A DNA stretch of 64,000 bases, taken from Hyaloraphidium curvatum. Lineage: Eukaryota > Monoblepharomycota > Hyaloraphidiomycetes > Hyaloraphidiales > Hyaloraphidiaceae. A model generated the notes under the pieces. It had not been told where the DNA came from. It saw only the letters and a program-made list of their open reading frames with translations, and made no database searches. The stretch is from positions 62,001 through 126,000 of the forward strand of contig JAIVFI010000013.1 of the NCBI GenBank assembly GCA_025558095.1. The letters are read 5' to 3'. Positions within the stretch are counted from its first letter, which is position 1. The number at the start of each line of letters is the position of its first letter. A program made the position numbers and the translations under genes. Below, in pieces: positions 1 to 64,000 of the stretch.

Positions 1-938
1 CAATAGGCAGCCATCCAGGGTCGACTTGCAGGCGGTGAGGGAGCTGCAAGAGCGCACACAGCAGTAGTTCTGGGCCGAGGAGCCCCCGGCGGGGCAGCTT
101 CCGAACGTGTTGGATGCCCCCGCGCATCCCCCCGACTGCCCATTGACAAGGAAATCGCCGATGGCCTGCGCCGATGAGCACCTGTTGCCGCCCTCCAGGT
201 GCGACAGGGCGGGCTTGGGCGTGCCCGGATCCGATGTGCCGTCCGAAAACGGGAAGAGCCCGGCCCGATACTGGTTGATCTTGGTCACGCAGTAGTCGTG
301 GAGCGCCGCCAGATCCGCGACGCTCATGCCGGTGGGAAAGTACTGGATCGTGACACCGTTGATGGTCGACGGCAGGCCCGAGTTGAACGTCGACTTGGGG
401 CGGTAGTAGCCTGTAGGGCGGTAGTCGACCCCGGCCGTCGCGTACCGGCGATAGAGCCTCGGGAAGTCCTCGTCGTTGTGCGCTACGCAGGCCACGTGGC
501 CGTCCGGAGCACCAGGGTGCGCGAACTCGCTGCAAGGTGGGGATTTTCGAAAGGGGCCCCGGCAGAGAGGCGGAGAGGAAGTAATGCCGGTAGAGGAGGA
601 GCGCCGAGTTTGACGGAAGAGCCGGGCAGACACGGAAAGTCAGAAGCGCGACGGGACAGGAGCGGAGCCGAAGTTACCAGTAGTCCGTTAGCGCGCATTC
701 CCCGCAGGACCTGCGGAACTCGACGACGGGGCCGCCAATATCGGTCTCGGAGCTGCCGAATTCCACAACGGGGCCGCCGGTGTCCGGCTCGTAGCTGGTG
801 GCGGCGGCGGAAGGGGTCAACGGTGCAATTTGCGCGGGAGGTGCGCGCGCCGCCCCACCCGCCCTCGGCCACCGGCGCCGCACGGCCAACCGCCGCGGCA
901 AGGATCAGCAGCAGCACCGAGGCCCGGAAGCGGTTCAT
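1..938 (-). CDS. Secreted cysteine-rich protein with CAP/SCP-like domain (3' end missing)
   Basis: Starts at the ATG at 938 and runs off the left edge. The first 21 residues (MNRFRASVLLLILAAAVGRAA) form a signal peptide. Two introns fit by phase, 795-858 and 530-677. The second exon contains a duplicated GGPVVEF motif. The last exon holds INQYRAG, then KPALSHLEGGNRCSSAQAIG, then FGSC and SSAQNYCC. That order resembles the bacterial and fungal CAP pattern (INxYRA, conserved Trp/Ser-rich strand, HGxFGxC, AQNxC), so the likely role is a secreted, disulphide-rich CAP protein. The canonical His/Glu cavity residues are not obvious. The CAP call is inference; the signal peptide and reading frames are seen directly. 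Confidence 0.55.
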
Positions 939-1089
939 TGCGGCCGCGTCCAACGTGCTTGGTGTGGCCGGCGGCGGAATATTAGCCACCCAGGCGATCG
1001 CAATATTTAGATGCCGCACGCGCTGTGCCGAAATCCATCGACCCAACGCCATTGGGGTCTATTGGGCCTGCCTGGAATGCAGCATGACC

Positions 1090-2062
1090 TCAGGACCGTT
1101 GGCGCGACCAGATTGATGCGCCCATCGGGAGCCGGAGTCGGAACTCGAGCACTGGAGCCTGCACCATCCATCTACCTGTATTCGCACATCGGGAATGAAA
1201 CGCTCGCTTGATCTCGTGGACCGCCAGGGACGGGTAGCGGAACCGCAGCAAATCTACCACGGAGTCGGCAACGTCCATGTCCGCGTCTCCGGACCATCCG
1301 ACGGCGACCTTCTGCCTTCGGCAGAACGCGGATCGCTCAGCCAACCACCATCGCCACCTCATCCCCCCACGCCCATTGCGTCCTCCTGGATCCGGAAAGG
1401 AGCGTGCGCGAGCAGCCGCAGCTCCCGAGCCACCGGAAACGTCGGCACCCGGCGCGGAGCGAAGAGATTGTGCATGCAATCGAGGAACAGGCGGCTCGGC
1501 GGTTGTAGTTCCAGCACAGCCAGCTCTGGAAAAGGCGATGCGGTGGTCTGCCATCCGTGGGTACAGGTCGACCAGGCCAGCTGCGGCAGTGTGGCGCACG
1601 AGGGCTGGAACAGCGAAGGATCGACGGAGGATTCTCGGCCGCACGCGGAGACCTCGAGCGCGAGCTTGGGCAGGCTTGCCACGCCCCGGCCAGAGATCGA
1701 CTTCCAAGGTTTTGAAATCTCTGATGCTGCTGAAAGTCGCACGAAGACGTAGGTGGCGCAGGTCCTGTTGGAACTCAAGGAGGTGCTGTCCGCCGAGAGG
1801 GAGCCCAGATCCAGATCAAGTTGTTCCAGCGCGGGAAGAACGGCCAGGAGGTCGGGCCATCAGGTGAATTCGCTGGCCTGCCACAGCTCTTCAGCACTTC
1901 AGCCACCTTTTGCAGCTCAACGATTCGAATCCTGCCTATCTTTTCTTCATCAACTACTAAGTACGAGCCAAGGATTGAGCTATGGTGATCACCGTAGAGC
2001 GTCTTCGCAGTTGAGCCTGCTCCAGCACTGAGTACACTGAGCCAATCGCCTGAGAACGTCAT
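1090..2062 (-). pseudogene. Frame-broken F-box/LRR-like gene copy
   Basis: Leucine-rich, protein-like stretches follow one another on the minus strand but change frame. LLAVLPALEQLDLDLGSLSA (about 1860-1790) is in one frame, LRHLRLRATFSSIRDFKTLE (about 1765-1700) in a second, and LPQLAW...FPELAVLELQPPSRLF (to about 1480) returns to the first. MDVADSVVDLLRFRYPSL (about 1280-1220) lies in the third. No GT/AG pair explains the first changes. The style matches the intact F-box/LRR-like genes at 5852, 35887 and 40999, so this is most likely a decayed member of that family. It could instead be a real multi-exon gene with non-obvious introns. Confidence 0.45.
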
Positions 2063-2381
2063 CTATGGTACTCTGTGAAGGGTGGCATCTTGTGACCACG
2101 TTGTTCAATTTCGATATCGCGCGGTCCCGTGAAGTTGAGCTCGCCGCACGGACGCCGGCCTCGAGCGTCGAGCGCCCGATCGCACCGTCCTCCCGTCCTC
2201 CGCTGGGGACCCGCCACATAAGCCGGGCGGGCCACTTCGCGTGCCTCTATTGGCTACGCTTTCTATGCCACGACTCAATTAGCATTATTGCCGGCTTTCG
2301 CGGACGGAAGCCGAGGGCAGAGCTGAGGCTCCGACACGAGGCGACTTCCCCGAAAGCTCTGCAACTGCCGCGCCTGCTGCG
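2063..2381. other. Intergenic, upstream of K+ channel gene
   Basis: No convincing coding sequence. It should contain the promoter and 5' leader of the channel gene that begins at 2382. I see no clear TATA box. Confidence 0.4.
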
Positions 2382-4428
2382 ATGGCGGAGCCTCCCGGCC
2401 GCGCACCGACGCCCATGCAGATCAATGGCACCGCATCGACGGTCGTCAGCGTGCCGCTGACCCCCGACGGCTTGGCTCCCCATTCCCCGCCCTCCCCGCT
2501 TCTATCGCCAAACAGCGCTCTCCCCTCTCCCGCGGGCTCGGCGCCTCCGAACCAAAATGGCGCGCCTCCAGTCCCCTCCCAGCTTCCACCCCCTCTACCT
2601 CTTTCCCCCGTTTCGTCGGTCTCGCCCTTTTCCTTCGCGGCCGGCTCCGCCACGGGCACTCCAGCTCCCGCGCCAGACCTGTACCGCACCTCTACGCTAC
2701 GGCGCAGCGCGATCACCGGGACCGCGGCACTCGACCAGCTGGAGAAGGAGGACGCCGAGGACTCGGACTGGACGCGGCGGATCAAATGGCTGCGGGACCT
2801 TTACGACATTCTCGGCCTGCCTGGGCTGCTCAAGTACGACCCCAACAACCACTACAAGTTGCGGCAAGGGGAGATTGAGCGGAGGGCGCGGCACAAGGAG
2901 GAAAAGACCCGACAGCGCGAAGAGCGTCGGAAGGCCGGGGAGCGCTGCCCTTGGTGGCCATGGCCATCAAATCCGGGTGGCCAGGGCAGAGACACGCCCG
3001 AGGGCGATGCTAAAGATGCCACCCCAACAGACCCCGACGAGGAGGACATCGAGTATCAGATCGTCCTGGACCTGGCGACCTCAGGGGCCCTCGAGAACCG
3101 CGTAGGTATCGATGTCCACGCGCTTCCGGACCCCTCGGATCCCAACTACGCCGACGAGATGCGCGACGTGATCGACCGCGTCAAGCACCCCCGCCGGGTC
3201 AATATCTGCTATGCCTCGTGCTGCGGCGCCTTTCCGGTGCTTTGGCCGCAGTGGCGCCTGCGGCTGCGTCGGACGCTGAGGGACCCTCTTTACTCGTGGC
3301 TGGCAAACGTGTGGTCGCTTTTCATCGCTCTGACGATTGTCGTGTCCTTGGCCGTGCTGGTGATCGAAAGTGTGGAATCGGTCACCACCATTCCGGAGTG
3401 GCGCGAGGTCATGCAGTACACGTCGCTAGCCGTGCTAGTCACCTTCACCGCGGAACTGCTCCTGAGCTGGCTGACCATGAAGAATGTGCTCGAGTTCTTC
3501 TCGTGGAGCAACTTTGTGAACCTCGTAACCGTGATCCCGCCTGCGGTCGTCGTGGCTCTGCGCTTCGAGAGGGGCACGGACCCGACGGTCGCCAGCGTGA
3601 TGCAGAAACTTCTCGTGCTGCGGGTTTTCAAGCTCACGGACCTGGCGCAGCGGTCGCCACGCGTGTCGCTCATGTTTACTGCCATCCAGAAGTCGTGGGA
3701 CGGCATCCTCTCCCTCGTCGTCGCCGACCTGGGCCTTATGGTGTTCTTCTCCACCGTCGTTTTCTACGCCGAGACGACGGGCATGATCCTGGAGGCGGAC
3801 GGGCTCTGGTACTACAACGAGTACTACGGCGGAGGCGTTTCCCCGTTCCAGAACATTCCCGTTACCTTCTGGTTCACGGTGGGACGCCATCCTCGCGCGG
3901 TTCTTTTCCAACTGACTCCTCTCCCCGCAGATTGTAAGCATCACCACGACGGGCTACGGCGATATGGTCCCCCGCACCGTCGCCGGCAAGATCTGCACCA
4001 GCGTCATGCTCATCCTCGCGGCGGCGCTGATCGCCTTCCCGCTGGCCATCATCAACGCCAACTTCAGCGCGCTCGTGGGCGCCCAGGAAGCGGGGAAGCA
4101 GGAGCGCCGCGAGCGCAGGAGGATGCGGAGGGCCATGACGCGGCGCCCGACGGCCTCCGCGACCGCCGCGGGGAACGAGGTCAAGGCGGCCGAGATGGTG
4201 CTCATGTGGCACGTCTTCGGGGTGTCGGAAGAGCAGTGCTCGCTCAGGGTGCCGCGGGCGCTGCTCGCGAGGGTGCTGGGCACCGCCGACGTGGAAGGGA
4301 CGCTGGCAAAGAGCGGATGGCAGCTGACGCCGGAGGGGGCGCTGGCCAGACCGCGCGCCCTGGTCGGACCGGAGACCGAGTCGGTCCAGGAGGCGCTGAG
4401 GATGCTACTTATGGGCAAGGCAACATGA
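2382..4428 (+). CDS. Voltage-gated K+ channel (Kv-like, six transmembrane segments)
   Basis: One intron (3879-3930, GTGGGA...CCGCAG) joins two exons in phase 0 to give 664 residues. A Pro/Ser-rich cytosolic N-terminus of about 300 residues has a charged helix near 160-185. S1 lies at about 306-328, S2 346-366, S3 372-392, S4 408-424, S5 442-464 and S6 522-546. The selectivity filter TTTGYGD begins at about residue 504, right after the splice junction, so the intron separates pore helix from filter. By family knowledge it is a plasma-membrane K+-selective pore acting as a tetramer. S4 reads LLVLRVFKLTDLAQRS and carries only part of the usual Arg/Lys ladder, so voltage sensitivity may be weak. 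The C-terminal tail is about 120 residues. Confidence 0.9.
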
Positions 4429-4531
4429 CAACCAATTCCGTGTTCTATTCGCCGCATGTGCGCAGGTTCTGTACTAAAAGTATGGTGCTCAGATCTTGCT
4501 CTTGCTTTTGGCTGTCCGAGGTGCCGGTCCG

Positions 4532-5660
4532 TTAGTCACGGAGAAGAAGGCTGCGCGACGGGCCTTCAACCCCACCTTTGAGCTCCGCAGCCTTCTTCGC
4601 GATCTCCTTGGCGGGGATGCCGGTGATCGCGTGGCTCGCCATCTCCTCCACGCTCCGCGCGTTCCCCTGGAGCAGCGTCGGCATCGTCAGCTCGCGGATC
4701 ATCCTCTTGGCCTTGAGCACGGCGACGCGGTTGTTGCCCTGGAGGAGCGTGGCGAGGTAGTCGCCGAGCGCCTGCTGGAAGGTGGCGGCGGGCAGGATGC
4801 GGCTGACACTGGGTGAGATGAGGCTGGAGACCATTCCTTCCCGAACCTACTTGGCGAAACCGCAGGCCACCATCTCCTGCGCGGTAAGCTTCCTTCCGAA
4901 CATCTGAACGAAGACGGCGCTGATAAGCACCAGACAACGAAGCAAACCAGCATGTTCGACCCCACCAAAACCTCGCTCGCCATCCCAACGCCCATCCGGA
5001 GCGTGTACGAGACAGCGGAGCCGCCCTCGGGAATCAGTCCAAGGCTCGAAAAGGGCACATGGAGCGTCGCGTTGTCGGCGACGACGACAATGTCCGCCAG
5101 CGCCGTCTAAAAGACACCTTCTCGTCAGCCTCCGCCTCATCACGGATCCGACCGAACGCACCCATGCCGCGCTGATCCCGACAACGGGTCCATTGAGAGC
5201 AAAGACGACAGGTTTCGGGTGGCGAATCAAGAGCTTGCCGATGAGGTCGACCCTTGGAATCCACTGATTCAGACCTTCCCGTCCTGGTTCCCGACGACGA
5301 AACGACCGACCATCCGAAACCCTCGGTCTCTCCCAGCAGCTTCAAGGCATCGGTACCCTCGGTGGACCGATCCCGCTTCGACGCCTGGCCTCCGCCGTTG
5401 GTCACATCGACGCCGGCAGAAAAGAACCTGCCCTCGCCCGTGATCACGGTCAACGTGGTTTCCGGGTGCTCTGCGAGCTCATGGAGGGCCGCGATGAGTT
5501 GGTGGATCAGGGGAGGCGACAAGGAGTTGAGCTGTTTCGGCCGGTTGAGCTTGACTGTATCCGACGTTCCGGGCGTCAGAGGAGCCTGCAACTCGAGCAC
5601 TGGGGAGCACGCACTAGTCCCAATCGCGCCGTCGACCGTCAGAATGATCTCGTTGGCCAT
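4532..5660 (-). CDS. Enoyl-CoA hydratase/isomerase (Eci/Dci-like)
   Basis: Crotonase-fold protein in about five exons. MANEIILTVDG starts at 5660, followed by VKLNRPKQLNSLSPPLIHQL and ITGEGRFFSAGVDV (oxyanion-hole strand). Next come RHPKPVVFALNGPVVGISAA and LADIVVVADNATLHVPFSSL. IPEGGSA supplies the catalytic Glu position of delta3-delta2-enoyl-CoA isomerases. The final exon is QALGDYLATLL...KEIAKKAAELKGG. Introns with GTGCGT, GTTTTG and GTAGGT donors fit by phase in the 3' half. The join near 5250-5330 is uncertain and could be an intron of about 45 nt or a frameshift. The family works in beta-oxidation of unsaturated fatty acids, usually in peroxisomes, but the C-terminus (LLLRD) is not a PTS1 signal. 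Confidence 0.75.
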
Positions 5661-5851
5661 TTGGGCTATGAACGCGAGAGCACGGCTCCGTGGATCTTCC
5701 GGGGGACAAAGGATTGGTCCGAGCCACACACTGACTTTGCCGGTCGGCGCGGTGGGCGGAGTTGCCGCTCCAGGCTCCGCTGGGCGTCGGGGAGCCTCGT
5801 CGGGTTCGGGAAGCTGTGCGGCTCGGGACGGTGTACTGGTGGAGGACCGGC

Positions 5852-6952
5852 ATGCCCAGCGCGGTGGATGAGGCCGCTGGCGGGCGTGAGGGCGACGAGC
5901 ACCTTCCACCCGAGCTGCTTGTTCCCATAATGGAGCACCTCGCGCGGACCAGGCTGAGACGGACGCTGCTTCGACTCATGCTGTCGTCGCGAACTTCCTA
6001 TGAGCTCGGTCTTCCTGCCCTGCTCCGAACACTGTCGCTCTCGCCAGGCGACGGCTTCGATGCCCGCACTCTGCGGCGGTTTTCTCGCGACTTTCTCGGC
6101 TCGGACAAGTTCCGCCACGTGCGGGAGCTCATCATCGGCACGGAGCTGGTGGCTGCGGAGTCCATTCCCTCTCTCCTGCCTCGGTGTTCGCGGCTCGCGA
6201 AGCTGCACGTCATCACGCCCTACCCGGACGTCGTCCGCGTTGTCTGGGAGGGCCTGGAGAAAGCACCGGAGACCCTCAAGGAGATCCGTCTGTCGTTGTT
6301 CCGCGACGCCGCAACGTTCTTCCTGCCCTCGCACCGCGTTCCAATGAGCGTGGTCCGAGTCGATCTCTTCTTCGAACCCGACTTACCCGAGCACCCAGTG
6401 CTCGCGATGCTGGACCGAAACGCGCCCGGATTGAAGAGCTGGAACCTGCGTTCCGTCTACGAAGTCGACTCCGGTCTTTGCCGCTTTCCGAGGCTCGCGG
6501 CCAAGTTGGAGAGCGCTCGTTTGGACTGGTCCTCTGCCCCGGACTTTTTTGCCGTACCCGATCTCTCCGGGCTCAAGGATTTGGCGGTCACGGGCCTCAA
6601 CCGCCTCGCGAATTGGAACCTGTGGACCGCCCTTTCGCGCCTCGAGAACCTGGAGAAGCTCGCCCTCTGGCGACTCGGGACCCTCCACCTCCCCGGAATC
6701 GACGGGTTGGCGCCGTCGGTACGCAGCGTCGATATCTGGAGCCCGATTCCGCTCCTGCGGGATGATCTCCAGGCGGACGTGGCATCGGCATTCGCCCGGC
6801 TGGCCAGCAGGGGGACGAGGGTCAGGTTCCATCCGACGGGGACCCATTGGGCGGATCCGCGGCACGATGGCGAACGGGAGTTTCTCTCCTCGCTACCTGC
6901 GGTGGACTGGGTGGAGCCGGATCGTTGCGCGTGGTCTCGGAGCGAGGCTTGA
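5852..6952 (+). CDS. F-box/LRR-like protein
   Basis: Single exon, 366 residues from the ATG at 5852; the frame is open upstream to 5762. An F-box-like segment, LPPELLVPIMEHLARTRLRR, sits at about residues 19-38. Imperfect leucine-rich stretches follow (for example LPRCSRLAKLHVI, LRSVYEVDSGLCRFPRLAAK, LSGLKDLAVTGLNRL, LENLEKLALWRLGTLHLPGI). Proteins built this way usually bring substrates to an SCF ubiquitin ligase through Skp1, but the F-box here is weak and that role is inference. It has relatives at 35887, 40999 and the broken copy at 1090-2062. Unlike the first two it lacks an N-terminal coiled coil. Divergent from the enoyl-CoA isomerase, with 191 bp between starts. Confidence 0.65.
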   Translation: MPSAVDEAAGGREGDEHLPPELLVPIMEHLARTRLRRTLLRLMLSSRTSYELGLPALLRTLSLSPGDGFDARTLRRFSRDFLGSDKFRHVRELIIGTELVAAESIPSLLPRCSRLAKLHVITPYPDVVRVVWEGLEKAPETLKEIRLSLFRDAATFFLPSHRVPMSVVRVDLFFEPDLPEHPVLAMLDRNAPGLKSWNLRSVYEVDSGLCRFPRLAAKLESARLDWSSAPDFFAVPDLSGLKDLAVTGLNRLANWNLWTALSRLENLEKLALWRLGTLHLPGIDGLAPSVRSVDIWSPIPLLRDDLQADVASAFARLASRGTRVRFHPTGTHWADPRHDGEREFLSSLPAVDWVEPDRCAWSRSEA

Positions 6953-7363
6953 TGTAACTGGAATCGCTTCACGAGACAAGAAAGTCTGGGATGAAAGACG
7001 GATCGCTTCATTTCATCCGAAAGTTCTTTTGGTTACTTTGCTTTTCAGGGAAAAGGGCCAGCCGTTTCGCGTGAGGAGGCGCACGGTTGTCTCGTGGAAA
7101 TGGAGAGCGACGAACGGCCGCTAGACAACAGGAATAGCACAACCTACAGCAACGACATGAATGCTTCAACAAGTGCTCTCGACTGAAGTTTTTGCACTTT
7201 TGTCGCGGTCAACGCGTGAAATTCGGAGTTTGGGGCCGTCGGAGTGACTCAGCGTGCGGCTTTTCGCATTAGTCCATAAGGAGACAGTCGGCTCGCGGGC
7301 CGGCCTCAGCGCTCTTTTCGGCCCATCACTCCACCCGGTCGTCCTCGTTCCCTCGTCGTCACC
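6953..7363. other. Intergenic
   Basis: AT-richer than the flanks; no gene seen. It should hold the 3' end of the F-box/LRR-like gene and the promoter of the secreted-protein gene at 7364. Confidence 0.4.
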
Positions 7364-8848
7364 ATGGCCCGGCTGCTGCTCGCCGTGTTCGCGGTGCTGG
7401 CCTTTGTGGCCCACGCCTTCGCCGGTACGTGTCTGCCGCCCAGGGCTGCTCCGTCGCAACGCGCCTCACCGCTCCGTCCGCCTTCTCCTTTACGCCCCAA
7501 CTCCCCACATCCTCCCTGTCCCTCACCTCCCTGTGCCCCGCAACAGCGCCCCAGGGCGGCGAGGCCAAGTACGGCCCCGGCGTTTCGTACAAGGGCGCGG
7601 GGCCGCCGAGCGCGCTCACGGTCACGGTGCCGCAGAAGGTCGTCTCGTACATCACCGTCCCGACGTACTACACGCAGAAGAAGCTGTTCGTGTCGCGCTT
7701 CTCCTGCTCGTGCGTGTGCTGGGTGGTCTGACGCATTCTCTCCGTCGTCGCCTGCGGTGTCTGCCCTCCGCCACCTCTACCTCCTTCCGCCTCTCGCCGC
7801 TGCGCGCAGGGTTACCGTCACGACGCCCGTCACCGTCTACTCGACCGCGTACGCGACCAACGTGATCACGCAGACCCAGACGCAATACGTCACTTCGGCG
7901 GTGGGCTTCGCAGCACTGATCACGCTCATCACCGCTCTGATGCACCTGTGCTTTGCAGATCACGATTCCCGTGACCTCCGTGCTGGCGCAGACTGTCGCT
8001 GTGGCCACCACCGTGACCGTCAAGGTCGTCGTGCCGTGCGTACATCGCGGGGCTTCCGGCGGTCTCCATCTGACGCCTCCCACCATCCCCACGCAGCGTG
8101 ACGACCTACGTGCCCACCACCGTCGTCTCGATGGCCACCGTCAGCGTGACGACCGCGGCGTACGCCACGGCCACCAGCTACACGACCGTCGTGATCAAGA
8201 AGGCGATCGTGCGTGTCCGGATGCATGAGTCTGCGTCGGATCCAACTGACCTTCCCTCTTCTTCAGCCGACCTACTCGGTGGTGACCGTGCCCGTGACCG
8301 TTAGCCAGGTCGTCGTAAGTGCCTCGCATGCATCGCTTGTGATCATCGCCGACGTTTCTCTGCACCGCAGGTCACGTCGATCGTGCTCCCGGTCCCGTAC
8401 TACCCCGGCAAGGAGGTGGGCTACTCGACCCCCGGCGGTGTCACCACCGGCGTTGCGACCGGAACCGGCGTCGGCACGGCTACTGGAGGCGTCGGCGGCA
8501 CGACTACTGTTGCGACTGGCGGCGGTGCTGGCACTGCGACCGGCGGCGGCGCTGGCACTCTGACCAAGGTCGTCGCCCCCACTACGGCTGCTCCGACCAC
8601 GGCTGCTCCGACCACGGCTGCTCCGACCACGGCTGCTCCGACCACGGCTTCTTCGATCACGGCTGCTCCCACCACCGCAACCGGAGGCGCCACGACCCTG
8701 ACCGGCGGCACCGCGACTCTGACGCCCATCGGGACGACCACGGTGCGTTCTGATCGCATGCATCCGCCTCTTGGCTCACGTCTGACGGCAGCGCTTCACG
8801 GCCGGGACCGGCACGGGCACTGCCCCGCTCCCGACCTCGGCCATCTAG
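7364..8848 (+). CDS. Secreted Thr/Val-repeat, mucin-like protein
   Basis: MARLLLAVFAVLAFVAHAFA is a clear signal peptide. The first intron (7425-7546, GTACGT...CAACAG) rejoins in phase at APQGGEAKYGPG. At least five more short introns follow, with donors GTGGGC, GTGCCG, GTGCGT and GTAAGT. Each exon encodes a stretch of Thr/Val-rich beta-prone sequence such as TVTTPVTVYSTAYATN, ITIPVTSVLAQTVAVATT and VTTYVPTTVVSMATVSVTT. The last large exon is Gly/Thr-rich, then has six copies of TTAAP-type pentapeptides (8581-8670), and ends TSAI-stop at 8848. No transmembrane segment or GPI signal is seen. A cell-wall or extracellular-matrix role is likely but inferred. Exact boundaries of the middle exons are approximate. 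Confidence 0.6.
8581..8670 (+). repeat. 15-bp tandem repeat encoding TTAAP
   Basis: Six near-perfect copies of accacggctgctccg in frame within the secreted-protein gene, encoding Thr-Thr-Ala-Ala-Pro. Copies five and six are diverged. This kind of unit is a likely O-glycosylated linker and a length-variable locus. Confidence 0.9.
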
Positions 8849-9176
8849 GCCGCCAAGCCCTCGGTGCCGGGCGCCGTGACCGCGGTTCTGCCGCCGGCCG
8901 GGGCCGCCTGAGCGCGAGGCGAACAAGGACACCGGAGAACTGATGGAGCACCTTCTTGCACGCAGCCCGCCTCGTGGATGACTCTTCGTGGTGGGACAGA
9001 AAAGGGAAAAAAAGCAGAAAACGTAGAATAACCCCGAAGCGGGCGATGTATCCCCCCGTACATTCCGTTTCGGTTACTTGGTGCCCGATCGTCCATCATC
9101 CGGTCACGGGTTGGTCTCGGACAGGTTGGGTCCCAGCAGGAAGCTTCAAGATCGTCACGCTTCTTCCAACATGCAC
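8849..9176. other. Intergenic between convergent genes
   Basis: 3' regions of the secreted Thr/Val protein and of the F-box gene on the other strand. No further gene is supported. Confidence 0.4.
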
Positions 9177-10665
9177 TCAATCATCGGCATCAGACTTCCC
9201 ATCGCCGTCGACGCCACCTTCTGCGACCACCGCCTCGTCTCCGCTGGCAATGTCGCCCTTGCTTCCCTCGTCCCCATCCGCCGCCCCGCCCGCGCTCTCG
9301 TCCCCAGCATCGCTGCCCTCCTCTGAGTCCTCCCCGTCCTGACTTCCATCACCCTCTTCCCCATCCGCCTCCTCCCCATTGAACGATGAATCCGTGACCC
9401 ACTCGTATGCGTACTCGATCTCTTGCCCCTCCTCCCCCTCCCCCTCCCCCTCCTCCTCGTCCTCGTCCTCGTCGTCGCTCGCGAGGTCGTCGTCGCTGTC
9501 CCAGCCCGCCTGCCGCAGGCCGTTGATGTCCCATCCGGCGCGCCGGACGGCCCGCTCGAAGCCCCGGCGGTCCATGACCTCGTTGTCGTCCCATTCGATG
9601 CCGGTGTTGTCTTTCGGGCGCCGATCAGCGACAACCAGGGTAACCAATGCGGAGAGACCCACAGCAAAGCACCTCGTACTTCTGGGTCTGCGTGGTGACG
9701 GCCAGGTTCTCGTCGTCCATCTCGGGGTCCTCCCCGCGCTTGGGCAGCGGGAACGCGGTGCTCAGGTGCCAGCAGGACTGCAGGAAGAATCCCCAGTGCT
9801 TGCTGTGCCTCCCGACCACGGCGGCGGGGGTGTTCCAGACGCGGATGAAGCGGCCGATCTCGCCGACGCGGCCTTCGGCGGAGCGGACGAACCGCCAGCG
9901 GGTGTCGTTCATGGCGTACGGGCCCGTGACGCGGCCGTCGGGATGGTACTTGCGCTCCCGCGGCGGCAGGCCGCGGAACCAGGGATCATCGTCGGTGAAG
10001 TGAGGTCCGGCGACCTCCTTGAATCGCCTGGAAAACACATTCGGTCAGGCCCAAGAACCGACGGCTTTCCGCAGCCCAAAGCCAACCATTGCCAGGTAAA
10101 GCTGCACATCTCCTCGGCCGTTATGGTATCCCTCGTGCTGTCTTCCAAGCTGAGCTTGTACGCTTCCTTGGGGTCCCCCGCTTCGAGCATGTCCCTGAAC
10201 CTGGAAGGCAAACAAGCTCCGTGACCAAATCTCGCCGACAGAACATCCCGCCTCCCACCTTTGCGGCACATAAGTCTTGTCGGACCACAGGTTCCGCGTC
10301 ACGAAGCTCCACAGCCGGCCGTCGTTGGAAGCGACGTGCCATGCCCGCGACACCCTGGAACACGTGGCCAGCGCGGGCGGCGTCGCGAGGAACGTCAGCA
10401 TGTGCAAGAAGACCTGCAGATGACGGGCATGGTATCGTCAGATCGGAGCGTGGCGCCGCAACGGCGGTGAGCGACCGACCTCGATGGGGAACGCGAGCGC
10501 GGGATCCGTGGGCATCTCCTCGCCGCCATCGTCCGGCGCGGGAGACGGCGCGCTCGGTGTCTTCTGACCGCGACGGCGCAGCCCGGATGGGCGCTTCTCG
10601 CTCCGTCGCGGCGATCCGAGCGCGAGGTCGGCGATGCGCGGGGGAGACGGGACCGAGTCGGCCAT
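9177..10665 (-). CDS. F-box protein with acidic C-terminal tail
   Basis: Start ATG at 10665; about five exons. Exon 1 is a Ser/Pro/Arg-rich leader ending ALAFPIE. The F-box itself follows in exon 2: VFLHMLTFLATPPALATCSR, then VSRAWHVASNDGRLWSFV and NLWSDKTYVPQR. Splices at GTGGGA...TTCCAG and GTTGGC...TTCCAG keep phase and give FRDMLEAGDPKEAYKL, then EEMCSFTWQWRFKEVAGPHF and DDDPWFRGLPP. A Trp-rich beta region (YHPDGRVTGPY, NDTRWRFV, SKHWGFFLQSCWHLS) follows, and the last exon is almost wholly Asp/Glu/Gly. The F-box normally binds Skp1 in an SCF ubiquitin ligase; the Trp-rich part is the probable substrate-binding domain. The target is unknown. Confidence 0.75.
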
Positions 10666-10975
10666 GGGGATAGCGGGCGAACCTGGCCAGAGGAGGCACG
10701 GCGTTACGGATCCGATATTGCAGAATGTGCGGACCCGTTTCCGAGGTTACCTATGTCGTTTTGGCGGCGCGAAGCGGATCCGGAACTGCTTATGTGGTGC
10801 CGTGTTACTCCGCGCGCATCCGCCCGCACGCTGCTCTCCAGAACTCTGATTGCCCGCGATAGGCGTCCAGTAGCTCGTTCGTTCAAGAAAGCGAAGATTG
10901 CTGTTCGATATCCGCTTTGGCTCGCTCCGATTCACGATACGGGGGGGAGGGCCCTGCTCCTCGACGTCCGGCTTC

Positions 10976-11536
10976 ATGGACGCTCCTCGCGACTTCCGGA
11001 TCGTCGGCTTCACAGGCCACCGCAACCTCCACGATCCGGAATCCGCCCGGACCTCCATCGCAACGGCAATCGCCCAGTTCCGCCGCGGATCGCCCTCCCT
11101 CGACCGCGCGGTCTCTTCCGCCGCTGCGGGCGCCGACCTCGCGTTCGCCCGGGCCGCATTGGGTCTCGGCATGCGTTGGAAGGCCGTGCTTCCGCTCCCC
11201 GAGGACGAGTTTGCGCGGGACTTTTCGGCTGCGGAGTGGGAAGAGGTCCGGACGCTGCTTTCCCGCGCCGTCTTGACCACGGTTCCCAGCTTGGATCGCG
11301 ACAGAACGCGCGAGGATGCCTACCTAGCAGCCGGCCACGCGGTCGTGGACGATTGCGATGTGCTGCTCGCCTTCTGGGACCGCCTTCCCGCGAGAGGCCA
11401 GGGAGGCACCGCGGACGTCGTCGCCTACGCTCGACGGACCGGACGGCCTGTGGTTATCATCGATCCCGAAACGGGGACGACGGCGGACGAACTCCGAAGC
11501 ATCTTCCCGGTATCGCACAGATTCATTGTAGAATGA
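10976..11536 (+). CDS. SLOG-type (YspA/DprA-like fold) protein of bacterial type
   Basis: Intronless, 186 residues from the ATG at 10976; an open frame extends 26 codons upstream. It opens with a Rossmann-like strand and loop, FRIVGFTGHRNLHDPE. It continues with SSAAAGADLAFARAALGLGM, VLPLPEDEFARDFSAAEW, DAYLAAGHAVVDDCDVLLAF, WDRLPARGQGGTADVVAYAR and GRPVVIIDPETG. These match, in order, the signatures of bacterial SLOG-superfamily proteins (GHRxL, SSLAEGAD, VLPLPxxxYxxDF, VVDxCDxLxAxWDG, GGTAEIV). Such proteins are thought to bind nucleotides or nucleotide-derived ligands and often sit in bacterial defence islands. Lack of introns among intron-rich neighbours fits horizontal transfer. It is convergent with the SGNH gene, 43 bp apart. 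Substrate unknown. Confidence 0.7.
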   Translation: MDAPRDFRIVGFTGHRNLHDPESARTSIATAIAQFRRGSPSLDRAVSSAAAGADLAFARAALGLGMRWKAVLPLPEDEFARDFSAAEWEEVRTLLSRAVLTTVPSLDRDRTREDAYLAAGHAVVDDCDVLLAFWDRLPARGQGGTADVVAYARRTGRPVVIIDPETGTTADELRSIFPVSHRFIVE

Positions 11537-11579
11537 GCTACAGAGATAGATATTCCGCTATATCAGTTTGGTATCGTCC

Positions 11580-13275
11580 TCAAAGCACGTACTTCCGCTC
11601 AAGGTGCTCCCTCACAGCCCTCAGCATCCCATCCGCGAGCGCGGCATGGCACTGCGTCGTCAGATGGCTTGAACCGAAGAACACGTCAGTTCATCGCACA
11701 TGAGAACCCGAAACGAACCCACCTCTCGTCCCAGAGCCTCAGCCTGTGCGCATAGGTGCACACCCTGTCCCCCGCCTTGTACTGCATGGTGATGCAGCTC
11801 CCCTCGGTCTCCCTGCCCCCAAACGGCGCGCAGTCCTCCCCCTGCGCATCATACAGCACCATCTCGGTGGCGGGGCGTTGCTTCTGCGCGGCGGCGAGAG
11901 CGTCGCGGAGCAGCGCGTTGTGCATGTTGACCGCCCCCGCGGGGGTGGATTCGTCAAGGTTGGTGGCGTTGGGCGGGAACCCGGCGGAGGGCGCGAGCGC
12001 GGTGGTGACGACCAGGACGCGGCACAGCAGGGTGTCGACGACGTGAGGGATGACCGAGTCGCGGAGGTTGGACACCGAAGCCGCCGGGCCGATCTTGGGG
12101 CGGGCCGTGGCGTTCGTGGGGGGGAGCATGGCGCCGTAGTCGTTGGCGCCGGCGCTGATCACGCAGATGCGGGAGCGGCCGCGGAGCACCTGGAAACGGC
12201 GGCCGTCGCCGTCGGCGGGCGAGTCGGCGCGGCGGGCGGCGTCGTCGGCCTGCTGCCGCGCTCCGAAGGTGGCCCAGTCCCGGGTAAAGTCCGAGTCGAG
12301 GGTCGCCCCGAAAGCCGCGTTGGAGACCGAGGGGAGCTTGGTGTAGAGGGAAAGGTAGTCGACGTACATGGGCCCGTTGGAGTGGCGGCCGTGGAAGTAC
12401 GGAGGGGAGGGCGGGAAGTCGGAGCGCCAGTGGTACCTGTTCCAGTTGTCCGAGTTGTCGTCGCCCAGGGTGATCCAGGCCCAGCGGTCGGCGGGATCGT
12501 CGGGCGCGGGCGCGGTCCACGGGTTCTCCTCCTGCCGCCTTTCAAGCTTGCCGTAGGCACGGATCTGGCTCTTGAAGAGGTCGGGGTTCTGGTAGAAGTA
12601 GAAGTAGTTTTCGCCCGCGGCGTCCGAGTCCGGGGGCGAAGGGAACAGCCGGGTGCTCCACCAGGGGTAGTTGCGCGTGTGCAGGTGCCGGTCGTAGAGG
12701 GCCGCGAGGTCCGCCGGGGCCTCGGGCCTCCCCGCTCCCGCTGGGGCGGCCGGTCCCGGACGCAGGGCCCAGGCCATGATGAGGGCGAACGCCACGCACA
12801 TGGCTAAAGCGAGGGCGACAAGGATGCAGCGCGTGACGATCTCGCTCCTCTCCAGGTCCGACTTCATCCCATGTTTTCCCTTCCTGCTGCCCCGCTTCAA
12901 TGGCCCAAGGTTGATCCCCAGGCCGCCATTCGGGGACAGGAACGCCACCGAATCAGAGAACGAGAGCGCCTTGGACGCCAGCGACGCCCCGTCGTCGTCC
13001 CAGTCGACCTTGCCCAGCGGCGGGAACGCGAGGATCGGGCTCGAGACGAGGGTGCCCGGCCCGTCGTTGGGGTCTGCGGGGGAGCCCGTCCGCGGGACCG
13101 GCGACAGGGGCTCCCGGGCCGCGGGATCCGCGCTGGAAGGGAGCAACACCGCCTCTTCGCTGCCGCTCTGCGGCGCGTCCACCGGCGACAAGGGGTCGCC
13201 GAGCAGCGGGTTGACGTCCGCCGAATGGCCGGCCCCGGCACCGTCCGCCTCCGCGTGGTTGCCGTGCGCACCCAT
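11580..13275 (-). CDS. Membrane-anchored SGNH/GDSL-family protein lacking the nucleophile Ser
   Basis: Start ATG at 13275. One intron (11668-11722, GTGGGT...TTCAAG) rejoins as WDESHLTTQCHAALADGML and ends at 11580; about 545 residues. The N-terminus (about 150 residues) is Ser/Pro/Asp-rich and cytosolic. One transmembrane helix, CILVALALAMCVAFALIMAW, makes a type II membrane protein with the catalytic domain outside. Block I reads ITLGDDNSDNWNRYHW, where plant and fungal GDSL esterases have GDSxSD: the Ser codon position is GAC (Asp). The glycine-Asn block (SAGANDYG) and the terminal Asp-His pair (WDESH) are kept. NGPMYVDYLS matches the family's NGPxWxxYL. Likely a pseudoenzyme or carbohydrate-binding derivative; loss of esterase activity is inference. 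Confidence 0.75.
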
Positions 13276-13833
13276 TCTGCGGGTAGGGAACTACAAATTA
13301 AGTGCCGTGGGGAAGGCAGGCGCCTCTAGGCCGCACGGTGGGCGAGATCCGCCGCGCAGCTTCGTGGGGAGGTTTGGTCGCGACGTGTCGGCGCGCCCCG
13401 CCCGCATGTCCAACCCCGCAGCCAGCTGATCACCCCGTCCAACGTGCTAATTTCGGCATGGGAATTGGCTTTTCTGCCGGACGATCGACCCATCCAGGAG
13501 CCATCCGCAGCTCAAGCACGACCACGCCCGCCGCCCCCCAACCGGACCGGACCGGACCGGACGCCCCGATTCCCCAAGAGAATGCGCGCAACAACCACTT
13601 CTTCAAAACATACACGAACCCCGGCCCCCCGCCCCTCCATGCCGCCCTCCGCGGCGCGGGAACCCCCATCTTGGTGGTCGGGGTGATGGTCGGCGCGGGG
13701 CGGGCGCCCGGTGTCGTGCTCCTGCGCGCGCCAGGGCGGCGCGCGGGTGCGTGCGTGCTGCTAGATGGTCGGGTGCGATGGATGCGGGGCTAGTATCGGC
13801 GGGCGGGCTTGCTGCGGCTTCCGGGGCGGGGAG
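13276..13833. other. Intergenic with short tandem repeat
   Basis: Upstream region of the SGNH gene and 3' flank of casein kinase 1. Contains a (ACCGG)4 run at 13541-13562. The reading frames crossing it are Pro/Arg-rich with no recognisable protein. Confidence 0.4.
13541..13562. repeat. ACCGG pentanucleotide tandem repeat
   Basis: Four perfect copies of ACCGG plus a partial fifth in the SGNH upstream region. A simple sequence repeat; no function claimed. Confidence 0.85.
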
Positions 13834-15185
13834 TTAGAACTGAAGGGGCGACGCGGGGCGGGGGACCCACCCCCCGGCCGCGTCGTCGTCGGCCTGATCG
13901 ACCTGCATGGCCGACGAGTCCTTGTCCCCCTTGTCGTCCTGGTACTTGACCACGCTCCAGTCGAACACGTAGTCGTAGTGGTAGCCCTCCCTGATGAAGA
14001 GGTCGCGGAAGAGCTTGCGCAGGTACGAGTAGTCCGGCTTGTCGTCGAACCGCAGCGAGCGCGTGTAGTTGAGGTACACGGCGAACTCGTTGGGGAAGCC
14101 GCGGCAGAGGATCTCGGTGGGCGTGGTCATCTTCTTCTCCATGATGCGGTCGTACTTCTGCTTCTTGGTCGCGGCCTTGAGGCCCTGCCAGGGCAGCGAG
14201 CCGCGGCAGAAGTACATGAGCACGTAGCCGAGGGACTCGAGGTCGTCGCGCCGCGATTGCTCTGCGGGTCAAGCAGGTCACGATCAGCAACCCGGACGGG
14301 CCAGCCGACAGGATCGGCCACCCACCGACGCCCAGGTGCGTGTTGATGCTCGCGTAGCGCGCCGTGCCCGTCAGGTTCTTGTTCTCCCTGTACGGGATGT
14401 GCAGGTGCGTCTTGGGGTCGCGGTACTTTTTCGCCAGGCCAAAGTCGATCACGTTGACCTGGTTGGCGCGCTTGTTGAGGCCCATCAGGAAGCTGGGCAA
14501 AAGGGGATCAGGGCGGCGAAGGCGGCGGGAGAAGTCGGACCCACTTATCGGGCTTGATGTCGCGGTGGATAAAGTTCTTGGAGTGGATGTACTCGATCCT
14601 CGAAATCTGTGGGTCACACACGATGGGCATGTGAGCTACAAGTTGGAGCCACCTTCGCCGCGTCAACCCACCAGCTGATCCGCCAAGAGCAGCACCGTCT
14701 TGAGCGAGAACTTGCGGTTGCAGAAGTTGAACAGGTCCTCGAGCGAGGGCCCGAGCAGGTCCAGGACCATGCAGTTGAAGTCGCACTCGGTGCCGTACCA
14801 GCGCACGAAGGGGATGCCCACACCGCCGGCGAGGGACTTGTACACCTTGGCCTCGTACTCGAGCTGCGGGTGCTTGGCCTTGACCGACTCGAGCTTGATG
14901 GCGACCTCCTCGCCGTTGATGACGTTAATGCCTGGCGCGCAGAACGCGTGAACAAGGGCGTCCATGCGGGTGCTGCGGGCGAGGCCCACCAAGATAGATG
15001 TCGCCGAACGAGCCGGAGCCGATCTTGCGCCCGATCTTGTACTTGTTTCCGATCCTCAGGTCGAGGAGCGGCATCGGCGCCTGCGCGCCCGAGGCGCCGC
15101 TGCCCGCGTTGGACAGCGGCATGGCGTTGGGGTGGAGGGGAGTCTGCGCCGGGGTCGTGCCGAACGCGGACGGGAGGTTGGACAT
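13834..15185 (-). CDS. Casein kinase 1 (CK1 family Ser/Thr kinase)
   Basis: Start ATG at 15185 (MSNLPSAFG); five exons, with GTGGGC-type donors. A leader of about 45 residues precedes [18 protein letters not shown] (Gly-rich loop). [10 protein letters not shown] holds the ATP-binding Lys, [20 protein letters not shown] is the CK1 signature, and [14 protein letters not shown] is the catalytic loop. [20 protein letters not shown] (DFG), [37 protein letters not shown] and [16 protein letters not shown] complete the domain. It phosphorylates acidic or primed Ser/Thr sites and acts in DNA repair, trafficking and cell-cycle control in other fungi. The tail after the kinase domain is short, so it lacks both the long tail of Hrr25-like forms and the Cys-rich palmitoylation end of Yck forms. 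Confidence 0.93.
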
Positions 15186-16835
15186 GAGGGGTTGGAGGGG
15201 GTTGCGTGGGGGGTTGCGCGGGGGGGTGGGGCGCGGGGCGCGGGGCGGTCCGGGGCGGCGGCCTGGGGTCGGGAGGCGAGGGGTGAGCACGGAGGAAGGG
15301 GGAGCGCGGATACATGCGGCGCCGGCGGGGCGTGAGTGCGGGCAAGAGGGGTCCCTCGGCGAGCGGCACGGGCGGTCCCAAATCGCCCCGCAGGCCCAGT
15401 TAACGCCCTCCGACCCGCCGTAAATCCGCAGTTCGACTTTCCAACGCCGAACCGCGTGTCTCTTCGCCGCGGGCAGGCGGCGCCGCGCAGATCCGCCGAC
15501 GCACCTTCACGGGGCGGGCCGCGCACACGGCGAGCCGGCGGTGCGGCGCGGGTCCTGTGCCGGGCGCCTCCGCGCTCTCAGCCGATAAAATCCGCGGCGG
15601 CGCGCGGGCCGCGGGCGGCGGGCGGCGAGGGCGCGGGCGCGCCGCTCTCAACGGGCCCGCGCGCACGGGGCGCGGGCGGCCGGGCGGCGGGGCGGCGCCG
15701 GGGCTGCGGCGGTTAACGCCTCAACAGCCGGGCCGCGGCGGCACCATGCGGTCCGCGCGCGGGAGGGGCGGGGAGAAGGTGGCCGAGTTGTCGCGTGACG
15801 GCGAAGACTGCCTCCGCGGCTCCGCGGGCCCTGTCGAGAACAACCGCTGCCCAAACACTAACCGGACTCAGTGTAATTCAGCCGGTTAAGGGAGCATGTC
15901 AATCTGCGAAGCTCTGAATGGTTGCCGGCGCCGGAGGAGCCGAATTTGGTGTTTGATACATGTCTCTTGGCGGCCTGAAGCAACTGGTACTCTATTGTAT
16001 AGATCAGGCCATCCTCATCGCTCTGAAGTTGAATTTAGCTCGGATCTTTCGGATTCGGGGATTAGGAAGGCTACGGAAGTCCTCCGCATAGTTGTGCCGA
16101 CTTCTGTCCCATATGTCCATCCTTCCTTCCAGCTCCCAAGCTCGCACAACACCTCCGGTATCCAGGACCACAAGGGCCGAGCGCGCCCGCGATGCAGGTG
16201 GTGGGGCCCGGAGAGATCCGTACGCGTCGGCCCGGGGTGTGCAAGTGTCTGGCTTGCATGGGTTGGAACTGGAGGGCGCTGGCGGGCATCACGATCCCGG
16301 CGACCTGGACGATGGTCGGCGCAGTGATGGCATTCCACCGCACCGGTCGCTGATCGATCTCCTGTGGAGTTGGATGCCCGGGGGCCACGGCAAGGCGGAC
16401 TGATGCGGCGCACGGCAAGGCGGACCTGGAAGGCTCGGTGGCTCGGCTTTTAGACGGACTCGATCGGCACGGTCGTGGTGTTTCTCTGGCGGTTTTCGGG
16501 CAGAACTTGTACGTGGTGGATTGTCATTTGGATCTGGTGGGCGCGGCATACGGTCACTGTTCCTTGGGTCCAGTGAGTGGGGTCCATGGGTGAAGCGCGG
16601 TCGGGAAGGCGCAGAGGGCGATGCCGAGCTCGGTGAGTTCCGCCTAGCCGCAACCATGGTCTGGGCGCGGCCCGATGTACTTTACAAGCAATCCATCCGA
16701 ACTCGCTTAGCATGTCATCGTCTCCCATGCTGCCTTTTGGGTGAGGGAAAGGCCGGCCGCACGACCACTTTGCCGCCGGGCAACGCTCCGGCAACATCGG
16801 CCCGCTCCCACCTCCACCCGCCGACAGCCGCCGCG
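15186..16835. other. Long intergenic region
   Basis: 1.65 kb between divergently transcribed CK1 and alcohol dehydrogenase. The CK1-proximal 600 bp is extremely GC- and CpG-rich. The ADH-proximal part is more mixed. Several open frames cross it but are Arg/Pro-rich shadows without family signatures. No RNA gene recognised. Confidence 0.4.
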
Positions 16836-18418
16836 ATGGCCGTCCAATCCAACAACGCCGCACTCCTCGCGGAGCTCACCTCCAGCATCCCCGAGACCAG
16901 TGCGTCCAGCCGCCCCCCTCCCGGCGCTGGGCGCTCCCTGACGGACCCGCTCCCGCGCCGATCGCCGCGCGCCTCCCAACCCGAAACGCAGTGCTCGCGG
17001 CCGTCAACGTCAAGCACAAGGTGCCGCTTCCTTCCCGCGCCCCGGCCCCCCGACACCGGCTGACCCGCCCCGCCGTCTCCCAGTCCCCGCTGCAGCTGCA
17101 GACCGTCCCAGTGCCCAAGGTCAAGGACGACGAGGTGCTTGTCAAGATCGTTGCCAGCGGGATCTGGTGGGTCCTTCCGTCCGCCACAGGGCCGAGAAGG
17201 GGAGCTGACGGAGAAACAGCCACTCGGACCTGCACATCGCGGACGGGGAGATGCCGGCCATGATGCGGCCCAACCTGATCGTCGGCCACGAGGGTACGCC
17301 GCCCCTTCCCTTCCTTTCGCCCTCCGTGCTCATCTTTGTGGGGTGCAGGCGTCGGCATCGTCGTCAAGGCCGGCGCGCAGGCCGCCCGCTCCGGCATCCG
17401 CGTCGGCGACCGCGTGGCGGTGGGCAACATCAACTCGGCGTGCCAGCACTGCGTCGAGTGCCACGAGGGGCGCGAACAGCACTGCAAGGAGGTACCCCTT
17501 CATCCCTCCCGCCCGGACCGGGAACGCCGTTGACACGTCCCCGCCCCCGCGGGAAACAGTACATCCAGACCGGCGGCGCCGTCAACGGCTGCTACGCGGA
17601 GTACGCCACCATCCACTACCAGTTCGCCGTCAAGCTCCCCGACGGCCTCCCCTTCGCCCTCGCCGCCCCCGTCGCGTGCGCCGGGCACACGGTCTACTCC
17701 GCCGTGAGGCAGCTCGGCGCGCGCCCGGGGACGTGGTGCGCCGTGATCGGCGTCGGCGGGCTGGGCCACCTGGCGATCCAGTACCTCATCTCGCTGGGGT
17801 ACAGGGTGATCGCGATCGACGTGTCGAAGCCCAAGCTGGAGCTGGCGAAGAAGCTCGGCGCCGCGGAGTCGTTCGACGCGTCGGACCCCAAGCTCGTGTC
17901 GAACGTGATGCGCTACACGGGGGGCGGGTGCTCGGGATGCGTGGTGACGGCGGTGCACGAGAGCGCGTTCCTGACGAGCATCAGGATCACCCGGATCGGC
18001 GGGGGGGTGCTGTGGATCTCGCTGCCCAACAAGTGGGTTACTTTCCCTTCCCCGGGTGACGGAAGGGCACGTGCTGATGCCCGCCGAACAGGGACATCAC
18101 CATTTCCCCCAAGGTCGTCGCCTTCAAGGCGGTCCGCATCCAGGGCTCCGTGATCGGCAACCGCGCCGAGATGGCCGAGGCGTACAGGATGGTCGCCGGC
18201 GGCAAGGTCACCCCGATCGTCGAGGTGGTGCCATTCGAGAAGGTGAACGAGGCGTGGGACAGGCTGAGGAGCGGAAACTTCGAGGCCAGGTGGGTCGTCT
18301 TCGGCGTTCCGTGGGATGTGCGGGTGCTGATGGCATGTGGGGCAGGATCGTGATGGAGGTGGATCCCAAGCTGATGGACGTGACCACGTCGCTGGCGGCC
18401 GGGGCGCCCAAGATCTGA
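16836..18418 (+). CDS. Zinc-dependent alcohol dehydrogenase
   Basis: Starts MAVQSNNAALL at 16836; seven or so introns, many with GTGGGT donors. Spliced segments run in family order: VLAAVNVKHK, SPLQLQTVPVPKVKDDEVLV, KIVASGI-CHSDLHIADGE, NLIVGHE, VGDRVAVGN, CQHCVECHEGREQHC. Then come GCYAEYATIHYQFAVKLPDG, VACAGHTVYSAVR, VIGVGGLGHLAIQYL and IAIDVSKPKLELAKKLGA. Catalytic zinc ligands are the Cys of CHSDLH, the His of GHE and the Cys of VACAG; four Cys bind structural zinc. The GxGGxGH Rossmann loop followed by Asp suggests NAD rather than NADP. It interconverts alcohols and aldehydes in the cytosol; the particular substrate is not evident. Convergent with the next gene, 30 bp apart. Confidence 0.88.
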
Positions 18419-18448
18419 GGGTTGGAGGTGTATTCCGGAGAAAAAGAG

Positions 18449-19205
18449 TTACAGGAGCGCAGTGAACATGTCGTCCCCCACGCCGTTGGAAACCACGAGC
18501 TTCTCCACCGATCTGAAAAGAAGCGTCGACATAGGGCATCAGTGGCAGAAATGGAGGTAGAGGCGGGGGCCCAACCCACCTGTCGTCGCGGACCCGCAGC
18601 ACGGCAAACTCGGCCAGCCGGATCGCCCTCGCCTTCCCGCCCTGCACCTCGGCCTCGATCTGCACCGCGCTGACGACGACGAGGAACAGCCCCTCCTCCA
18701 TCGTGAACGGCTTCCCCTTCAATTGGAACACCCCGTTCACGAGTTCGTCCTTCCTGAACGGCGTGCTCGAGACCATCGGAAAAAGCGAGTCCGCGTTGGG
18801 TTGCAGCTCCGGCGGCGGGTCCGCGGCCACGCCCAGCGTCCTCGCCAGCCCCGGATCGTTCGCGAGCTCGTGCGCCAGCCGCGCCCTCGCGAGCCCCTCC
18901 GCGGCGCGCTCGAACCGCTCGCGCGAGCGCTCGCGGAGCTTGTAGGCCGAGAAGACGGCGCCGCTGGCGGCCACCGAGGCGGCGGTGGAGACCGGCGGCT
19001 GGAGGACGATGTTTGCGAGGACGTCGAAGAGCGCGGCGAGCGGGACGAAGCCGAGGTCGCGCGGGGCGAGGAATGGCAGGCGGGGCGGCGGCAGGACGAT
19101 CGGCTCGCGCGGCACCGCAGAGATCGCGCGGTGGCCACAATTGGGAGCGCGATTCCGGGGAGGAAAGAAGCCCGCAGGGCACAGGGAGCGGGGGAGACGG
19201 ATCAT
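18449..19205 (-). CDS. Protein of unknown function, possible mitochondrial presequence
   Basis: Start ATG at 19205; one intron with a GTGGGT donor and TTTCAG acceptor rejoins to SVEKLVVSNGVGDDMFTALL and stops at 18449. The N-terminus (MIRLPRSLCPAGFFPPRNRA) is basic and lacks acidic residues, like a mitochondrial targeting peptide. A hydrophobic, weakly membrane-like stretch (LAALFDVLANIVLQPPVSTA) is followed by a charged helix (YKLRERSRERFERAAEGLAR). The C-terminal part (VFQLKGKPFTMEEGLFLVVV, AIRLAEFAVLRVRDD) looks like a small folded domain. I do not recognise the family. Divergent from the surface-protein gene at 19466. Confidence 0.55.
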
Positions 19206-19465
19206 AGCGGGGCGTGTTTGGAGTTGCAACGCGATCGGCCGCATATCGGATCGGCCGCGTCGTGAGCTTGCCAGTCCGGGGCGAATCCGCCGAGTGGCAG
19301 CCGTTACGGTGATCTATGCAATGATTCTAATCCGGATTTGTTTGAGCGGCCAAGTTCGGGTGGATTTCGGAGCTCGCCCGATGCGGTTCGGTGAGGCTGG
19401 CTCCGTCTGCGCCACTTACCGCTCTGACTCCTCCGACCCCGAACGGAACTGCACCGAAAACAGCA

Positions 19466-20968
19466 ATGAAAGACACCATGCGCGCCGAAAGAAAACTTTC
19501 CCGTTCTTTCGCCGGCGTCACCTTCCGGACATTCGGGGCATCGGTCGCCCTGGCGGCGGCGATCGCCGGCGAGTCCTCGCTCCCCGCCCTGGCCACCTCG
19601 CACGGCTCCAGCGGCCAAACTGAAGTTATCGATCCTGGCACAGGATTCCTTGTCTGTCGCAGCTTCGCCACGGGCTCTTCTGGCCCCTCCTGGTACCAGC
19701 AAATCGGACAGTGCATCGGACGCTGCGTGAACGGAAATTTCACCAATTACTACCGCCGCCGTCGCGACGAGCCCTCGTCGTTCGACTACTACCGCCGCCT
19801 TCGACGCCAGCCCCCGTCGTACAACTGCACCGATGTGGGCTCCTGCGTCCGCAGCCCCTCGAACGGGTGCAACTGGGTCGGTGTTGACTTCTCGGAGTCG
19901 CGCAGCTCGGGGGTGCCGACGTACAGCCTGAAGTGCCGCGGGCCGACAAACGGGACCTGCACGTGGTACAGCGACCCGTTCTGCACGGCGGTGATTTCCC
20001 CGGGCCGGCCGCCGCGGGAAGGCGGGGGTGTCGCCTGCGACCCGGCGGGGAACTGGGGCAACGGGACGTGGTGCCAGGACGCCGTCGACTACCTCGTCGA
20101 CCAGCGCAAGCCAGCGTCGTGCCCCGACGTGACGGAGCAGCAGAACCTCGGCCCCCCGTGGTTCGGCCCGTGGTCCTGTATCCGGAGCTGCTCCGACGGC
20201 GGCCTGTACCTTCCGGTCAGGCGAGCCAACGACAGCGTCGTGTGCCTGGGCACGTACGACTACCCGCCCGAGCCCGCCGCCTGCTCCTTCTACACCGACG
20301 CCAACTGCACCGTCCTAGCGCCCGGGTCAAGGGAGCCCAACACGAGCCCCTACAAGGACGAGACGGGCGGCGTCAAATGCAACCAGACCGCGGCGGGGTG
20401 GTGCAAGGTTGGCGCCGACGTGGTCCTGCTGAACCAGACCTCGCCGACTGAGTGCTTGACGACCACCACGGCGCCGCCGACCCCGACCGGCACGACCGCG
20501 ACCGCCAGCGCGACCGCGACCCCCACCCCCGCACCCTGGACCTGCGTCACCAGCTGCCCCGACAAAGCCCACGCCGTCCTCGCGCGGCTGACGCCCAGCA
20601 AGGACGGCGTCCAATGCCAGGGCCCGAACGCGACGATGTGTTCCTGGTACGCGGACGGAACGTGCACCAAGCTTGCTCCCGGCGAGCCGATGCCCGCGGA
20701 CGACGGGCTGCAGGGGTACGTGTGCGCGCAGACGGCCGAGGGGTGGTGCGGCGAGGCGTGGAGGGTGCTGAACGGCGGGGCGACGTCGGCGTGCACATCA
20801 GCGACGGCGACGGGAACGAGCACCACCGTCGCGACCGCCTCGGCAACGGGCACGGGCAGCACACCGTTGCCGACTTCGACCAACCGCCCATCTGCCGCAA
20901 TACCCCTGGGCAGGTCATCCGTTATTCCCATCTTTGCATCCATGATTATTTCGTTCTTGCTATTTTGA
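19466..20968 (+). CDS. GPI-type surface protein with three cysteine-rich modules
   Basis: Single exon, 500 residues from the ATG at 19466; ATG at 19478 is an alternative. A hydrophobic leader (FGASVALAAAIAGESSLPAL) may be the signal peptide. Three modules of about 100 residues share a pattern: W-x-C-xxx-C, then CxWYxDxxCT(x)3-5PG, then GGxxC(x)n-GxWC and a closing Cys. Examples are CTWYSDPFCTAVISPG, CSFYTDANCTVLAPGS and CSWYADGTCTKLAPGE. Thr/Pro/Ala-rich linkers separate modules two and three and the C-terminus. The protein ends in a short hydrophobic tail (VIPIFASMIISFLLF), as in GPI-anchored fungal wall proteins. Many Asn-x-Ser/Thr sites occur. I do not recognise the module as a named domain; a cell-surface role is inference. 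Confidence 0.65.
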   Translation: MKDTMRAERKLSRSFAGVTFRTFGASVALAAAIAGESSLPALATSHGSSGQTEVIDPGTGFLVCRSFATGSSGPSWYQQIGQCIGRCVNGNFTNYYRRRRDEPSSFDYYRRLRRQPPSYNCTDVGSCVRSPSNGCNWVGVDFSESRSSGVPTYSLKCRGPTNGTCTWYSDPFCTAVISPGRPPREGGGVACDPAGNWGNGTWCQDAVDYLVDQRKPASCPDVTEQQNLGPPWFGPWSCIRSCSDGGLYLPVRRANDSVVCLGTYDYPPEPAACSFYTDANCTVLAPGSREPNTSPYKDETGGVKCNQTAAGWCKVGADVVLLNQTSPTECLTTTTAPPTPTGTTATASATATPTPAPWTCVTSCPDKAHAVLARLTPSKDGVQCQGPNATMCSWYADGTCTKLAPGEPMPADDGLQGYVCAQTAEGWCGEAWRVLNGGATSACTSATATGTSTTVATASATGTGSTPLPTSTNRPSAAIPLGRSSVIPIFASMIISFLLF

Positions 20969-21037
20969 TTTTGTATTCCCTGAATGATGATCTGCAACAT
21001 GTGACGCTCCCCGGTCCCGCTGCAACAGTCGCTGCAA

Positions 21038-21856
21038 TCAGATCTTGTCTCCGACCACCCTCTTTTCCCGCTCGTCGTCCCTGGCCTTGAGCATCTTCTC
21101 CACCGTCTTGAGCAGGTCCGGATGGCGGTAGAAGAAGGCGGGGACGTGCGGGTGCGGGCGGGAAGGAACTGCGGGACGCAGAGGGATGGAATCAGCGAGC
21201 GAATGAGGTCAGAGCATGCATATGCGAGATCCCACCCTTGCTCTCGGCTTCGCGGTAGGCCTTGCCCAGGGCCGTGAGGTCCGCGCCCGATTTCTCCAGC
21301 ACGGGGAGGATGTCCCCGGCCTCGAGGCCCGCGAGCGTCTTGACCATCTGCCGCCCCGCGTCTCCATAAGCGGAATCAGATTCTGGTGCACTTCCGAACC
21401 CACCCAGGAGAGCTTCTCCACGGCCTTGTCCAGCGCTTTCCCGCCGTCTTTCGCCTCCACCCTCTCGAACACCGCCTCCAGGTCCCCACGCAGTTCCTTA
21501 AGCATGCCCTCGTACCGTTCGACCGCATCCGTCGGGTCGTCCCCGGCCTTCTTGACCGCCGCCCTCACGGCCGGAAGCACCGCCTCGGCGGCGGCACCCG
21601 ACTGCGTGCACAGCAGCGCGACGATTTCCCTGGCGGCGGCGAGCTTGGCATCCGGCGACTTGTCCGGAGACGACGCGATGAGCCCATAGGAGGCGAGCGG
21701 GCCGTCGGCAAGCCGCTGCCGCTCCGAGAAGAGCGTGTCGCGGAGGGACGACGCGGAGAAGGAACGCGGGGGGGCGAGGCGCGATGTGGGAGTGCGGAGG
21801 ACGCCGTGGCTGAGCAGGGAGCCGGGGAGCGGCGCGGAGCGGGCGAAACGGCGCAT
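21038..21856 (-). CDS. Probable mitochondrial protein of unknown function
   Basis: Start ATG at 21856. Two introns with GTGGGT donors fit in phase: EKLSW joins MVKTLAGLEAGDILPVLEKS, and REAESK joins VPSRPHPHVPAFFYRHPDLL. The end is EKMLKARDDEREKRVVGDKI. The first 40 residues are Arg/Ser/Leu-rich with no acidic residue (MRRFARSAPLPGSLLSHGVL), then SFSASSLRDTLF resembles a presequence cleavage region. The mature part is mostly helical and charged (YEGMLKELRGDLEAVFERVE). No catalytic motif is visible and I do not recognise the family. Confidence 0.6.
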
Positions 21857-22071
21857 TGGGGCGTGCGGGGATTCGGGGGTGGCAGACCCGCCCAGTCACC
21901 GGGGCGAGTTGACGCCCAACAAACAGACAGGGTGGTGCTTGGATGCTTGCCCGAAAACCGGCGACCGGTGTTGAAAAGGCTGGATGGCTGCTCTCAATAT
22001 CCACTATGATCGCTGTATTGCTTCGCGAATGGCTTTTGCGCGGCTCCCGACCGGGCCCCGAGCAAAGCCGA

Positions 22072-23704
22072 CTAGATCCTCACGACGAGCTTCCACCCGA
22101 CCTTCTTGTACCTCAGCAGGTAAATCAGTGCCAGCCCGACCCCCCAGCACGCCGAGCAGAAGCCCAGCATGGGCCGGTAATCCGCGCCCACCCTCTGCCC
22201 CGTCGCGGTATACGTAGTGTGTTGGTCGACGATGATCCCCAGCACGGCGTTCCCGAACAACTCCCCCGGCCCGAAGGAGAGAAACAGCACGCCGATGGCG
22301 GAACCGAGGCGGTGGTACCCGAACTCCTTGCCGGCGATGATGGGCATGCAGACCAGCGGGGAGCCGCAGAACAATGCCCAGGTGAGGGAGGCGACGGAGA
22401 CGGTGGCGATGTTGGTCGGGGCGGGGAGCCAGATGCAGGTGACGGCGAGGAAAGGGACGAGGCAGGCGAGTACGAACACTGGCGGGGGCCGAGTTCAGCG
22501 GAAAGACATCCCAGGGCAATGGAAACCCACTGTTAATCTCCCCAACGCGGTCGGCAAAGAATCCTCCGGCGATCCGGCCCAAGGCCATGCAAGCGCTATA
22601 TGCGGCCACGATAGCCGCGCCGACGTTCTGCGGGTACCCGCCGTCCAGGAGCATGAGCGGGATGAACCCGTTGGGCATGAAGAATGCGAAGAAGATGACG
22701 AACACGCAGGCAAAGACGAGCGAGAACGTGAGGTTCCGGAAGTAGGAAAGGTCGATGAAGGGCCCGGAGCGCTTGACCGGCACCACACGGCGCTTCAAGA
22801 AGAGTACCGACGGAGCTAGCCAGGCAAACAGCACGGCGCCGAGCACCTGCGACGCAAACCGCCACCCTCTTGCCGAGATGGCTGCCTGCGCGATGGCCGC
22901 CGTTACGAAGCCGCCGATCCCGGATCCACTAACAAAGATTCCCATAGCCAGGGCCCGCCGTTTGGTGAACCACGCCGATATCATGCCCGGCGCCGGCGTG
23001 TAGATGCAGGAGCCGGCGATGCCGTACAGGGTCGACGTCAGGAAGACCTGCCAGAGCTGCGTGACGAACGACAGGGCGACGAACGCCGAAGCGCAGCCTA
23101 CGACCCCGGCGAAGCATACCGCCCACGGCGGCAAGTAGTCCGTCAGCGGGCCGACGAACAGGGTCACCAGGACCATGACTCCCCAGGTGAGGGTGCCGGC
23201 CATCTGCAGCTGGAACGTACTTGCCCCGGCAAACTCGCCCGTGGAGACAAAAGTTCTGACAAAGATGCCCCAAACGGAAGGCATTCCCATGGCCCAGCAC
23301 GAGCACGAGAAGCAGGCCCAGAGGATCGCCCAGGGGCGCCATTTGGAGTCGTGCCCGGGGAGCAGTTCCTGGGCGGGGAGCGCCGCCGCCTTCGAGTCCT
23401 CCTTCTTGGCCGGATCGACCACGGGAGCTGCACCGTCGCCTTCGTCGTCGATTATGACGGCCGTGTCCATGGCATCCGCGGCCTCGGCGGCCTTTTTGGG
23501 CAGCGGTTCGGCCGGGGCGGTTCCGGCCGTCGCCGCCGAGTCCGACTTCGCGCTCGGCGGCCTCCCCTCGGAAACACGCGGGGCGTTGATATCGGCATCG
23601 GTCTCTAGATACTCCGGCGGTGTCGGCGGCGTCTTCTGGGGTGTGTCGGCGTCCATTGTGTGGGAGGCAGCAGTAGCGTTGGCTTTGCCACCGCGCCGTG
23701 CCAT
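22072..23704 (-). CDS. MFS transporter, monocarboxylate-porter (Mch) type
   Basis: Start ATG at 23704 (a second in-frame ATG at 23656 is possible) and one GTGGGT intron near 22490-22530 that rejoins GEIN to MFVLACLVPFLAVT. About 525 residues. A hydrophilic N-terminus of about 115 residues precedes WRPWAILWACFSCSCWAMGM (TM1). The MCT/Mch hallmark SVWGIFVRTF follows, then GPLTDYLPPWAVCFAGVVG, YTPAPGMISAWFTKRRALAM and GSGIGGFVTAAIAQ. The C-half has GYPQNVGAAIVAAYSACMAL, GRIAGGFFADRVG and LGIIVDQ. Twelve transmembrane helices are expected at the plasma membrane. Fungal relatives carry monocarboxylates or riboflavin; the substrate here is unknown. It shares a very short upstream region with the PhyH-type gene. 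Confidence 0.88.
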
Positions 23705-23717
23705 CCCTCAAGGCACC

Positions 23718-24940
23718 ATGGCGTGCCGGGTCGAAGCCCTCGCGGCCCATCTCCAGCCATCGAACGCGTATCCTCATCCTGTCCGCTTGTTGGACGAGCC
23801 GGAGCTGGTCCGGCGGGACCTCCGCGAGAACGGTTTCGCGGCCGTCCGCGCCGTTACCGACGCGGCCGATATCCAGGCGCTGCAGAACGGACTTTGGGAC
23901 TTCTTCGAAGGTGGCTGCCTCCGTGCCTTCTGAAGAGTGACATCGCTGACCGGCGTCGTCGTCCGGCGCGAACAAGGCACGAACCCCTCCAAAATCTCCC
24001 GCACCGACCCTTCGACGTGGGCCAAGTCCAACTGGCCCCTCACTTCGCGTGGTCTGTGTCATAGGTACCATGCCGGACACTCCGACGTTGCTTGGAAAGG
24101 GCGCACCCACCCCGGCGTCCGCAAAGCCTTCGAGATCGTCTGGGGCACCCACGAGCTGATCACCTCGTACGACGCAGTGGGGATGATGCGGCCGCCGGAG
24201 GTCCTGCGAGAGCTGGGGGAGCAGCCGCCTCCGGTGGAGCACTGGCCACATATCGACCACGACGAGGAGGGGGAGGAGGTGGAACTGGTGCAGGGCTTCT
24301 TGAACCTGTGGGAGAGCGGGCCCGACGACGGCGGCCTGGTGCAGTGGCTCGGGTCCGGGCCGGCGTTCCCGGAGAAATGGCCGGCCGAGCTCCACGAGGG
24401 CCTTAAGGGGGCGCGAATCATTGGGCGGATCGACCAGGGCGCCCTCGACCGCTCGGGGTTCCGCCGGATCAAGGCTTGCGGACCGCCGGGCACCCTGTTC
24501 CTCTGGATGTCCACCCAGATCCACTGGTGAGCTCTTCTTCCCTCATTTTGCGCCCTTTTGCTAACCATCGGTGCAGCAACGAAGCCATCAACCCCCTCCG
24601 CTCCCTCTCCATCCCCCGCCCCCGCGGCGGCCTCTACATCTGCATGTGCCCGCGTCGCCTCGTCCGTCCGTCGCAGCTGTACTCGCACGCCCTGGCCTAC
24701 AGGCTCCGGATCACTACGGGCCACAGGCCGTACCGTGTCGTGGGGTTCCGTGACCGGCCGCGTGTTCCCCCCGGCGAGGTGGATCCGATCGATTGGGACG
24801 GGATGAAGCAGGGGGAGCTGGAAGAGACGGAGGAGGTGCTGAGGCTCGCGGGGGTGTTGCCGTACCCGGGTGGGGAGGGCGAGGCGTGGGATCTAGAGGC
24901 GATGAATCTCTCCAAGCTGGACATCGTGTGGCAGGGTTAG
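23718..24940 (+). CDS. PhyH-type 2-oxoglutarate/Fe(II) dioxygenase
   Basis: Starts MACRVEALAAHLQ at 23718. Intron 1 (GTGGCT...ACAAG) joins WDFFEG to TNPSKISRTD; intron 2 (GTGAGC...GTGCAG) joins STQIH to CNEAINPLRS. About 360 residues. NGFAAVRAVTDAADIQALQN opens the domain and AGHSDVAWKGRTHPGVRKAF follows. The metal site is HWPHIDHDEEG (HxD), with the distal His in LFLWMSTQIHC and a glycine-rich VQGFLNLWESGPDDGGLVQW. By family, it hydroxylates an organic substrate using Fe(II), O2 and 2-oxoglutarate. The substrate is not evident. Head-to-head with the MFS carrier and adjacent to GMC oxidoreductase and acyl-CoA ligase genes. Confidence 0.75.
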
Positions 24941-25077
24941 GTTTTGGAAGGACGGAGTCTTTCTGAGCGAGTGGGCTTCACTCGTTGATGCAGATGTGCG
25001 CGTGCAATGCAAAAAGTGTTATGCCTTTGTCATCCAACAACTTACAATGCCTCTGCATTCCACATTCTGAAGTCGTG

Positions 25078-26953
25078 TCAATAAGCCGCACCGTAGTCCT
25101 CGCACATCAGTTGCGCTGCGCGCTCCCCGACCGCGCACACGGCGCTCATCAGGTTTCCGGCCACGGGGTCGATCAGCGATGCATCGGCGACCCTCAGCCC
25201 GTCCACGCCCATCACCCGCGCCCGCGAGTCCACCACATCTCCGAGCCTGCACGTCCCGCACACGTGCCAGACGGTGCCCGAACACCGCCTTGCGTACTCC
25301 TCCAAGTACGCATCGCTGTCCAGCGCCCCGGCGCGGTCCTTGGTCCCCACCGCGCGCATGGCCTCGGCGAGCAGTGCCTCGTCCGCGATCTCCTCCCCCA
25401 CGGCCGGATCCCTCTCGCGCATCTGGGCGACGATGGCGCGGAGCTGCCGCATGCCCTGCACCATGTCGTCCAGGTCCTCCCGCGCGGTGTAGTACCCCGG
25501 GTCGACCAAGGGCAGGAGCAGCGGGTTGCGCCCGGCGAGGCGGACGGTGCCGCGGCTGCGGACCTTGTTGATGAAGAGCGGGAAGGCGACGTATGGCGGG
25601 AGCGACGGCGGTGGGTTGGTCAGTAGCCCCTGGGCGGCGTGCGCGGCGGGGTCGAAGGCGTCGCCCGGGGCGAGGGGTGCGAGCGGGGCCAGGAGGAGGT
25701 TGTCCTTTTGCCGGGTCTGCAGGAGGTACTCGAAGTTGGACGTCATCGGGTAGGCTTCACACCGCCGTCGTCAGTACGAAGCTCCACCGCGCTCGCTGCG
25801 GCAACCCACTCTGCATGTTCGGCGCGTAAGAAGCGCCCTCCGGCAGTCCGCGCTCCATCCGGTCCGCATAAGCCTGCCCCGACCAGAACGCCATCTCCAG
25901 CCCCGTCCCGGGCGCGAACGCGCCCTCGCGCGCCTGCTTCCAGGCCATCATCACCCCGAGGTGGTCGCCCAGGTTGTTGCCGACGGGCAGGTCCACGGCG
26001 CAGTCGATCCCGTGCTCGGCGAGGTGCGCACGTGGGCCGATGCCCGAGAGCATGAGCAGTTGGGGCGACTGCAGCGCGCCGGCGCAGACGATGACCTCGC
26101 ACGCGGCGGGGATGACGATCTCGTGGCCCTTGAAGAGGACTTCAAGGCCGGTGGCCCGCGGGCGGGACGATGTGCGGTCGAGGAGCACGCGGCAGATGTG
26201 AGCATCGAGCATAACGTGCAGGTTGGGGCGCTTGCCGATGTGCGGGTGTATGTAGCCGCGCGCCGTGTTGGCCGAGCGGACGCCGTCGGTGGGGTCGACG
26301 AACATCTGGCCGGGGCCGCCGGCGGTCTGCCTTCTGCCGTTGTAGTCGGACGGCTTGTTTGCCTTGTCAGAGACGGCGCAGCCCTGGTCGCAGCGGCCAC
26401 CCTGCCCGAGACCGACTCCCAGGGAGCGACACGAGGCGCGGAACAGGTCGGCGAGCGGCGACGGAGGCACGGTCGTGACGGCCATCGGCCCCGCGTTGCC
26501 GTGGAAGCCGGGATCGGCGGCGTCGGGGTCACCCTCGAAGCGCTCGAACCTCTTGAAGGATTCGAGCATGGCACCGTCGTAGTCCCAGCCTTGGACGCCG
26601 CGGCTTGCGATCTCGTCCCAGTCGGCGCGGTTGCCGCGGATCGCGCCGAGCCACATGATGCAGGACGTGCCGCCGAGCACCTTGCCGCGCTCGATCGGCA
26701 TGCGGTGGCCGCGCAGCTCGGGCTGCGGCGTGGAGCGGAAGCCCCAGTCGTGGTAGTTCTTTGCGTCGCGCAGCATGTCGGGCCGGTCGATGGCCGCCAC
26801 GCCTTTTGAGTCGCCTCCGGCCTCGATAACGAGCACGCTCTTGCCAGGCAACCGCTCGGACAGCCGGCCCGCGACGATGCACCCCGCCGTGCCCCCACCA
26901 CACACGATAAAGTCGGGTCGCAGCGCCTCGAGCGCCTCGCGGGTCGAAATCAT
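25078..26953 (-). CDS. GMC-family FAD oxidoreductase
   Basis: Start ATG at 26953; one GTGGGT intron near 25755-25810 joins NMQ-T to YPMTSNFEYLLQTRQKDN. About 605 residues. FIVCGGGTAGCIVAGRLSE is the FAD dinucleotide-binding loop and LVIEAGGD the second FAD contact. GKVLGGTSCIMWLGAIRGN is GMC signature 1, and IVCAGALQSPQLLMLSGIGP signature 2. The catalytic His lies in VWHVCGTCRLGD near the C-terminus. The second active-site residue, usually Asn or His, appears as Asn in VAGNLMSAVCAVGERAA. Members oxidise alcohols (choline, glucose, aryl or long-chain alcohols); the substrate here is unknown. No signal peptide, so likely intracellular. Divergent from the acyl-CoA ligase at 27187. Confidence 0.9.
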
Positions 26954-26970
26954 GTCGGACGTGTGCGGGC

Positions 26971-27006
26971 GTTGACGACGTTGTTGACCACTCTGTTGAC
27001 CACTTC
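26971..27006. promoter_or_regulatory. Triple 12-bp direct repeat in a divergent promoter
   Basis: GTTGAC occurs at 26971, 26983 and 26995, an exact 12-bp period, in the 233-bp gap between the GMC and acyl-CoA ligase genes. Repeated sites at one-turn spacing suggest a regulator binding array, but they lie only 18 bp upstream of the GMC ATG and may simply be leader sequence. Confidence 0.35.
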
Positions 27007-27186
27007 GGTGCGCGGTGGCGAAAAAGCCGGCTCCGCACGAAATATAGTCCGCGATTCAAGGCAAATACGAGGCTGCCGGCCTGGTGCCAGAGGCCTTCGC
27101 CTGCTAGTGTTTGGGGTCCAGCCTGGTGGCGACGATTGCGCGACGCAGCCGCGGTGCATGTAGGACCGTCTCCCACTATCCACAAA

Positions 27187-29282
27187 ATGGCGGGAGCGAG
27201 CGTCGAGGTCCTGCCCGACGGGCAGCGGATCTACTCCTCGCCCCTTCCGCCCATCGCCGAGCAGAAGAACGCGCACATCGTGGACTTTCTGCTCCACAGC
27301 GATGCGCCCGGCGCGTTCCCCTCTTTGTCCCCCGCGCAGCGCATGACCCCCGCGCGGCTGGCGCTGCCGGCCTTTATCGACGGCCCATCGGGCAGGACGC
27401 AGACGTACGCCGATCTGCGGCGCGACGTCGACGCGTTCGCAAAGGGCCTCGCGGCCCCGGGCACCCCCTGGGGCGGAGCCGACGAAAGCACAATCGTCGC
27501 CGTCTACTCGCCCAACCAGCTCTTCTACATGACCGTGCTCTTCGGCACGCTCCGCGCCGGCGGCACTGTGACCACCGCCAACCCGAACTACACCGCCGAC
27601 GAGCTGGCGTCGCAGCTGGAGGACTCGGGGGCGACGATCGTCGTCGCGGGCGAATCGGCGGTCGCCAAGGCGGTCAAGGCCATGGAGCGCGTCGGGCTGC
27701 CGACGTCCAACCTTTTGGTGTTGCCGGACGATGCCACGCGGCCGGGACTGAGGGGATTCGCGGCCGAGGACTTCGGGCCGGCGAGGGCGGTCTCGGTCCA
27801 CACCGTGATCGCGTCGGGGGCGGGCGTCAAGGACACGTTCATGGACGAGGAGACGGGGAAGCAGGTCCCGATCCTGCCGCCGCTGAAGTTTGCCGGGCCC
27901 GAGGACTCCAAGCAGAAGACGGCCTTCATTGTCTACTCGAGCGGGACCACGGTTGGTCACTCGTTCACGGCACATTGCCCCCTGTGTCTGACTGAGCCGT
28001 GATTCCAGGGACGGAGTAAAGGGGTCATGCTCAGCCACTACAACATCGTCAACAACTGCCTCCAGCTCGACGGCCTCGACGGGGACACCGATTACCCGAC
28101 GAACGGCGTCCGGATCATCGGCGTTCTTCCGCTCTACCACATGTGGGTCGCTCGCCGACGACCTGCGGCACATCTAACGTCCATGCCCGCCCGCCAGCTA
28201 CGGCCTCGTCGCCGTCGCGCAGCGCCCGATCCTCAGGGGGGCAACGATCGTGATCCTCCCCTCCTACTCCCTCCCCGCCTTCTGCGAGACCGTCCAGCGG
28301 TACGGCATCCAGTTTGTCCACATCGTCCCCCCGCAGCTCCTGCAGCTGGCCAAGCGCGAGGAACCCTCGCAGTACGACCTCTCCACCCTGCGCGGGGTCA
28401 TGTGCGGCGCCGCGCCCTTCTCCTTCGAGACCGTGAACGAGCTCCGGCACCGGCTCGGGAAGCCGAAGCTGCTTGTCAAGAACGCGTGGGGGATGAGCGA
28501 GCTTTCTCCCGGAGGGGCGGGGTGCTATTCCGACAGGCCGGTGCCGGAGGGGACGATCGGGGTGCCGCTGCCGAGCGTGCAGTTCCGGATCGTGGATCCC
28601 GAGACGCTGAAGGATGTGCCGGAGGGGACGGACGGGGAGCTCTGGGCGAGGGGGCCGAACGTGATGCACGGGTGGGTCGCCTAAGGGTGCTCGTGGGCGA
28701 AGGCTGATTGGGCGTCGCCTCAGGTACCTTAACCGACCGGACGCGACCGCCGAGACGATCGTCGAGGGCGGATGGCTCCGGACGGGCGATATCGTGCGCT
28801 GCGAGAAGGGCTTCTTCTTCATCACCGACCGCCTCAAGGAGTGAGAAAAGGCTCGCCCTCCGCCCTCCCGCAGCTCACCCGCCCGTACCGCAGGCTGATC
28901 AAGTTCAGCGGCCTCCAAGTGGCACCCGCGGACCTCGAAGCCGTGATCCTCACGCACCCCGACGTGCTCGACTGCGCCGTGATCCCGCTGCCGCACCCCG
29001 AGTCGGGCGAGGTGCCCAAGGCGTACGCGGTGGCAAAGCCCGGGAAGCAGGCGTTCGATCTGGCGGGCTGGGTGGCGGAGAGGGTGTCGCCGCACAAGAA
29101 GCTGAGGGGCGGGGTGGAGTGGTGCGAGGAGATCCCGAAGAGCCCGAGCGGTGGGTGGCCCGCCATCGGGAGCGCTAGCTGTAGCTGATTAACCTCCGAT
29201 TTGGGGAACAGGCAAGATTCTCAGGCGCGTGCTGGTGGACAAGGAGAAGGAGCGGGCCGAGGCCGTCAAGGCCAAGCTGTGA
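27187..29282 (+). CDS. Peroxisomal acyl-CoA ligase (4-coumarate:CoA ligase-like), copy 1
   Basis: Six exons from ATG 27187; all five introns close in phase. VEVLPDGQRIYSSPLPPIAE opens. The AMP-binding box spans the first intron: FIVYSSGTT joins GRSKGVMLSHYN. Then come GVLPLYH, IVPPQLLQLAKREEP, VKNAWGMSELSPGG (A5-like), GELWARGPNVMHGY and WLRTGDIVRCEKGFFFITDR. After intron 4, LIKFSGLQVAPADLEAVI follows. PKSPSGKILRR supplies the catalytic Lys. It ends AKL, a PTS1 peroxisomal signal. The enzyme adenylates a carboxylic acid and forms its CoA thioester. Fungal relatives act on aromatic or fatty acids; the substrate is unknown. A close paralogue lies at 42577-44696. Confidence 0.88.
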
Positions 29283-29453
29283 TTGGCGCTGGATGGCGCG
29301 GTCGGGCGAGAGATCCGCACATATACATGTATCGCACGATGACAACATACACAAGAGCGCATGAGTGAGTTCGCCAAGTCCGGCATGGATTGAGAATGTC
29401 TTTCGCTGCCCGACCTCCTCCCGTCAAGGTTCACCTCCACCCTTTTGGTCCCC

Positions 29454-29855
29454 TCACGCGGACTGCCCCGCGGAGGCCACGATGTACCTGTAGATGACGT
29501 AGTCGGGCTCCGCCGCGGCGTAAGCCGGCCCGGGCCAGAACTGCTTCTGCTTGAAATCCGAGATCCACTGCGTGCCGTCGTACCCCTGGATGTGCCCGTG
29601 CGGGTGCTTTCCGTCGGGGCTCTGGATCACCGCGACGTCCCCGACCTGGAGGGACCCGTCCTTGGTGGCCTCGGTGGTGGTGAACCCCCATTCTTCGAGG
29701 CGGGGCCCGTAGTCCTTGGCGCTTCCGACGGGCACCTTCTTCGCGGCGCCGGCGGCCTCGAGCGCGAGGCGCACGGCCTGGGCGCACATGCCGGTCGATC
29801 TGTCCCCGGCGTTCTTCTTCAGCGTCGCGGCGAAGGCGATGGCGTTAATTGGCAT
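29454..29855 (-). CDS. Bacterial-type peptidoglycan amidase-like protein (CHAP/NlpC-P60 type)
   Basis: Intronless, 133 residues from the ATG at 29855; a GTG-led frame extends seven codons further. The pattern is STGMCAQAVRLALEAAG (candidate catalytic Cys in a helix start), GSAKDYGPRLEEWGF, LQVGDVAVIQ, HPHGHIQGYDGTQWISDF (candidate catalytic His) and a Tyr-rich end, PDYVIYRYIV. This Cys, GDV, GHIxxYDG, WxSDF arrangement is that of small bacterial cell-wall amidases, including effector-type enzymes that cut peptidoglycan peptides. No signal peptide is visible. A fungus has no peptidoglycan of its own, so a role against bacteria and origin by transfer are plausible inferences. The neighbour at 30006 looks like a retroelement remnant. 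Confidence 0.6.
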   Translation of the reverse strand: MPINAIAFAATLKKNAGDRSTGMCAQAVRLALEAAGAAKKVPVGSAKDYGPRLEEWGFTTTEATKDGSLQVGDVAVIQSPDGKHPHGHIQGYDGTQWISDFKQKQFWPGPAYAAAEPDYVIYRYIVASAGQSA

Positions 29856-30005
29856 CTCCGGGGCCAGGAGGTCCACAGGTTCGCTGCGTAGACGAGCGTG
29901 TGTAGACGGGTCTCAACCGCGTTGAGAGACCGCGCAAGCGCGCTTCTCATCACGCACCGCGAAACCCGGAAACGGTGGTTGCTCGAGATCAAGACCCTCA
30001 CCTCT

Positions 30006-30434
30006 ATGGCCCATTTGCACACGGGCCTGGTCTTCTCGGTCCCGGGCCACGCAGTCGGACGGCGGGTCGAGGCCGCCAGGAAGGACTACTCCCGTTTCGT
30101 CTTCAACGCCAACTTCTACCCTCTGATCGTGCTTGCTTTTGATTCGTACAGCGCTGTCTCTGCCACTTTCTCGCGCTTCTCCTCGGAGATGGGGCGCATC
30201 CAGTATCCCGGGATCGTCGGCCGCGATGGGCAGCCCGTGGACCTCGATGGCCTTTACTCTCGTTTTGTGCGGCGCTTCCGCGAACGGATCGCGGTGGCCT
30301 GGGCTCTTGGCGTCGCGGCCCAACTCCAACACTGGCTTCAGCTGTGCACCGAAGCCGCCGCTGTCAACGCTCCGGCCCCCGCGCCGGTCGCATTTGGTTT
30401 GAATGTAGATGAGGAGCTGATTCTTGGGGCGTAG
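30006..30434 (+). pseudogene. Retroelement-like fragment (reverse-transcriptase tail)
   Basis: An open frame from ATG 30006 (open back to 29898) encodes a His/Arg-rich basic stretch. ANFYPLIVLAFDSYSAVSAT follows, then RIQYPGIVGRDGQPVDLDGL and RERIAVAWALGVAAQLQHWL. The motif of aromatic, Pro, Val, Asp-Ser-Tyr-Gly/Ser-Ala followed by an amphipathic helix that includes W resembles the region downstream of the reverse-transcriptase core in plant and fungal non-LTR elements. No catalytic YxDD is present nearby, so if the call is right this is a truncated remnant. The family resemblance is from memory and weak. An orphan gene is the alternative. Confidence 0.3.
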
Positions 30435-30760
30435 GGGGATTTCTAAGTGTACGGTGGGATTGCTAGCTCCTCATTACACACAAGCGCGCGCGCGTGCGGG
30501 CCCATCAATGTGACGTCGGTACCCAGCTGCTGCTGGCGACATGGATTTCTCCAACCGGTCTCACGTCAAGACATGCATGCCTAACTGGGGCAAAAGCTAC
30601 AAATTGGCTAAAAGAGGCACCGCCGTATCCAACCTTCCCTCTCGCTGGTGGATGCGCGTCCCTCTCGGCCTCCATCCAATCCCCGTAGCCCAGATCGTCC
30701 GCGTCCCCAACGAGGTGATCGAACTCTTCGTAATCGTGGTCGCTCAGATACTCCACGTTG

Positions 30761-30850
30761 GACCCTTCCTTTGGCCGCTCCGCCCGCTTCCGCCGGCCCC
30801 GCCGCGCCGCACCCACCGCCGCCGCCGGGCCAGTCACAGGCCGTGCAATC
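30761..30850. repeat. Direct repeat, copy 1
   Basis: About 85 bp beginning gacccttcctttggccg and ending near caggccgtgcaat; a diverged copy starts exactly 400 bp downstream at 31161. No coding function seen. Confidence 0.6.
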
Positions 30851-31160
30851 CATCGTCACGGGAGGAAAGCGGCCCCGAGCGCGGCCACAGCCACCCAGAT
30901 GCCCCAACCGGCCGACGCGCGCGGGGCGGATGCGGGCCTGCTGGTGGCTTGCCCGGCGTGGGAACCCTGGACCGTTGGAGAGGAGGTCGCCTAGGCTGCC
31001 GCTGCGACCGTCTGCGCAGCCGCGAGGACGTCCGCCCAGTCACCACCCCCGCGCGCCCCTCCAACCCGCTCGGCCGCCGGCTCCGCGGAGCCAGATCCCA
31101 GCGCGGCCAACGAGCAGTCAACCGACCGCAACGACCGACCCGCGCGCGGCGGACCGGCCG

Positions 31161-31240
31161 GACCCTTCCTTTGGCCGTCCCGCCCGCTCCCCGCCGCGCC
31201 GCATCCTCCGCGGCCGCCGGCCATTCACAGGCCGTCCAAT
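31161..31240. repeat. Direct repeat, copy 2
   Basis: Begins gacccttcctttggccg and ends caggccgtccaat, with the same internal order of GC-rich blocks as copy 1 but a few small gaps. Confidence 0.6.
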
Positions 31241-31869
31241 GCCTGTCTGCCCTGTGTGCTTCCTGGAGAATGCAACACGGACATGGTGACGAAAGGCGGC
31301 CCGCCCTCCGCCTGCGGAAGCGGTTGATGTGTGCTTTGTCACCCCGGGGCGGGGTTCGGCAAGGCGGGGTGGCGTCGCGCGGCGGGTGCGGGTTCTCGGG
31401 CCCCCGCGCGGCCTGGGGGAGGCGGGGAACGCGGCCGGTGGGACCAGCAAGGGCAGCGGCCGCGGCGGATGCGGGGTTCGGTGGGAAATGGCGGCCGCAG
31501 GGCCGCGGTCGGAAGGCGGGCGTCAGGGTCGCTTGGCGGCCTGGACTGGCTGGGTGGCTGGTGGATCACTTCCCGCCGTCGTCGGTTGATCGGTCTCTGG
31601 GCAGCGAATCCCGGGTGGAGGGCGGCCGCGAGCGCCGGAGAATGTTCGGGGGATAGAACGAAGGGTGCCCGTGCGGCGGATGGGCGGGGGCTGCGGATTT
31701 GAGTCACGGGAGGCACCGACATTCCAGGGGCTGACGAGTCGGTGGTTGCGGTCTACGGGCCGCCTCAGGCCCAGAGCGCCAGCCGCCTCGCCGCTCGGCC
31801 GCCCCGCTGCCCTACGACCGTTCTCATTCCATCCCCTCCTCGCCTGCTCTGGCTGCCCCGAACTCTGAG

Positions 31870-33006
31870 ATGTGCGCGGCGCCGCCGAAGCGGCCGTTCG
31901 CGTTCGGGCCCGCCGGCCGCCGGCGGCGCACCGAGTACAAGATGCTGCGGGCCGTCGGCGAGGGCGCGCAGGCGCGGTCGGTGCGCGCCGCGGTGCACCT
32001 GCCGACCGCCGGCCTGTGCGTCGTCAAGGCGTACGACCGCGCGCCCTCGGACGCGCTGCCGTGGCCGGGCCTGCCGGGCACCGCGCCGTCGCCCGACACC
32101 TTCACCCGCGAGGCGTCGGCACTCGCCGGGCTGCCGCCGCACCCCAACGTCGTGAAGCTGCTGGACGCCTTCCAGACCGCGCGCACGGGCTACATCGTCC
32201 TCGAGGCCTGCGCCGCCGACCTCGCCTCGTGCCTCGCAAGAAGGCAGGACCGCCTGCCGCTGCCCGACGCCGCACAGGCCGTCGCCGCGCTGCTCGCCGC
32301 CCTCGCCCACTCCCACGCCAACGGCATCATCCACCGCGACGTCAAGCCCGCAAACCTCCTCCTGCGCGACCCGCGCTGCTTCTCCTCGCTGTGCCTCGCG
32401 GACTTTGGCTCCTCCAAGCGCACCGACGCACCCTCCTCCCCTTCCCCCCCTCAATCTCCCCCCGCGACCCTTGCCGGCACCCCCATATACCTCGCCCCCG
32501 AGACGGTCCGCCACGGGGTCGCCGGCCCCCCGGCCGACGTCTGGGCCGCCGGCTGCGTCGCGCACGAGCTGCTCTGCGGCTCGCACCCCTTCTCCGTGGG
32601 CGAGGAGGGCGACTCCCTTTTGGAGCTGTACGAACGCATCGTCGCCTCGAACCTCGAGGTGCCGGACTGGCTGCCCCCGGGGGCGCGGGACCTCCTTTCC
32701 GGGCTGCTCCACCCGGACCCGGCGCTGCGCACCAGCGCAGCGGACGCCCTCGCTCACCCGTGGCTCTCCTCCCCCGATCTTTTCGCCGGGGACGACGACG
32801 CCGGGGTGGACTTTTTCCAGGCCGCCTCGGGCGTGGCGGTGTGCGTCAACACGGACGGGGAGCTGGTGGTGCTCCCGGACGCCCGGTGCTGCGACCAGTC
32901 CTCGGGGTCGGACCTGACGAGCGCGGTGACCGAGGCGGAGGCGGCGGCGTGGAAGGGGAGGCGGTGCGGCGGCGCGGCGGTGGCGCTTGAGGTGGCGTGC
33001 GGCTGA
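31870..33006 (+). CDS. Ser/Thr protein kinase (CAMK-like), member A of a pair
   Basis: Single exon, 378 residues from ATG 31870. YKMLRAVGEGAQARSVRAAV is a degenerate glycine loop and CVVKAYD carries the ATP-binding Lys. HPNVVKLLDAF, GIIHRDVKPANLLL (catalytic Asp) and LCLADFGSS (DFG) follow. A Ser/Pro-rich insert (SSPSPPQSPP) lies in the activation segment, then GTPIYLAPETVRHG, PADVWAAGCVAHELLCGSHP and a closing ALAHPWL. All catalytic residues are present, so it is probably active. The tail after the kinase core contains SGVAVCVNTDGELVVLPDA, a motif shared with the next kinase. Partner and pathway are unknown. Confidence 0.85.
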   Translation: MCAAPPKRPFAFGPAGRRRRTEYKMLRAVGEGAQARSVRAAVHLPTAGLCVVKAYDRAPSDALPWPGLPGTAPSPDTFTREASALAGLPPHPNVVKLLDAFQTARTGYIVLEACAADLASCLARRQDRLPLPDAAQAVAALLAALAHSHANGIIHRDVKPANLLLRDPRCFSSLCLADFGSSKRTDAPSSPSPPQSPPATLAGTPIYLAPETVRHGVAGPPADVWAAGCVAHELLCGSHPFSVGEEGDSLLELYERIVASNLEVPDWLPPGARDLLSGLLHPDPALRTSAADALAHPWLSSPDLFAGDDDAGVDFFQAASGVAVCVNTDGELVVLPDARCCDQSSGSDLTSAVTEAEAAAWKGRRCGGAAVALEVACG

Positions 33007-34144
33007 TGCTTTGGCATGGCGGGGGCGGATGCTCGTGTGCCTGGATTGTACTTTGCCGTGGGAGTGGAAATGGAGTGAATCGACGTGGCTGCCATCCGCG
33101 CTCCCGGCTCCGACCACCCTCCCCTGCGTCCCGCCTTGCCATCCAACGCCTTCGACCCGCAAGGCTTCCCCCCTCCCAACCGGCTGACCTGGCCTGGGAG
33201 AACGATCGTTCCGCTTCCCGGACCCTCTCCGCCGCGGGGAGACGATCGGACCGTTCCATCCACCGCCCCCCTTATTCCCATCCACCCGTCCGACCTGCAG
33301 CACCCCGCACCGCGATCCCCGGGCCCATCCCACGGCCCGAAACCCAGGGCCCCCATCGGCCCCGTCGGGTCCCGTCCCAGCGGCCTCGGGATGCCCGTCA
33401 GGGCCGCCGTTGCCGCCGCGGATGCCGCCCGCTCCCACCCCGTGGGACCCCGCGCCTCCTGCGCACCCCGCGGCCCGCCCCGCTCGGAACGCGGGCACCA
33501 TCGTGCCGGATGGAAGGTCCGCCGGCCGGGGTACAAATGGGGACGCGGGAAACCACCGGCGGGAACCGCGGTCGCCGCTGCGAAGGTGCCCGCCCTGAAG
33601 GGATGGGACGCGGGCCTGGGCCGCAGGCGGGAACCGCGGCGATCGCTTGGGTCGTCGCGGGTGCGGGCCGGGAGCGCGAATCGCGCGGCTTGCGGGTGTC
33701 GGAGCGGCCGATGGGTGGATCGGGAGGGGTGGGTGGAGAGGGGAAGGGCCGGGGAGCGGGGGGGCGGCGCGCCCGGGGATTGGGACGCCGCAGGTGGGTG
33801 CTGCGGGACGGGAGGGGGGCATGCAACGGACCGCAAATCGGAGGCCGGACAATGGTCAGTGGATGTTCTGCCATCGTGTTCCGGCGATTTGTGTCGGGTT
33901 TGGATGCGATTTTGTGTGCGGGGACGCTCCGATTCGTTGGTGCTTGTCTGACAGGCGGAGGTTTCGGGTCCAGCTTCAGATCTCGGAAACCCCGATCCCT
34001 GTGCACAACTGCTCAACCACCCGATGCGCCGCCCATCTTCCGCCGTGGGCCCTTGGGACCCGCCGTTCACCAGCAACATCAACCGAACACATTCCCATTC
34101 CCATTCCCGCCCCTCCGGCCCCCCGCACGTCCCGCGCGCCCGGC
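33007..34144. other. Intergenic between the two kinase genes
   Basis: 1.1 kb with no convincing gene. Open frames on both strands are compositional. Expected to hold the 3' end of kinase A and the promoter of kinase B. Confidence 0.4.
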
Positions 34145-35473
34145 ATGGCCCTCGCGAGCCCGCTGCGCGCCCCGCTCCCCGCCTTCCCGGACTTCCGCGG
34201 CGCGCCGCCGCCGGCGTCCCCCGCCTTCCCCTCCCTGCCGGACTTTGACCTCGCGGCCCTCGGCGCCGCGCTGCCCGCCGCGCGCCCGCGCGCCGACCCG
34301 GCCATCGCGCACGGCCGCCGCCGCCGGCGCGCGTACGCCATCGAGTCGAAGCTCGGCTGCGGCACGCAGGGCTCCGTGCGGCTGGCCACCTGCCTCGAGG
34401 ACGGCCGGCAGTACGCGCTCAAGGTGTACGAGAAGCCGGCGCGCATGTTCCCCGCCACCGCCGGCCAGGCCGCCGAGGACGACGAGGCGGAGGCCTACGC
34501 CGAGCGCGTGCTCCGCCGCGAGCTGCGCGTCTGCGAGATCGGCACGGACCACCCGCACATCGTGCGGCTCAAGGAGAGCTTCACCACCGAGCGCAAGCAC
34601 TACTTCGTGTACGAGTTTGCCGCCGGCGGCGACCTGCAGGACTACCTCGCCCGCGCCGGCGGCCAGCTCGACGAGGAGGAGGCCCGCAGCGTCGTCGCCT
34701 CCATCGCCTCGGCCATCGCGCACCTGCACACCCACGGCATCGTGCACCGCGACATCAAGCCCGCCAACGTGCTGATCCGCGACCGCCTCGACGTCGCGGG
34801 CTCCCTGTGCCTGGCCGACTTTGGCTCCTCCTTCGTGGAGGTCGACGCCCCCTCGACAGCGCCGGACTCTTCCCCCCGCGGCGCCTCCCCCGCCGAGTCC
34901 TCCCTCGCCTCCTCCTGCTCCACCCCCCTCGGCCCGCTCTCCCCGGAGGCCAACTTCCTCCCCGCCACCCTCCCCGAACTCATGCACTCCCTCGCCGGCA
35001 CGCCCTTCTTCCTCCCCCCGGAGATGGTCCGCGGCGCGCCCTACACCGCCTCCGTGGACGCCTGGGCCTTGGGCTGCACGGCGTACCAGATCCTCTTCGG
35101 CTGCACGCCCTTCCAGAAGAAGGCCGAGACGCTGGCCGACCTGTACGCCGGCATCGCGCGCGCGGAGCTCGAGTTCCCCGAGGACGTCGAGGTCAGCGGG
35201 GCCGCCAAGGACTTCCTCTCGCGGCTGCTGGACGCCGACGCCGCGAGCCGGTCGACCGTCACGGGCGCCCTGGCGCACCCCTGGATCGCAGACATGCTCC
35301 CCGCCGCCGCCGATGCGGAGGACGACGACGCGTGCAGCGTCTACTCCGTCGAGTCGGGCGTGGAGGTGCGGTTCAACGAGCTCGGCGAGCTGGAGGTCGT
35401 GGACGCCGGCAAGAGGGCAGACAGCGGGGTCGGGTGGGCAGAGGGGGAGTGGGGGCGGTATTCGCCCCGGTGA
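34145..35473 (+). CDS. Ser/Thr protein kinase (CAMK-like), member B of a pair
   Basis: Single exon, 442 residues from ATG 34145; the frame is open upstream but Arg/Pro-rich. A Pro/Ala leader of about 60 residues precedes YAIESKLGCGTQGSVRLATC (intact glycine loop) and YALKVYEKP (ATP-binding Lys). GTDHPHIVRLKESF, GIVHRDIKPANVLIRD and LCLADFGSS follow. A long Ser/Pro-rich activation-segment insert of about 55 residues precedes SLAGTPFFLPPEMVRG. ASVDAWALGCTAYQILFGCT and SGAAKDFLSRLLDAD finish the core. The tail has SGVEVRFNELGELEVVDAG, matching kinase A. Probably active. The DFGSS and tail features mark A and B as paralogues, although they share little else outside the core. Confidence 0.88.
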   Translation: MALASPLRAPLPAFPDFRGAPPPASPAFPSLPDFDLAALGAALPAARPRADPAIAHGRRRRRAYAIESKLGCGTQGSVRLATCLEDGRQYALKVYEKPARMFPATAGQAAEDDEAEAYAERVLRRELRVCEIGTDHPHIVRLKESFTTERKHYFVYEFAAGGDLQDYLARAGGQLDEEEARSVVASIASAIAHLHTHGIVHRDIKPANVLIRDRLDVAGSLCLADFGSSFVEVDAPSTAPDSSPRGASPAESSLASSCSTPLGPLSPEANFLPATLPELMHSLAGTPFFLPPEMVRGAPYTASVDAWALGCTAYQILFGCTPFQKKAETLADLYAGIARAELEFPEDVEVSGAAKDFLSRLLDADAASRSTVTGALAHPWIADMLPAAADAEDDDACSVYSVESGVEVRFNELGELEVVDAGKRADSGVGWAEGEWGRYSPR

Positions 35474-35886
35474 ACTCGGGTTTGGCTTGACTTGCTGGGG
35501 ACGTTCTTCGTCACGGTTTCTGCTGCACGGTTGAGGAAGGGTTGTATGCGCGACTGCTGTTGCAATGCACGGGGTTTCCTGCTCTTGAAAGGCAAATTCT
35601 GGGAACGTCCAGAGTCCGGAACATGCTTCCGATTCCGGAAAGGTGGTTGATCGCCCGGTACGCCCTGTGCGCACGGAGGCGTTTGCGTTCGTTATGGGCA
35701 CAACACAGATCCAACGCTCCAGCTTGGCTACCATGACTCGCACGAGCCGATCCACCCGGGAGCGAGCTTTGGATGGCGTCCGATGTTTGTGTTCGGGCAC
35801 GTTTCGACGGTGCTCGACGGGATTGCTGGGGTTCAACTTCCAAGTCGAAGGCGAAAGGATGCTCGTCCCGGCAGAGGAATCCGAAC
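35474..35886. other. Intergenic
   Basis: 3' flank of kinase B and upstream region of the F-box-like gene at 35887; no gene seen. Confidence 0.4.
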
Positions 35887-37167
35887 ATGGATCTCCCCGC
35901 CGCGCTGGCCGAAAACGCCCGCCTACGGAGCGAAGTCGAACTGTTGCGGTCTCTCCTTGCCGCCGCGAGCCTCGGCCAGACGCCGCCGGAGCCCGCGCCC
36001 GCGCCCGCCGCGACGGACGGCGCGGGCAACGCGGCGCGGCGGAAGGGCGAGCGGCCCAGCGCCGGCGCAGCCGAGGATGAAGACGGTCCCGCGCTGCCGC
36101 CGGAAATCTTGCTGCTGATCGGAAAGCTGCTCGCGCCGGGCACCAGGAACCTCGTGCGGTTCATGCTCGCGTGCCGGAGCAACTACGAGCTGCTGCTTTC
36201 CCACCACCGCACGGTGTTTTCCGAGGAGTTTCTGAACCCGCTGGTTGCCGTGGAACGCCGGCTTCGAATTCTCGAGCGGTCGGGGGACCTGGACCGCGTC
36301 GAGGAGCTGGTCTTCAAGGAGGAGGCGGAATGGCCGACCCGCTGCGGCACCGCCGTCGAACTGGCGAAACGGTGCCCCATCCTGTCCCGCTTCTCGGTGG
36401 CGCTGGCGACGCCGGACGATCTGCGTCTCCTGTGCGGGGCCGAGCTACGGAACCTTTCCGTGCTGGAGCTGGCGGTCCTCTGCCGGATCCCCGAGTTCAA
36501 CACGTCGTGGAGGCTGCACCTGCCGTGCCTCGATACCCTGGTGCTGCGGGGCATCGTACGCAACGAGTTTCTTGGCATGTTCGGGGACGACTCCTGCCCG
36601 AGGCTGTCCCGGATCGAACTCCGCGCCCACGTAGAGATGGCCAATGCGATGGAACTGCATCACCGGGCGCTGTCTCCCAGACTAATCCGCAAGATCAAGG
36701 CCGTCGACGTGGAGGACTGGTCGGATTTCCAGGAGATGCTCGCCACCGGCCATTTCGAACCGGAATCGGTGCGCCAGAACTGGGCCGCGGACTTTGTCCC
36801 CGAAACCTCCTGGATCGCCCTCGGCAGGCTGGCGAGCCTGGTCGACCTAGAGGTGGACCAGCTTCCCGTGCCTTTCCTGCTACACTCCCTCCCCCCGAAC
36901 CTCCGCCGCCTGGAGATCGACGCGCTCCTCGCGTGCGGCTGCCTCAACCGGGACGACGCGGACGGTTGCGTGGCCAGGCTGCAGCGGATCCCGCGGCTCA
37001 TTATCGCGCGGATGAAGGACCTGCCGTTGAACGACGAGGATTACGAGGATTACCGCGGACTCGCGCCGGACTTTGACGATGCCGAGCGGGAGGAACGGAT
37101 GGAGGCCGAGAGGAACGTGTTCCGCGTCCTCAAGCGCGACGGATTCCTGTCCGCCGGTGTCCGTTAA
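35887..37167 (+). CDS. Coiled-coil F-box/LRR-like protein
   Basis: Single exon, 426 residues from ATG 35887, chosen because the coiled coil starts there; the frame is open to 35773. ALAENARLRSEVELLRSLLA is a heptad coiled coil at about residues 5-24. An Ala/Pro linker leads to LPPEILLLIGKLLAPGTRN (F-box-like, about residue 73). Irregular leucine-rich stretches follow (ELRNLSVLELAVLCRI, LPCLDTLVLRGIV, LASLVDLEVDQLPV, LPPNLRRLEIDALL). The C-terminus is acidic then basic. Same architecture as 40999. A role as an SCF substrate adaptor is possible but the F-box match is weak, so function is inferred only. Confidence 0.65.
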   Translation: MDLPAALAENARLRSEVELLRSLLAAASLGQTPPEPAPAPAATDGAGNAARRKGERPSAGAAEDEDGPALPPEILLLIGKLLAPGTRNLVRFMLACRSNYELLLSHHRTVFSEEFLNPLVAVERRLRILERSGDLDRVEELVFKEEAEWPTRCGTAVELAKRCPILSRFSVALATPDDLRLLCGAELRNLSVLELAVLCRIPEFNTSWRLHLPCLDTLVLRGIVRNEFLGMFGDDSCPRLSRIELRAHVEMANAMELHHRALSPRLIRKIKAVDVEDWSDFQEMLATGHFEPESVRQNWAADFVPETSWIALGRLASLVDLEVDQLPVPFLLHSLPPNLRRLEIDALLACGCLNRDDADGCVARLQRIPRLIIARMKDLPLNDEDYEDYRGLAPDFDDAEREERMEAERNVFRVLKRDGFLSAGVR

Positions 37168-37632
37168 CACAGTCTCCCTTGTCTGTGAATGCAAAAGGTA
37201 TCGCATCAAGGAGCTTCCCCCTCTCTCTTCTCCTCCCCCCGTCCCCCCCCCCTTTCCTTCCCCCCCCTTTCCCCCCCCCTTCCCCCTCCCTTCACCCCCG
37301 GGAGGTGCGGCTCCCCAAGCACGGGCCCGCGCGGCTGTTGGTAACCGAGCTAGGTCGGATGCGATGGTGGTGAAAGACCGTGGGCGCATATATGGATGGT
37401 GTTGAGGGGGAGAGGGAGTTTTGGGAAGAGACCCGTGGCGAGCTGAGTGTGCCGGCTGATTCGGCTGTTCGGCCCTACGCGAGCGGCGTTCGCCTGCAGA
37501 AAGAAAACACACGAAGTGAAGCCACATTTGAAATTCGCCGCGGTACAACGGCCTCGCTTTACATTTGGCATTTGGCAATAGAGCTACTGCACACTACTGT
37601 CACATCCACGAGCCCCTGTTTCGCCGTCCGCA
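37168..37632. other. Intergenic between convergent genes, with C/T-rich tract
   Basis: Contains an almost pure pyrimidine tract at about 37215-37305 with several runs of eight or more C. The rest shows no gene. Confidence 0.5.
37215..37305. repeat. Low-complexity polypyrimidine (C/T) tract
   Basis: About 90 bases almost wholly C and T on the plus strand, in the 3' region between two convergent genes. Such purine/pyrimidine mirror-like tracts can form triplexes; no function claimed. Confidence 0.85.
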
Positions 37633-40487
37633 TCAACCCGCGTTCTGCGTCTTGCTTATCGACTTGAGCGCCACGGCATACGACGCGCAGAGATGCGGTT
37701 TGGCGACCGAATCCGGATCCAGCCGCATGATGAAGAGGTCCTCGGCCGGGCGTTGCTCCACCACATACGTCTCCCCCGCCGGCAGTACGTACGTCGGCAA
37801 GACCGACTTTCGCCTGTCCACTGCGGGCGGTGGTGCGGTCTGATTCCTCGTGAACGCCCTTTTGAACAGGGAAGGTCCCTTTGGTGCCGCAGCGGTGGCC
37901 GCCCCCGCGGCCTCCTTCGCCGCGGCCGGCTTTCCATCCCGCCCCGGCGCCCTGCGGAGCAGCAGCACCTTCCCCGCCACCCTCAGCTTCGGGTTCGTCC
38001 TCGCCGCCAGCCTCTCGTAGCTCGCCACGAGCTTCTCCGCCACCTCGGCGCCCGCGATCCCGCGCTCCAACAGGCCGTCCGACTCCACCAGCAGCTCCCG
38101 CAGGTCCAGCGCGTTCCCGTATGAAAGACTCGGCACGGGGTCACGGTAGCACACGTACGAATCAACGTGCGCGGCTTCGGCGGCCAGCTCCCGCGAGACG
38201 GTCGGCGCCGGGCCGAAGGCGACGGCTTCGACGTCGGCGTCGGGGCGGCCGCACCGCGCGCGGATCTCGGGGAGGTCGTCGCGCAGCAGGATCGAGAGCA
38301 GGGCGGCGACGGAGCCGCCGTAGCTGTGGCCGGTGCAGACCACGCGGCGGACGCCCCGGGGGCGGAGGTCGGAGAGGTGCTGCAGGATCTCGTCGCGGAA
38401 GTTGGTGTAGATGAAGGTGGAGGAGAGGACGAAGCCCTTGTGCGAGACACCGCCGCGGAAGGGCACGTACTCGCCGTTCTGAACACCGAGCCCCGCATCA
38501 GCAAAGAGGAAGCAGGCACCGGGCAATCACACCCACCAGGTCCGCCAATGCTTCGTGCAAGCCCGCCGTACCCCTAACAGCCACAACTACGGCCTCCATC
38601 TTGGGCACGTAGCAGATGGCAAACCTGCTCGTGAACGCCCCGCCCTGTTCCATGAACCGGAGCATCTCGACCTCGCGCGGGCCGCCCAGGTACCGCACGA
38701 TCTCGGCGGCGTTGGCCCGGTTGGCCTGCGCGCGGACGAGGAGGGGTGCGGCTGCCGAGGCGCGGTAGATGGCACTTGCGAGGAGCAGCACGCGCGTCAG
38801 AATCCACCCGGAGGGATCCATGATGGCAGCGCGAGACCCACATGGAATGTTCGAGCCAGGTTTGCGCCTCCCTGACCCGCTCCAGATTCACCTCGGCGCG
38901 CTCCTCCGCGCTGCAGTACTTGAGGTCCGGGAGCAGCCCGGCGACCAGCCGCACCGCCTTGAAGGCCGGTACGGCGAACCGCAGCGTCTTGAGGTCCAGG
39001 TGCAGGCCGGATCGGTATCCGTTCCAAACGGGGTTGATCTCGCCCAGTGCTTTGGTCTTGGCCTTGACCGGCTGGCGGTCAGTGGTGGAGGTCGAGGTGG
39101 CGTGGACCTGGGGGCGCTTGATGGAGTCCATGGCGGGTTGGGACGACGGCGCGTCGCTGTTGGCCACCGAGGAAGACCAGGTGGCCGCGCGGCCGAAGGA
39201 GGCAGACTCCTCAATGAGGGTAGGGGAACCGGGAAGGGTTGACGTCGGGGTGCCGGGGAGGGGGCTGTCACTGCCGTGGTGGCTGCCGTGCTGGCTGTCG
39301 TGCCGCCCGTGCGCGCGGTGTGGATCGACGTGCTGGCGGATCACGATCGTCGAAGACAGGTCCTCGAGCTGCTTCTTGCGCCGGAGGGAGAACCGGCTCG
39401 TGGAAGTTCGCGAGACGCGGGAGGACACGGTGTCGTCGAGGGATCGGCCGGGTGCGGTGCTGATCTTTGGCGGCCGGGTCCGCATCCGCAGATCCAGGTC
39501 CCGATCGGGGAGCTCGCCGACAGTGTCCGCAGATTCTTCGTGCACAGGCTCTTCGGCGATCCGGGAGTCCGCAGGCCGGGAGTCGGCGGCGCCGGCCGCA
39601 GTGGCGTCCCGAACGAACTGGGCGGCGGTCTCGCCGGCGCGCGCGGGCGGCTCCTCGCCGTCCAGTAGCCACCGCTCGACGTCGGACACGTGCCAGAAGC
39701 CCAGCCTGCCCAGCTCGCCCTGGCGGTGGTACCTGGCCTGCTCGCCCGTGTAGGAGTAGCGGAAGTCCACCGCGACCTTCGCAAAGTCGCCGAGCAGGCC
39801 GGCCTGGGTGGCGCCCAGGTGGCCCTGGCGCACCTTGCGCACAGACCGCATGTCCGAGTAAGATGGCAGGCGGACTTCGGCTGATCCGGCCAGCGATTCC
39901 GTGTCTGATGGCTTGAGAGAAGAGAGCGGGATCTTTGTGCGCCCGAGCAGGGCCTTGTCGTCCCGCAGCTCCAGCATGGCGTGATCGAAGATCAGGCAAT
40001 GGTAATTGACCGGCAGCTCGAAACGCAGCTTGATCGGCGCGTTGAGCGGCAACCGCCTGATGGGGTGGGACTTCAAATGAACGTTGCGCAAACGCAGCTC
40101 GAAGTGGACGCCGTCCACCCCATGCTGCCCGGTCGCGTCGGCCGTCACGAACGGCAGCCTGCGGGCGGCGCTGCTGGCCAGCCGGACCTCCCGCACGGTC
40201 AGCGCCAGGGTGTCGGAGCGGTAGACCGGGTCGAACGGGCTCGGCAGCTCGGCGGGCAGCACCGCGCCCCGGGGCGCCCCGGTCTCGTCCGCATCGCGCC
40301 GCACGCCGGCCAGCCGGCCCAGCTGAAAGCCGCCCGCCGACGCCAGCTTGAGCATGCGGGCGCCGAATGCTGCGGGCATCTCGGGCAGCTCGAAGGGGAC
40401 GCCGCCGTCGGCCTCGCCGTCGGAGGACTCGTCCGCCGCCGTGGCCGTGCCCATGTCCAGCTCCCTTAGAGGCGCTTCGGCATTCAT
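37633..40487 (-). CDS. Lipase class 3 with N-terminal C2-like domain (diacylglycerol-lipase-like)
   Basis: Start ATG at 40487. Two GTGGGT introns fit by phase: TWLEHS joins AIYRASAAAPLLVRAQA, and HEALADL joins NGEYVPFRGGVSHKGF. About 900 residues. The N-terminal third includes a beta-rich, C2-like segment (DTLALTVREVRLASSA, HFELRLRNVHLKSHPI, HAMLELRDDKALLGRTKIPL). A Ser/His-rich low-complexity linker follows, then the alpha/beta hydrolase. VVVAVRGTAGLHEALADL is the lid-region strand and VVCTGHSYGGSVAALL holds the nucleophile Ser. VAFGPAP and SYVCYRDPVPSLSYGN (candidate Asp) follow; the His is less certain. By family it hydrolyses acylglycerols at a membrane. A long basic tail follows the catalytic domain. 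Confidence 0.8.
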
Positions 40488-40998
40488 TTTGCCGTCGTCC
40501 AGGACGTGTGCAGTGGTCTTCAGCCGCGTCGCAGGACCCGCCCAGTCGGGGCTTAGGCTGGTGTTATTTCCCTCGCCACGCGAAGAACCACCAGGGGTTG
40601 AAATCGGTCAAAGGAAACAGTGCGTGTGCTCGGATCCTATTAAGTTCGGTCGCAAACGGATGGCGATCGGTCAACTTAACGGGCTCCAGCTGCCGTCCCG
40701 ACTCATTAAGCAGGACATTAGCGCTGCCCGTTCGCTGTTGAGGTTGCTGGGGGACACACCGGCCATCAGTTTGGGCCGATCGGTATCCGAGTGATCAAGT
40801 CAATACGTGCACGACCACGCGGTTCGTTCCCGGTGCGATCGAGGGAGGGCCACTTGGGAGTTCGAGGGTCGCAGGGGATCGTATTATGGCTTGCGGCGAG
40901 TCGATCGTCCGATCGCCGCGTGGCCACTCGCGAGCAGCGCAAACACCACTCCGTAGGGGCCCTGCAGAATCCTTCTCTATTTTCCCTCTCCGGGCGCG
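40488..40998. other. Intergenic, divergent promoter region
   Basis: Lies between the start of the lipase gene (minus) and the F-box-like gene at 40999 (plus). No gene seen. Confidence 0.4.
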
Positions 40999-42495
40999 AT
41001 GTCGACTCCTCATGATGTGCCCTCCGCGGTGTCGCCGCCGTTGGCCCTCGCCGAGGTCGAACGGGAGACGTTCCGCCGGCGCATCGCGCAGCTGGAGCGC
41101 GAGGTCGCCCAGCTCAAGGTGGCCCTTGGCAGGACCGGGGCCCCTTATCCGATAAGCGAGGACCATCCCGACAGAACAGTGGTGGCGGAGGACGAAGAGG
41201 GGCCCCGGTTGCCGCCGGAGCTGCTTCTGCGGGTTGCCCAGATCTTGGACGCCAGCCCGGACTTTACGCAGGTGGAGATGGGAGCAGGCATCCCCACCTT
41301 CAGAAACAGGTCGCTCGTGACATTGATCCGTATGACCCGGATGTCGAGGGCTTGCTACCACCTGCTTTCGCCCCTGTTGGCTTGCTACGAGGCGGCTGGT
41401 CGCGGGGAGTGGACGGGGAATGGCTCATTCCAAACACTGTGGCGCCTATCGATCGGACCCAACACAGATTCGGTCCAAAGGATGAGCTTGCCTGCTCCGG
41501 AACGGTTCTTCGCAAGCGCATACTCCATGCTGCTGCGGAGGTTCGGGAACCTGCGTTCCCTGTCAGCCAAGGTGGACAATTTGATCCTCCTCGTCACCTT
41601 TTTTACCTTGCCATTGCCCGTGCTCGAGGACTTGAAGGTTTCTATCCTTGGTGATCGAAAATTGTCTTATCCAGGAATGCGGTTGTTTCGGCTTCCGCTG
41701 CCTCCGGTTCTTCGCAAGCTCACGGTGCAGGTGCTCCCAGACGCCGTGCTTGTGGCTTCGTTCCTCCTCTCATGTCATGGACGGCTTGAACCGGACATTT
41801 TGGTGCACCGCGGGGACGGGCCTGGGGGTTCTGTCGTGGTCGCGCAGTTCGTGCAGGAACTGCCGGACCAGGTTCTGCGAATGTGGACAAGGTTCACCCC
41901 TTGCGGTTGGACCATCTTTCGAGCCCTTGCTACGCGGCGTGCCTTCAAGCCCACAACCGTGCACGCCGCCAACACGGATGTGGCGGAAATCCTCGACTTC
42001 CAGTGGATGCAGCTGATGGGCAGTGTGCGCCACCTGTCGCTGAACTGGCTCGGCCTCGAGAAGCTGGGTGCCTTTCGCGTTTGGCCTGCCCTGCAGGTAC
42101 TGCATGTCGACCACCTGGACATCAGCAAGCGCGACGATCCACAAAGTGTGGCCGCCTTCGCGGAAGAGGTCCGCCGTCTACCGAATCGGGCGCAGCTCAC
42201 CGTGAGGGAGTTTTGGGTGCAGGATTTGGTTGGCCGCGACTCCGACGCGGAGGATTCCGAGGACCCCGAGGACGAGTTCCCGCCGGAAACCAGGCGGCGC
42301 ATGTACCGTTGTCTCGAGGTCCTGCGCAAGGCCAGCCACTTGGATCTCAAGGTCGAGAACGAGGAGGCGCTTTTGGTATGGTGGGAAGCTCATGGACAAG
42401 AGGGCGGGGTCAGTGCTGGCGGACCCGCGCCAACCGACGCGGCGGGCGCGGATGGTGGCGCTGTCGGTGCTGCTGCGGATGCTGTCCAACCTTAG
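40999..42495 (+). CDS. Coiled-coil F-box/LRR-like protein
   Basis: Single exon, 498 residues from ATG 40999. AEVERETFRRRIAQLEREVA continues as QLKVAL, a strong coiled coil at about residues 18-44. An acidic linker leads to GPRLPPELLLRVAQILDASP (F-box-like, about residue 71). The rest is irregular leucine-rich sequence (FGNLRSLSAKVDNLILLV, LPPVLRKLTVQVLPDAVLV, VRHLSLNWLGLEKLG, PALQVLHVDHLDISKRD). The last 40 residues are Ala/Gly-rich. Same layout as 35887, so these two are paralogues of an expanded family. No catalytic residues; probable protein-interaction role. Confidence 0.65.
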   Translation: MSTPHDVPSAVSPPLALAEVERETFRRRIAQLEREVAQLKVALGRTGAPYPISEDHPDRTVVAEDEEGPRLPPELLLRVAQILDASPDFTQVEMGAGIPTFRNRSLVTLIRMTRMSRACYHLLSPLLACYEAAGRGEWTGNGSFQTLWRLSIGPNTDSVQRMSLPAPERFFASAYSMLLRRFGNLRSLSAKVDNLILLVTFFTLPLPVLEDLKVSILGDRKLSYPGMRLFRLPLPPVLRKLTVQVLPDAVLVASFLLSCHGRLEPDILVHRGDGPGGSVVVAQFVQELPDQVLRMWTRFTPCGWTIFRALATRRAFKPTTVHAANTDVAEILDFQWMQLMGSVRHLSLNWLGLEKLGAFRVWPALQVLHVDHLDISKRDDPQSVAAFAEEVRRLPNRAQLTVREFWVQDLVGRDSDAEDSEDPEDEFPPETRRRMYRCLEVLRKASHLDLKVENEEALLVWWEAHGQEGGVSAGGPAPTDAAGADGGAVGAAADAVQP

Positions 42496-42576
42496 TAGGA
42501 GTGCATTCGGCTCACGGTGTTAACCTCTGTGTCGCTACACTCTGATGGTCAGCAATGTACTTCGGGGCACCCGACA

Positions 42577-44696
42577 TCACAGCTTCGGCTTCGCCGCAGC
42601 GGCGCGCTGCTTTTCCCGGTCCACCAAGACACGCCTCAGAATCTTGCCTGGGTGGGCAAACAGCTGGTCACCATCCCATCCGTGCTCTACCGGCCGCCAG
42701 CACCCACCGCTCGGGCTCTTGGGAATCTCCTCGCACCACTCCACCCCTCCCCTGAGCTTCTTGTGCGGCGACACCCGCTCCGCTACCCAGGCCGCGAGGT
42801 CGAACGGCTGCCTTCCCGGCTTGGCAACCGCGTAGGCCTTGGGCACCTCGCCCGACTCGGGGTGCGGCAGCGGGATCACGGCGCAGTCGAGTACGTCGGG
42901 GTGCTTGAGGATGGTGGCTTCGAGGTCCGCGGGGGCGACCTGGAGGCCGCTGAACTTGATCAGCCTGCGGAGGATGGGCGATGAGCCGCGAGAGGATGGA
43001 GGGCAAAGGAGACTGTTCCCACTCTTTCAGGCGGTCGGTGATGAAGAAGAATCCTTCGTTGTCGGTCCGCACAATGTCGCCCGTCCTGAGCCATCCGCCC
43101 TGAACGATGGTTTCCGCCGTCGCGTCCGGGCGGTTGAGGTACCTGAGCGAACGGAATCAGACGCGCGTCCAAACCCACTTGTTCGGCTCTTACCCCTGCA
43201 TGACGTTCGGCCCGCGCACCCAGAGCTCGCCCTCTTCTCCCTGCGGCACGTCCCGCATGGTTTCCGGATCGACGACGCGGAACTGCACCGAAGGCAGCGG
43301 GACGCCGATCGTGCCCTCGGGTGCTTCACCTAAAGGGGCATCAATCAGCGTAGTTTTGAACACCGCGAGCAAGAACAACCCACGGGCCTCGGGAACCGCG
43401 CTGCCGCCCGGCGAGATCTCGCTCATCCCCCACGCGTTCTTCACAGGGAGATCCGGCTTCCCCAACCTCTGCCTCAGCTCCTTCACCGTGTCCCACGAAA
43501 AGGGCGCGGCGGCGCACATGACCCTCCTGAGCGCCTGCAGATCGTACGCGGCGACCTCGTCGCGCTTGGCGAGCTGGAGCAGCTGCGGCGGCACGACGTG
43601 GGCAAACTCGATGCGGTACCGCTGCAGGGCGTCGCAGAAAGTGGGGAGGGAGTAGGAGGGGAGGACGACGATGGTGGCGCCGCGGACCATCGGGCGGTGG
43701 GAGACGGCGACGAGGCCGTAGATCTGGGCGGGAGCGGTGAGCCGGGATCTGGGCGGGTGCGAAGGAAGGGGCTCACGTGGTATTGCGGCAGGACGCAAAG
43801 CAGACGCAGGCCCTGGTAAGGATACTCGAGGTCGCCGTCCATGCCGTCGAACTGGAGGACGCACGAGACCACGTTGAAGTGCGACAGCTGAACACCCTTA
43901 CTGCGGCCCTGGGGTCGACCGGTCAGACGTCAGAGGGCCATGTCAACGCGCAACACAAGGAGCGACCAACCGTCGTCCCGCTCGAGTAGACGATGAACGC
44001 CGTCCGGCTCTTTGCCTCCTCCACAGTCCGGAACTTCATCGACGGCAGGGCCATCCTGTCCATCCGCGCCCGCCCCGAGGCGATGACCGTCGCCACCGTC
44101 ACCGCCTTGACCCCGCCAAAGCTCTCGAGCAGCATCCCCGGGTTCCCCGGCCGCGTCGCATCCTCGGGTAGCACGAGCAGGTTGGTGAGCGGGATGCCCA
44201 TCCGCTTCATGGCCTCGGCGGCCTTGCCGACGACCGCCTCCCCGGCCACGACGATCCTGGCTCCCGCGTCCTCGAACTGGTATTGGATCTCGTCGACCGT
44301 GTAGTTCGGATTCGCCGTCGTGACGGTGCAGCCCGCCCTCAAAGCACCCCACACGGTGTTCATGTAGAGAAAGTGGTTCGGCGAGAACATGGCCACCACG
44401 GTCCCCGGCTTCACGGGTCCCCACGGCGCCGCGGGCGCCGTCAGCCCGCGCGCAAAGCCGTCGACGTCCCTCCGCAGCTCCTCGTACGTGAGCGCCTTGC
44501 CCGACGCCCCGTCGATGAAGGCCGGCGTCGCCAGCCGTCCCGACGTCATCCGCAGGGCGTCGGGCATGCCGGGGAAGGAGCCCGGCGCGTCGCTGTGGAA
44601 GAGAAAGTCCACGATGTGCCCGGCCTGCTCGGCGATGGGCGGGCACGGGGACGAGTAGATGCGCTGCCCGTCGGGCAGGACCTCAATGTGGGACAT
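42577..44696 (-). CDS. Acyl-CoA ligase (4-coumarate:CoA ligase-like), copy 2
   Basis: Start ATG at 44696 (MSHIEVLPDGQRIYSS). Most exons align one-to-one with copy 1 at 27187, often nearly identical (for example GEVPKAYAVAKPG, WVAERVSPHKKLRGGVEWCE). FIVYSSGTT precedes the first intron, then LPVKNAWGMSEISPGG, FRVVDPETMRDVPQGEEGEL and EGFFFITDRLKE. PKSPSGKILRR carries the catalytic Lys. One extra intron (GTGGGT...CTTTAG) interrupts the region just after SEISPGG, where copy 1 has none. It ends PKL, a PTS1-like tripeptide, so peroxisomal location is likely. The two copies differ most near the substrate pocket region. A product of duplication, on the opposite strand 13 kb away. Confidence 0.85.
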
Positions 44697-44927
44697 CGCG
44701 GGGGTCGTAAGATCGTCTAGAGGTCGTCGCGGACGCGCCTTGGGGCTGCTTTCCTCCGGATTGCGAATTGGTCGCGTCGAAGAGTCGTGGGAGACGGTTG
44801 GGCGGACACGGAAACGAAGGCAAAGCATTCTTTTGCCTCCCACCGCCGATCGACCTCCCTCCAGTCATTGCAAGGCACATTCAGCAACATGAAACGCCCG
44901 ATACCATGTTCGAGACACCCTGACTCG

Positions 44928-46361
44928 TCAGAACTTCAGCGCCTCGCGCTGCATCCGCTCCTTCCTCTCCCCCGCCTGCAGCATCCTCTCCCTCGCGTCC
45001 AAGATCGCCACCTCCTTCTCCATCTGCCTGATCTCCTCCTCGTAGTGCCTCTTGAGCGTCGGCTCCCGCGCGTTAGCCGCCAGCCGCGCCCGCGCCCGGG
45101 CGAGCTGGGGTAGCAGCGCCGCACGGCGGTCCGCGATCTCGAGGCCCTGCACCGTCCGGGGTTTGGGCTTGGAGGGGGCGGAGGGTGTGCCGGGGCGGGG
45201 TGCGGGGGATGAGCGGGGAGGGAGGGGGAGGGCAGGGGAGGATCGGCCCGCGAGGGCCGAGTTGAGGAAGGTGAACATGCTGTCCGCCGCCTTCGCCTGC
45301 TGCGCGGCCTGCTTGCCGACCTTGGCAGCGGGTTTCCGGTGGTTCTGGAACCCCAGCCCGCGGCCCTCCTTCGTCCTCACCGCCTGCACGGGGTCCGTCC
45401 GGCCCTGCTGCTCCCGGCCGAGGCCGCGGCCGGGGACGAAGCCCATGGCCAGGAGCAACTTGGAGGCGATGCCGCGCGTGTGGGCTTCCCAGGGCGCGAG
45501 GACGTCCGGTGGGGGTTCAAAGTCGTCGGCAGGCGAGAGTTCGTCCGGATCCCAGTCGGAAGAGGAGTCCGAATTGGAGTCCGCGGATCTGTCTCGAGCG
45601 GTGGAACTCCGCGCCTCGGAAGCGTGGAACTCCTCTTGGAACCGATCGCTCCCATCCTCGCCGTCCTCCTCCAATGGCACCACCGTAACGGGCACCACGG
45701 CCCCGTGCGGCAGCACCTGCGTCCGCGGCTTGCCCGGCTTGTTCCCCGTGTCCGCGAGCTGCACCATCACCTCGCTCCCTCCCCTCCTCTGCTCCACCAC
45801 CCTCGCGAGCTCCCAACTCCCATCGCCACGCGGTCCAATTGCGACCCAAGATCCCGGCTCCAGGCGGCCCTGCTCGTGCGGGAGAAGCTCCTTGGGGGCG
45901 AGCTCGACCTCGGACTGGCCGTCCAGGGGGCAGAGGAGGTGTACAGAGGCGGTGTTGGCAGACACTGAGGTGACCATGCCCGGCAAGAGCACGAGCGAGG
46001 CGGCAGGGAGGTCCACGGGGCCGTGGGGGACGAGGCACGCGTCGCCGACCGCAAACTCAAACGACTCCACCGCCTCATTCTCGGCGCTGGTGCCATCAGC
46101 GCCCTCGCCGGCCTCCCTGGAGCCGTCTTCGACGTGGTTCGTTCCATTTTGGGCGCGATTTTCGCCCAGCTGTGCCGCGATGGCGTCCCGCAGACCGCGC
46201 AGCTCCGCGTCCTCGGCGAGCGCGAGCAGCGCGTCGATCTCGGCCAGCTGCGCCGCGAGGTCGCCCGCGTCCCCCGGCAACGCCGCAGCATCCACATCGC
46301 CGTCATTTTCGCCGGCCGCCGACCCCGCCACGTCCTCGGAAACGCTCAGTGCCAGGCTCAT
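44928..46361 (-). CDS. G-patch domain protein, ZGPAT-like
   Basis: Single exon; ATG 46361 chosen for its good context and because the helix starts there, although an ATG at 46439 and open frame to 46604 exist. AAQLAEIDALLALAEDAELR is an N-terminal helix like that of ZGPAT. A Tudor-like part follows (GSWVAIGPRGDGSWELARVV, GSEVMVQLADTGNK). The G-patch (about residues 285-330) reads ASKLLLAMGFVPGRGLGREQ, then TKEGRGLGFQNHRKP. The C-terminus is a charged coiled coil (HYEEEIRQMEKEVAILDARE). The CCCH zinc finger of animal ZGPAT is not seen. G-patch proteins usually activate DEAH-box RNA helicases in the nucleus. A role in splicing or transcription is inferred. Confidence 0.8.
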   Translation of the reverse strand: MSLALSVSEDVAGSAAGENDGDVDAAALPGDAGDLAAQLAEIDALLALAEDAELRGLRDAIAAQLGENRAQNGTNHVEDGSREAGEGADGTSAENEAVESFEFAVGDACLVPHGPVDLPAASLVLLPGMVTSVSANTASVHLLCPLDGQSEVELAPKELLPHEQGRLEPGSWVAIGPRGDGSWELARVVEQRRGGSEVMVQLADTGNKPGKPRTQVLPHGAVVPVTVVPLEEDGEDGSDRFQEEFHASEARSSTARDRSADSNSDSSSDWDPDELSPADDFEPPPDVLAPWEAHTRGIASKLLLAMGFVPGRGLGREQQGRTDPVQAVRTKEGRGLGFQNHRKPAAKVGKQAAQQAKAADSMFTFLNSALAGRSSPALPLPPRSSPAPRPGTPSAPSKPKPRTVQGLEIADRRAALLPQLARARARLAANAREPTLKRHYEEEIRQMEKEVAILDARERMLQAGERKERMQREALKF

Positions 46362-47093
46362 TCCGCCTGAGAGGTTTTGTACCGCGCGCGAGCACCGACC
46401 TGTATCGGGCGTTTCCTGCACCGATCCCGACGTGGACATGTAGATGAGGATAAGATCTGTCCTGACGATGTGCTGATTGCTATGTTGACATCGGGCAGAT
46501 TTTCCACCAGGGTCTTGCGCCGTTGCCTGGTTCGATGGAGGGTGAAGCCGCGTCGCAGGATCTGCCGTGCTTCCGTTAAATCGCCCTTGCGGTCTGCCCC
46601 TCAAAACCAGCCCTTGCGTCCTCCTCCGCCGATGACTTCATGCCGGAATGGCGTCTTGCTGATCTACAAGATGCGGGGATCAAGAGCCATCATCCACCAT
46701 TGCCTCCCGCCGTCCATCGCATCAGGCCGAATGCTGGGACGACAGCGATTGTCCCTGGCGCCCAGGAGGAGAGAGACTTGCCCTCTTCGCAGTTTAATAA
46801 GTGTCACAGGGGGTTGAGATTCAGCACCCATCCGACGAAACCTATTGGTTTCCGCATCGAGGGATCCGGCGTTAGCGGGGATATGGATGCGATAGCCGGT
46901 GCCGACGTCCAGTCCTCTGGGCGGTTCAGGGGCAAAACACTCGCAAATCGCGGAAATCGGACCGACAGATCCGCATGCAGATTCACCGCCGCGATCGCAT
47001 CTTGCGGGCGATGAGGGGAGGGTGGTTTTCGCCGACTCGGGAAATCGGGATCGGTCGGGACGCCCGCCGTCATCCCCACCCTCCCCCCCGGCA
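46362..47093. other. Intergenic, divergent promoter region
   Basis: Between the G-patch gene (minus) and the Zn2Cys6 regulator (plus). Contains an open frame back to 46899 in phase with the regulator but without domain content. No separate gene supported. Confidence 0.4.
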
Positions 47094-49601
47094 ATGGCGT
47101 CCCCTGCCGCGCCGGGCGCCCGGCCGGGCCAGAGCTGCGACCTGTGTTCGCGGCGGCGCCTGCGGTGCGACCGCGGGTGGCCGTGCGGGTTGTGCGCCGA
47201 GCGGGGCAGGGCGTGCACGTACGCGCGCGAGGTCCGGAAGCGGGGCCCCAAGCCCGCGGCGGGGCGGGCGGCGGACGGCAATGCCGTCAAACAGGTTGCG
47301 CCGGCGGCAGGAGGCCCGATCCGAGGCGCAGGAGCGGTCCGGCGTGTCGGGGGGCCGGCCGGGGAACTTGCCACTGCCCAGGTCGGGGCCCCTGCCGGCG
47401 GCCGCCTGCCTCCCGGCGCCCCGCACGCGCCTCCTTTGGAGCCCGGAGGTCCCTTTGGGACTGCAGTTGCCCGCTGGTCGCCGCTGCCGCCATCGCCGGG
47501 GTCGGACAGCTCGTCGGGCGCGTCCCCGGGCCCCGTGCTGGCGTCGAACCCGCTTTTTGCCGGCGCCTTTGCCGCCCTCGCCGGGCAGATGCCTGCGAAT
47601 GTGCAGGCGCACATTGCACCGCCCCATGTGCCGGCGAGCACGCCTCCTTTCTACCCCGGAGCGCATCCCGCACCACTCTTCCGCCCCCTCGTGCCGAGTC
47701 TGCCGCGCCACCTGACGCTGGCCGACGATCTGCCTCCGTTACCCGACCCCGGCGTCCTGCGCTACCTCGTCGACGCCTACTTCCTCACCATCGGCACCAC
47801 CGTGCCGATCTTCCACCGCCCGACCTTCACAGCCTCCCTCGCGCAGCAGCCCTTGTTCCTGATCTGGACCATGGCCGCAATCGCGCTGCCATTCCTGCCG
47901 CACGGCGTCTCATCGGGTTCCCCCCTATCGAGGAAGCTGCTTGCCGCAATGCCCGCGGACGCGCACACGGTGCTGCGCCCCGCGACGCGCAGGGCGCTGC
48001 AGACCAACCTCGTCGAGCGGGCCAAGCGCGCGCTGCTCCGGGTCGCGGAAGCTACCGCCCTCAGCGGTCCCGACTACGGCACCGGGGAACAGTTCCGGAT
48101 CGCCAAGATGGGCGGGCTCGTGCTCCTCGGGATGGTCACCGCCTTCAGGTTCTACAAGGGCGCGATCGAGTTCACGGACGCCGTCAACAGGCTGGCCACC
48201 GAAGAGGCCCGCGCGCTGGGGCTGAACCTGCCACGCCCCATGGCGGGGCACGGCGCGCAGCCCGCGGGGGGTTGGATCGCCGACGAAACGGCGAGGAGGC
48301 TTTGGTACGCCATGTTCATCGCGGACCAGGTGGCGGCGATGGGGCTGAACCGCCCTCCATCCGTCGGACACGGGGAGTGCCTGGCCCCCGCGCCGATTTC
48401 GGACGCCGCCTTTGCCGCCGACGGGCCGGAGTCGCCCGCGGAGCAGCCGATTCCCGCCGCGCTGGTTTTCGACAACCCCGACGCACCCTCGGTGCGCGCC
48501 GACGGCGTTCTTGTCTCCGAGTGGGCCATGGCAGCTGCCGCGGCTTCGACGCTCGCGGCGGTCGTGGACTGGCAGCGCCAGAGTCGCATGAAGGGTGTCC
48601 AGTTCTTCCTGCCGCGGACCGAGGACACTGATCCGGCGTGGGAAGACTGCCATGCGAGGTTCCTCGGTCTCGCGGCGATGTTGGAGCGGCTGTATTGGAA
48701 GTTCCCCGCCTGGCTGCGGGACCTGGACGCCGACCCCGCAGGATTCCTCGCCGACCTGCCCTCCGACATCGCAGCTGCCGATCCCGCTGCCGTCGCCAAG
48801 GCGGTGCACGCGATAGCCATGCTGCATGCCGCGCAGTGCTGTCTGCATTCACCCCCGGCACCGGCGGCGGAGCACCGCGAAACGAGGGCATGGATGGCCC
48901 ACGGGCACCTTGAACGCCCCAATGACAACGCTCCCGTCATGGTCGCGGCCACCGCCTCCGCCCGCCGCGCCGGCCGCACGGCCTTCGCCGGTTTCCCCCT
49001 CGCCCCCGATCCGTCCGACCCCTCGGGCTTCCTCACTTCCCCCGCGGCGCTGTGCTTCTTCCACCAGCGCCGCCGCGCTGCACTTTCGCGCCACGCGCTG
49101 ATGCCCCTGGACCCAGACGTCGTTTTCCGGGACGGATTGCAGGGGATCGCGGCGATCCAAGTGTTCATGTTGCGGCTCCTGCTGCGGGGGATGTACGCCG
49201 AGGAGGCGGTGGGACGGCTGGCGGGCGAGTTCGTGCGGGACAACGGGTCGGGCCGCGCGCCCGGCCCGGACGACGCGTCGGAGCTCCTCCGCCGCGCGCA
49301 GCAGGAAGGCGACCGCGAGTTCTGGTCGGACCTGCACGCGCACCTGGCCGAGATGAAACCCGGCGGGACGCAGCACCGCGCCGGCGCCGCCGGGCTGCAC
49401 ATGACGAAGGTGATCCTCGCCTCGGCGCGGCTGCACACGCCGGGGGAGGGTTCCTTCGCGGGGCTGCGGTACTCGACGATCGGGGCGCTGGGGGGGGAGT
49501 TCAAGGAGATGGTGATGCGGAGGGTGCTCAGCGGGCCGGATAGGGCGGAGCCGGGGGTGGAGGAGGGGGAGGAGGAGGGTGGGGCGCAGGCGGTGCTGTA
49601 G
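47094..49601 (+). CDS. Zn2Cys6 fungal transcription factor
   Basis: Single exon, 835 residues from ATG 47094; an in-frame GC-rich leader runs up to 46899. SCDLCSRRRLRCDRGWPCGL and CAERGRAC give CxxCx6Cx5CxxCx6C, a binuclear zinc cluster at about residues 14-40, followed by a basic linker (REVRKRGPKP). A Pro/Ala-rich stretch leads to a fungal-specific middle homology domain. LRYLVDAYFLTIGTTVPIFH is its start and LWYAMFIADQVAAMGLNRPP its hallmark. It binds CGG-type DNA sites and regulates transcription in the nucleus; targets are unknown. This domain pair is restricted to fungi and is the strongest single hint of the host group. The C-terminus is Glu/Gly-rich. Confidence 0.9.
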   Translation: MASPAAPGARPGQSCDLCSRRRLRCDRGWPCGLCAERGRACTYAREVRKRGPKPAAGRAADGNAVKQVAPAAGGPIRGAGAVRRVGGPAGELATAQVGAPAGGRLPPGAPHAPPLEPGGPFGTAVARWSPLPPSPGSDSSSGASPGPVLASNPLFAGAFAALAGQMPANVQAHIAPPHVPASTPPFYPGAHPAPLFRPLVPSLPRHLTLADDLPPLPDPGVLRYLVDAYFLTIGTTVPIFHRPTFTASLAQQPLFLIWTMAAIALPFLPHGVSSGSPLSRKLLAAMPADAHTVLRPATRRALQTNLVERAKRALLRVAEATALSGPDYGTGEQFRIAKMGGLVLLGMVTAFRFYKGAIEFTDAVNRLATEEARALGLNLPRPMAGHGAQPAGGWIADETARRLWYAMFIADQVAAMGLNRPPSVGHGECLAPAPISDAAFAADGPESPAEQPIPAALVFDNPDAPSVRADGVLVSEWAMAAAAASTLAAVVDWQRQSRMKGVQFFLPRTEDTDPAWEDCHARFLGLAAMLERLYWKFPAWLRDLDADPAGFLADLPSDIAAADPAAVAKAVHAIAMLHAAQCCLHSPPAPAAEHRETRAWMAHGHLERPNDNAPVMVAATASARRAGRTAFAGFPLAPDPSDPSGFLTSPAALCFFHQRRRAALSRHALMPLDPDVVFRDGLQGIAAIQVFMLRLLLRGMYAEEAVGRLAGEFVRDNGSGRAPGPDDASELLRRAQQEGDREFWSDLHAHLAEMKPGGTQHRAGAAGLHMTKVILASARLHTPGEGSFAGLRYSTIGALGGEFKEMVMRRVLSGPDRAEPGVEEGEEEGGAQAVL

Positions 49602-49766
49602 GCTGCGCCACCGGAAAGAGCATCTGGCGAAGGACGGGAGGGCGGTTCATTTCGCGCTGCTTTCCAGTTTTCCGACCGCACGAGCGCAGGCTTGTTTATG
49701 CCGCCTCGGCCATTTCAATTATCCCGTCTCACGAGTCGTCTAGCGTTCCGACCCGGGCCAGTCCAA

Positions 49767-50645
49767 TCACCACGCCGCCATGGTGGCCGAAACCTCCACG
49801 AACGTCGGCCTATCCGCAGGCTCCTGCGCCCACATCTTCTGCATCAGCTCCCACAGGCCGTCGCTCGCCGCGAGCGGCCTGTCCGGCCTGTCCCCGGCCT
49901 TGACCGCGGCAATCAGCAGGTCCCTCGGCAGCCCCATGAACGGGTATCCCCCCTCGTCCGACACCTCGTAGCAAACCATGGCGAACGCGTAGACGTCCAC
50001 TGGGGGACGCAGTCGCCCGCCGCGCCACCGCTCCGGCGCCATGAAGACGGGGGTTCCGCCCTGCTTCATCTGGCCGTCGTCGTTGTTGAGCGTGTTCATG
50101 GAGCCGGTGGTGAGGTGGCTGCGGACGCGAGAGAGGCCAAAGTCGGCGATCTTGGGGACGTCGTGGTCTTCGCGAAGGAATTGGTTACGATGGGGCCAGC
50201 GAGCCGCATGAAAAGCGCCAACCGATCATAATGTTCTCGCACTTCAGATCGCCGTGGAGGACGTCGAACGAGTGCAGGTAGGCCATGCCCGCGGCGACGC
50301 CTTTGAGGTAGCGCATGCCCATGGCCCCGTCCCAATCCAGCTCTTCCAGCCGCTCCCGCATATTACCGTTGGACACGAGCTCCGAGACCATGAGGGGCGG
50401 AGATTCGCAAAAGGCAAGGAGCGGGAGCACTGCGCAGCGGTACACGAGTGGTGAGGATCAGTCGATGCTGAACAACACGGTCGCCCACCATTTCGCTGGG
50501 TCAGCCCCTCCCACAGAGCTATCTCGCCCAAGAACATCTTAATCATGCGGGGACTGACATCGCCCTTTATCGTTTTGACGGCGACGGCCGTGGCACCCCG
50601 GAGGGTCCCGCGGTTCCGTGATCTCCAGATGCCGAGCACGCGACA
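49767..50645 (-). CDS. TKL-type protein kinase with missing or unresolved N-lobe start
   Basis: Three exons fit by phase. ATAVAVKTIKGDVSPRMIKM has the ATP Lys. WEGLTQRN joins VLPLLAFCESPPLMVSELVS, and DVLHGDLKCENIMID joins HDVPKIADFGLSRV. GGTPVFMAPERWRGG, PVDVYAFAMVCYEVSDEG and MWAQEPADRPTFVEV complete the domain, which ends at 49767. The catalytic loop is HGD rather than HRD, a known TKL variant. The glycine loop is not found: the frame upstream of GTLRGATAVAVK is not recognisable, has no good ATG, and runs into the amidohydrolase gene that ends at 50757. It may be truncated, joined by an unseen exon, or non-catalytic. Function unknown. Confidence 0.6.
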
Positions 50646-50756
50646 TCCACGGGACGAGCGACGTTCGAGTCCACCGCATCGCACACCTGCTTTTTTGGCA
50701 GCCAGATCGATTTCCGTGCTCGCTGGCCGCCCGGCCACGACGACGCGGGATGGACG

Positions 50757-51578
50757 TCACACCACCCTGTACAGCGCCGCCGCATTCTCCCAAAACACCC
50801 TCCTTGCCCCTCCCGGCCCCAGCGCTTCCTCGACGAGCGCCACGTCCCCGTCCTCGAACGGCCTTTTGGCCCTCGTCGACGGCAGGTCGGTGCCGAACAC
50901 CAGCGCCGCGGGGTCCCTCTCCACTATAGCCCTCATCGCCCCGGGGAGATCGGAGATGGACGTCCGTCCGAATCCGGAGGCCTTGACCCTCGCCCCCGCC
51001 CCGACGAGCTCCAGCAGGGCGGGGAGGCCGGCGTCCGACATCCCCAAATGGTCCACCACGAGCACGGGGAGCGTGCCCAGCATCTTCGCGTGGGGTGCCA
51101 AGACGGCGGCTTCGGCGTACACCTCGGCGTGCCAGCCCGCGACCCTGTGCGCGCGGGAGGCGAGGCGGACCATCGCGTCGATGGCCTTCGACGGGTCGGG
51201 GTCGGTGGAGGGCCCGCCGCGGAGGAGGTTGAACCGCAGCGCCCTCACGCCGACCCCGTCCAGCCTCCGGATCTCGGCATCGGGTACGTCCTCGGGCAGT
51301 TGGGCGACGCCGACCCAGTTCTCCCCCAGCCTCCGCAGCGCGTCCTCCAAGTAGGTGGTGTCGAACCCCTGGAACGACCCCGAGACGACGGCGCCGCCCG
51401 CGACGCCGAGGCCCGCGGTGCGCGCGCGGTAGTCGTCCGCCGTGAATTCCGGGGGCAGGTAGCCGTTGTTGGCGACCAGCGGGAACCCGGGGGCGACGAT
51501 GTGGACGTGCGCGTCGAAGATCTTCCTCCCTTGCGGCGGGGGATCGCGGTCTGCTGGGGCGTCGGGGGGAGCGTCCAT
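50757..51578 (-). CDS. Amidohydrolase-2 family hydrolase
   Basis: Single exon, 273 residues from ATG 51578; the frame continues upstream without features. KIFDAHVHIVAPGFPLVANN carries the HxH of the metal-dependent TIM-barrel. VRALRFNLLRGGP, AGWHAEVY, LPVLVVDHLGMSD and LVFGTDLPSTRAKRPFEDG (Asp on the last strand) follow. WENAAALYRVV is the typical C-terminal end. Relatives include 2-pyrone-4,6-dicarboxylate lactonase and aminocarboxymuconate-type decarboxylases, which act in aromatic breakdown. The exact reaction cannot be told here. It ends about 110 bp upstream of the recognisable part of the kinase, on the same strand. Confidence 0.85.
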   Translation of the reverse strand: MDAPPDAPADRDPPPQGRKIFDAHVHIVAPGFPLVANNGYLPPEFTADDYRARTAGLGVAGGAVVSGSFQGFDTTYLEDALRRLGENWVGVAQLPEDVPDAEIRRLDGVGVRALRFNLLRGGPSTDPDPSKAIDAMVRLASRAHRVAGWHAEVYAEAAVLAPHAKMLGTLPVLVVDHLGMSDAGLPALLELVGAGARVKASGFGRTSISDLPGAMRAIVERDPAALVFGTDLPSTRAKRPFEDGDVALVEEALGPGGARRVFWENAAALYRVV

Positions 51579-52081
51579 GGCGGGCAAGAGGGGGGGAACG
51601 CGGAACGGTGGGGTGATGAGGGGGCGATGCGCGGGTTTTGTGCGCGGGATCCGTGGAAGCGCGGAAGCGGCGGTGCGGTTCCTGGAAGGCGGTGTCGGGC
51701 TGCTTCGGCCGGCCGAGTCCATCGGGACGGGCTGCCAGTTTGCTGCGTGTTGAAGTACAAAGATCGATGCAATCAGAGGCGCCGATGTCGTCTGTAGATG
51801 GACGCGAGCTGATGAAGCGTTCGAGCTCGAAGGAGCCCGTCGAGGTCCGACATCCCGGTGAATCGCGGTGCTGCAGGTCTCTTAATACCAGCAATTGCAA
51901 TCAGAAGGCTTCATTTTCTCGCTGCTTTCCCCCGTCTCGTCGTCGGAAGCGGATCCGGCCAGCTGTGGAGGCCGGCGGCTTCACTTCCGAAGGGTCCGGG
52001 CGGCCCGCGCGTCAGCTCGGCGCAGCAGACCACCGACAGCCGACCTTGCGGACCGAACAGGGCCGTGCGGCCACTCCCGAC
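51579..52081. other. Intergenic, divergent promoter region
   Basis: Between the amidohydrolase start (minus) and the hevein-domain gene (plus). No gene seen. Confidence 0.4.
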
Positions 52082-53498
52082 ATGCGGACGTTCTTTGCCC
52101 TCGTGCTCGCCATGTGCGCGGCGCGGGCGGGCGCGGCGGCGGGCGCCGACGGGGCGGGGCTGCGCGAGCAGCGGGCAGCGGACGCGGCGCCGGCCGGCGG
52201 GCGCCATCGGGGCGACACGGGCCGCGGGCGGGCGGCGGGCGACGCGGCGGACGAGGGGACGTCGGGCGGCTCCGGGATCCGCCGGGGGGAGGGGCGCGGG
52301 GAGCGCGGGGGCGGCGCGGGCGGCCGGGTTTTGCACGGACTGGCCGAGGCGCGCAGGGCGGCGCGGCTCATGCGGCCGATGGGGCTGCCGCATAAGCGGG
52401 GTGCTGACAGCGATATGGACACGCCGGGCGGCGCCGGGGACGCCCATCGGGCGCCCATTTCGGACTTGGAGCCCGCCGGCCCGCACGGGCTCCACCGCCG
52501 GCTCGGCGCGATCCCCGTCGCCGGCATCGTCAGCGGCAACTCGGCCGCCGTCAAGGCCAAGCAGCGCATCGCGGCCGCCGCCAAGCGCGCCCGCCGCAAG
52601 AAGAAGAAGACCACCTCGACGACCTCGTCCACCTCGACCAGCGTCACCTTCACGCACACCACGACGACCCTCACCACCTCCACCTTTACCCGCACGACCT
52701 CCACCACCACGCAGACCACCCTCACCACGACCGAAACCGCCACCAAGACCGTCCAAATCGCCACAGAGGAACCTCCCCCGCGCACCCTCAAGACCGGCAC
52801 CCGGACCCCGCAGACCACCGCGACCCCCGACGAATGGTTCGGCCCGTGCCCGTGGGGCGCCGACGTCCCCGAGACCACCGTCGCGCGGTGCGGAAAGACA
52901 TTCAACCAGCGCTGCCCGCCGGGAGAGTGCTGCACGCCCACGGGGGACTGCCGCAACCCCAACGACGAGTTCGGTGGGCCTCCTCCTCCCCTTTTGCCGC
53001 GCGCCGATCGAGCTGACCACGCCCCCGCGTGCACAGAGGTCCCGTGGTGCAACGCCGAGTGCCAGCACGGCTACGGCCGGTGCCGCAACGCGACCGGCAC
53101 CGTCGACTTTTCCTGCGCGACGACGACCATCCCGTACTCGACCACGCGCATGTCGGCGGCAACACCCGTGTACATGGCCTGCCCCGACCTCGAGATCACC
53201 CGCTCCGGCAGGTGCGGCCCGGAGTGGGGGAACCTCCGGTGCCACGAGGACCTGTGCTGCGGCGGCGGCGGATGGTGCCAGGTTCGTCCTCCCTCCTCTT
53301 TCCCTTGCGATCGTTTGCTCACGCGGGCTGCGGTAGGACGACGGCGGCGACAGCGGCAAGGAGTGGTGCGGGCTCACGTGCCAGCTCGGCTTCGGCAAGT
53401 GCTGGGTGTCGGAGCACCCGGGGGCCACCATCAGGTGCCCGGCGAGGAGGGCAAAGTTCGACATCGGGGAGTTTTTGGCGCCGGACGAGGAGCCGTAG
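52082..53498 (+). CDS. Secreted protein with two hevein-type chitin-binding domains
   Basis: Starts MRTFFALVLAMCAARAGAAA, a signal peptide, at 52082. A Gly/Arg-rich region of about 130 residues is followed by a basic run (KRARRKKKK) and a Thr-rich, probably O-glycosylated stalk. Module 1 is RCGKTFNQRCPPGECCTPTG, and a GTGGGC intron later joins NDEF to EVPWCNAECQHGYGRC. Module 2 is RCGPEWGNLRCHEDLCCGGG, then GWCQ, and a GTTCGT intron joins it to GKEWCGLTCQLGFGKCW. Spacing CG..C....CC....C.....C...C matches hevein. It ends DEEP at 53498. Such proteins bind chitin in the wall; a structural or wall-protecting role is inferred. An additional Cys cluster, if any, is not seen. Confidence 0.78.
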
Positions 53499-53768
53499 TT
53501 GGGACGGGGGCTCGGGGGCCCGGATCGGGGATGCGCCGGCGCGCTGTTGGGTTCCCCCTGCTGCATGTGCTTCGTCTCGAATCGATCTCCGTCGCATTCT
53601 CGGTCCCGATGATGGATGCAGATTGCACGGTCGTGTTGGCCTCGACGATCGCGATCGGGGATTCCCTCAGCCGCCGCCAAGGCGCGCCAAAGGACGTTGC
53701 CACAGATGACTACAACGCACAACTTCACCACTTCGAACGAGCCAAACCGACCCGACACCCCTAGAGCG

Positions 53769-54839
53769 ATGGCACCCATGCGCTGGCACCTCCCCGCGCT
53801 CGTCGCGGCCGCGCTCGCCGTGCTCCTTGCCGCGCAGCCTGCGTGCGCGGCCCCCGCAGCGGTCAACCCGTGCTTCTACCTGCACTGCTCGACCGGCTGC
53901 TGCTCCGAGAGCGAGGGCGGCTGCGTGCCGTCCGACCGCTGCTTCATCGTTGTGCTGCCGGGCGGCGGCGCGGAGCGGCCGGCGGGCGTGCGGCCAGCGG
54001 TGCCCGCGCCGGCCGGCGGGCCGTGCGGCGCGTCGGACGCCGACCACTGCCTGACCGGGTGCTGCGTGCGCGGCGCGTGCGCGGCGCCCGACGCGTGCTT
54101 CGGTGCGCAGGCCGCGCCGGTGCGGCCCGACGGCGCCCGCTGCTTCGCGCACGCCGCGTGCGCGTCCGGCTGCTGCGACTGCTCGCTGCCGTCCGCCGCG
54201 GACGCGCCCGTCGCCGCCACGTGCGCGTGCGCGCCCCGCGAGCGCTGCTTCGGCGCGCCGGATGGCGAGCCGCTGGGCAGGCCCGCCGGCGCAAACTGCT
54301 CCGCGTCCGGCGTGCAGTGCGCCTCCAGCTGCTGCGTGGGCGGCTCGTGCGCGCCGCACGCCGCCTGCTTCGGCGCCGGCGCATCCCCGGCACCCGCCGG
54401 CCCCGGCGCAGCGTGCGCCTCGGCCGCCGGCTGCGCATCCGCATGCTGCTTCAACTCGCGCTGCTCCCCCCCCGGCCTGTGCTCCGCCGCCGGCCCCGCC
54501 TCCGCAGGCAGGCCCGGCGGCGCAGCGTGCTCCTCCTCGGGCCCCGAGTGCGCCTCGGCGTGCTGCCTCGGGGGCGCCTGCGCCGACCACGCGGCGTGCT
54601 TCGGCGCCGGCGCCGGAGCGCTGTCCTGCGTGCAGGGGGCCGCGTGCGGCTCGGGGGACGGCTGCGACTCGGGGTGCTGCATCAACGCGCGGTGCTCGCC
54701 CGGCGCCCTGTGCATGGGAGCCCCGGGCGGGCGGTGCGGGGGGGCCGCGGATTGCCCCGGGGACGGGTGGATGTGCACGGGGGGACGGTGCGTGGTGATG
54801 CCCGGCGAACCGCTGCTTCCGGCAGTCTGGCGGGGGTGA
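53769..54839 (+). CDS. Secreted cysteine-repeat protein
   Basis: Single exon, 356 residues from ATG 53769 (MAPMRWHLPALVAAALAVLL is a signal peptide). About eight repeats of 30-40 residues follow the pattern C-x-x-x-x-x-C-x-S-x-CC-x-x-x-x-C-x-x-x-x-x-C. Examples are CSTGCCSESEGGCVPSDRC, CLTGCCVRGACAAPDAC, CASSCCVGGSCAPHAACF and CASACCFNSRCSPPGLC. Each is separated by Ala/Gly/Pro. No transmembrane or GPI signal. The CC pair is a disulphide-knot hint, but I do not recognise the module. A wall or extracellular role is inferred. Close downstream of the hevein gene (270 bp), same strand. Confidence 0.7.
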   Translation: MAPMRWHLPALVAAALAVLLAAQPACAAPAAVNPCFYLHCSTGCCSESEGGCVPSDRCFIVVLPGGGAERPAGVRPAVPAPAGGPCGASDADHCLTGCCVRGACAAPDACFGAQAAPVRPDGARCFAHAACASGCCDCSLPSAADAPVAATCACAPRERCFGAPDGEPLGRPAGANCSASGVQCASSCCVGGSCAPHAACFGAGASPAPAGPGAACASAAGCASACCFNSRCSPPGLCSAAGPASAGRPGGAACSSSGPECASACCLGGACADHAACFGAGAGALSCVQGAACGSGDGCDSGCCINARCSPGALCMGAPGGRCGGAADCPGDGWMCTGGRCVVMPGEPLLPAVWRG

Positions 54840-55263
54840 GGTGGCTCCACAGCCTGCTTTTCCTCGCGGATTCCTTCCTCTCTATGAAGTGAAACTACTG
54901 GAAACTTCGACACGTTGCACGGCGCGAAGATGCGATGATTGCATTCACCGCTCCTGGTGCCCAAACCAGGCGTCGAATATAGCCTTGCTGACCGTGCTGA
55001 TGAATCTACCCACACCTCCTCCGCTTCCCCGTACGGGTCGAATGGGTTCGGTGTACTTTTCTATGCGTTTGGTGCCCAAGCAACCGCCCCGCCCGGGCAG
55101 GGGGGACTGGTGGCCTGTTGCACATCGCCGTGGACCGGACGAACTGCGTGGCCTTTTGTTCGCGCTCCGAACTTCCACCCCCCCGCAGGAGTCGAGAATT
55201 AGATGATGACCAGAATACATCAGGTAGAATTAGTGCCAAAGCCGTCGCCGTCCCCCGCACGGT
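54840..55263. other. Intergenic between convergent genes
   Basis: 3' flanks of the cysteine-repeat gene and the ligand-gated channel gene. No gene supported. Confidence 0.4.
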
Positions 55264-56515
55264 TCACCCCGCCGTCGAGCACAGCACCGCGAAGGTGATG
55301 GCGGCCACCACCACCTGCACCCCCACCGAAATGTAGTCCCACCTCCTGACCTCCCTCAGCACCGACCTCGGGTCGCCCCGGGCCCACCTCCCCTCCTTCA
55401 GGAACTTTGGCGCCGGCCCCCACAGCGCGCCCTCCTCGGAGCCCGCGTCCTCGTCGCGCGCCTCCTTGCCCACCAGGGCGTGGCGCTCGTCCTCCTCCCG
55501 GTCCAGCGCGGCGTGGAACACGGCGTTGTCCCAGAGCACCTGGAGGAAGGTGAAGGTGACGAGGACGTAGGCGGTGATGTAGAGCTCGTCCATCAGCACG
55601 AGCCCCGAGACGATGGCGGGGTCGATCGAGGTCTGCTGCAGGAAGACGCAGGTGATGAGCGCCGTCGCGCACAGGCCGATGCGGAGCTCGACGATCTTGG
55701 GGTGCACGAAGAGGGAGCTCCAGGCCACGATGAGGACAAAGATCAGGGGCACGAGCTTCCAGGCAAAGTTGCTCTGGGCGCGGGCGATGGTGACGGTGAC
55801 CAGGATCGCGGAAAAGCGCTCCGAGGAGTTGCTGCCGGGGTCGCCGAAGTTGGTGCCGTAGTCGTGCAGGTACGGCTCGATGGTCATGGAGAGCACGCTC
55901 CAGCCCGGCACGACGATGGAGCGGTCGTGGCCCGAGTTCTTGGTGTCCGGGAGGAAGATGAGCTCCGACGCGGGGAGCTCGGGGTCCTCGATGACCAGCT
56001 GTAGTTTCTGCCTGTCCATCGGGAAGGAGCGGAGGTTGAAGGCCTGGTAAAAGGTACCCTGTACTTTGAGCTCCTGGTACTGGACGCCCCCCGGATAGAC
56101 GGCAGGCTCGTCCGATAGGCGATTGACCGTCGCCCCGCCGTCGATGGCGTTCACGAACTCCAGGGTTCTCGTGGGGTCCGTGAGGTTCCCGGACCACAAC
56201 GCCCACATGTAGACGGTCATGTCGACGTCGGAGGAGGCCACATCGAGGTCGTACTATCGAGCGAGGGGGGATTCAGCGGGAGAGCCTGCCGGGGGACGGG
56301 CCACCCACGATGTTGAGCACCTGCACGCCGATGGTCACCGTCGCGGTGTTGTTCGGCACGGCGGGCAGCGGCACGAAGTCGCCCGTCGCGGCGCGCTTCG
56401 TCGGGTGAACCGGCGCGGCCCCGTGCGGATGCCGTGCTGCGGCCACCGGCGGCGCCGCGCAGAGGGCCGCGGACAGCGCCGCCAGCGCCGAGAGGCACGC
56501 TCGGTCGAAGCGCAT
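55264..56515 (-). CDS. Pentameric ligand-gated ion channel, prokaryotic (non-Cys-loop) type
   Basis: Start ATG at 56515, with signal peptide MRFDRACLSALAALSAALCA. One GTGGGT intron joins VTIGVQVLNI to YDLDVASSDVDMTVYMWALW, the canonical first beta-strands. About 395 residues. FNLRSFPMDRQKLQLVIEDP has the FPxDxQ signature of the family's Pro-loop, without the Cys pair of animal receptors. M1 is FAWKLVPLIFVLIVAWSSLF, M2 RIGLCATALITCVFLQQTSI, M3 LMDELYITAYVLVTFTFLQV and M4 DYISVGVQVVVAAITFAVLC. The M3-M4 loop is about 60 residues and charged. It should form a pentamer at the membrane with an extracellular ligand domain. Ligand and ion are unknown. Such channels are generally missing from fungi. 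Confidence 0.88.
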
Positions 56516-56686
56516 CGCGGAAGGCAGCCGCGGGTCGGTCCGCCGGCTTCCGGGTCGGGGCTTCGGTCTGGCCGGTCCGGCGCGGCTGAGCGGTTGGTGC
56601 GGGCGGTGCGGTTGATGACGCGATCGTCAGCAGATCTTGCCGGAGCTTCCGAACCTTTCACCAGCATGAAGCTACACGGTGTCAAT

Positions 56687-57478
56687 CTACCCGGTCCTCC
56701 GCTTCTTCCTCGGGGACACGGGGCCCCCGTGCCGCCGGTGGAACTCGGCCACCGCGTGCCCAGCCCCTGTCAGGTTCTCCAGCGGCTCCCAGGTGACATC
56801 GTTCCATCCCTTCCACTGGACGCGGTACTCTGCCCCGCGATCCGTGTGCCGGCACGCCGAGATCTTGCCGACCTCGTACTCGATGTCCTCCTCGAGGTCT
56901 TCCTCCTCCGTCGTCGCCCGTTCCACCTCGAGAAGCAGCCGGTCGAGGGCCTCGAAGCAGGATCCCGGCCGGCCGAGCACGTTGGTCTGGTTCGGCTTGT
57001 GCGCCATCCCCAGGGGCCCGTCCGAGTGCAGGAACCCGTGGATGCGGAAGTTGTTCTCCCCTCCCTCGTAGGCATCCCCCGCGTGGACCTGGTCGCCGCG
57101 GAACACAAGCATGTCTCCCGTCTCCAGCACCACCCGCTCCACCCTGCCCCCCGAAGGCAGCGTGAACGGCCCCTCCCCCCGCGTCGCAAGCGCCTCGTGG
57201 ACGTTGCGCCACGAGTGCGGCCACTTGCGGACCGAGGTCCTCTGCACCGCGACGAAAAACAGCAGCGGCGCATCGCGCGCCGCCGTCGTCCGCGCCATCC
57301 ACTCGCCCGACTCGGCGGAGGGAAACGCCAGATCCGTGTGCTTGGGCTGCGCCGCGCAGCCCGGCCTGCTCATCAGCACGTCGACGTTGCGCAGCTCCCT
57401 CCCCGGAAACAGCACGCCCAAGACCCCCCTTAGCACGGCATGCAGCTCCGCGAAGCCGGGCGGGCCTGGAGCCTCCTC
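56687..57478 (-). CDS. 2-oxoglutarate/Fe(II) dioxygenase fused to a C-terminal chromodomain
   Basis: One open frame holds two domains. The dioxygenase part has FAELHAVLRGVLGVLFPG, AAQPKHTDLAFPSAESGEW (HxD metal ligands), APLLFFVAVQ and LETGDMLVFRGDQVHAGDAY (distal His). ENNFRIHGFLHSDG adds an Arg for 2-oxoglutarate. After an acidic linker, DIEYEVGKISACRHTDRGAE continues as YRVQWKGWNDVTWEPLENL and HAVAEFHRRHGG, a full chromodomain with its aromatic cage residues. It ends in a basic tail (SPRKKRRTG), a possible nuclear signal. The likely role is oxidation of a chromatin-bound target (histone, DNA or RNA); this is inference. The 5' end is unresolved: no good ATG is seen in this frame, so one or more upstream exons near 57480-57710 are likely. 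Confidence 0.75.
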   Translation of the reverse strand, partial: EEAPGPPGFAELHAVLRGVLGVLFPGRELRNVDVLMSRPGCAAQPKHTDLAFPSAESGEWMARTTAARDAPLLFFVAVQRTSVRKWPHSWRNVHEALATRGEGPFTLPSGGRVERVVLETGDMLVFRGDQVHAGDAYEGGENNFRIHGFLHSDGPLGMAHKPNQTNVLGRPGSCFEALDRLLLEVERATTEEEDLEEDIEYEVGKISACRHTDRGAEYRVQWKGWNDVTWEPLENLTGAGHAVAEFHRRHGGPVSPRKKRRTG

Positions 57479-57520
57479 CCGTCGCCGGGGAGCGTCCTCG
57501 CCCCGTCGATGGCCTGGAAC

Positions 57521-57958
57521 ACGGGGGGGTACTGCAGCGGCGAACTACTACGCAATAGCGCGAGCTAGGAGGTTCGATGTTTGGTACGATCCGCGCCGCA
57601 TCATTGAAGGCTTGGGCCACTCCGGCTTTGTTGCACGTACGTCAACCTTCTCCGCGTGTGGCAAGATCCCCCCTCGCCAGCGCCTGTTCAGCACGGCCAT
57701 CATGGTTGATCGCCTTTCTTAACTGCTTTTCTCTCTGGATTCACCCGCGAACGCAAGGCATCAACATGTGAAGGCCTGCAGATCGGGGTTCACCCGCCTC
57801 GTGCCTGGCGGAGCCCTTGCGCACCGCCGGAGCTCCGAAGCTGCCCAAACAGATAGCACGATCCTGCTTCATTGACGCGCCCGGACCGCAGGCGGCGCGC
57901 GTTTCCACATTCCGGCGACATATTTCCCGCATTTTGCACGGGATCGAGCCCGCAGGCC
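57521..57958. other. Upstream region of the first adenylyl cyclase, possible 5' exons of the dioxygenase gene
   Basis: Divergent gap. Minus-strand frames around 57480-57720 may hold the missing start of the dioxygenase-chromodomain gene, but I could not find a join that works. The plus strand carries the cyclase leader. Confidence 0.3.
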
Positions 57959-59416
57959 ATGCCGGACGCGGTCGGATCGACACCCCCGCCCGTCGTCTCG
58001 CACTGGGACGGAGACGGCGGCATCGACAGCAGCGGCACCCTCTCGCCGCCTCCCACTTCTTTTCCCGCTGCACGGCGGCCCAGCGACAGGGGATCCGTCG
58101 GGTTCAACGGCCCGAACGGGAACGGTGCCAACGGCCTGAACCCCGGCTCGAAGATGGGCTCGCTGGGCCGGCGGGGCTCCCCCGCTGCCGTATCAGCAAA
58201 GGACATCGCGTATCTGCTGGAGCGCATGAACGTAGCCGAGGCCGTCGAGGACGACGGGGCGAGCAACGACGTGGCATCGTCCGTCGGATCGAGCGCGGTC
58301 GGGCGCTTCGAAACGAGCGACGAGCTGGAGCGGTTCAGGGAGTTCCAGGTGCTTTTGGACGCCTTTTGCGATGCTGCGACCGTCCCGGTGATGATCACCG
58401 ATGGCGACGGCCACGTGCGCTCCATCAATGGCGAGGCTCTGTCCCTATTTGGCTACGAGCGGCGCAACATCGTTGGGAAGAACATCGCGATCCTCATGCC
58501 GAAATCCGTGGCCGTCAAGCACGACTACTACATGCAGCGCTACCACTCGACCAAGATCAAGCACATCCTCCAAGACAAGCAGACACATCTGAAGGCAGTC
58601 AAGGCCGACGGCACCTCGATCCCCATCAGCCTTAAAGTCAACGAGCTCGCCCATCCCGGACACGGGGGCTCGTCTTTCGTGGCCTTCGTGCAGGACCTGA
58701 GCGCGCAGCTCGAGTACGAGCGCATCGAGCGGACCTTCTACTCCCTCCTCCCCCGACACATCGCCGACCGCATGCGCCGTGGGGACCAGGGCATCGCAGA
58801 ACAGACCGCGGCGTCGGTGCTCTTCATTGACTGCGTCAACTTCACGGCATTCTCCAACGCCGCGGCCCCGGCCGAAGTCATTGAGCTGTTGAGCCGTATC
58901 TTCCGGGTCGCCGACATTGCTGCGAAGCACTACGGCATCGAGAAGGTCAAAACCATAGGTGACTGTTACATGGGCGCCTGCTTCTTGATGCAGCAGGTAG
59001 GCTCGCGATCGGCGACGAAGCGCCCTGCGGGGCAGGACAACTCGTCGCACTACATGGACGCCCCCGTGAGGGCCGTGGAGATGTGCCTCGACGTCGTGCA
59101 GTACATCCAGCAGAACGAACAGATCCGGGTGCGGGTCGGGATCGCGACGGGGCCGGTCGTGGCCGGATGCATGGAGGGCGACCGGCCGACCTACGATCTC
59201 CTGGGGCCGACGGTCAACCTAGCGTCGAGGCTGCAGAACGTGGCACCGGCTAACGGTATTGCTGTGGACTCAGCGACGGCGGAGCAGTGCTCGCACGTCT
59301 TCCAATGGGCCGCCCCTGTGCAGCACGACCTCAAGGGCTGCGGCGACGTGGACGTCTTTATCCTGGAGGGAAGAAAGCAGCATTCGGGTACCATGGGAAG
59401 GAATCACTCTCTGTAA
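57959..59416 (+). CDS. PAS-domain adenylyl cyclase, copy 1
   Basis: Single exon, 485 residues from ATG 57959. A Ser/Gly/Asn-rich leader of about 115 residues is followed by a PAS domain at about 133-250: VPVMITDGDGHVRSINGEAL, LFGYERRNIVGKNIAILMPK, VKADGTSIPISLKVNELAHP. A signalling helix (LEYERIERTFYSLLPRHIAD) leads into a class III cyclase domain. SVLFIDCVNFTAF and VKTIGDCYMGA hold the two metal-binding Asp. TYDLLGPTVNLASRL gives the Asn and Arg of catalysis. Purine-selecting residues are Lys (KTIGD) and Asp (TYDLL), the adenylyl-cyclase pair. No transmembrane segment, so soluble; it makes cAMP, probably regulated by the PAS sensor. Duplicated next door. Confidence 0.88.
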   Translation: MPDAVGSTPPPVVSHWDGDGGIDSSGTLSPPPTSFPAARRPSDRGSVGFNGPNGNGANGLNPGSKMGSLGRRGSPAAVSAKDIAYLLERMNVAEAVEDDGASNDVASSVGSSAVGRFETSDELERFREFQVLLDAFCDAATVPVMITDGDGHVRSINGEALSLFGYERRNIVGKNIAILMPKSVAVKHDYYMQRYHSTKIKHILQDKQTHLKAVKADGTSIPISLKVNELAHPGHGGSSFVAFVQDLSAQLEYERIERTFYSLLPRHIADRMRRGDQGIAEQTAASVLFIDCVNFTAFSNAAAPAEVIELLSRIFRVADIAAKHYGIEKVKTIGDCYMGACFLMQQVGSRSATKRPAGQDNSSHYMDAPVRAVEMCLDVVQYIQQNEQIRVRVGIATGPVVAGCMEGDRPTYDLLGPTVNLASRLQNVAPANGIAVDSATAEQCSHVFQWAAPVQHDLKGCGDVDVFILEGRKQHSGTMGRNHSL

Positions 59417-59685
59417 TAGAGCTGGAATCCCCGTCTGTTGCTGCTGTTTCCTGGTCGGTTAATGTATTCGGTCTCACGATCCCGACAACAAAACTGCACG
59501 TAAGGCAGACAACGCCGACATCCACCGAGTTTGCATGAGCCACTCCTTGCGTCAGCGCCAATGTGCTTTCGCGTCCTGATCTCGATGTGGCGCGCGGCCA
59601 GAGTGGATCTTGTGTGTCCTCAAGACGACGTCATCAGAGGACCCTTGTCCTTGGGGATCAACCCCCTGCTCGACAACCATCGAAC

Positions 59686-61152
59686 ATGGGGGACACGCCC
59701 GGTTCCCCCTTTCTGTCGACCGGCGGGCTCTTCGACGGCGACGGCAAAACCAGCAGCGGCACACTGACGCCGGGCCCGGCATCGGAGCCCGGAGGGAGGA
59801 GGCCCAGCGACAGGGCCCCCCTGGGGTTCAACGGCACCAACGGGCCGGTCGGGCCGGCCGGCCAGGCCGCCAACGGAGCGGTGCCCATGTCCGGCACGAA
59901 AATGGGCTCCCAAGGCCGGTCCGGCGCGCCGCCGGCCGTGTCGGCCAAGGACATCGCGTACCTGCTCGAACGCCTGAACGCCCAGGACGGGGGCGACGAC
60001 GACATGGTCTCCTCCGTGGCAGGGTCGAGCGGCCTCGGCCACTTTGAAAGCAACGACGAGCTGGCGCGCTTCAAGGAGTTCCAGGTGCTACTGGACGCCT
60101 TCTGCGACGCTGCGACCGTGCCGGTGATGATCACGGACGGCGAAGGACACGTCCGCTCCATCAACCACGAGGCCCTTTCTCTGTTTGGCTACGAGCGCCG
60201 CAACATCGTCGGCAAGAACATCAACATGCTGATGCCCAAGTCGCTGGCCGTCAAGCACGACTACTACATGCAGCGCTATCACTCGACCAAAATCAAGCAC
60301 ATCATGATGGATAAACAGACCCATCTGAAGGCAGTCAAGGCCGACGGCACCACCTTTCCCATCAGTCTCAAGATTAATGAGCTGGCCCATCCCGGCGGCA
60401 CCGGCTCCTCGTTCGTGGGCTTCGTCCAGGATCTGACGGCGCAGCTCGAGTACGAGCGCATCGAGCGGACCTTCTATTCCCTCCTGCCCCGCCATATCGC
60501 CGACCGCATGCGTCGTGGCGACCAGAGCATTGCCGAGCAGACCGCAGCCTCAGTGCTCTTCATCGATTGTGTCGACTTTACCGCCTTCGCCAACTCAACC
60601 CCCGCCTCGGAGGTGATTGAGCTCCTCACCCGTGTGTTCCGCGCGGCCGACATTGCCGCCAAGCACTACGGCATCGAGAAGGTCAAGACCATAGGTGACT
60701 GTTACATGGGCGCCTGCTTCCTCCTTCAGCAGGCCGGTTCCCGGTCCGGAGCCAAGCGCCCTGCGGGACAGGACTCGTCCCACTTCATGGATGCTCCCGT
60801 GCGGGCGGTCGAGATGTGCCTGGACGTGTTGCAGTACATCCAGCAGAACGAGGAGGTGCGCGTGAGGGTGGGGATCGCCACGGGCGCCGTGGTTGCAGGC
60901 TGCATGGAAGGCGACCGTCCCACCTACGATCTCCTGGGGCCGACGGTCAACCTGGCCTCCCGGCTGCAGCACATGGCGCCCATCAACGGAATCGCCGTCG
61001 ATACGGCGACGGCGGAGCAGTGCTCGCACGTGTTCCAGTGGGCAAGCCCGGTGCGGCACGACATCAAGGGCTGCGGCGATGTTGATGTTTTCGTACTTGA
61101 GGGCAGGAAGCAGAGTTCGGGGGCCAAGGGAAGGGCCAGCAGTTTGGCCTAA
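59686..61152 (+). CDS. PAS-domain adenylyl cyclase, copy 2
   Basis: Single exon, 488 residues from ATG 59686, in tandem with copy 1 (269 bp after its stop). PAS and cyclase regions are almost identical to copy 1 (for example MITDGEGHVRSINHEALSLF, EKVKTIGDCYMGACFLLQQA, TYDLLGPTVNLASRLQ). The leader and the stretch before PAS differ (Gly/Pro/Ala-rich). Both metal Asp residues, the Lys/Asp purine pair and the Asn-Arg transition-state pair are present. Soluble cAMP producer by inference. The duplication looks recent because nucleotide similarity extends through the coding region but not into the spacer. Confidence 0.88.
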   Translation: MGDTPGSPFLSTGGLFDGDGKTSSGTLTPGPASEPGGRRPSDRAPLGFNGTNGPVGPAGQAANGAVPMSGTKMGSQGRSGAPPAVSAKDIAYLLERLNAQDGGDDDMVSSVAGSSGLGHFESNDELARFKEFQVLLDAFCDAATVPVMITDGEGHVRSINHEALSLFGYERRNIVGKNINMLMPKSLAVKHDYYMQRYHSTKIKHIMMDKQTHLKAVKADGTTFPISLKINELAHPGGTGSSFVGFVQDLTAQLEYERIERTFYSLLPRHIADRMRRGDQSIAEQTAASVLFIDCVDFTAFANSTPASEVIELLTRVFRAADIAAKHYGIEKVKTIGDCYMGACFLLQQAGSRSGAKRPAGQDSSHFMDAPVRAVEMCLDVLQYIQQNEEVRVRVGIATGAVVAGCMEGDRPTYDLLGPTVNLASRLQHMAPINGIAVDTATAEQCSHVFQWASPVRHDIKGCGDVDVFVLEGRKQSSGAKGRASSLA

Positions 61153-62375
61153 GCGTGTAGGAGTAGCCTTGATGTCGCTTCGGTGTGCGGAGTGTAGGGG
61201 ACTTCGGAGCAACAACCTTTATTGAAGCAGAGAGAGCTCCACTCAAACTTCTCCAATCGATGGGAATGCCGTTGGTGCGAGCTACATTTGGCGCGCAATT
61301 GCTCAAGCTTTGTTCTTCTCGCTCATCTGTTTCGGGACTTGCAGTGGCTTTGTCAGCCCGCACGCAGCGCGTCCAGTCATCGATCGCAAATCGCAAACAC
61401 CGCTACCGCCGCCGGCCTCACACTGTCCCGACTACTCCGTCCTGGAATTTCGATCCAATAGCAGAGCTTAACAAGCGCTCAGAGGACGGATACCGGCTGC
61501 CGGGCGACAACTGGGGAAGCCAGTCGGGTGGTCTGCGAGGCCGTCCGGCCGCCCCGGACCAGACCCAGGTGCAGAGAGCACGGAGCCGGAGGGGAGGCTC
61601 CCAACGCAAGCGCCGCGGGCACTTGTGGCGGTCGCGCCCTCCGGCACCAGGACTCTCAAGCTTCGGGCTCGGGGAACACGACTCGCCGACGAAGATGGCT
61701 GCCGCGCCGCCTTTTTGCGGGCGGTAATGTATGTCACGATGCAGCTCGGAAGCTCGCCGCTTACTCCAGCGATATGCGGCACGGGACGGGACTAGGCAGA
61801 GCTGGAGGCGCCTCTGGGAAGGCAAGGTCGACGTCAAACAGATGCCTCCGGCGCTTCGTTGGACAAATTGAACACATACGTGGCCGCTGAAATGCTGGTG
61901 CTCATCTTCTTCCGATCTACGCTGGAGACGCCCGCGGGGTAGAGCACCGAGCCCACGACGACTCCATTCTCCTGCGGGGTTTCAAGCAGCAGGGAGCTCG
62001 GATGGGATGCCGATGCACTTGCGAACGCCCCATCCCGCGGCGAACGACGCCGGGCGGCGAGACGATGGGGAGCGGTTAAACCCCCTGAGCGGGTCACGTG
62101 CAGGGGTCCGGCGAGCACATCTGCCGCCCGCGCGGACTAACGTGCCCTCGAGTACAAAAGGCGGCTCCCCGCGCTCCCTCTGCCAGCACGCCAGTTCGCG
62201 CCTGAAGCAAGTCTCCTCGTTTGTTGACTGCGGTGGGTCCGCCCATCCGGGTCGGGCAGCGCGCGCTGACGATGTCTCCCTGCCCGCCCCTGCCCCCTCT
62301 CGGCTTCCCTCGCTCCCCCTTCATCCCGACCGCTCTCTCCTACTCCCGCCCGTCGCTATATCAGCCCCCACGAAG
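61153..62375. other. Intergenic
   Basis: 1.2 kb between the second cyclase and the small membrane protein. Open frames are compositional; a short Ser-rich minus frame at about 61840-61950 lacks support. The 25 bp just upstream of ATG 62376 include a TATATC-like run. Confidence 0.4.
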
Positions 62376-62756
62376 ATGCACGTCACCAGCCCCCTCGGCA
62401 TTCGCTCCTTCGTGTTCGGCACCGCCCTCTGGGCGAGCGGCGTCGGTCTCGTCCGCATCATGGGCGAAACCATGTACCCCCTCAAGGACGACAAGGCACG
62501 CCAGGCCGCCGTGCTAGCCGCCACCATTCCCCTCTCCATGACCTTCCCCTACCTCCTTCCGGTCTTTGGGATCCCTAAGGAGGCCGAGTTCGAGGCTATG
62601 GTCATGGGGTCGGCCGCCGCCTGCCTCTGGGACGGATACGCCGTCTTCTTCACCAACTGGTACTCGGACAGTGAGCACGTCAAGCTGAAGGTCGGCTCGA
62701 CGCTGCTGTGGGGCATCGGGGTGGGCCTGCTGCTTGCCTCCAACAACAAGGGGTAG
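62376..62756 (+). CDS. Small integral membrane protein of unknown function
   Basis: Single exon, 126 residues from ATG 62376. Four hydrophobic helices are seen: SFVFGTALWASGVGLVRIMG (about 10-29), AVLAATIPLSMTFPYLLPVF (about 48-67), MVMGSAAACLWDGYAVFFTN (about 77-96) and STLLWGIGVGLLLASNNKG at the end. Loops are short and charged (YPLKDDKARQAA, YSDSEHVKLKVG). No catalytic or transport motif is recognised. It may belong to a small-membrane-protein family but I cannot name it. Confidence 0.65.
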   Translation: MHVTSPLGIRSFVFGTALWASGVGLVRIMGETMYPLKDDKARQAAVLAATIPLSMTFPYLLPVFGIPKEAEFEAMVMGSAAACLWDGYAVFFTNWYSDSEHVKLKVGSTLLWGIGVGLLLASNNKG

Positions 62757-62972
62757 ATTCCATGTAACAAAGACGGAGTTCATCAATCAACCTAGTTCTG
62801 CTTCACCTCGTCGTCGAAATCGCGTGGTCCAAGTTGGCGATTGACACCGCCCGGCACAGCATTGAGAGGGGTGCGGCGGCAAGATGGGTGTTGCCGCTGA
62901 CGCTCGACGCCCGCGGGGGATGCCGCACCGTGACACCCAACAGTCACACACGCTCTACTGCCCGCCGCCGCC

Positions 62973-64000
62973 ATGGCGCGCAGCGAGGCAACTCTCTTCT
63001 GTCGCCGCCGTCCCGTGCGGGGCCCGGGCCGCGGGATCTGCTTGCCGTTCCGCTTCGGACTCGCCTTCGCGCTCTTGCTGGCGGCCGCACGGCCGGCCAT
63101 CGCAGACCGCCTGCTGGGCAACCCGGTCGGCATCTCCGCCGACGGTGCGCCCTTCTTCAAGCCGATTGTGCCGCATTTGTCGGGATTGAGTGCTCTGGCC
63201 GGCGATGCGGGCGCGGTGCCGTTCAACGGCCCCATCGCCAAGATCGTCGGCGGCGCCGCCGTTCCCAGTCAAACCACCTATCCTTGGATGGCCCTGATCA
63301 TCGATCAGGTCCGCGGCTACATGTGCGGGGGTACCCTCATCGCCCCGAACGTGCTGCTTACCGCAGCGCACTGCGCTGCTGGGAGCCAGCCCTCGTTCTG
63401 GAGCGTCCGCACGTACCGCCTGGACCAGTCAAAGTCGACGCAGACCGAGGGAGGCATCGACTACTCGGTCACGAGGGTCGAGATCCATCCCTCCTACAAT
63501 GCCAACTCGATGGTCTTTGACGTGGCCGTGTTCTTTCTCTCGGCCCCCGTGAACTACGGCTCCTTCGTCCCGGCCTTTGTGGCCATCAACAGGAATGGCG
63601 CGATGCCGACGGCCGGCGAAACAGCCCGCACCATCGGCTGGGGCACGACAAGCTACCAGGGCTCGACACCCAACATCATGCGCGAGGTCGACATACCCGC
63701 AGCGTCGCCGGCAACCTGCGTCTCGGTTTTAGGCCAGGGGTTTGACAATCCCACGTACCTGTGTGCCGGCAGCGTCGGCAAAGACAGCTGTCAAGGAGAT
63801 TCTGGCGGACCAATCCTCGTCTTCCGCAACGGCGCATGGCTGCAGGTCGGCATCGTCAGCTTCGGAACGGCAGGATGTGCCGACTCGACCGAATACCTCG
63901 GCATATACTCCCGCATCTCGAGCTTCAGCGACTGGATCGACGCGCGCCTCGCCGAGGCCGGGGCTGTGACGCAGGCGCCCGTCAAGACCACGACGCGGCG
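62973..64000 (+). CDS. Secreted trypsin-family (S1) serine protease, 3' end beyond window
   Basis: Starts at ATG 62973; single open frame to the window edge. A basic start followed by FRFGLAFALLLAAARPAIA is a signal peptide. A pro-region of about 60 residues precedes IVGGAAVPSQTTYPWMALII, where zymogen cleavage before IVGG would occur. TLIAPNVLLTAAHCAAG has the catalytic His, NSMVFDVAVFFLSAP the Asp, and KDSCQGDSGGPILVF the Ser. VGIVSFGTAGCADSTEYLGI follows, with the S1 pocket residue near CQGDSGG likely Asp/Ser-type, so trypsin-like specificity is possible but not certain. The chain continues past WIDARLAEAGA into a Thr-rich stretch (VKTTTR), possibly a stalk. Extracellular digestion is the expected role. 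Confidence 0.88.
   Translation, partial: MARSEATLFCRRRPVRGPGRGICLPFRFGLAFALLLAAARPAIADRLLGNPVGISADGAPFFKPIVPHLSGLSALAGDAGAVPFNGPIAKIVGGAAVPSQTTYPWMALIIDQVRGYMCGGTLIAPNVLLTAAHCAAGSQPSFWSVRTYRLDQSKSTQTEGGIDYSVTRVEIHPSYNANSMVFDVAVFFLSAPVNYGSFVPAFVAINRNGAMPTAGETARTIGWGTTSYQGSTPNIMREVDIPAASPATCVSVLGQGFDNPTYLCAGSVGKDSCQGDSGGPILVFRNGAWLQVGIVSFGTAGCADSTEYLGIYSRISSFSDWIDARLAEAGAVTQAPVKTTTR

What the first reader, a model, noticed from the sequence alone, without database searches (positions are those of the whole stretch)
56687..57478. Dioxygenase-chromodomain fusion
One uninterrupted frame carries an HxD...H...R 2-oxoglutarate oxygenase and a complete chromodomain, then a basic tail. I know of no standard fungal protein with this pairing. 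It suggests an oxygenase delivered to methylated histones, with histone, DNA or RNA base as a substrate. It is not a retroelement integrase chromodomain because no integrase sequence is nearby.
Basis: partly seen in the sequence, partly recalled or inferred. Interest (0 to 1): 0.78.

Follow-up and report, generated by a model that had tools for sequence, protein, structure and literature searches.

The report
Oxygenase fused to a chromatin reader
A microbial eukaryote carries a gene that joins an iron-dependent oxygenase domain to a domain that usually binds methylated histones, an unusual pairing that looks real, although the front end of the gene looks incomplete or frameshifted.

Summary
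On the minus strand, window 56687-57544 is one open frame. It encodes a divergent PhyH-like 2-oxoglutarate oxygenase core (HTD...H...R), an acidic linker, a complete chromodomain (Pfam E 3.7e-9, aromatic cage Y-W-W) and a basic NLS-like tail. Codon-usage signal runs unbroken across both domains. The oxygenase matches no Pfam family; profile comparison with 16 PhyH proteins of the same genome gives 85% probability, with HxD and the distal His in register. Of 17 gypsy-type queries, 16 match the window, at the chromodomain. Against it: at about 57465 the gene is frameshifted relative to the paralog, and no counterpart of the paralog's first ~120 residues was found upstream: assembly error, unresolved exons or pseudogene decay. 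No usable fold was obtained. Most likely mechanism: an oxygenase tethered to methyl-lysine chromatin, substrate unknown. The genome also has a SUV39-like methyltransferase, DNA-methylase matches and a 5-hmdU-DNA-kinase-like protein that ends in a chromodomain, so a chromatin-targeted DNA-base modification is testable but unproven.

The parts
56687..57457 (-). Reading frame of the fusion with continuous coding signature (residues 30-285 of the 285-codon open frame 56687-57544)
56924..57457 (-). Divergent PhyH-like 2-oxoglutarate oxygenase core (residues 30-207); H69, D71, H154, R167
   Evidence: 50% identity to paralog L002; motifs also kept in third relative L041; hhalign probability 85.4% to a PhyH profile, 0 of 60 column shuffles reach its score
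56882..56923 (-). Acidic linker (residues 208-221, ATTEEEDLEED region), beginning where the paralog's homology ends
   Evidence: alignments
56732..56881 (-). Complete chromodomain (about residues 222-271); aromatic cage positions Y223, W244, W247
   Evidence: Pfam PF00385 E 3.7e-9; genome search 40.3 bits; PDB chromodomain matches
56690..56731 (-). Basic tail with PRKKRR, NLS-like by inspection (residues 272-285)
   Evidence: translation; the NLS reading is recalled knowledge
57461..57541 (-). Segment homologous to the paralog (YPPVFQAIDGARTLPGDGRRLQ) but in another frame: frameshift of the gene at about 57465

Best explanation
A PhyH-like 2-oxoglutarate/Fe(II) oxygenase gene was duplicated in this lineage. 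One copy (this one) gained a chromodomain and a basic NLS-like tail at its C-terminus, which produced a nuclear oxygenase tethered to methyl-lysine chromatin (most likely H3K9me), where it hydroxylates a chromatin component. Shown by computation: the in-frame fusion, the coding signature across the junction, purifying selection on the oxygenase part, the catalytic motif, the complete chromodomain with its cage, and a chromodomain-free paralog. Inferred: nuclear location, H3K9me binding, activity and substrate. The 5' end is unresolved; I favour a gene with undetected 5' exons plus an indel (in the assembly or recent) near 57465.
For: Chromodomain PF00385 E 3.7e-9, positions 1-53 of 53. Paralog L002 is 50% identical over residues 27-207 and stops without a chromodomain. 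HxD/H/R are conserved in 3 of 3 family members found. The PhyH profile match gives probability 85.4 and score 43.0, against a maximum of 20.4 in 60 column shuffles and 13.2 reversed. Coding log-likelihood is positive in both domains, in the same frame. Selection: observed amino-acid identity is 0.497, whereas 0 of 2000 neutral replicates at the same DNA divergence reach it and 5.6% stay free of stops (simple substitution model with the paralog as starting point). H3K9-type machinery is present: chromodomain in L046 next to pre-SET/SET. Other proteins of this genome with nuclear-type domains also carry chromodomains.
Against: There is a frameshift relative to the paralog at about 57465, and no N-terminal counterpart was found. 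The oxygenase matches no Pfam or NCBIfam family on its own. With the window sequence alone the PhyH probability is 37.4, with the paralog alone 28.0, with the two together 59.2. Both AlphaFold runs on single sequences had mean pLDDT below 40. The first in-frame ATG would remove part of the core. A two-residue insertion separates H154 from R167 relative to the paralog. No relatives were found in viral or prokaryotic genomes by pattern-limited scans, and other eukaryotes could not be searched, so conservation of the fusion across species is untested. There are no transcript data.
Confidence: 0.45

Rival explanations
1. Recently decayed gene: the fusion was a real, selected gene, but the 5' part has been lost and a frameshift has arisen, so it is now a pseudogene or makes a truncated protein.
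For: Frameshift at about 57465 and no N-terminal homology in the ~420 bases up to the divergent cyclase gene; no clear coding signal upstream of about 57545.
Against: The rest of the frame (256 codons) has no stop and keeps a strong coding signature through the second domain; all catalytic and cage residues are retained. A one-base assembly indel in a GC-rich run would give the same picture.
Confidence: 0.3
2. The chromodomain was captured from a gypsy-type (chromovirus) integrase and added to the oxygenase. This is an origin story that can be true alongside the best explanation.
For: 39% identity over residues 215-282 to the genome's gypsy copies. The HAVAEFHRRHGG / DAVADFHRRFPD ends are similar, and gypsyA has the top BLOSUM score to ours (97, tied with the HMUDK chromodomain). 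The tree puts ours beside the four gypsy chromodomains (81/77, below the starred threshold). Our chromodomain is intronless, whereas four cellular ones here look interrupted by introns.
Against: The tree of 11 short rows has no starred branch (0 of 8). The loop before TWEP is two residues shorter than in gypsy and equals that of the HMUDK and TFIIS_M chromodomains. No other piece of a gypsy element matches the window above chance.
Confidence: 0.35
3. The enzyme modifies a DNA base (thymine or 5-methylcytosine oxidation) at silenced chromatin, in one pathway with the genome's 5-hmdU-DNA-kinase-like chromodomain protein.
For: One HMUDK_hel locus in the genome (E 4.4e-8; E 1.3e-9 on its exon); its gene ends in a short-loop chromodomain whose BLOSUM score to ours is the joint highest. 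Ten PF00145 DNA-methylase matches, some of them exons of one gene. No TET/JBP match, so the oxidation step is vacant.
Against: The tree does not join the two chromodomains: the HMUDK one falls with CHD1b and L024 (82/82). PhyH-like enzymes mostly act on small molecules (recalled). The two genes are on different contigs (C13, C25). The genome has 68 PhyH matches, so many oxygenases could fill the role. There is no substrate evidence.
Confidence: 0.07
4. Not a 2OG oxygenase: another beta fold with a chance HxD...H...R.
For: No Pfam 2OG match; the weak Pfam hints are Cupin_6 and JmjC_2, below their cut-offs.
Against: The motif is conserved in three divergent members. PhyH profile match with both metal motifs in register. 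The best of three sub-significant PDB profile hits is a 2OG-Fe(II) oxygenase at the distal-His motif (E 0.24; the other two are GFP-like). Cupin, JmjC and 2OG folds share the double-stranded beta-helix (recalled).
Confidence: 0.08

Closest known systems
PhyH (phytanoyl-CoA dioxygenase-like) family, PF05721
   Same: HxD and distal His align in register in profile-profile comparison; a C-terminal Arg follows.
   Different: Not recognised by the PhyH Pfam model; the usual PGSH-type motif reads WP[YH]SW. Known members are recalled as having no chromodomain; this was not searched.
Histone/DNA oxygenases with reader domains (JmjC with PHD or Tudor, TET with CXXC; recalled)
   Same: General design: a 2OG oxygenase brought to chromatin by a reader domain.
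   Different: Different oxygenase family and different reader; no TET/JBP match in this genome.
HMUDK_hel + chromodomain protein of the same genome (L044, contig C25)
   Same: Candidate nucleic-acid enzyme with a C-terminal chromodomain whose loop before TWEP has the same short length.
   Different: Kinase-type helical domain (PF18723), not an oxygenase; its chromodomain is interrupted by a predicted 56-base intron, and the tree does not join it to ours.
Paralog on contig C6 (L002, 373-aa open frame)
   Same: 50% identical oxygenase core with the same motifs.
   Different: Has a ~120-residue N-terminus that ours lacks, and no chromodomain.

Membership tests
2OG-Fe(II) oxygenase superfamily | HxD...H metal triad and downstream 2OG-binding Arg | tested here: met
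   H69-T-D71, H154, R167; conserved in 3 of 3 family members
2OG-Fe(II) oxygenase superfamily | Double-stranded beta-helix fold | tested here: inconclusive
   AlphaFold single-sequence models unusable, mean pLDDT 36.1 and 38.9; profile comparison supports it
2OG-Fe(II) oxygenase superfamily | Fe(II)/2OG-dependent activity | not testable with these tools
   needs an enzyme assay
PhyH PF05721 | Score above the Pfam gathering cut-off | tested here: not met
   no PhyH hit for the protein or its two relatives; so filed only as PhyH-like
Chromodomain PF00385 | Score above the Pfam gathering cut-off over the full model | tested here: met
   36.8 bits against 25.1, positions 1-53 of 53
Chromodomain PF00385 (methyl-lysine reader) | Three aromatic cage residues | tested here: met
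   Y223, W244, W247 align with Y, W, Y of the CDY-type chains shown (that these are the cage positions is recalled)
Chromodomain PF00385 (methyl-lysine reader) | Binds methylated histone peptide | not testable with these tools
   needs a binding assay
Chromovirus (Ty3/gypsy) integrase | Integrase sequence upstream of the chromodomain | tested here: not met
   tblastn of 17 chromodomain-bearing gypsy frames of this genome against the window: 16 of 17 match, all at the chromodomain; the only other hit has E 0.95
TET/JBP oxygenase PF12851 | Match to the Tet_JBP model | tested here: not met
   0 matches at E 0.5 in the whole genome, which includes this gene

The most novel reading that the evidence does not exclude
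This organism carries a chromatin-targeted DNA-base modification pathway. A PhyH-like oxygenase hydroxylates thymine (or 5-methylcytosine) at H3K9-methylated chromatin, and a 5-hmdU-DNA-kinase-like enzyme acts on the product; both are recruited by C-terminal chromodomains with the same short loop. It would be a eukaryotic counterpart of phage thymine hypermodification, guided by histone marks.
Probability: 0.07. Interest if true: 0.92.

Novelty: new variant of a known kind. Interest (0 to 1): 0.47.

Why it matters
If the gene is intact and expressed, it is an oxygenase of a type that I do not know as a chromatin enzyme, placed on chromatin by its own reader domain. That would widen the set of enzymes able to edit histones, DNA or RNA in heterochromatin. 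Together with the 5-hmdU-kinase-like chromodomain protein of the same genome, it turns an open question, whether eukaryotes outside kinetoplastids hypermodify DNA bases in a chromatin-guided way, into a direct mass-spectrometry test. If it is a pseudogene, it still records a domain fusion whose oxygenase part was under selection until recently.

Tried and rejected
Led nowhere: three related-loci scans and one pattern search of viral contigs (39) and one scan of prokaryotic genomes found no relative of the oxygenase (26, 50, 19 and 59 stretches matched a pattern; none was confirmed; these scans see only sequences that match short peptide patterns). tblastn in phages and plasmids gave only chance matches, and a PDB search with the paralog alone gave nothing below E 0.49. 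Pfam, PHROGs and NCBIfam gave no oxygenase family. Single-sequence AlphaFold on the whole frame and on the core gave unusable models, so no fold search was run on them. The chromodomain tree has no starred branch (0 of 8), so its origin stays open. Two searches for ribosomal RNA in the own genome returned no answer, so the organism was not identified. A repeat search of 54800-58000 showed only one 29-base pair of weakly similar copies and no terminal-repeat-like pair.

Considered: an intron that would repair the frame near 57465. A 57-base GT...AG stretch is there but, being a multiple of three, would not change the frame. The same donor with an AG seven bases earlier (50 bases, counted by hand) would restore the frame and lies within the 47-63 bases of the five predicted introns measured. 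I hold it unlikely because it would remove the stretch that is homologous to coding sequence of the paralog and has no pyrimidine-rich end, but it is not excluded. Rejected: the open frame by itself as evidence, since longer overlapping frames exist there (406 and 319 codons). The paper searches listed no description of such a fusion: listings only (the library lacks most subscription journals). PMC13297926 and PMC12730594 were seen as found passages.

In one search the row labelled 'frame0' was translated in the wrong frame and I do not use it; the other-frame evidence is. One search ended in an index error after the profile was printed, and its training set included the paralog; one search repeats the scores without the paralog. 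In one search the row for the chromodomain was cut out of frame and is not used. Of 20 PhyH loci fetched, 16 entered the profile; L050 and L066 fell to a motif filter, L057 holds a stop, L059 duplicates L058.

Full report
What is there. The window is G000:C13:62001-126000 of a 31.9 Mb, 55-contig genome with GC of about 62-73% in 2-kb steps across the window. The reported gene lies on the minus strand. Its frame is open from 57544 to the stop at 56687-56689, 285 codons. Residues 222-270 match the Pfam chromodomain over its whole length (36.8 bits, cut-off 25.1, E 3.7e-9) and match chromodomain chains in the PDB (best E 2.1e-5). Y223, W244 and W247 fall on the aromatic cage columns (cage positions recalled). 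The tail ends PRKKRRTG.

The oxygenase part. No Pfam 2OG family matches it; Cupin_6 and JmjC_2 appear only below their cut-offs. A paralog on contig C6 is 50% identical over residues 27-207, and a distant third member on C21 (L041) is 32% identical to the paralog over 95 residues. All three keep HxD, the distal His and an Arg 11-13 residues later. I compared a three-sequence profile of this family with a profile of 16 PhyH matches from the same genome: hhalign probability 85.4, score 43.0, with HxD and the distal His in register. None of 60 column-shuffled versions came near (maximum score 20.4), and the reversed profile scored 13.2. With the window sequence alone the probability is only 37.4, with the paralog alone 28.0, with these two 59.2, so the family profile carries the evidence. 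A profile search of the PDB gave three sub-significant hits: a 2OG-Fe(II) oxygenase at the distal-His motif (E 0.24), and two GFP-like proteins. I therefore call it a divergent PhyH-like oxygenase, not a PhyH member.

Is the frame really one gene? A 30-codon log-likelihood profile favours this frame at every step from centre 57435 to centre 56745, across the junction, with values of 3 to 22 (for shuffled sequence the 95% point is 1, the 99% point 4 and the maximum of 1000 is 12). With the paralog left out of training, the oxygenase part scores 63.8 bits and the chromodomain plus tail 30.0 bits, both with GC3 0.91. Between paralog and window gene (179 aligned codons) amino-acid identity is 0.497 at 0.371 DNA divergence. 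In 2000 neutral replicates at that divergence the mean identity was 0.345, none reached 0.497, and 5.6% had no stop (a simple substitution model that starts from the paralog). The changes by codon position are 73, 57 and 69, so there is no clear third-position excess; third positions are held near 90% GC. The oxygenase part has thus been under selection for protein sequence. The paralog's homology stops at the start of the acidic linker and its own stop codon follows soon after, so the chromodomain sits behind a complete catalytic core.

The problem at the 5' end. The stretch 57461-57541 is homologous to the paralog in a different frame (score 59, maximum of 500 shuffles 38), and the codon profile switches frame there (+9 at centre 57495). 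In the DNA alignment the stretch from 57543 to 57461 is a net 22 bases shorter than in the paralog, which does not keep the frame. Upstream to 57958, where the divergent cyclase begins, similarity to the paralog's N-terminus is at chance level (29; 364 of 500 shuffles equal or exceed it), and no step above 0 appears. Five predicted introns in other chromodomain genes measure 47-63 bases; no intron of that size repairs the frame here without removing part of the conserved stretch. An assembly indel, a recent mutation and unresolved exons remain possible. This is the main reason my confidence stays below one half.

Origin of the chromodomain. The genome has 33 chromodomain matches at E 0.01 or better, a lower bound that counts some split domains twice. 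Among the 10 other stretches compared, ours scores equally high with the gypsyA chromodomain and with that of the HMUDK protein (97 each), then CDCA7 (88.5). The tree puts ours beside the four gypsy chromodomains (81/77) and CDCA7 next to that group (94/97), and HMUDK elsewhere (82/82), but no branch is starred (0 of 8). The short loop before TWEP is shared with the HMUDK and TFIIS_M chromodomains, while the C-terminal end resembles gypsy. Of 17 gypsy frames searched against the window, 16 match, at the chromodomain, and the only other hit has E 0.95. The origin is open, with a lean to gypsy.

Chromatin setting. The same genome encodes a chromodomain (L046) next to pre-SET and SET matches (E 8.5e-17 and 2.1e-22), which resembles a SUV39/Clr4 H3K9 methyltransferase (recalled). 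It has ten matches to the DNA-methylase family PF00145 and none to Tet_JBP. One locus matches the 5-hmdU DNA kinase helical domain (PF18723), and its gene ends in a chromodomain (E 2.6e-12 on two joined exons). A zf-4CXXC_R1 exon (L047) and a TFIIS_M exon (L042) are followed by chromodomain exons. Attaching chromodomains to such proteins thus looks like a habit of this genome.

How it most likely works. The chromodomain reads methyl-lysine on histones, probably H3K9me, and keeps the oxygenase on that chromatin, where it hydroxylates a nearby substrate using 2OG and Fe(II). The substrate could be a histone, a chromatin protein, DNA or RNA; the data do not decide. The DNA-base reading is the boldest that the evidence allows, because a putative next enzyme of such a pathway also carries a chromodomain and no TET/JBP match is present. 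I give it 7%.

What is known. In the searches listed under Tried and rejected no paper in the listings describes this pairing; passages of two papers were seen. Fungal TET/JBP oxygenases encoded by DNA transposons are known (PMC12730594, title and one passage), but that paper's main text does not mention a chromodomain (0 occurrences). The pairing is best rated a new variant of a known kind: an oxygenase with a chromatin reader.

Noticed in passing
L044 about 3000-4750 (G000:C25:438000-447900): Spliced gene with a 5-hmdU DNA kinase helical domain (PF18723, E 1.3e-9) and a C-terminal chromodomain (E 2.6e-12); the only PF18723 match reported in the genome.
   Followed up: partly
L047 3413-4646, minus (G000:C15:267000-274000): zf-4CXXC_R1 (CDCA7-like, name recalled) exon followed by chromodomain exons, apparently one gene.
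   Followed up: partly
L042 about 4298-5524, minus (G000:C6:699000-708900): TFIIS_M domain and a basic region followed by a short-loop chromodomain across a predicted intron; the locus lies about 15 kb from the oxygenase paralog on C6.
   Followed up: partly
L041 985-1914 (G000:C21): Third, distant member of the oxygenase family, with HAD, H and R motifs; no chromodomain match on C21.
   Followed up: partly
genome-wide: 68 PhyH matches at E 0.1, some of them pieces of one gene; this seems a large family for a 32 Mb genome.
   Followed up: no
G000:C6:573736, 576409, 579082: Three equal-scoring chromodomain fragments resembling the gypsyD type, each with one internal stop, spaced exactly 2673 bases: a tandem array of an element piece.
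   Followed up: no
G000:C40:80236, 85427, 90618: Three equal-scoring Zn2Cys6 matches spaced exactly 5191 bases, suggesting a tandem triplication.
   Followed up: no
window 57959-59413 and 59686-61149, plus: Two tandem PAS plus adenylate/guanylate cyclase genes, the first divergent from the oxygenase gene.
   Followed up: partly
window 55267-56253, minus: Membrane protein that looks like a pentameric ligand-gated channel by eye; no Pfam match at E 0.001.
   Followed up: partly
window 53775-54836, plus: Open frame rich in cysteines; no Pfam match at E 0.001.
   Followed up: no
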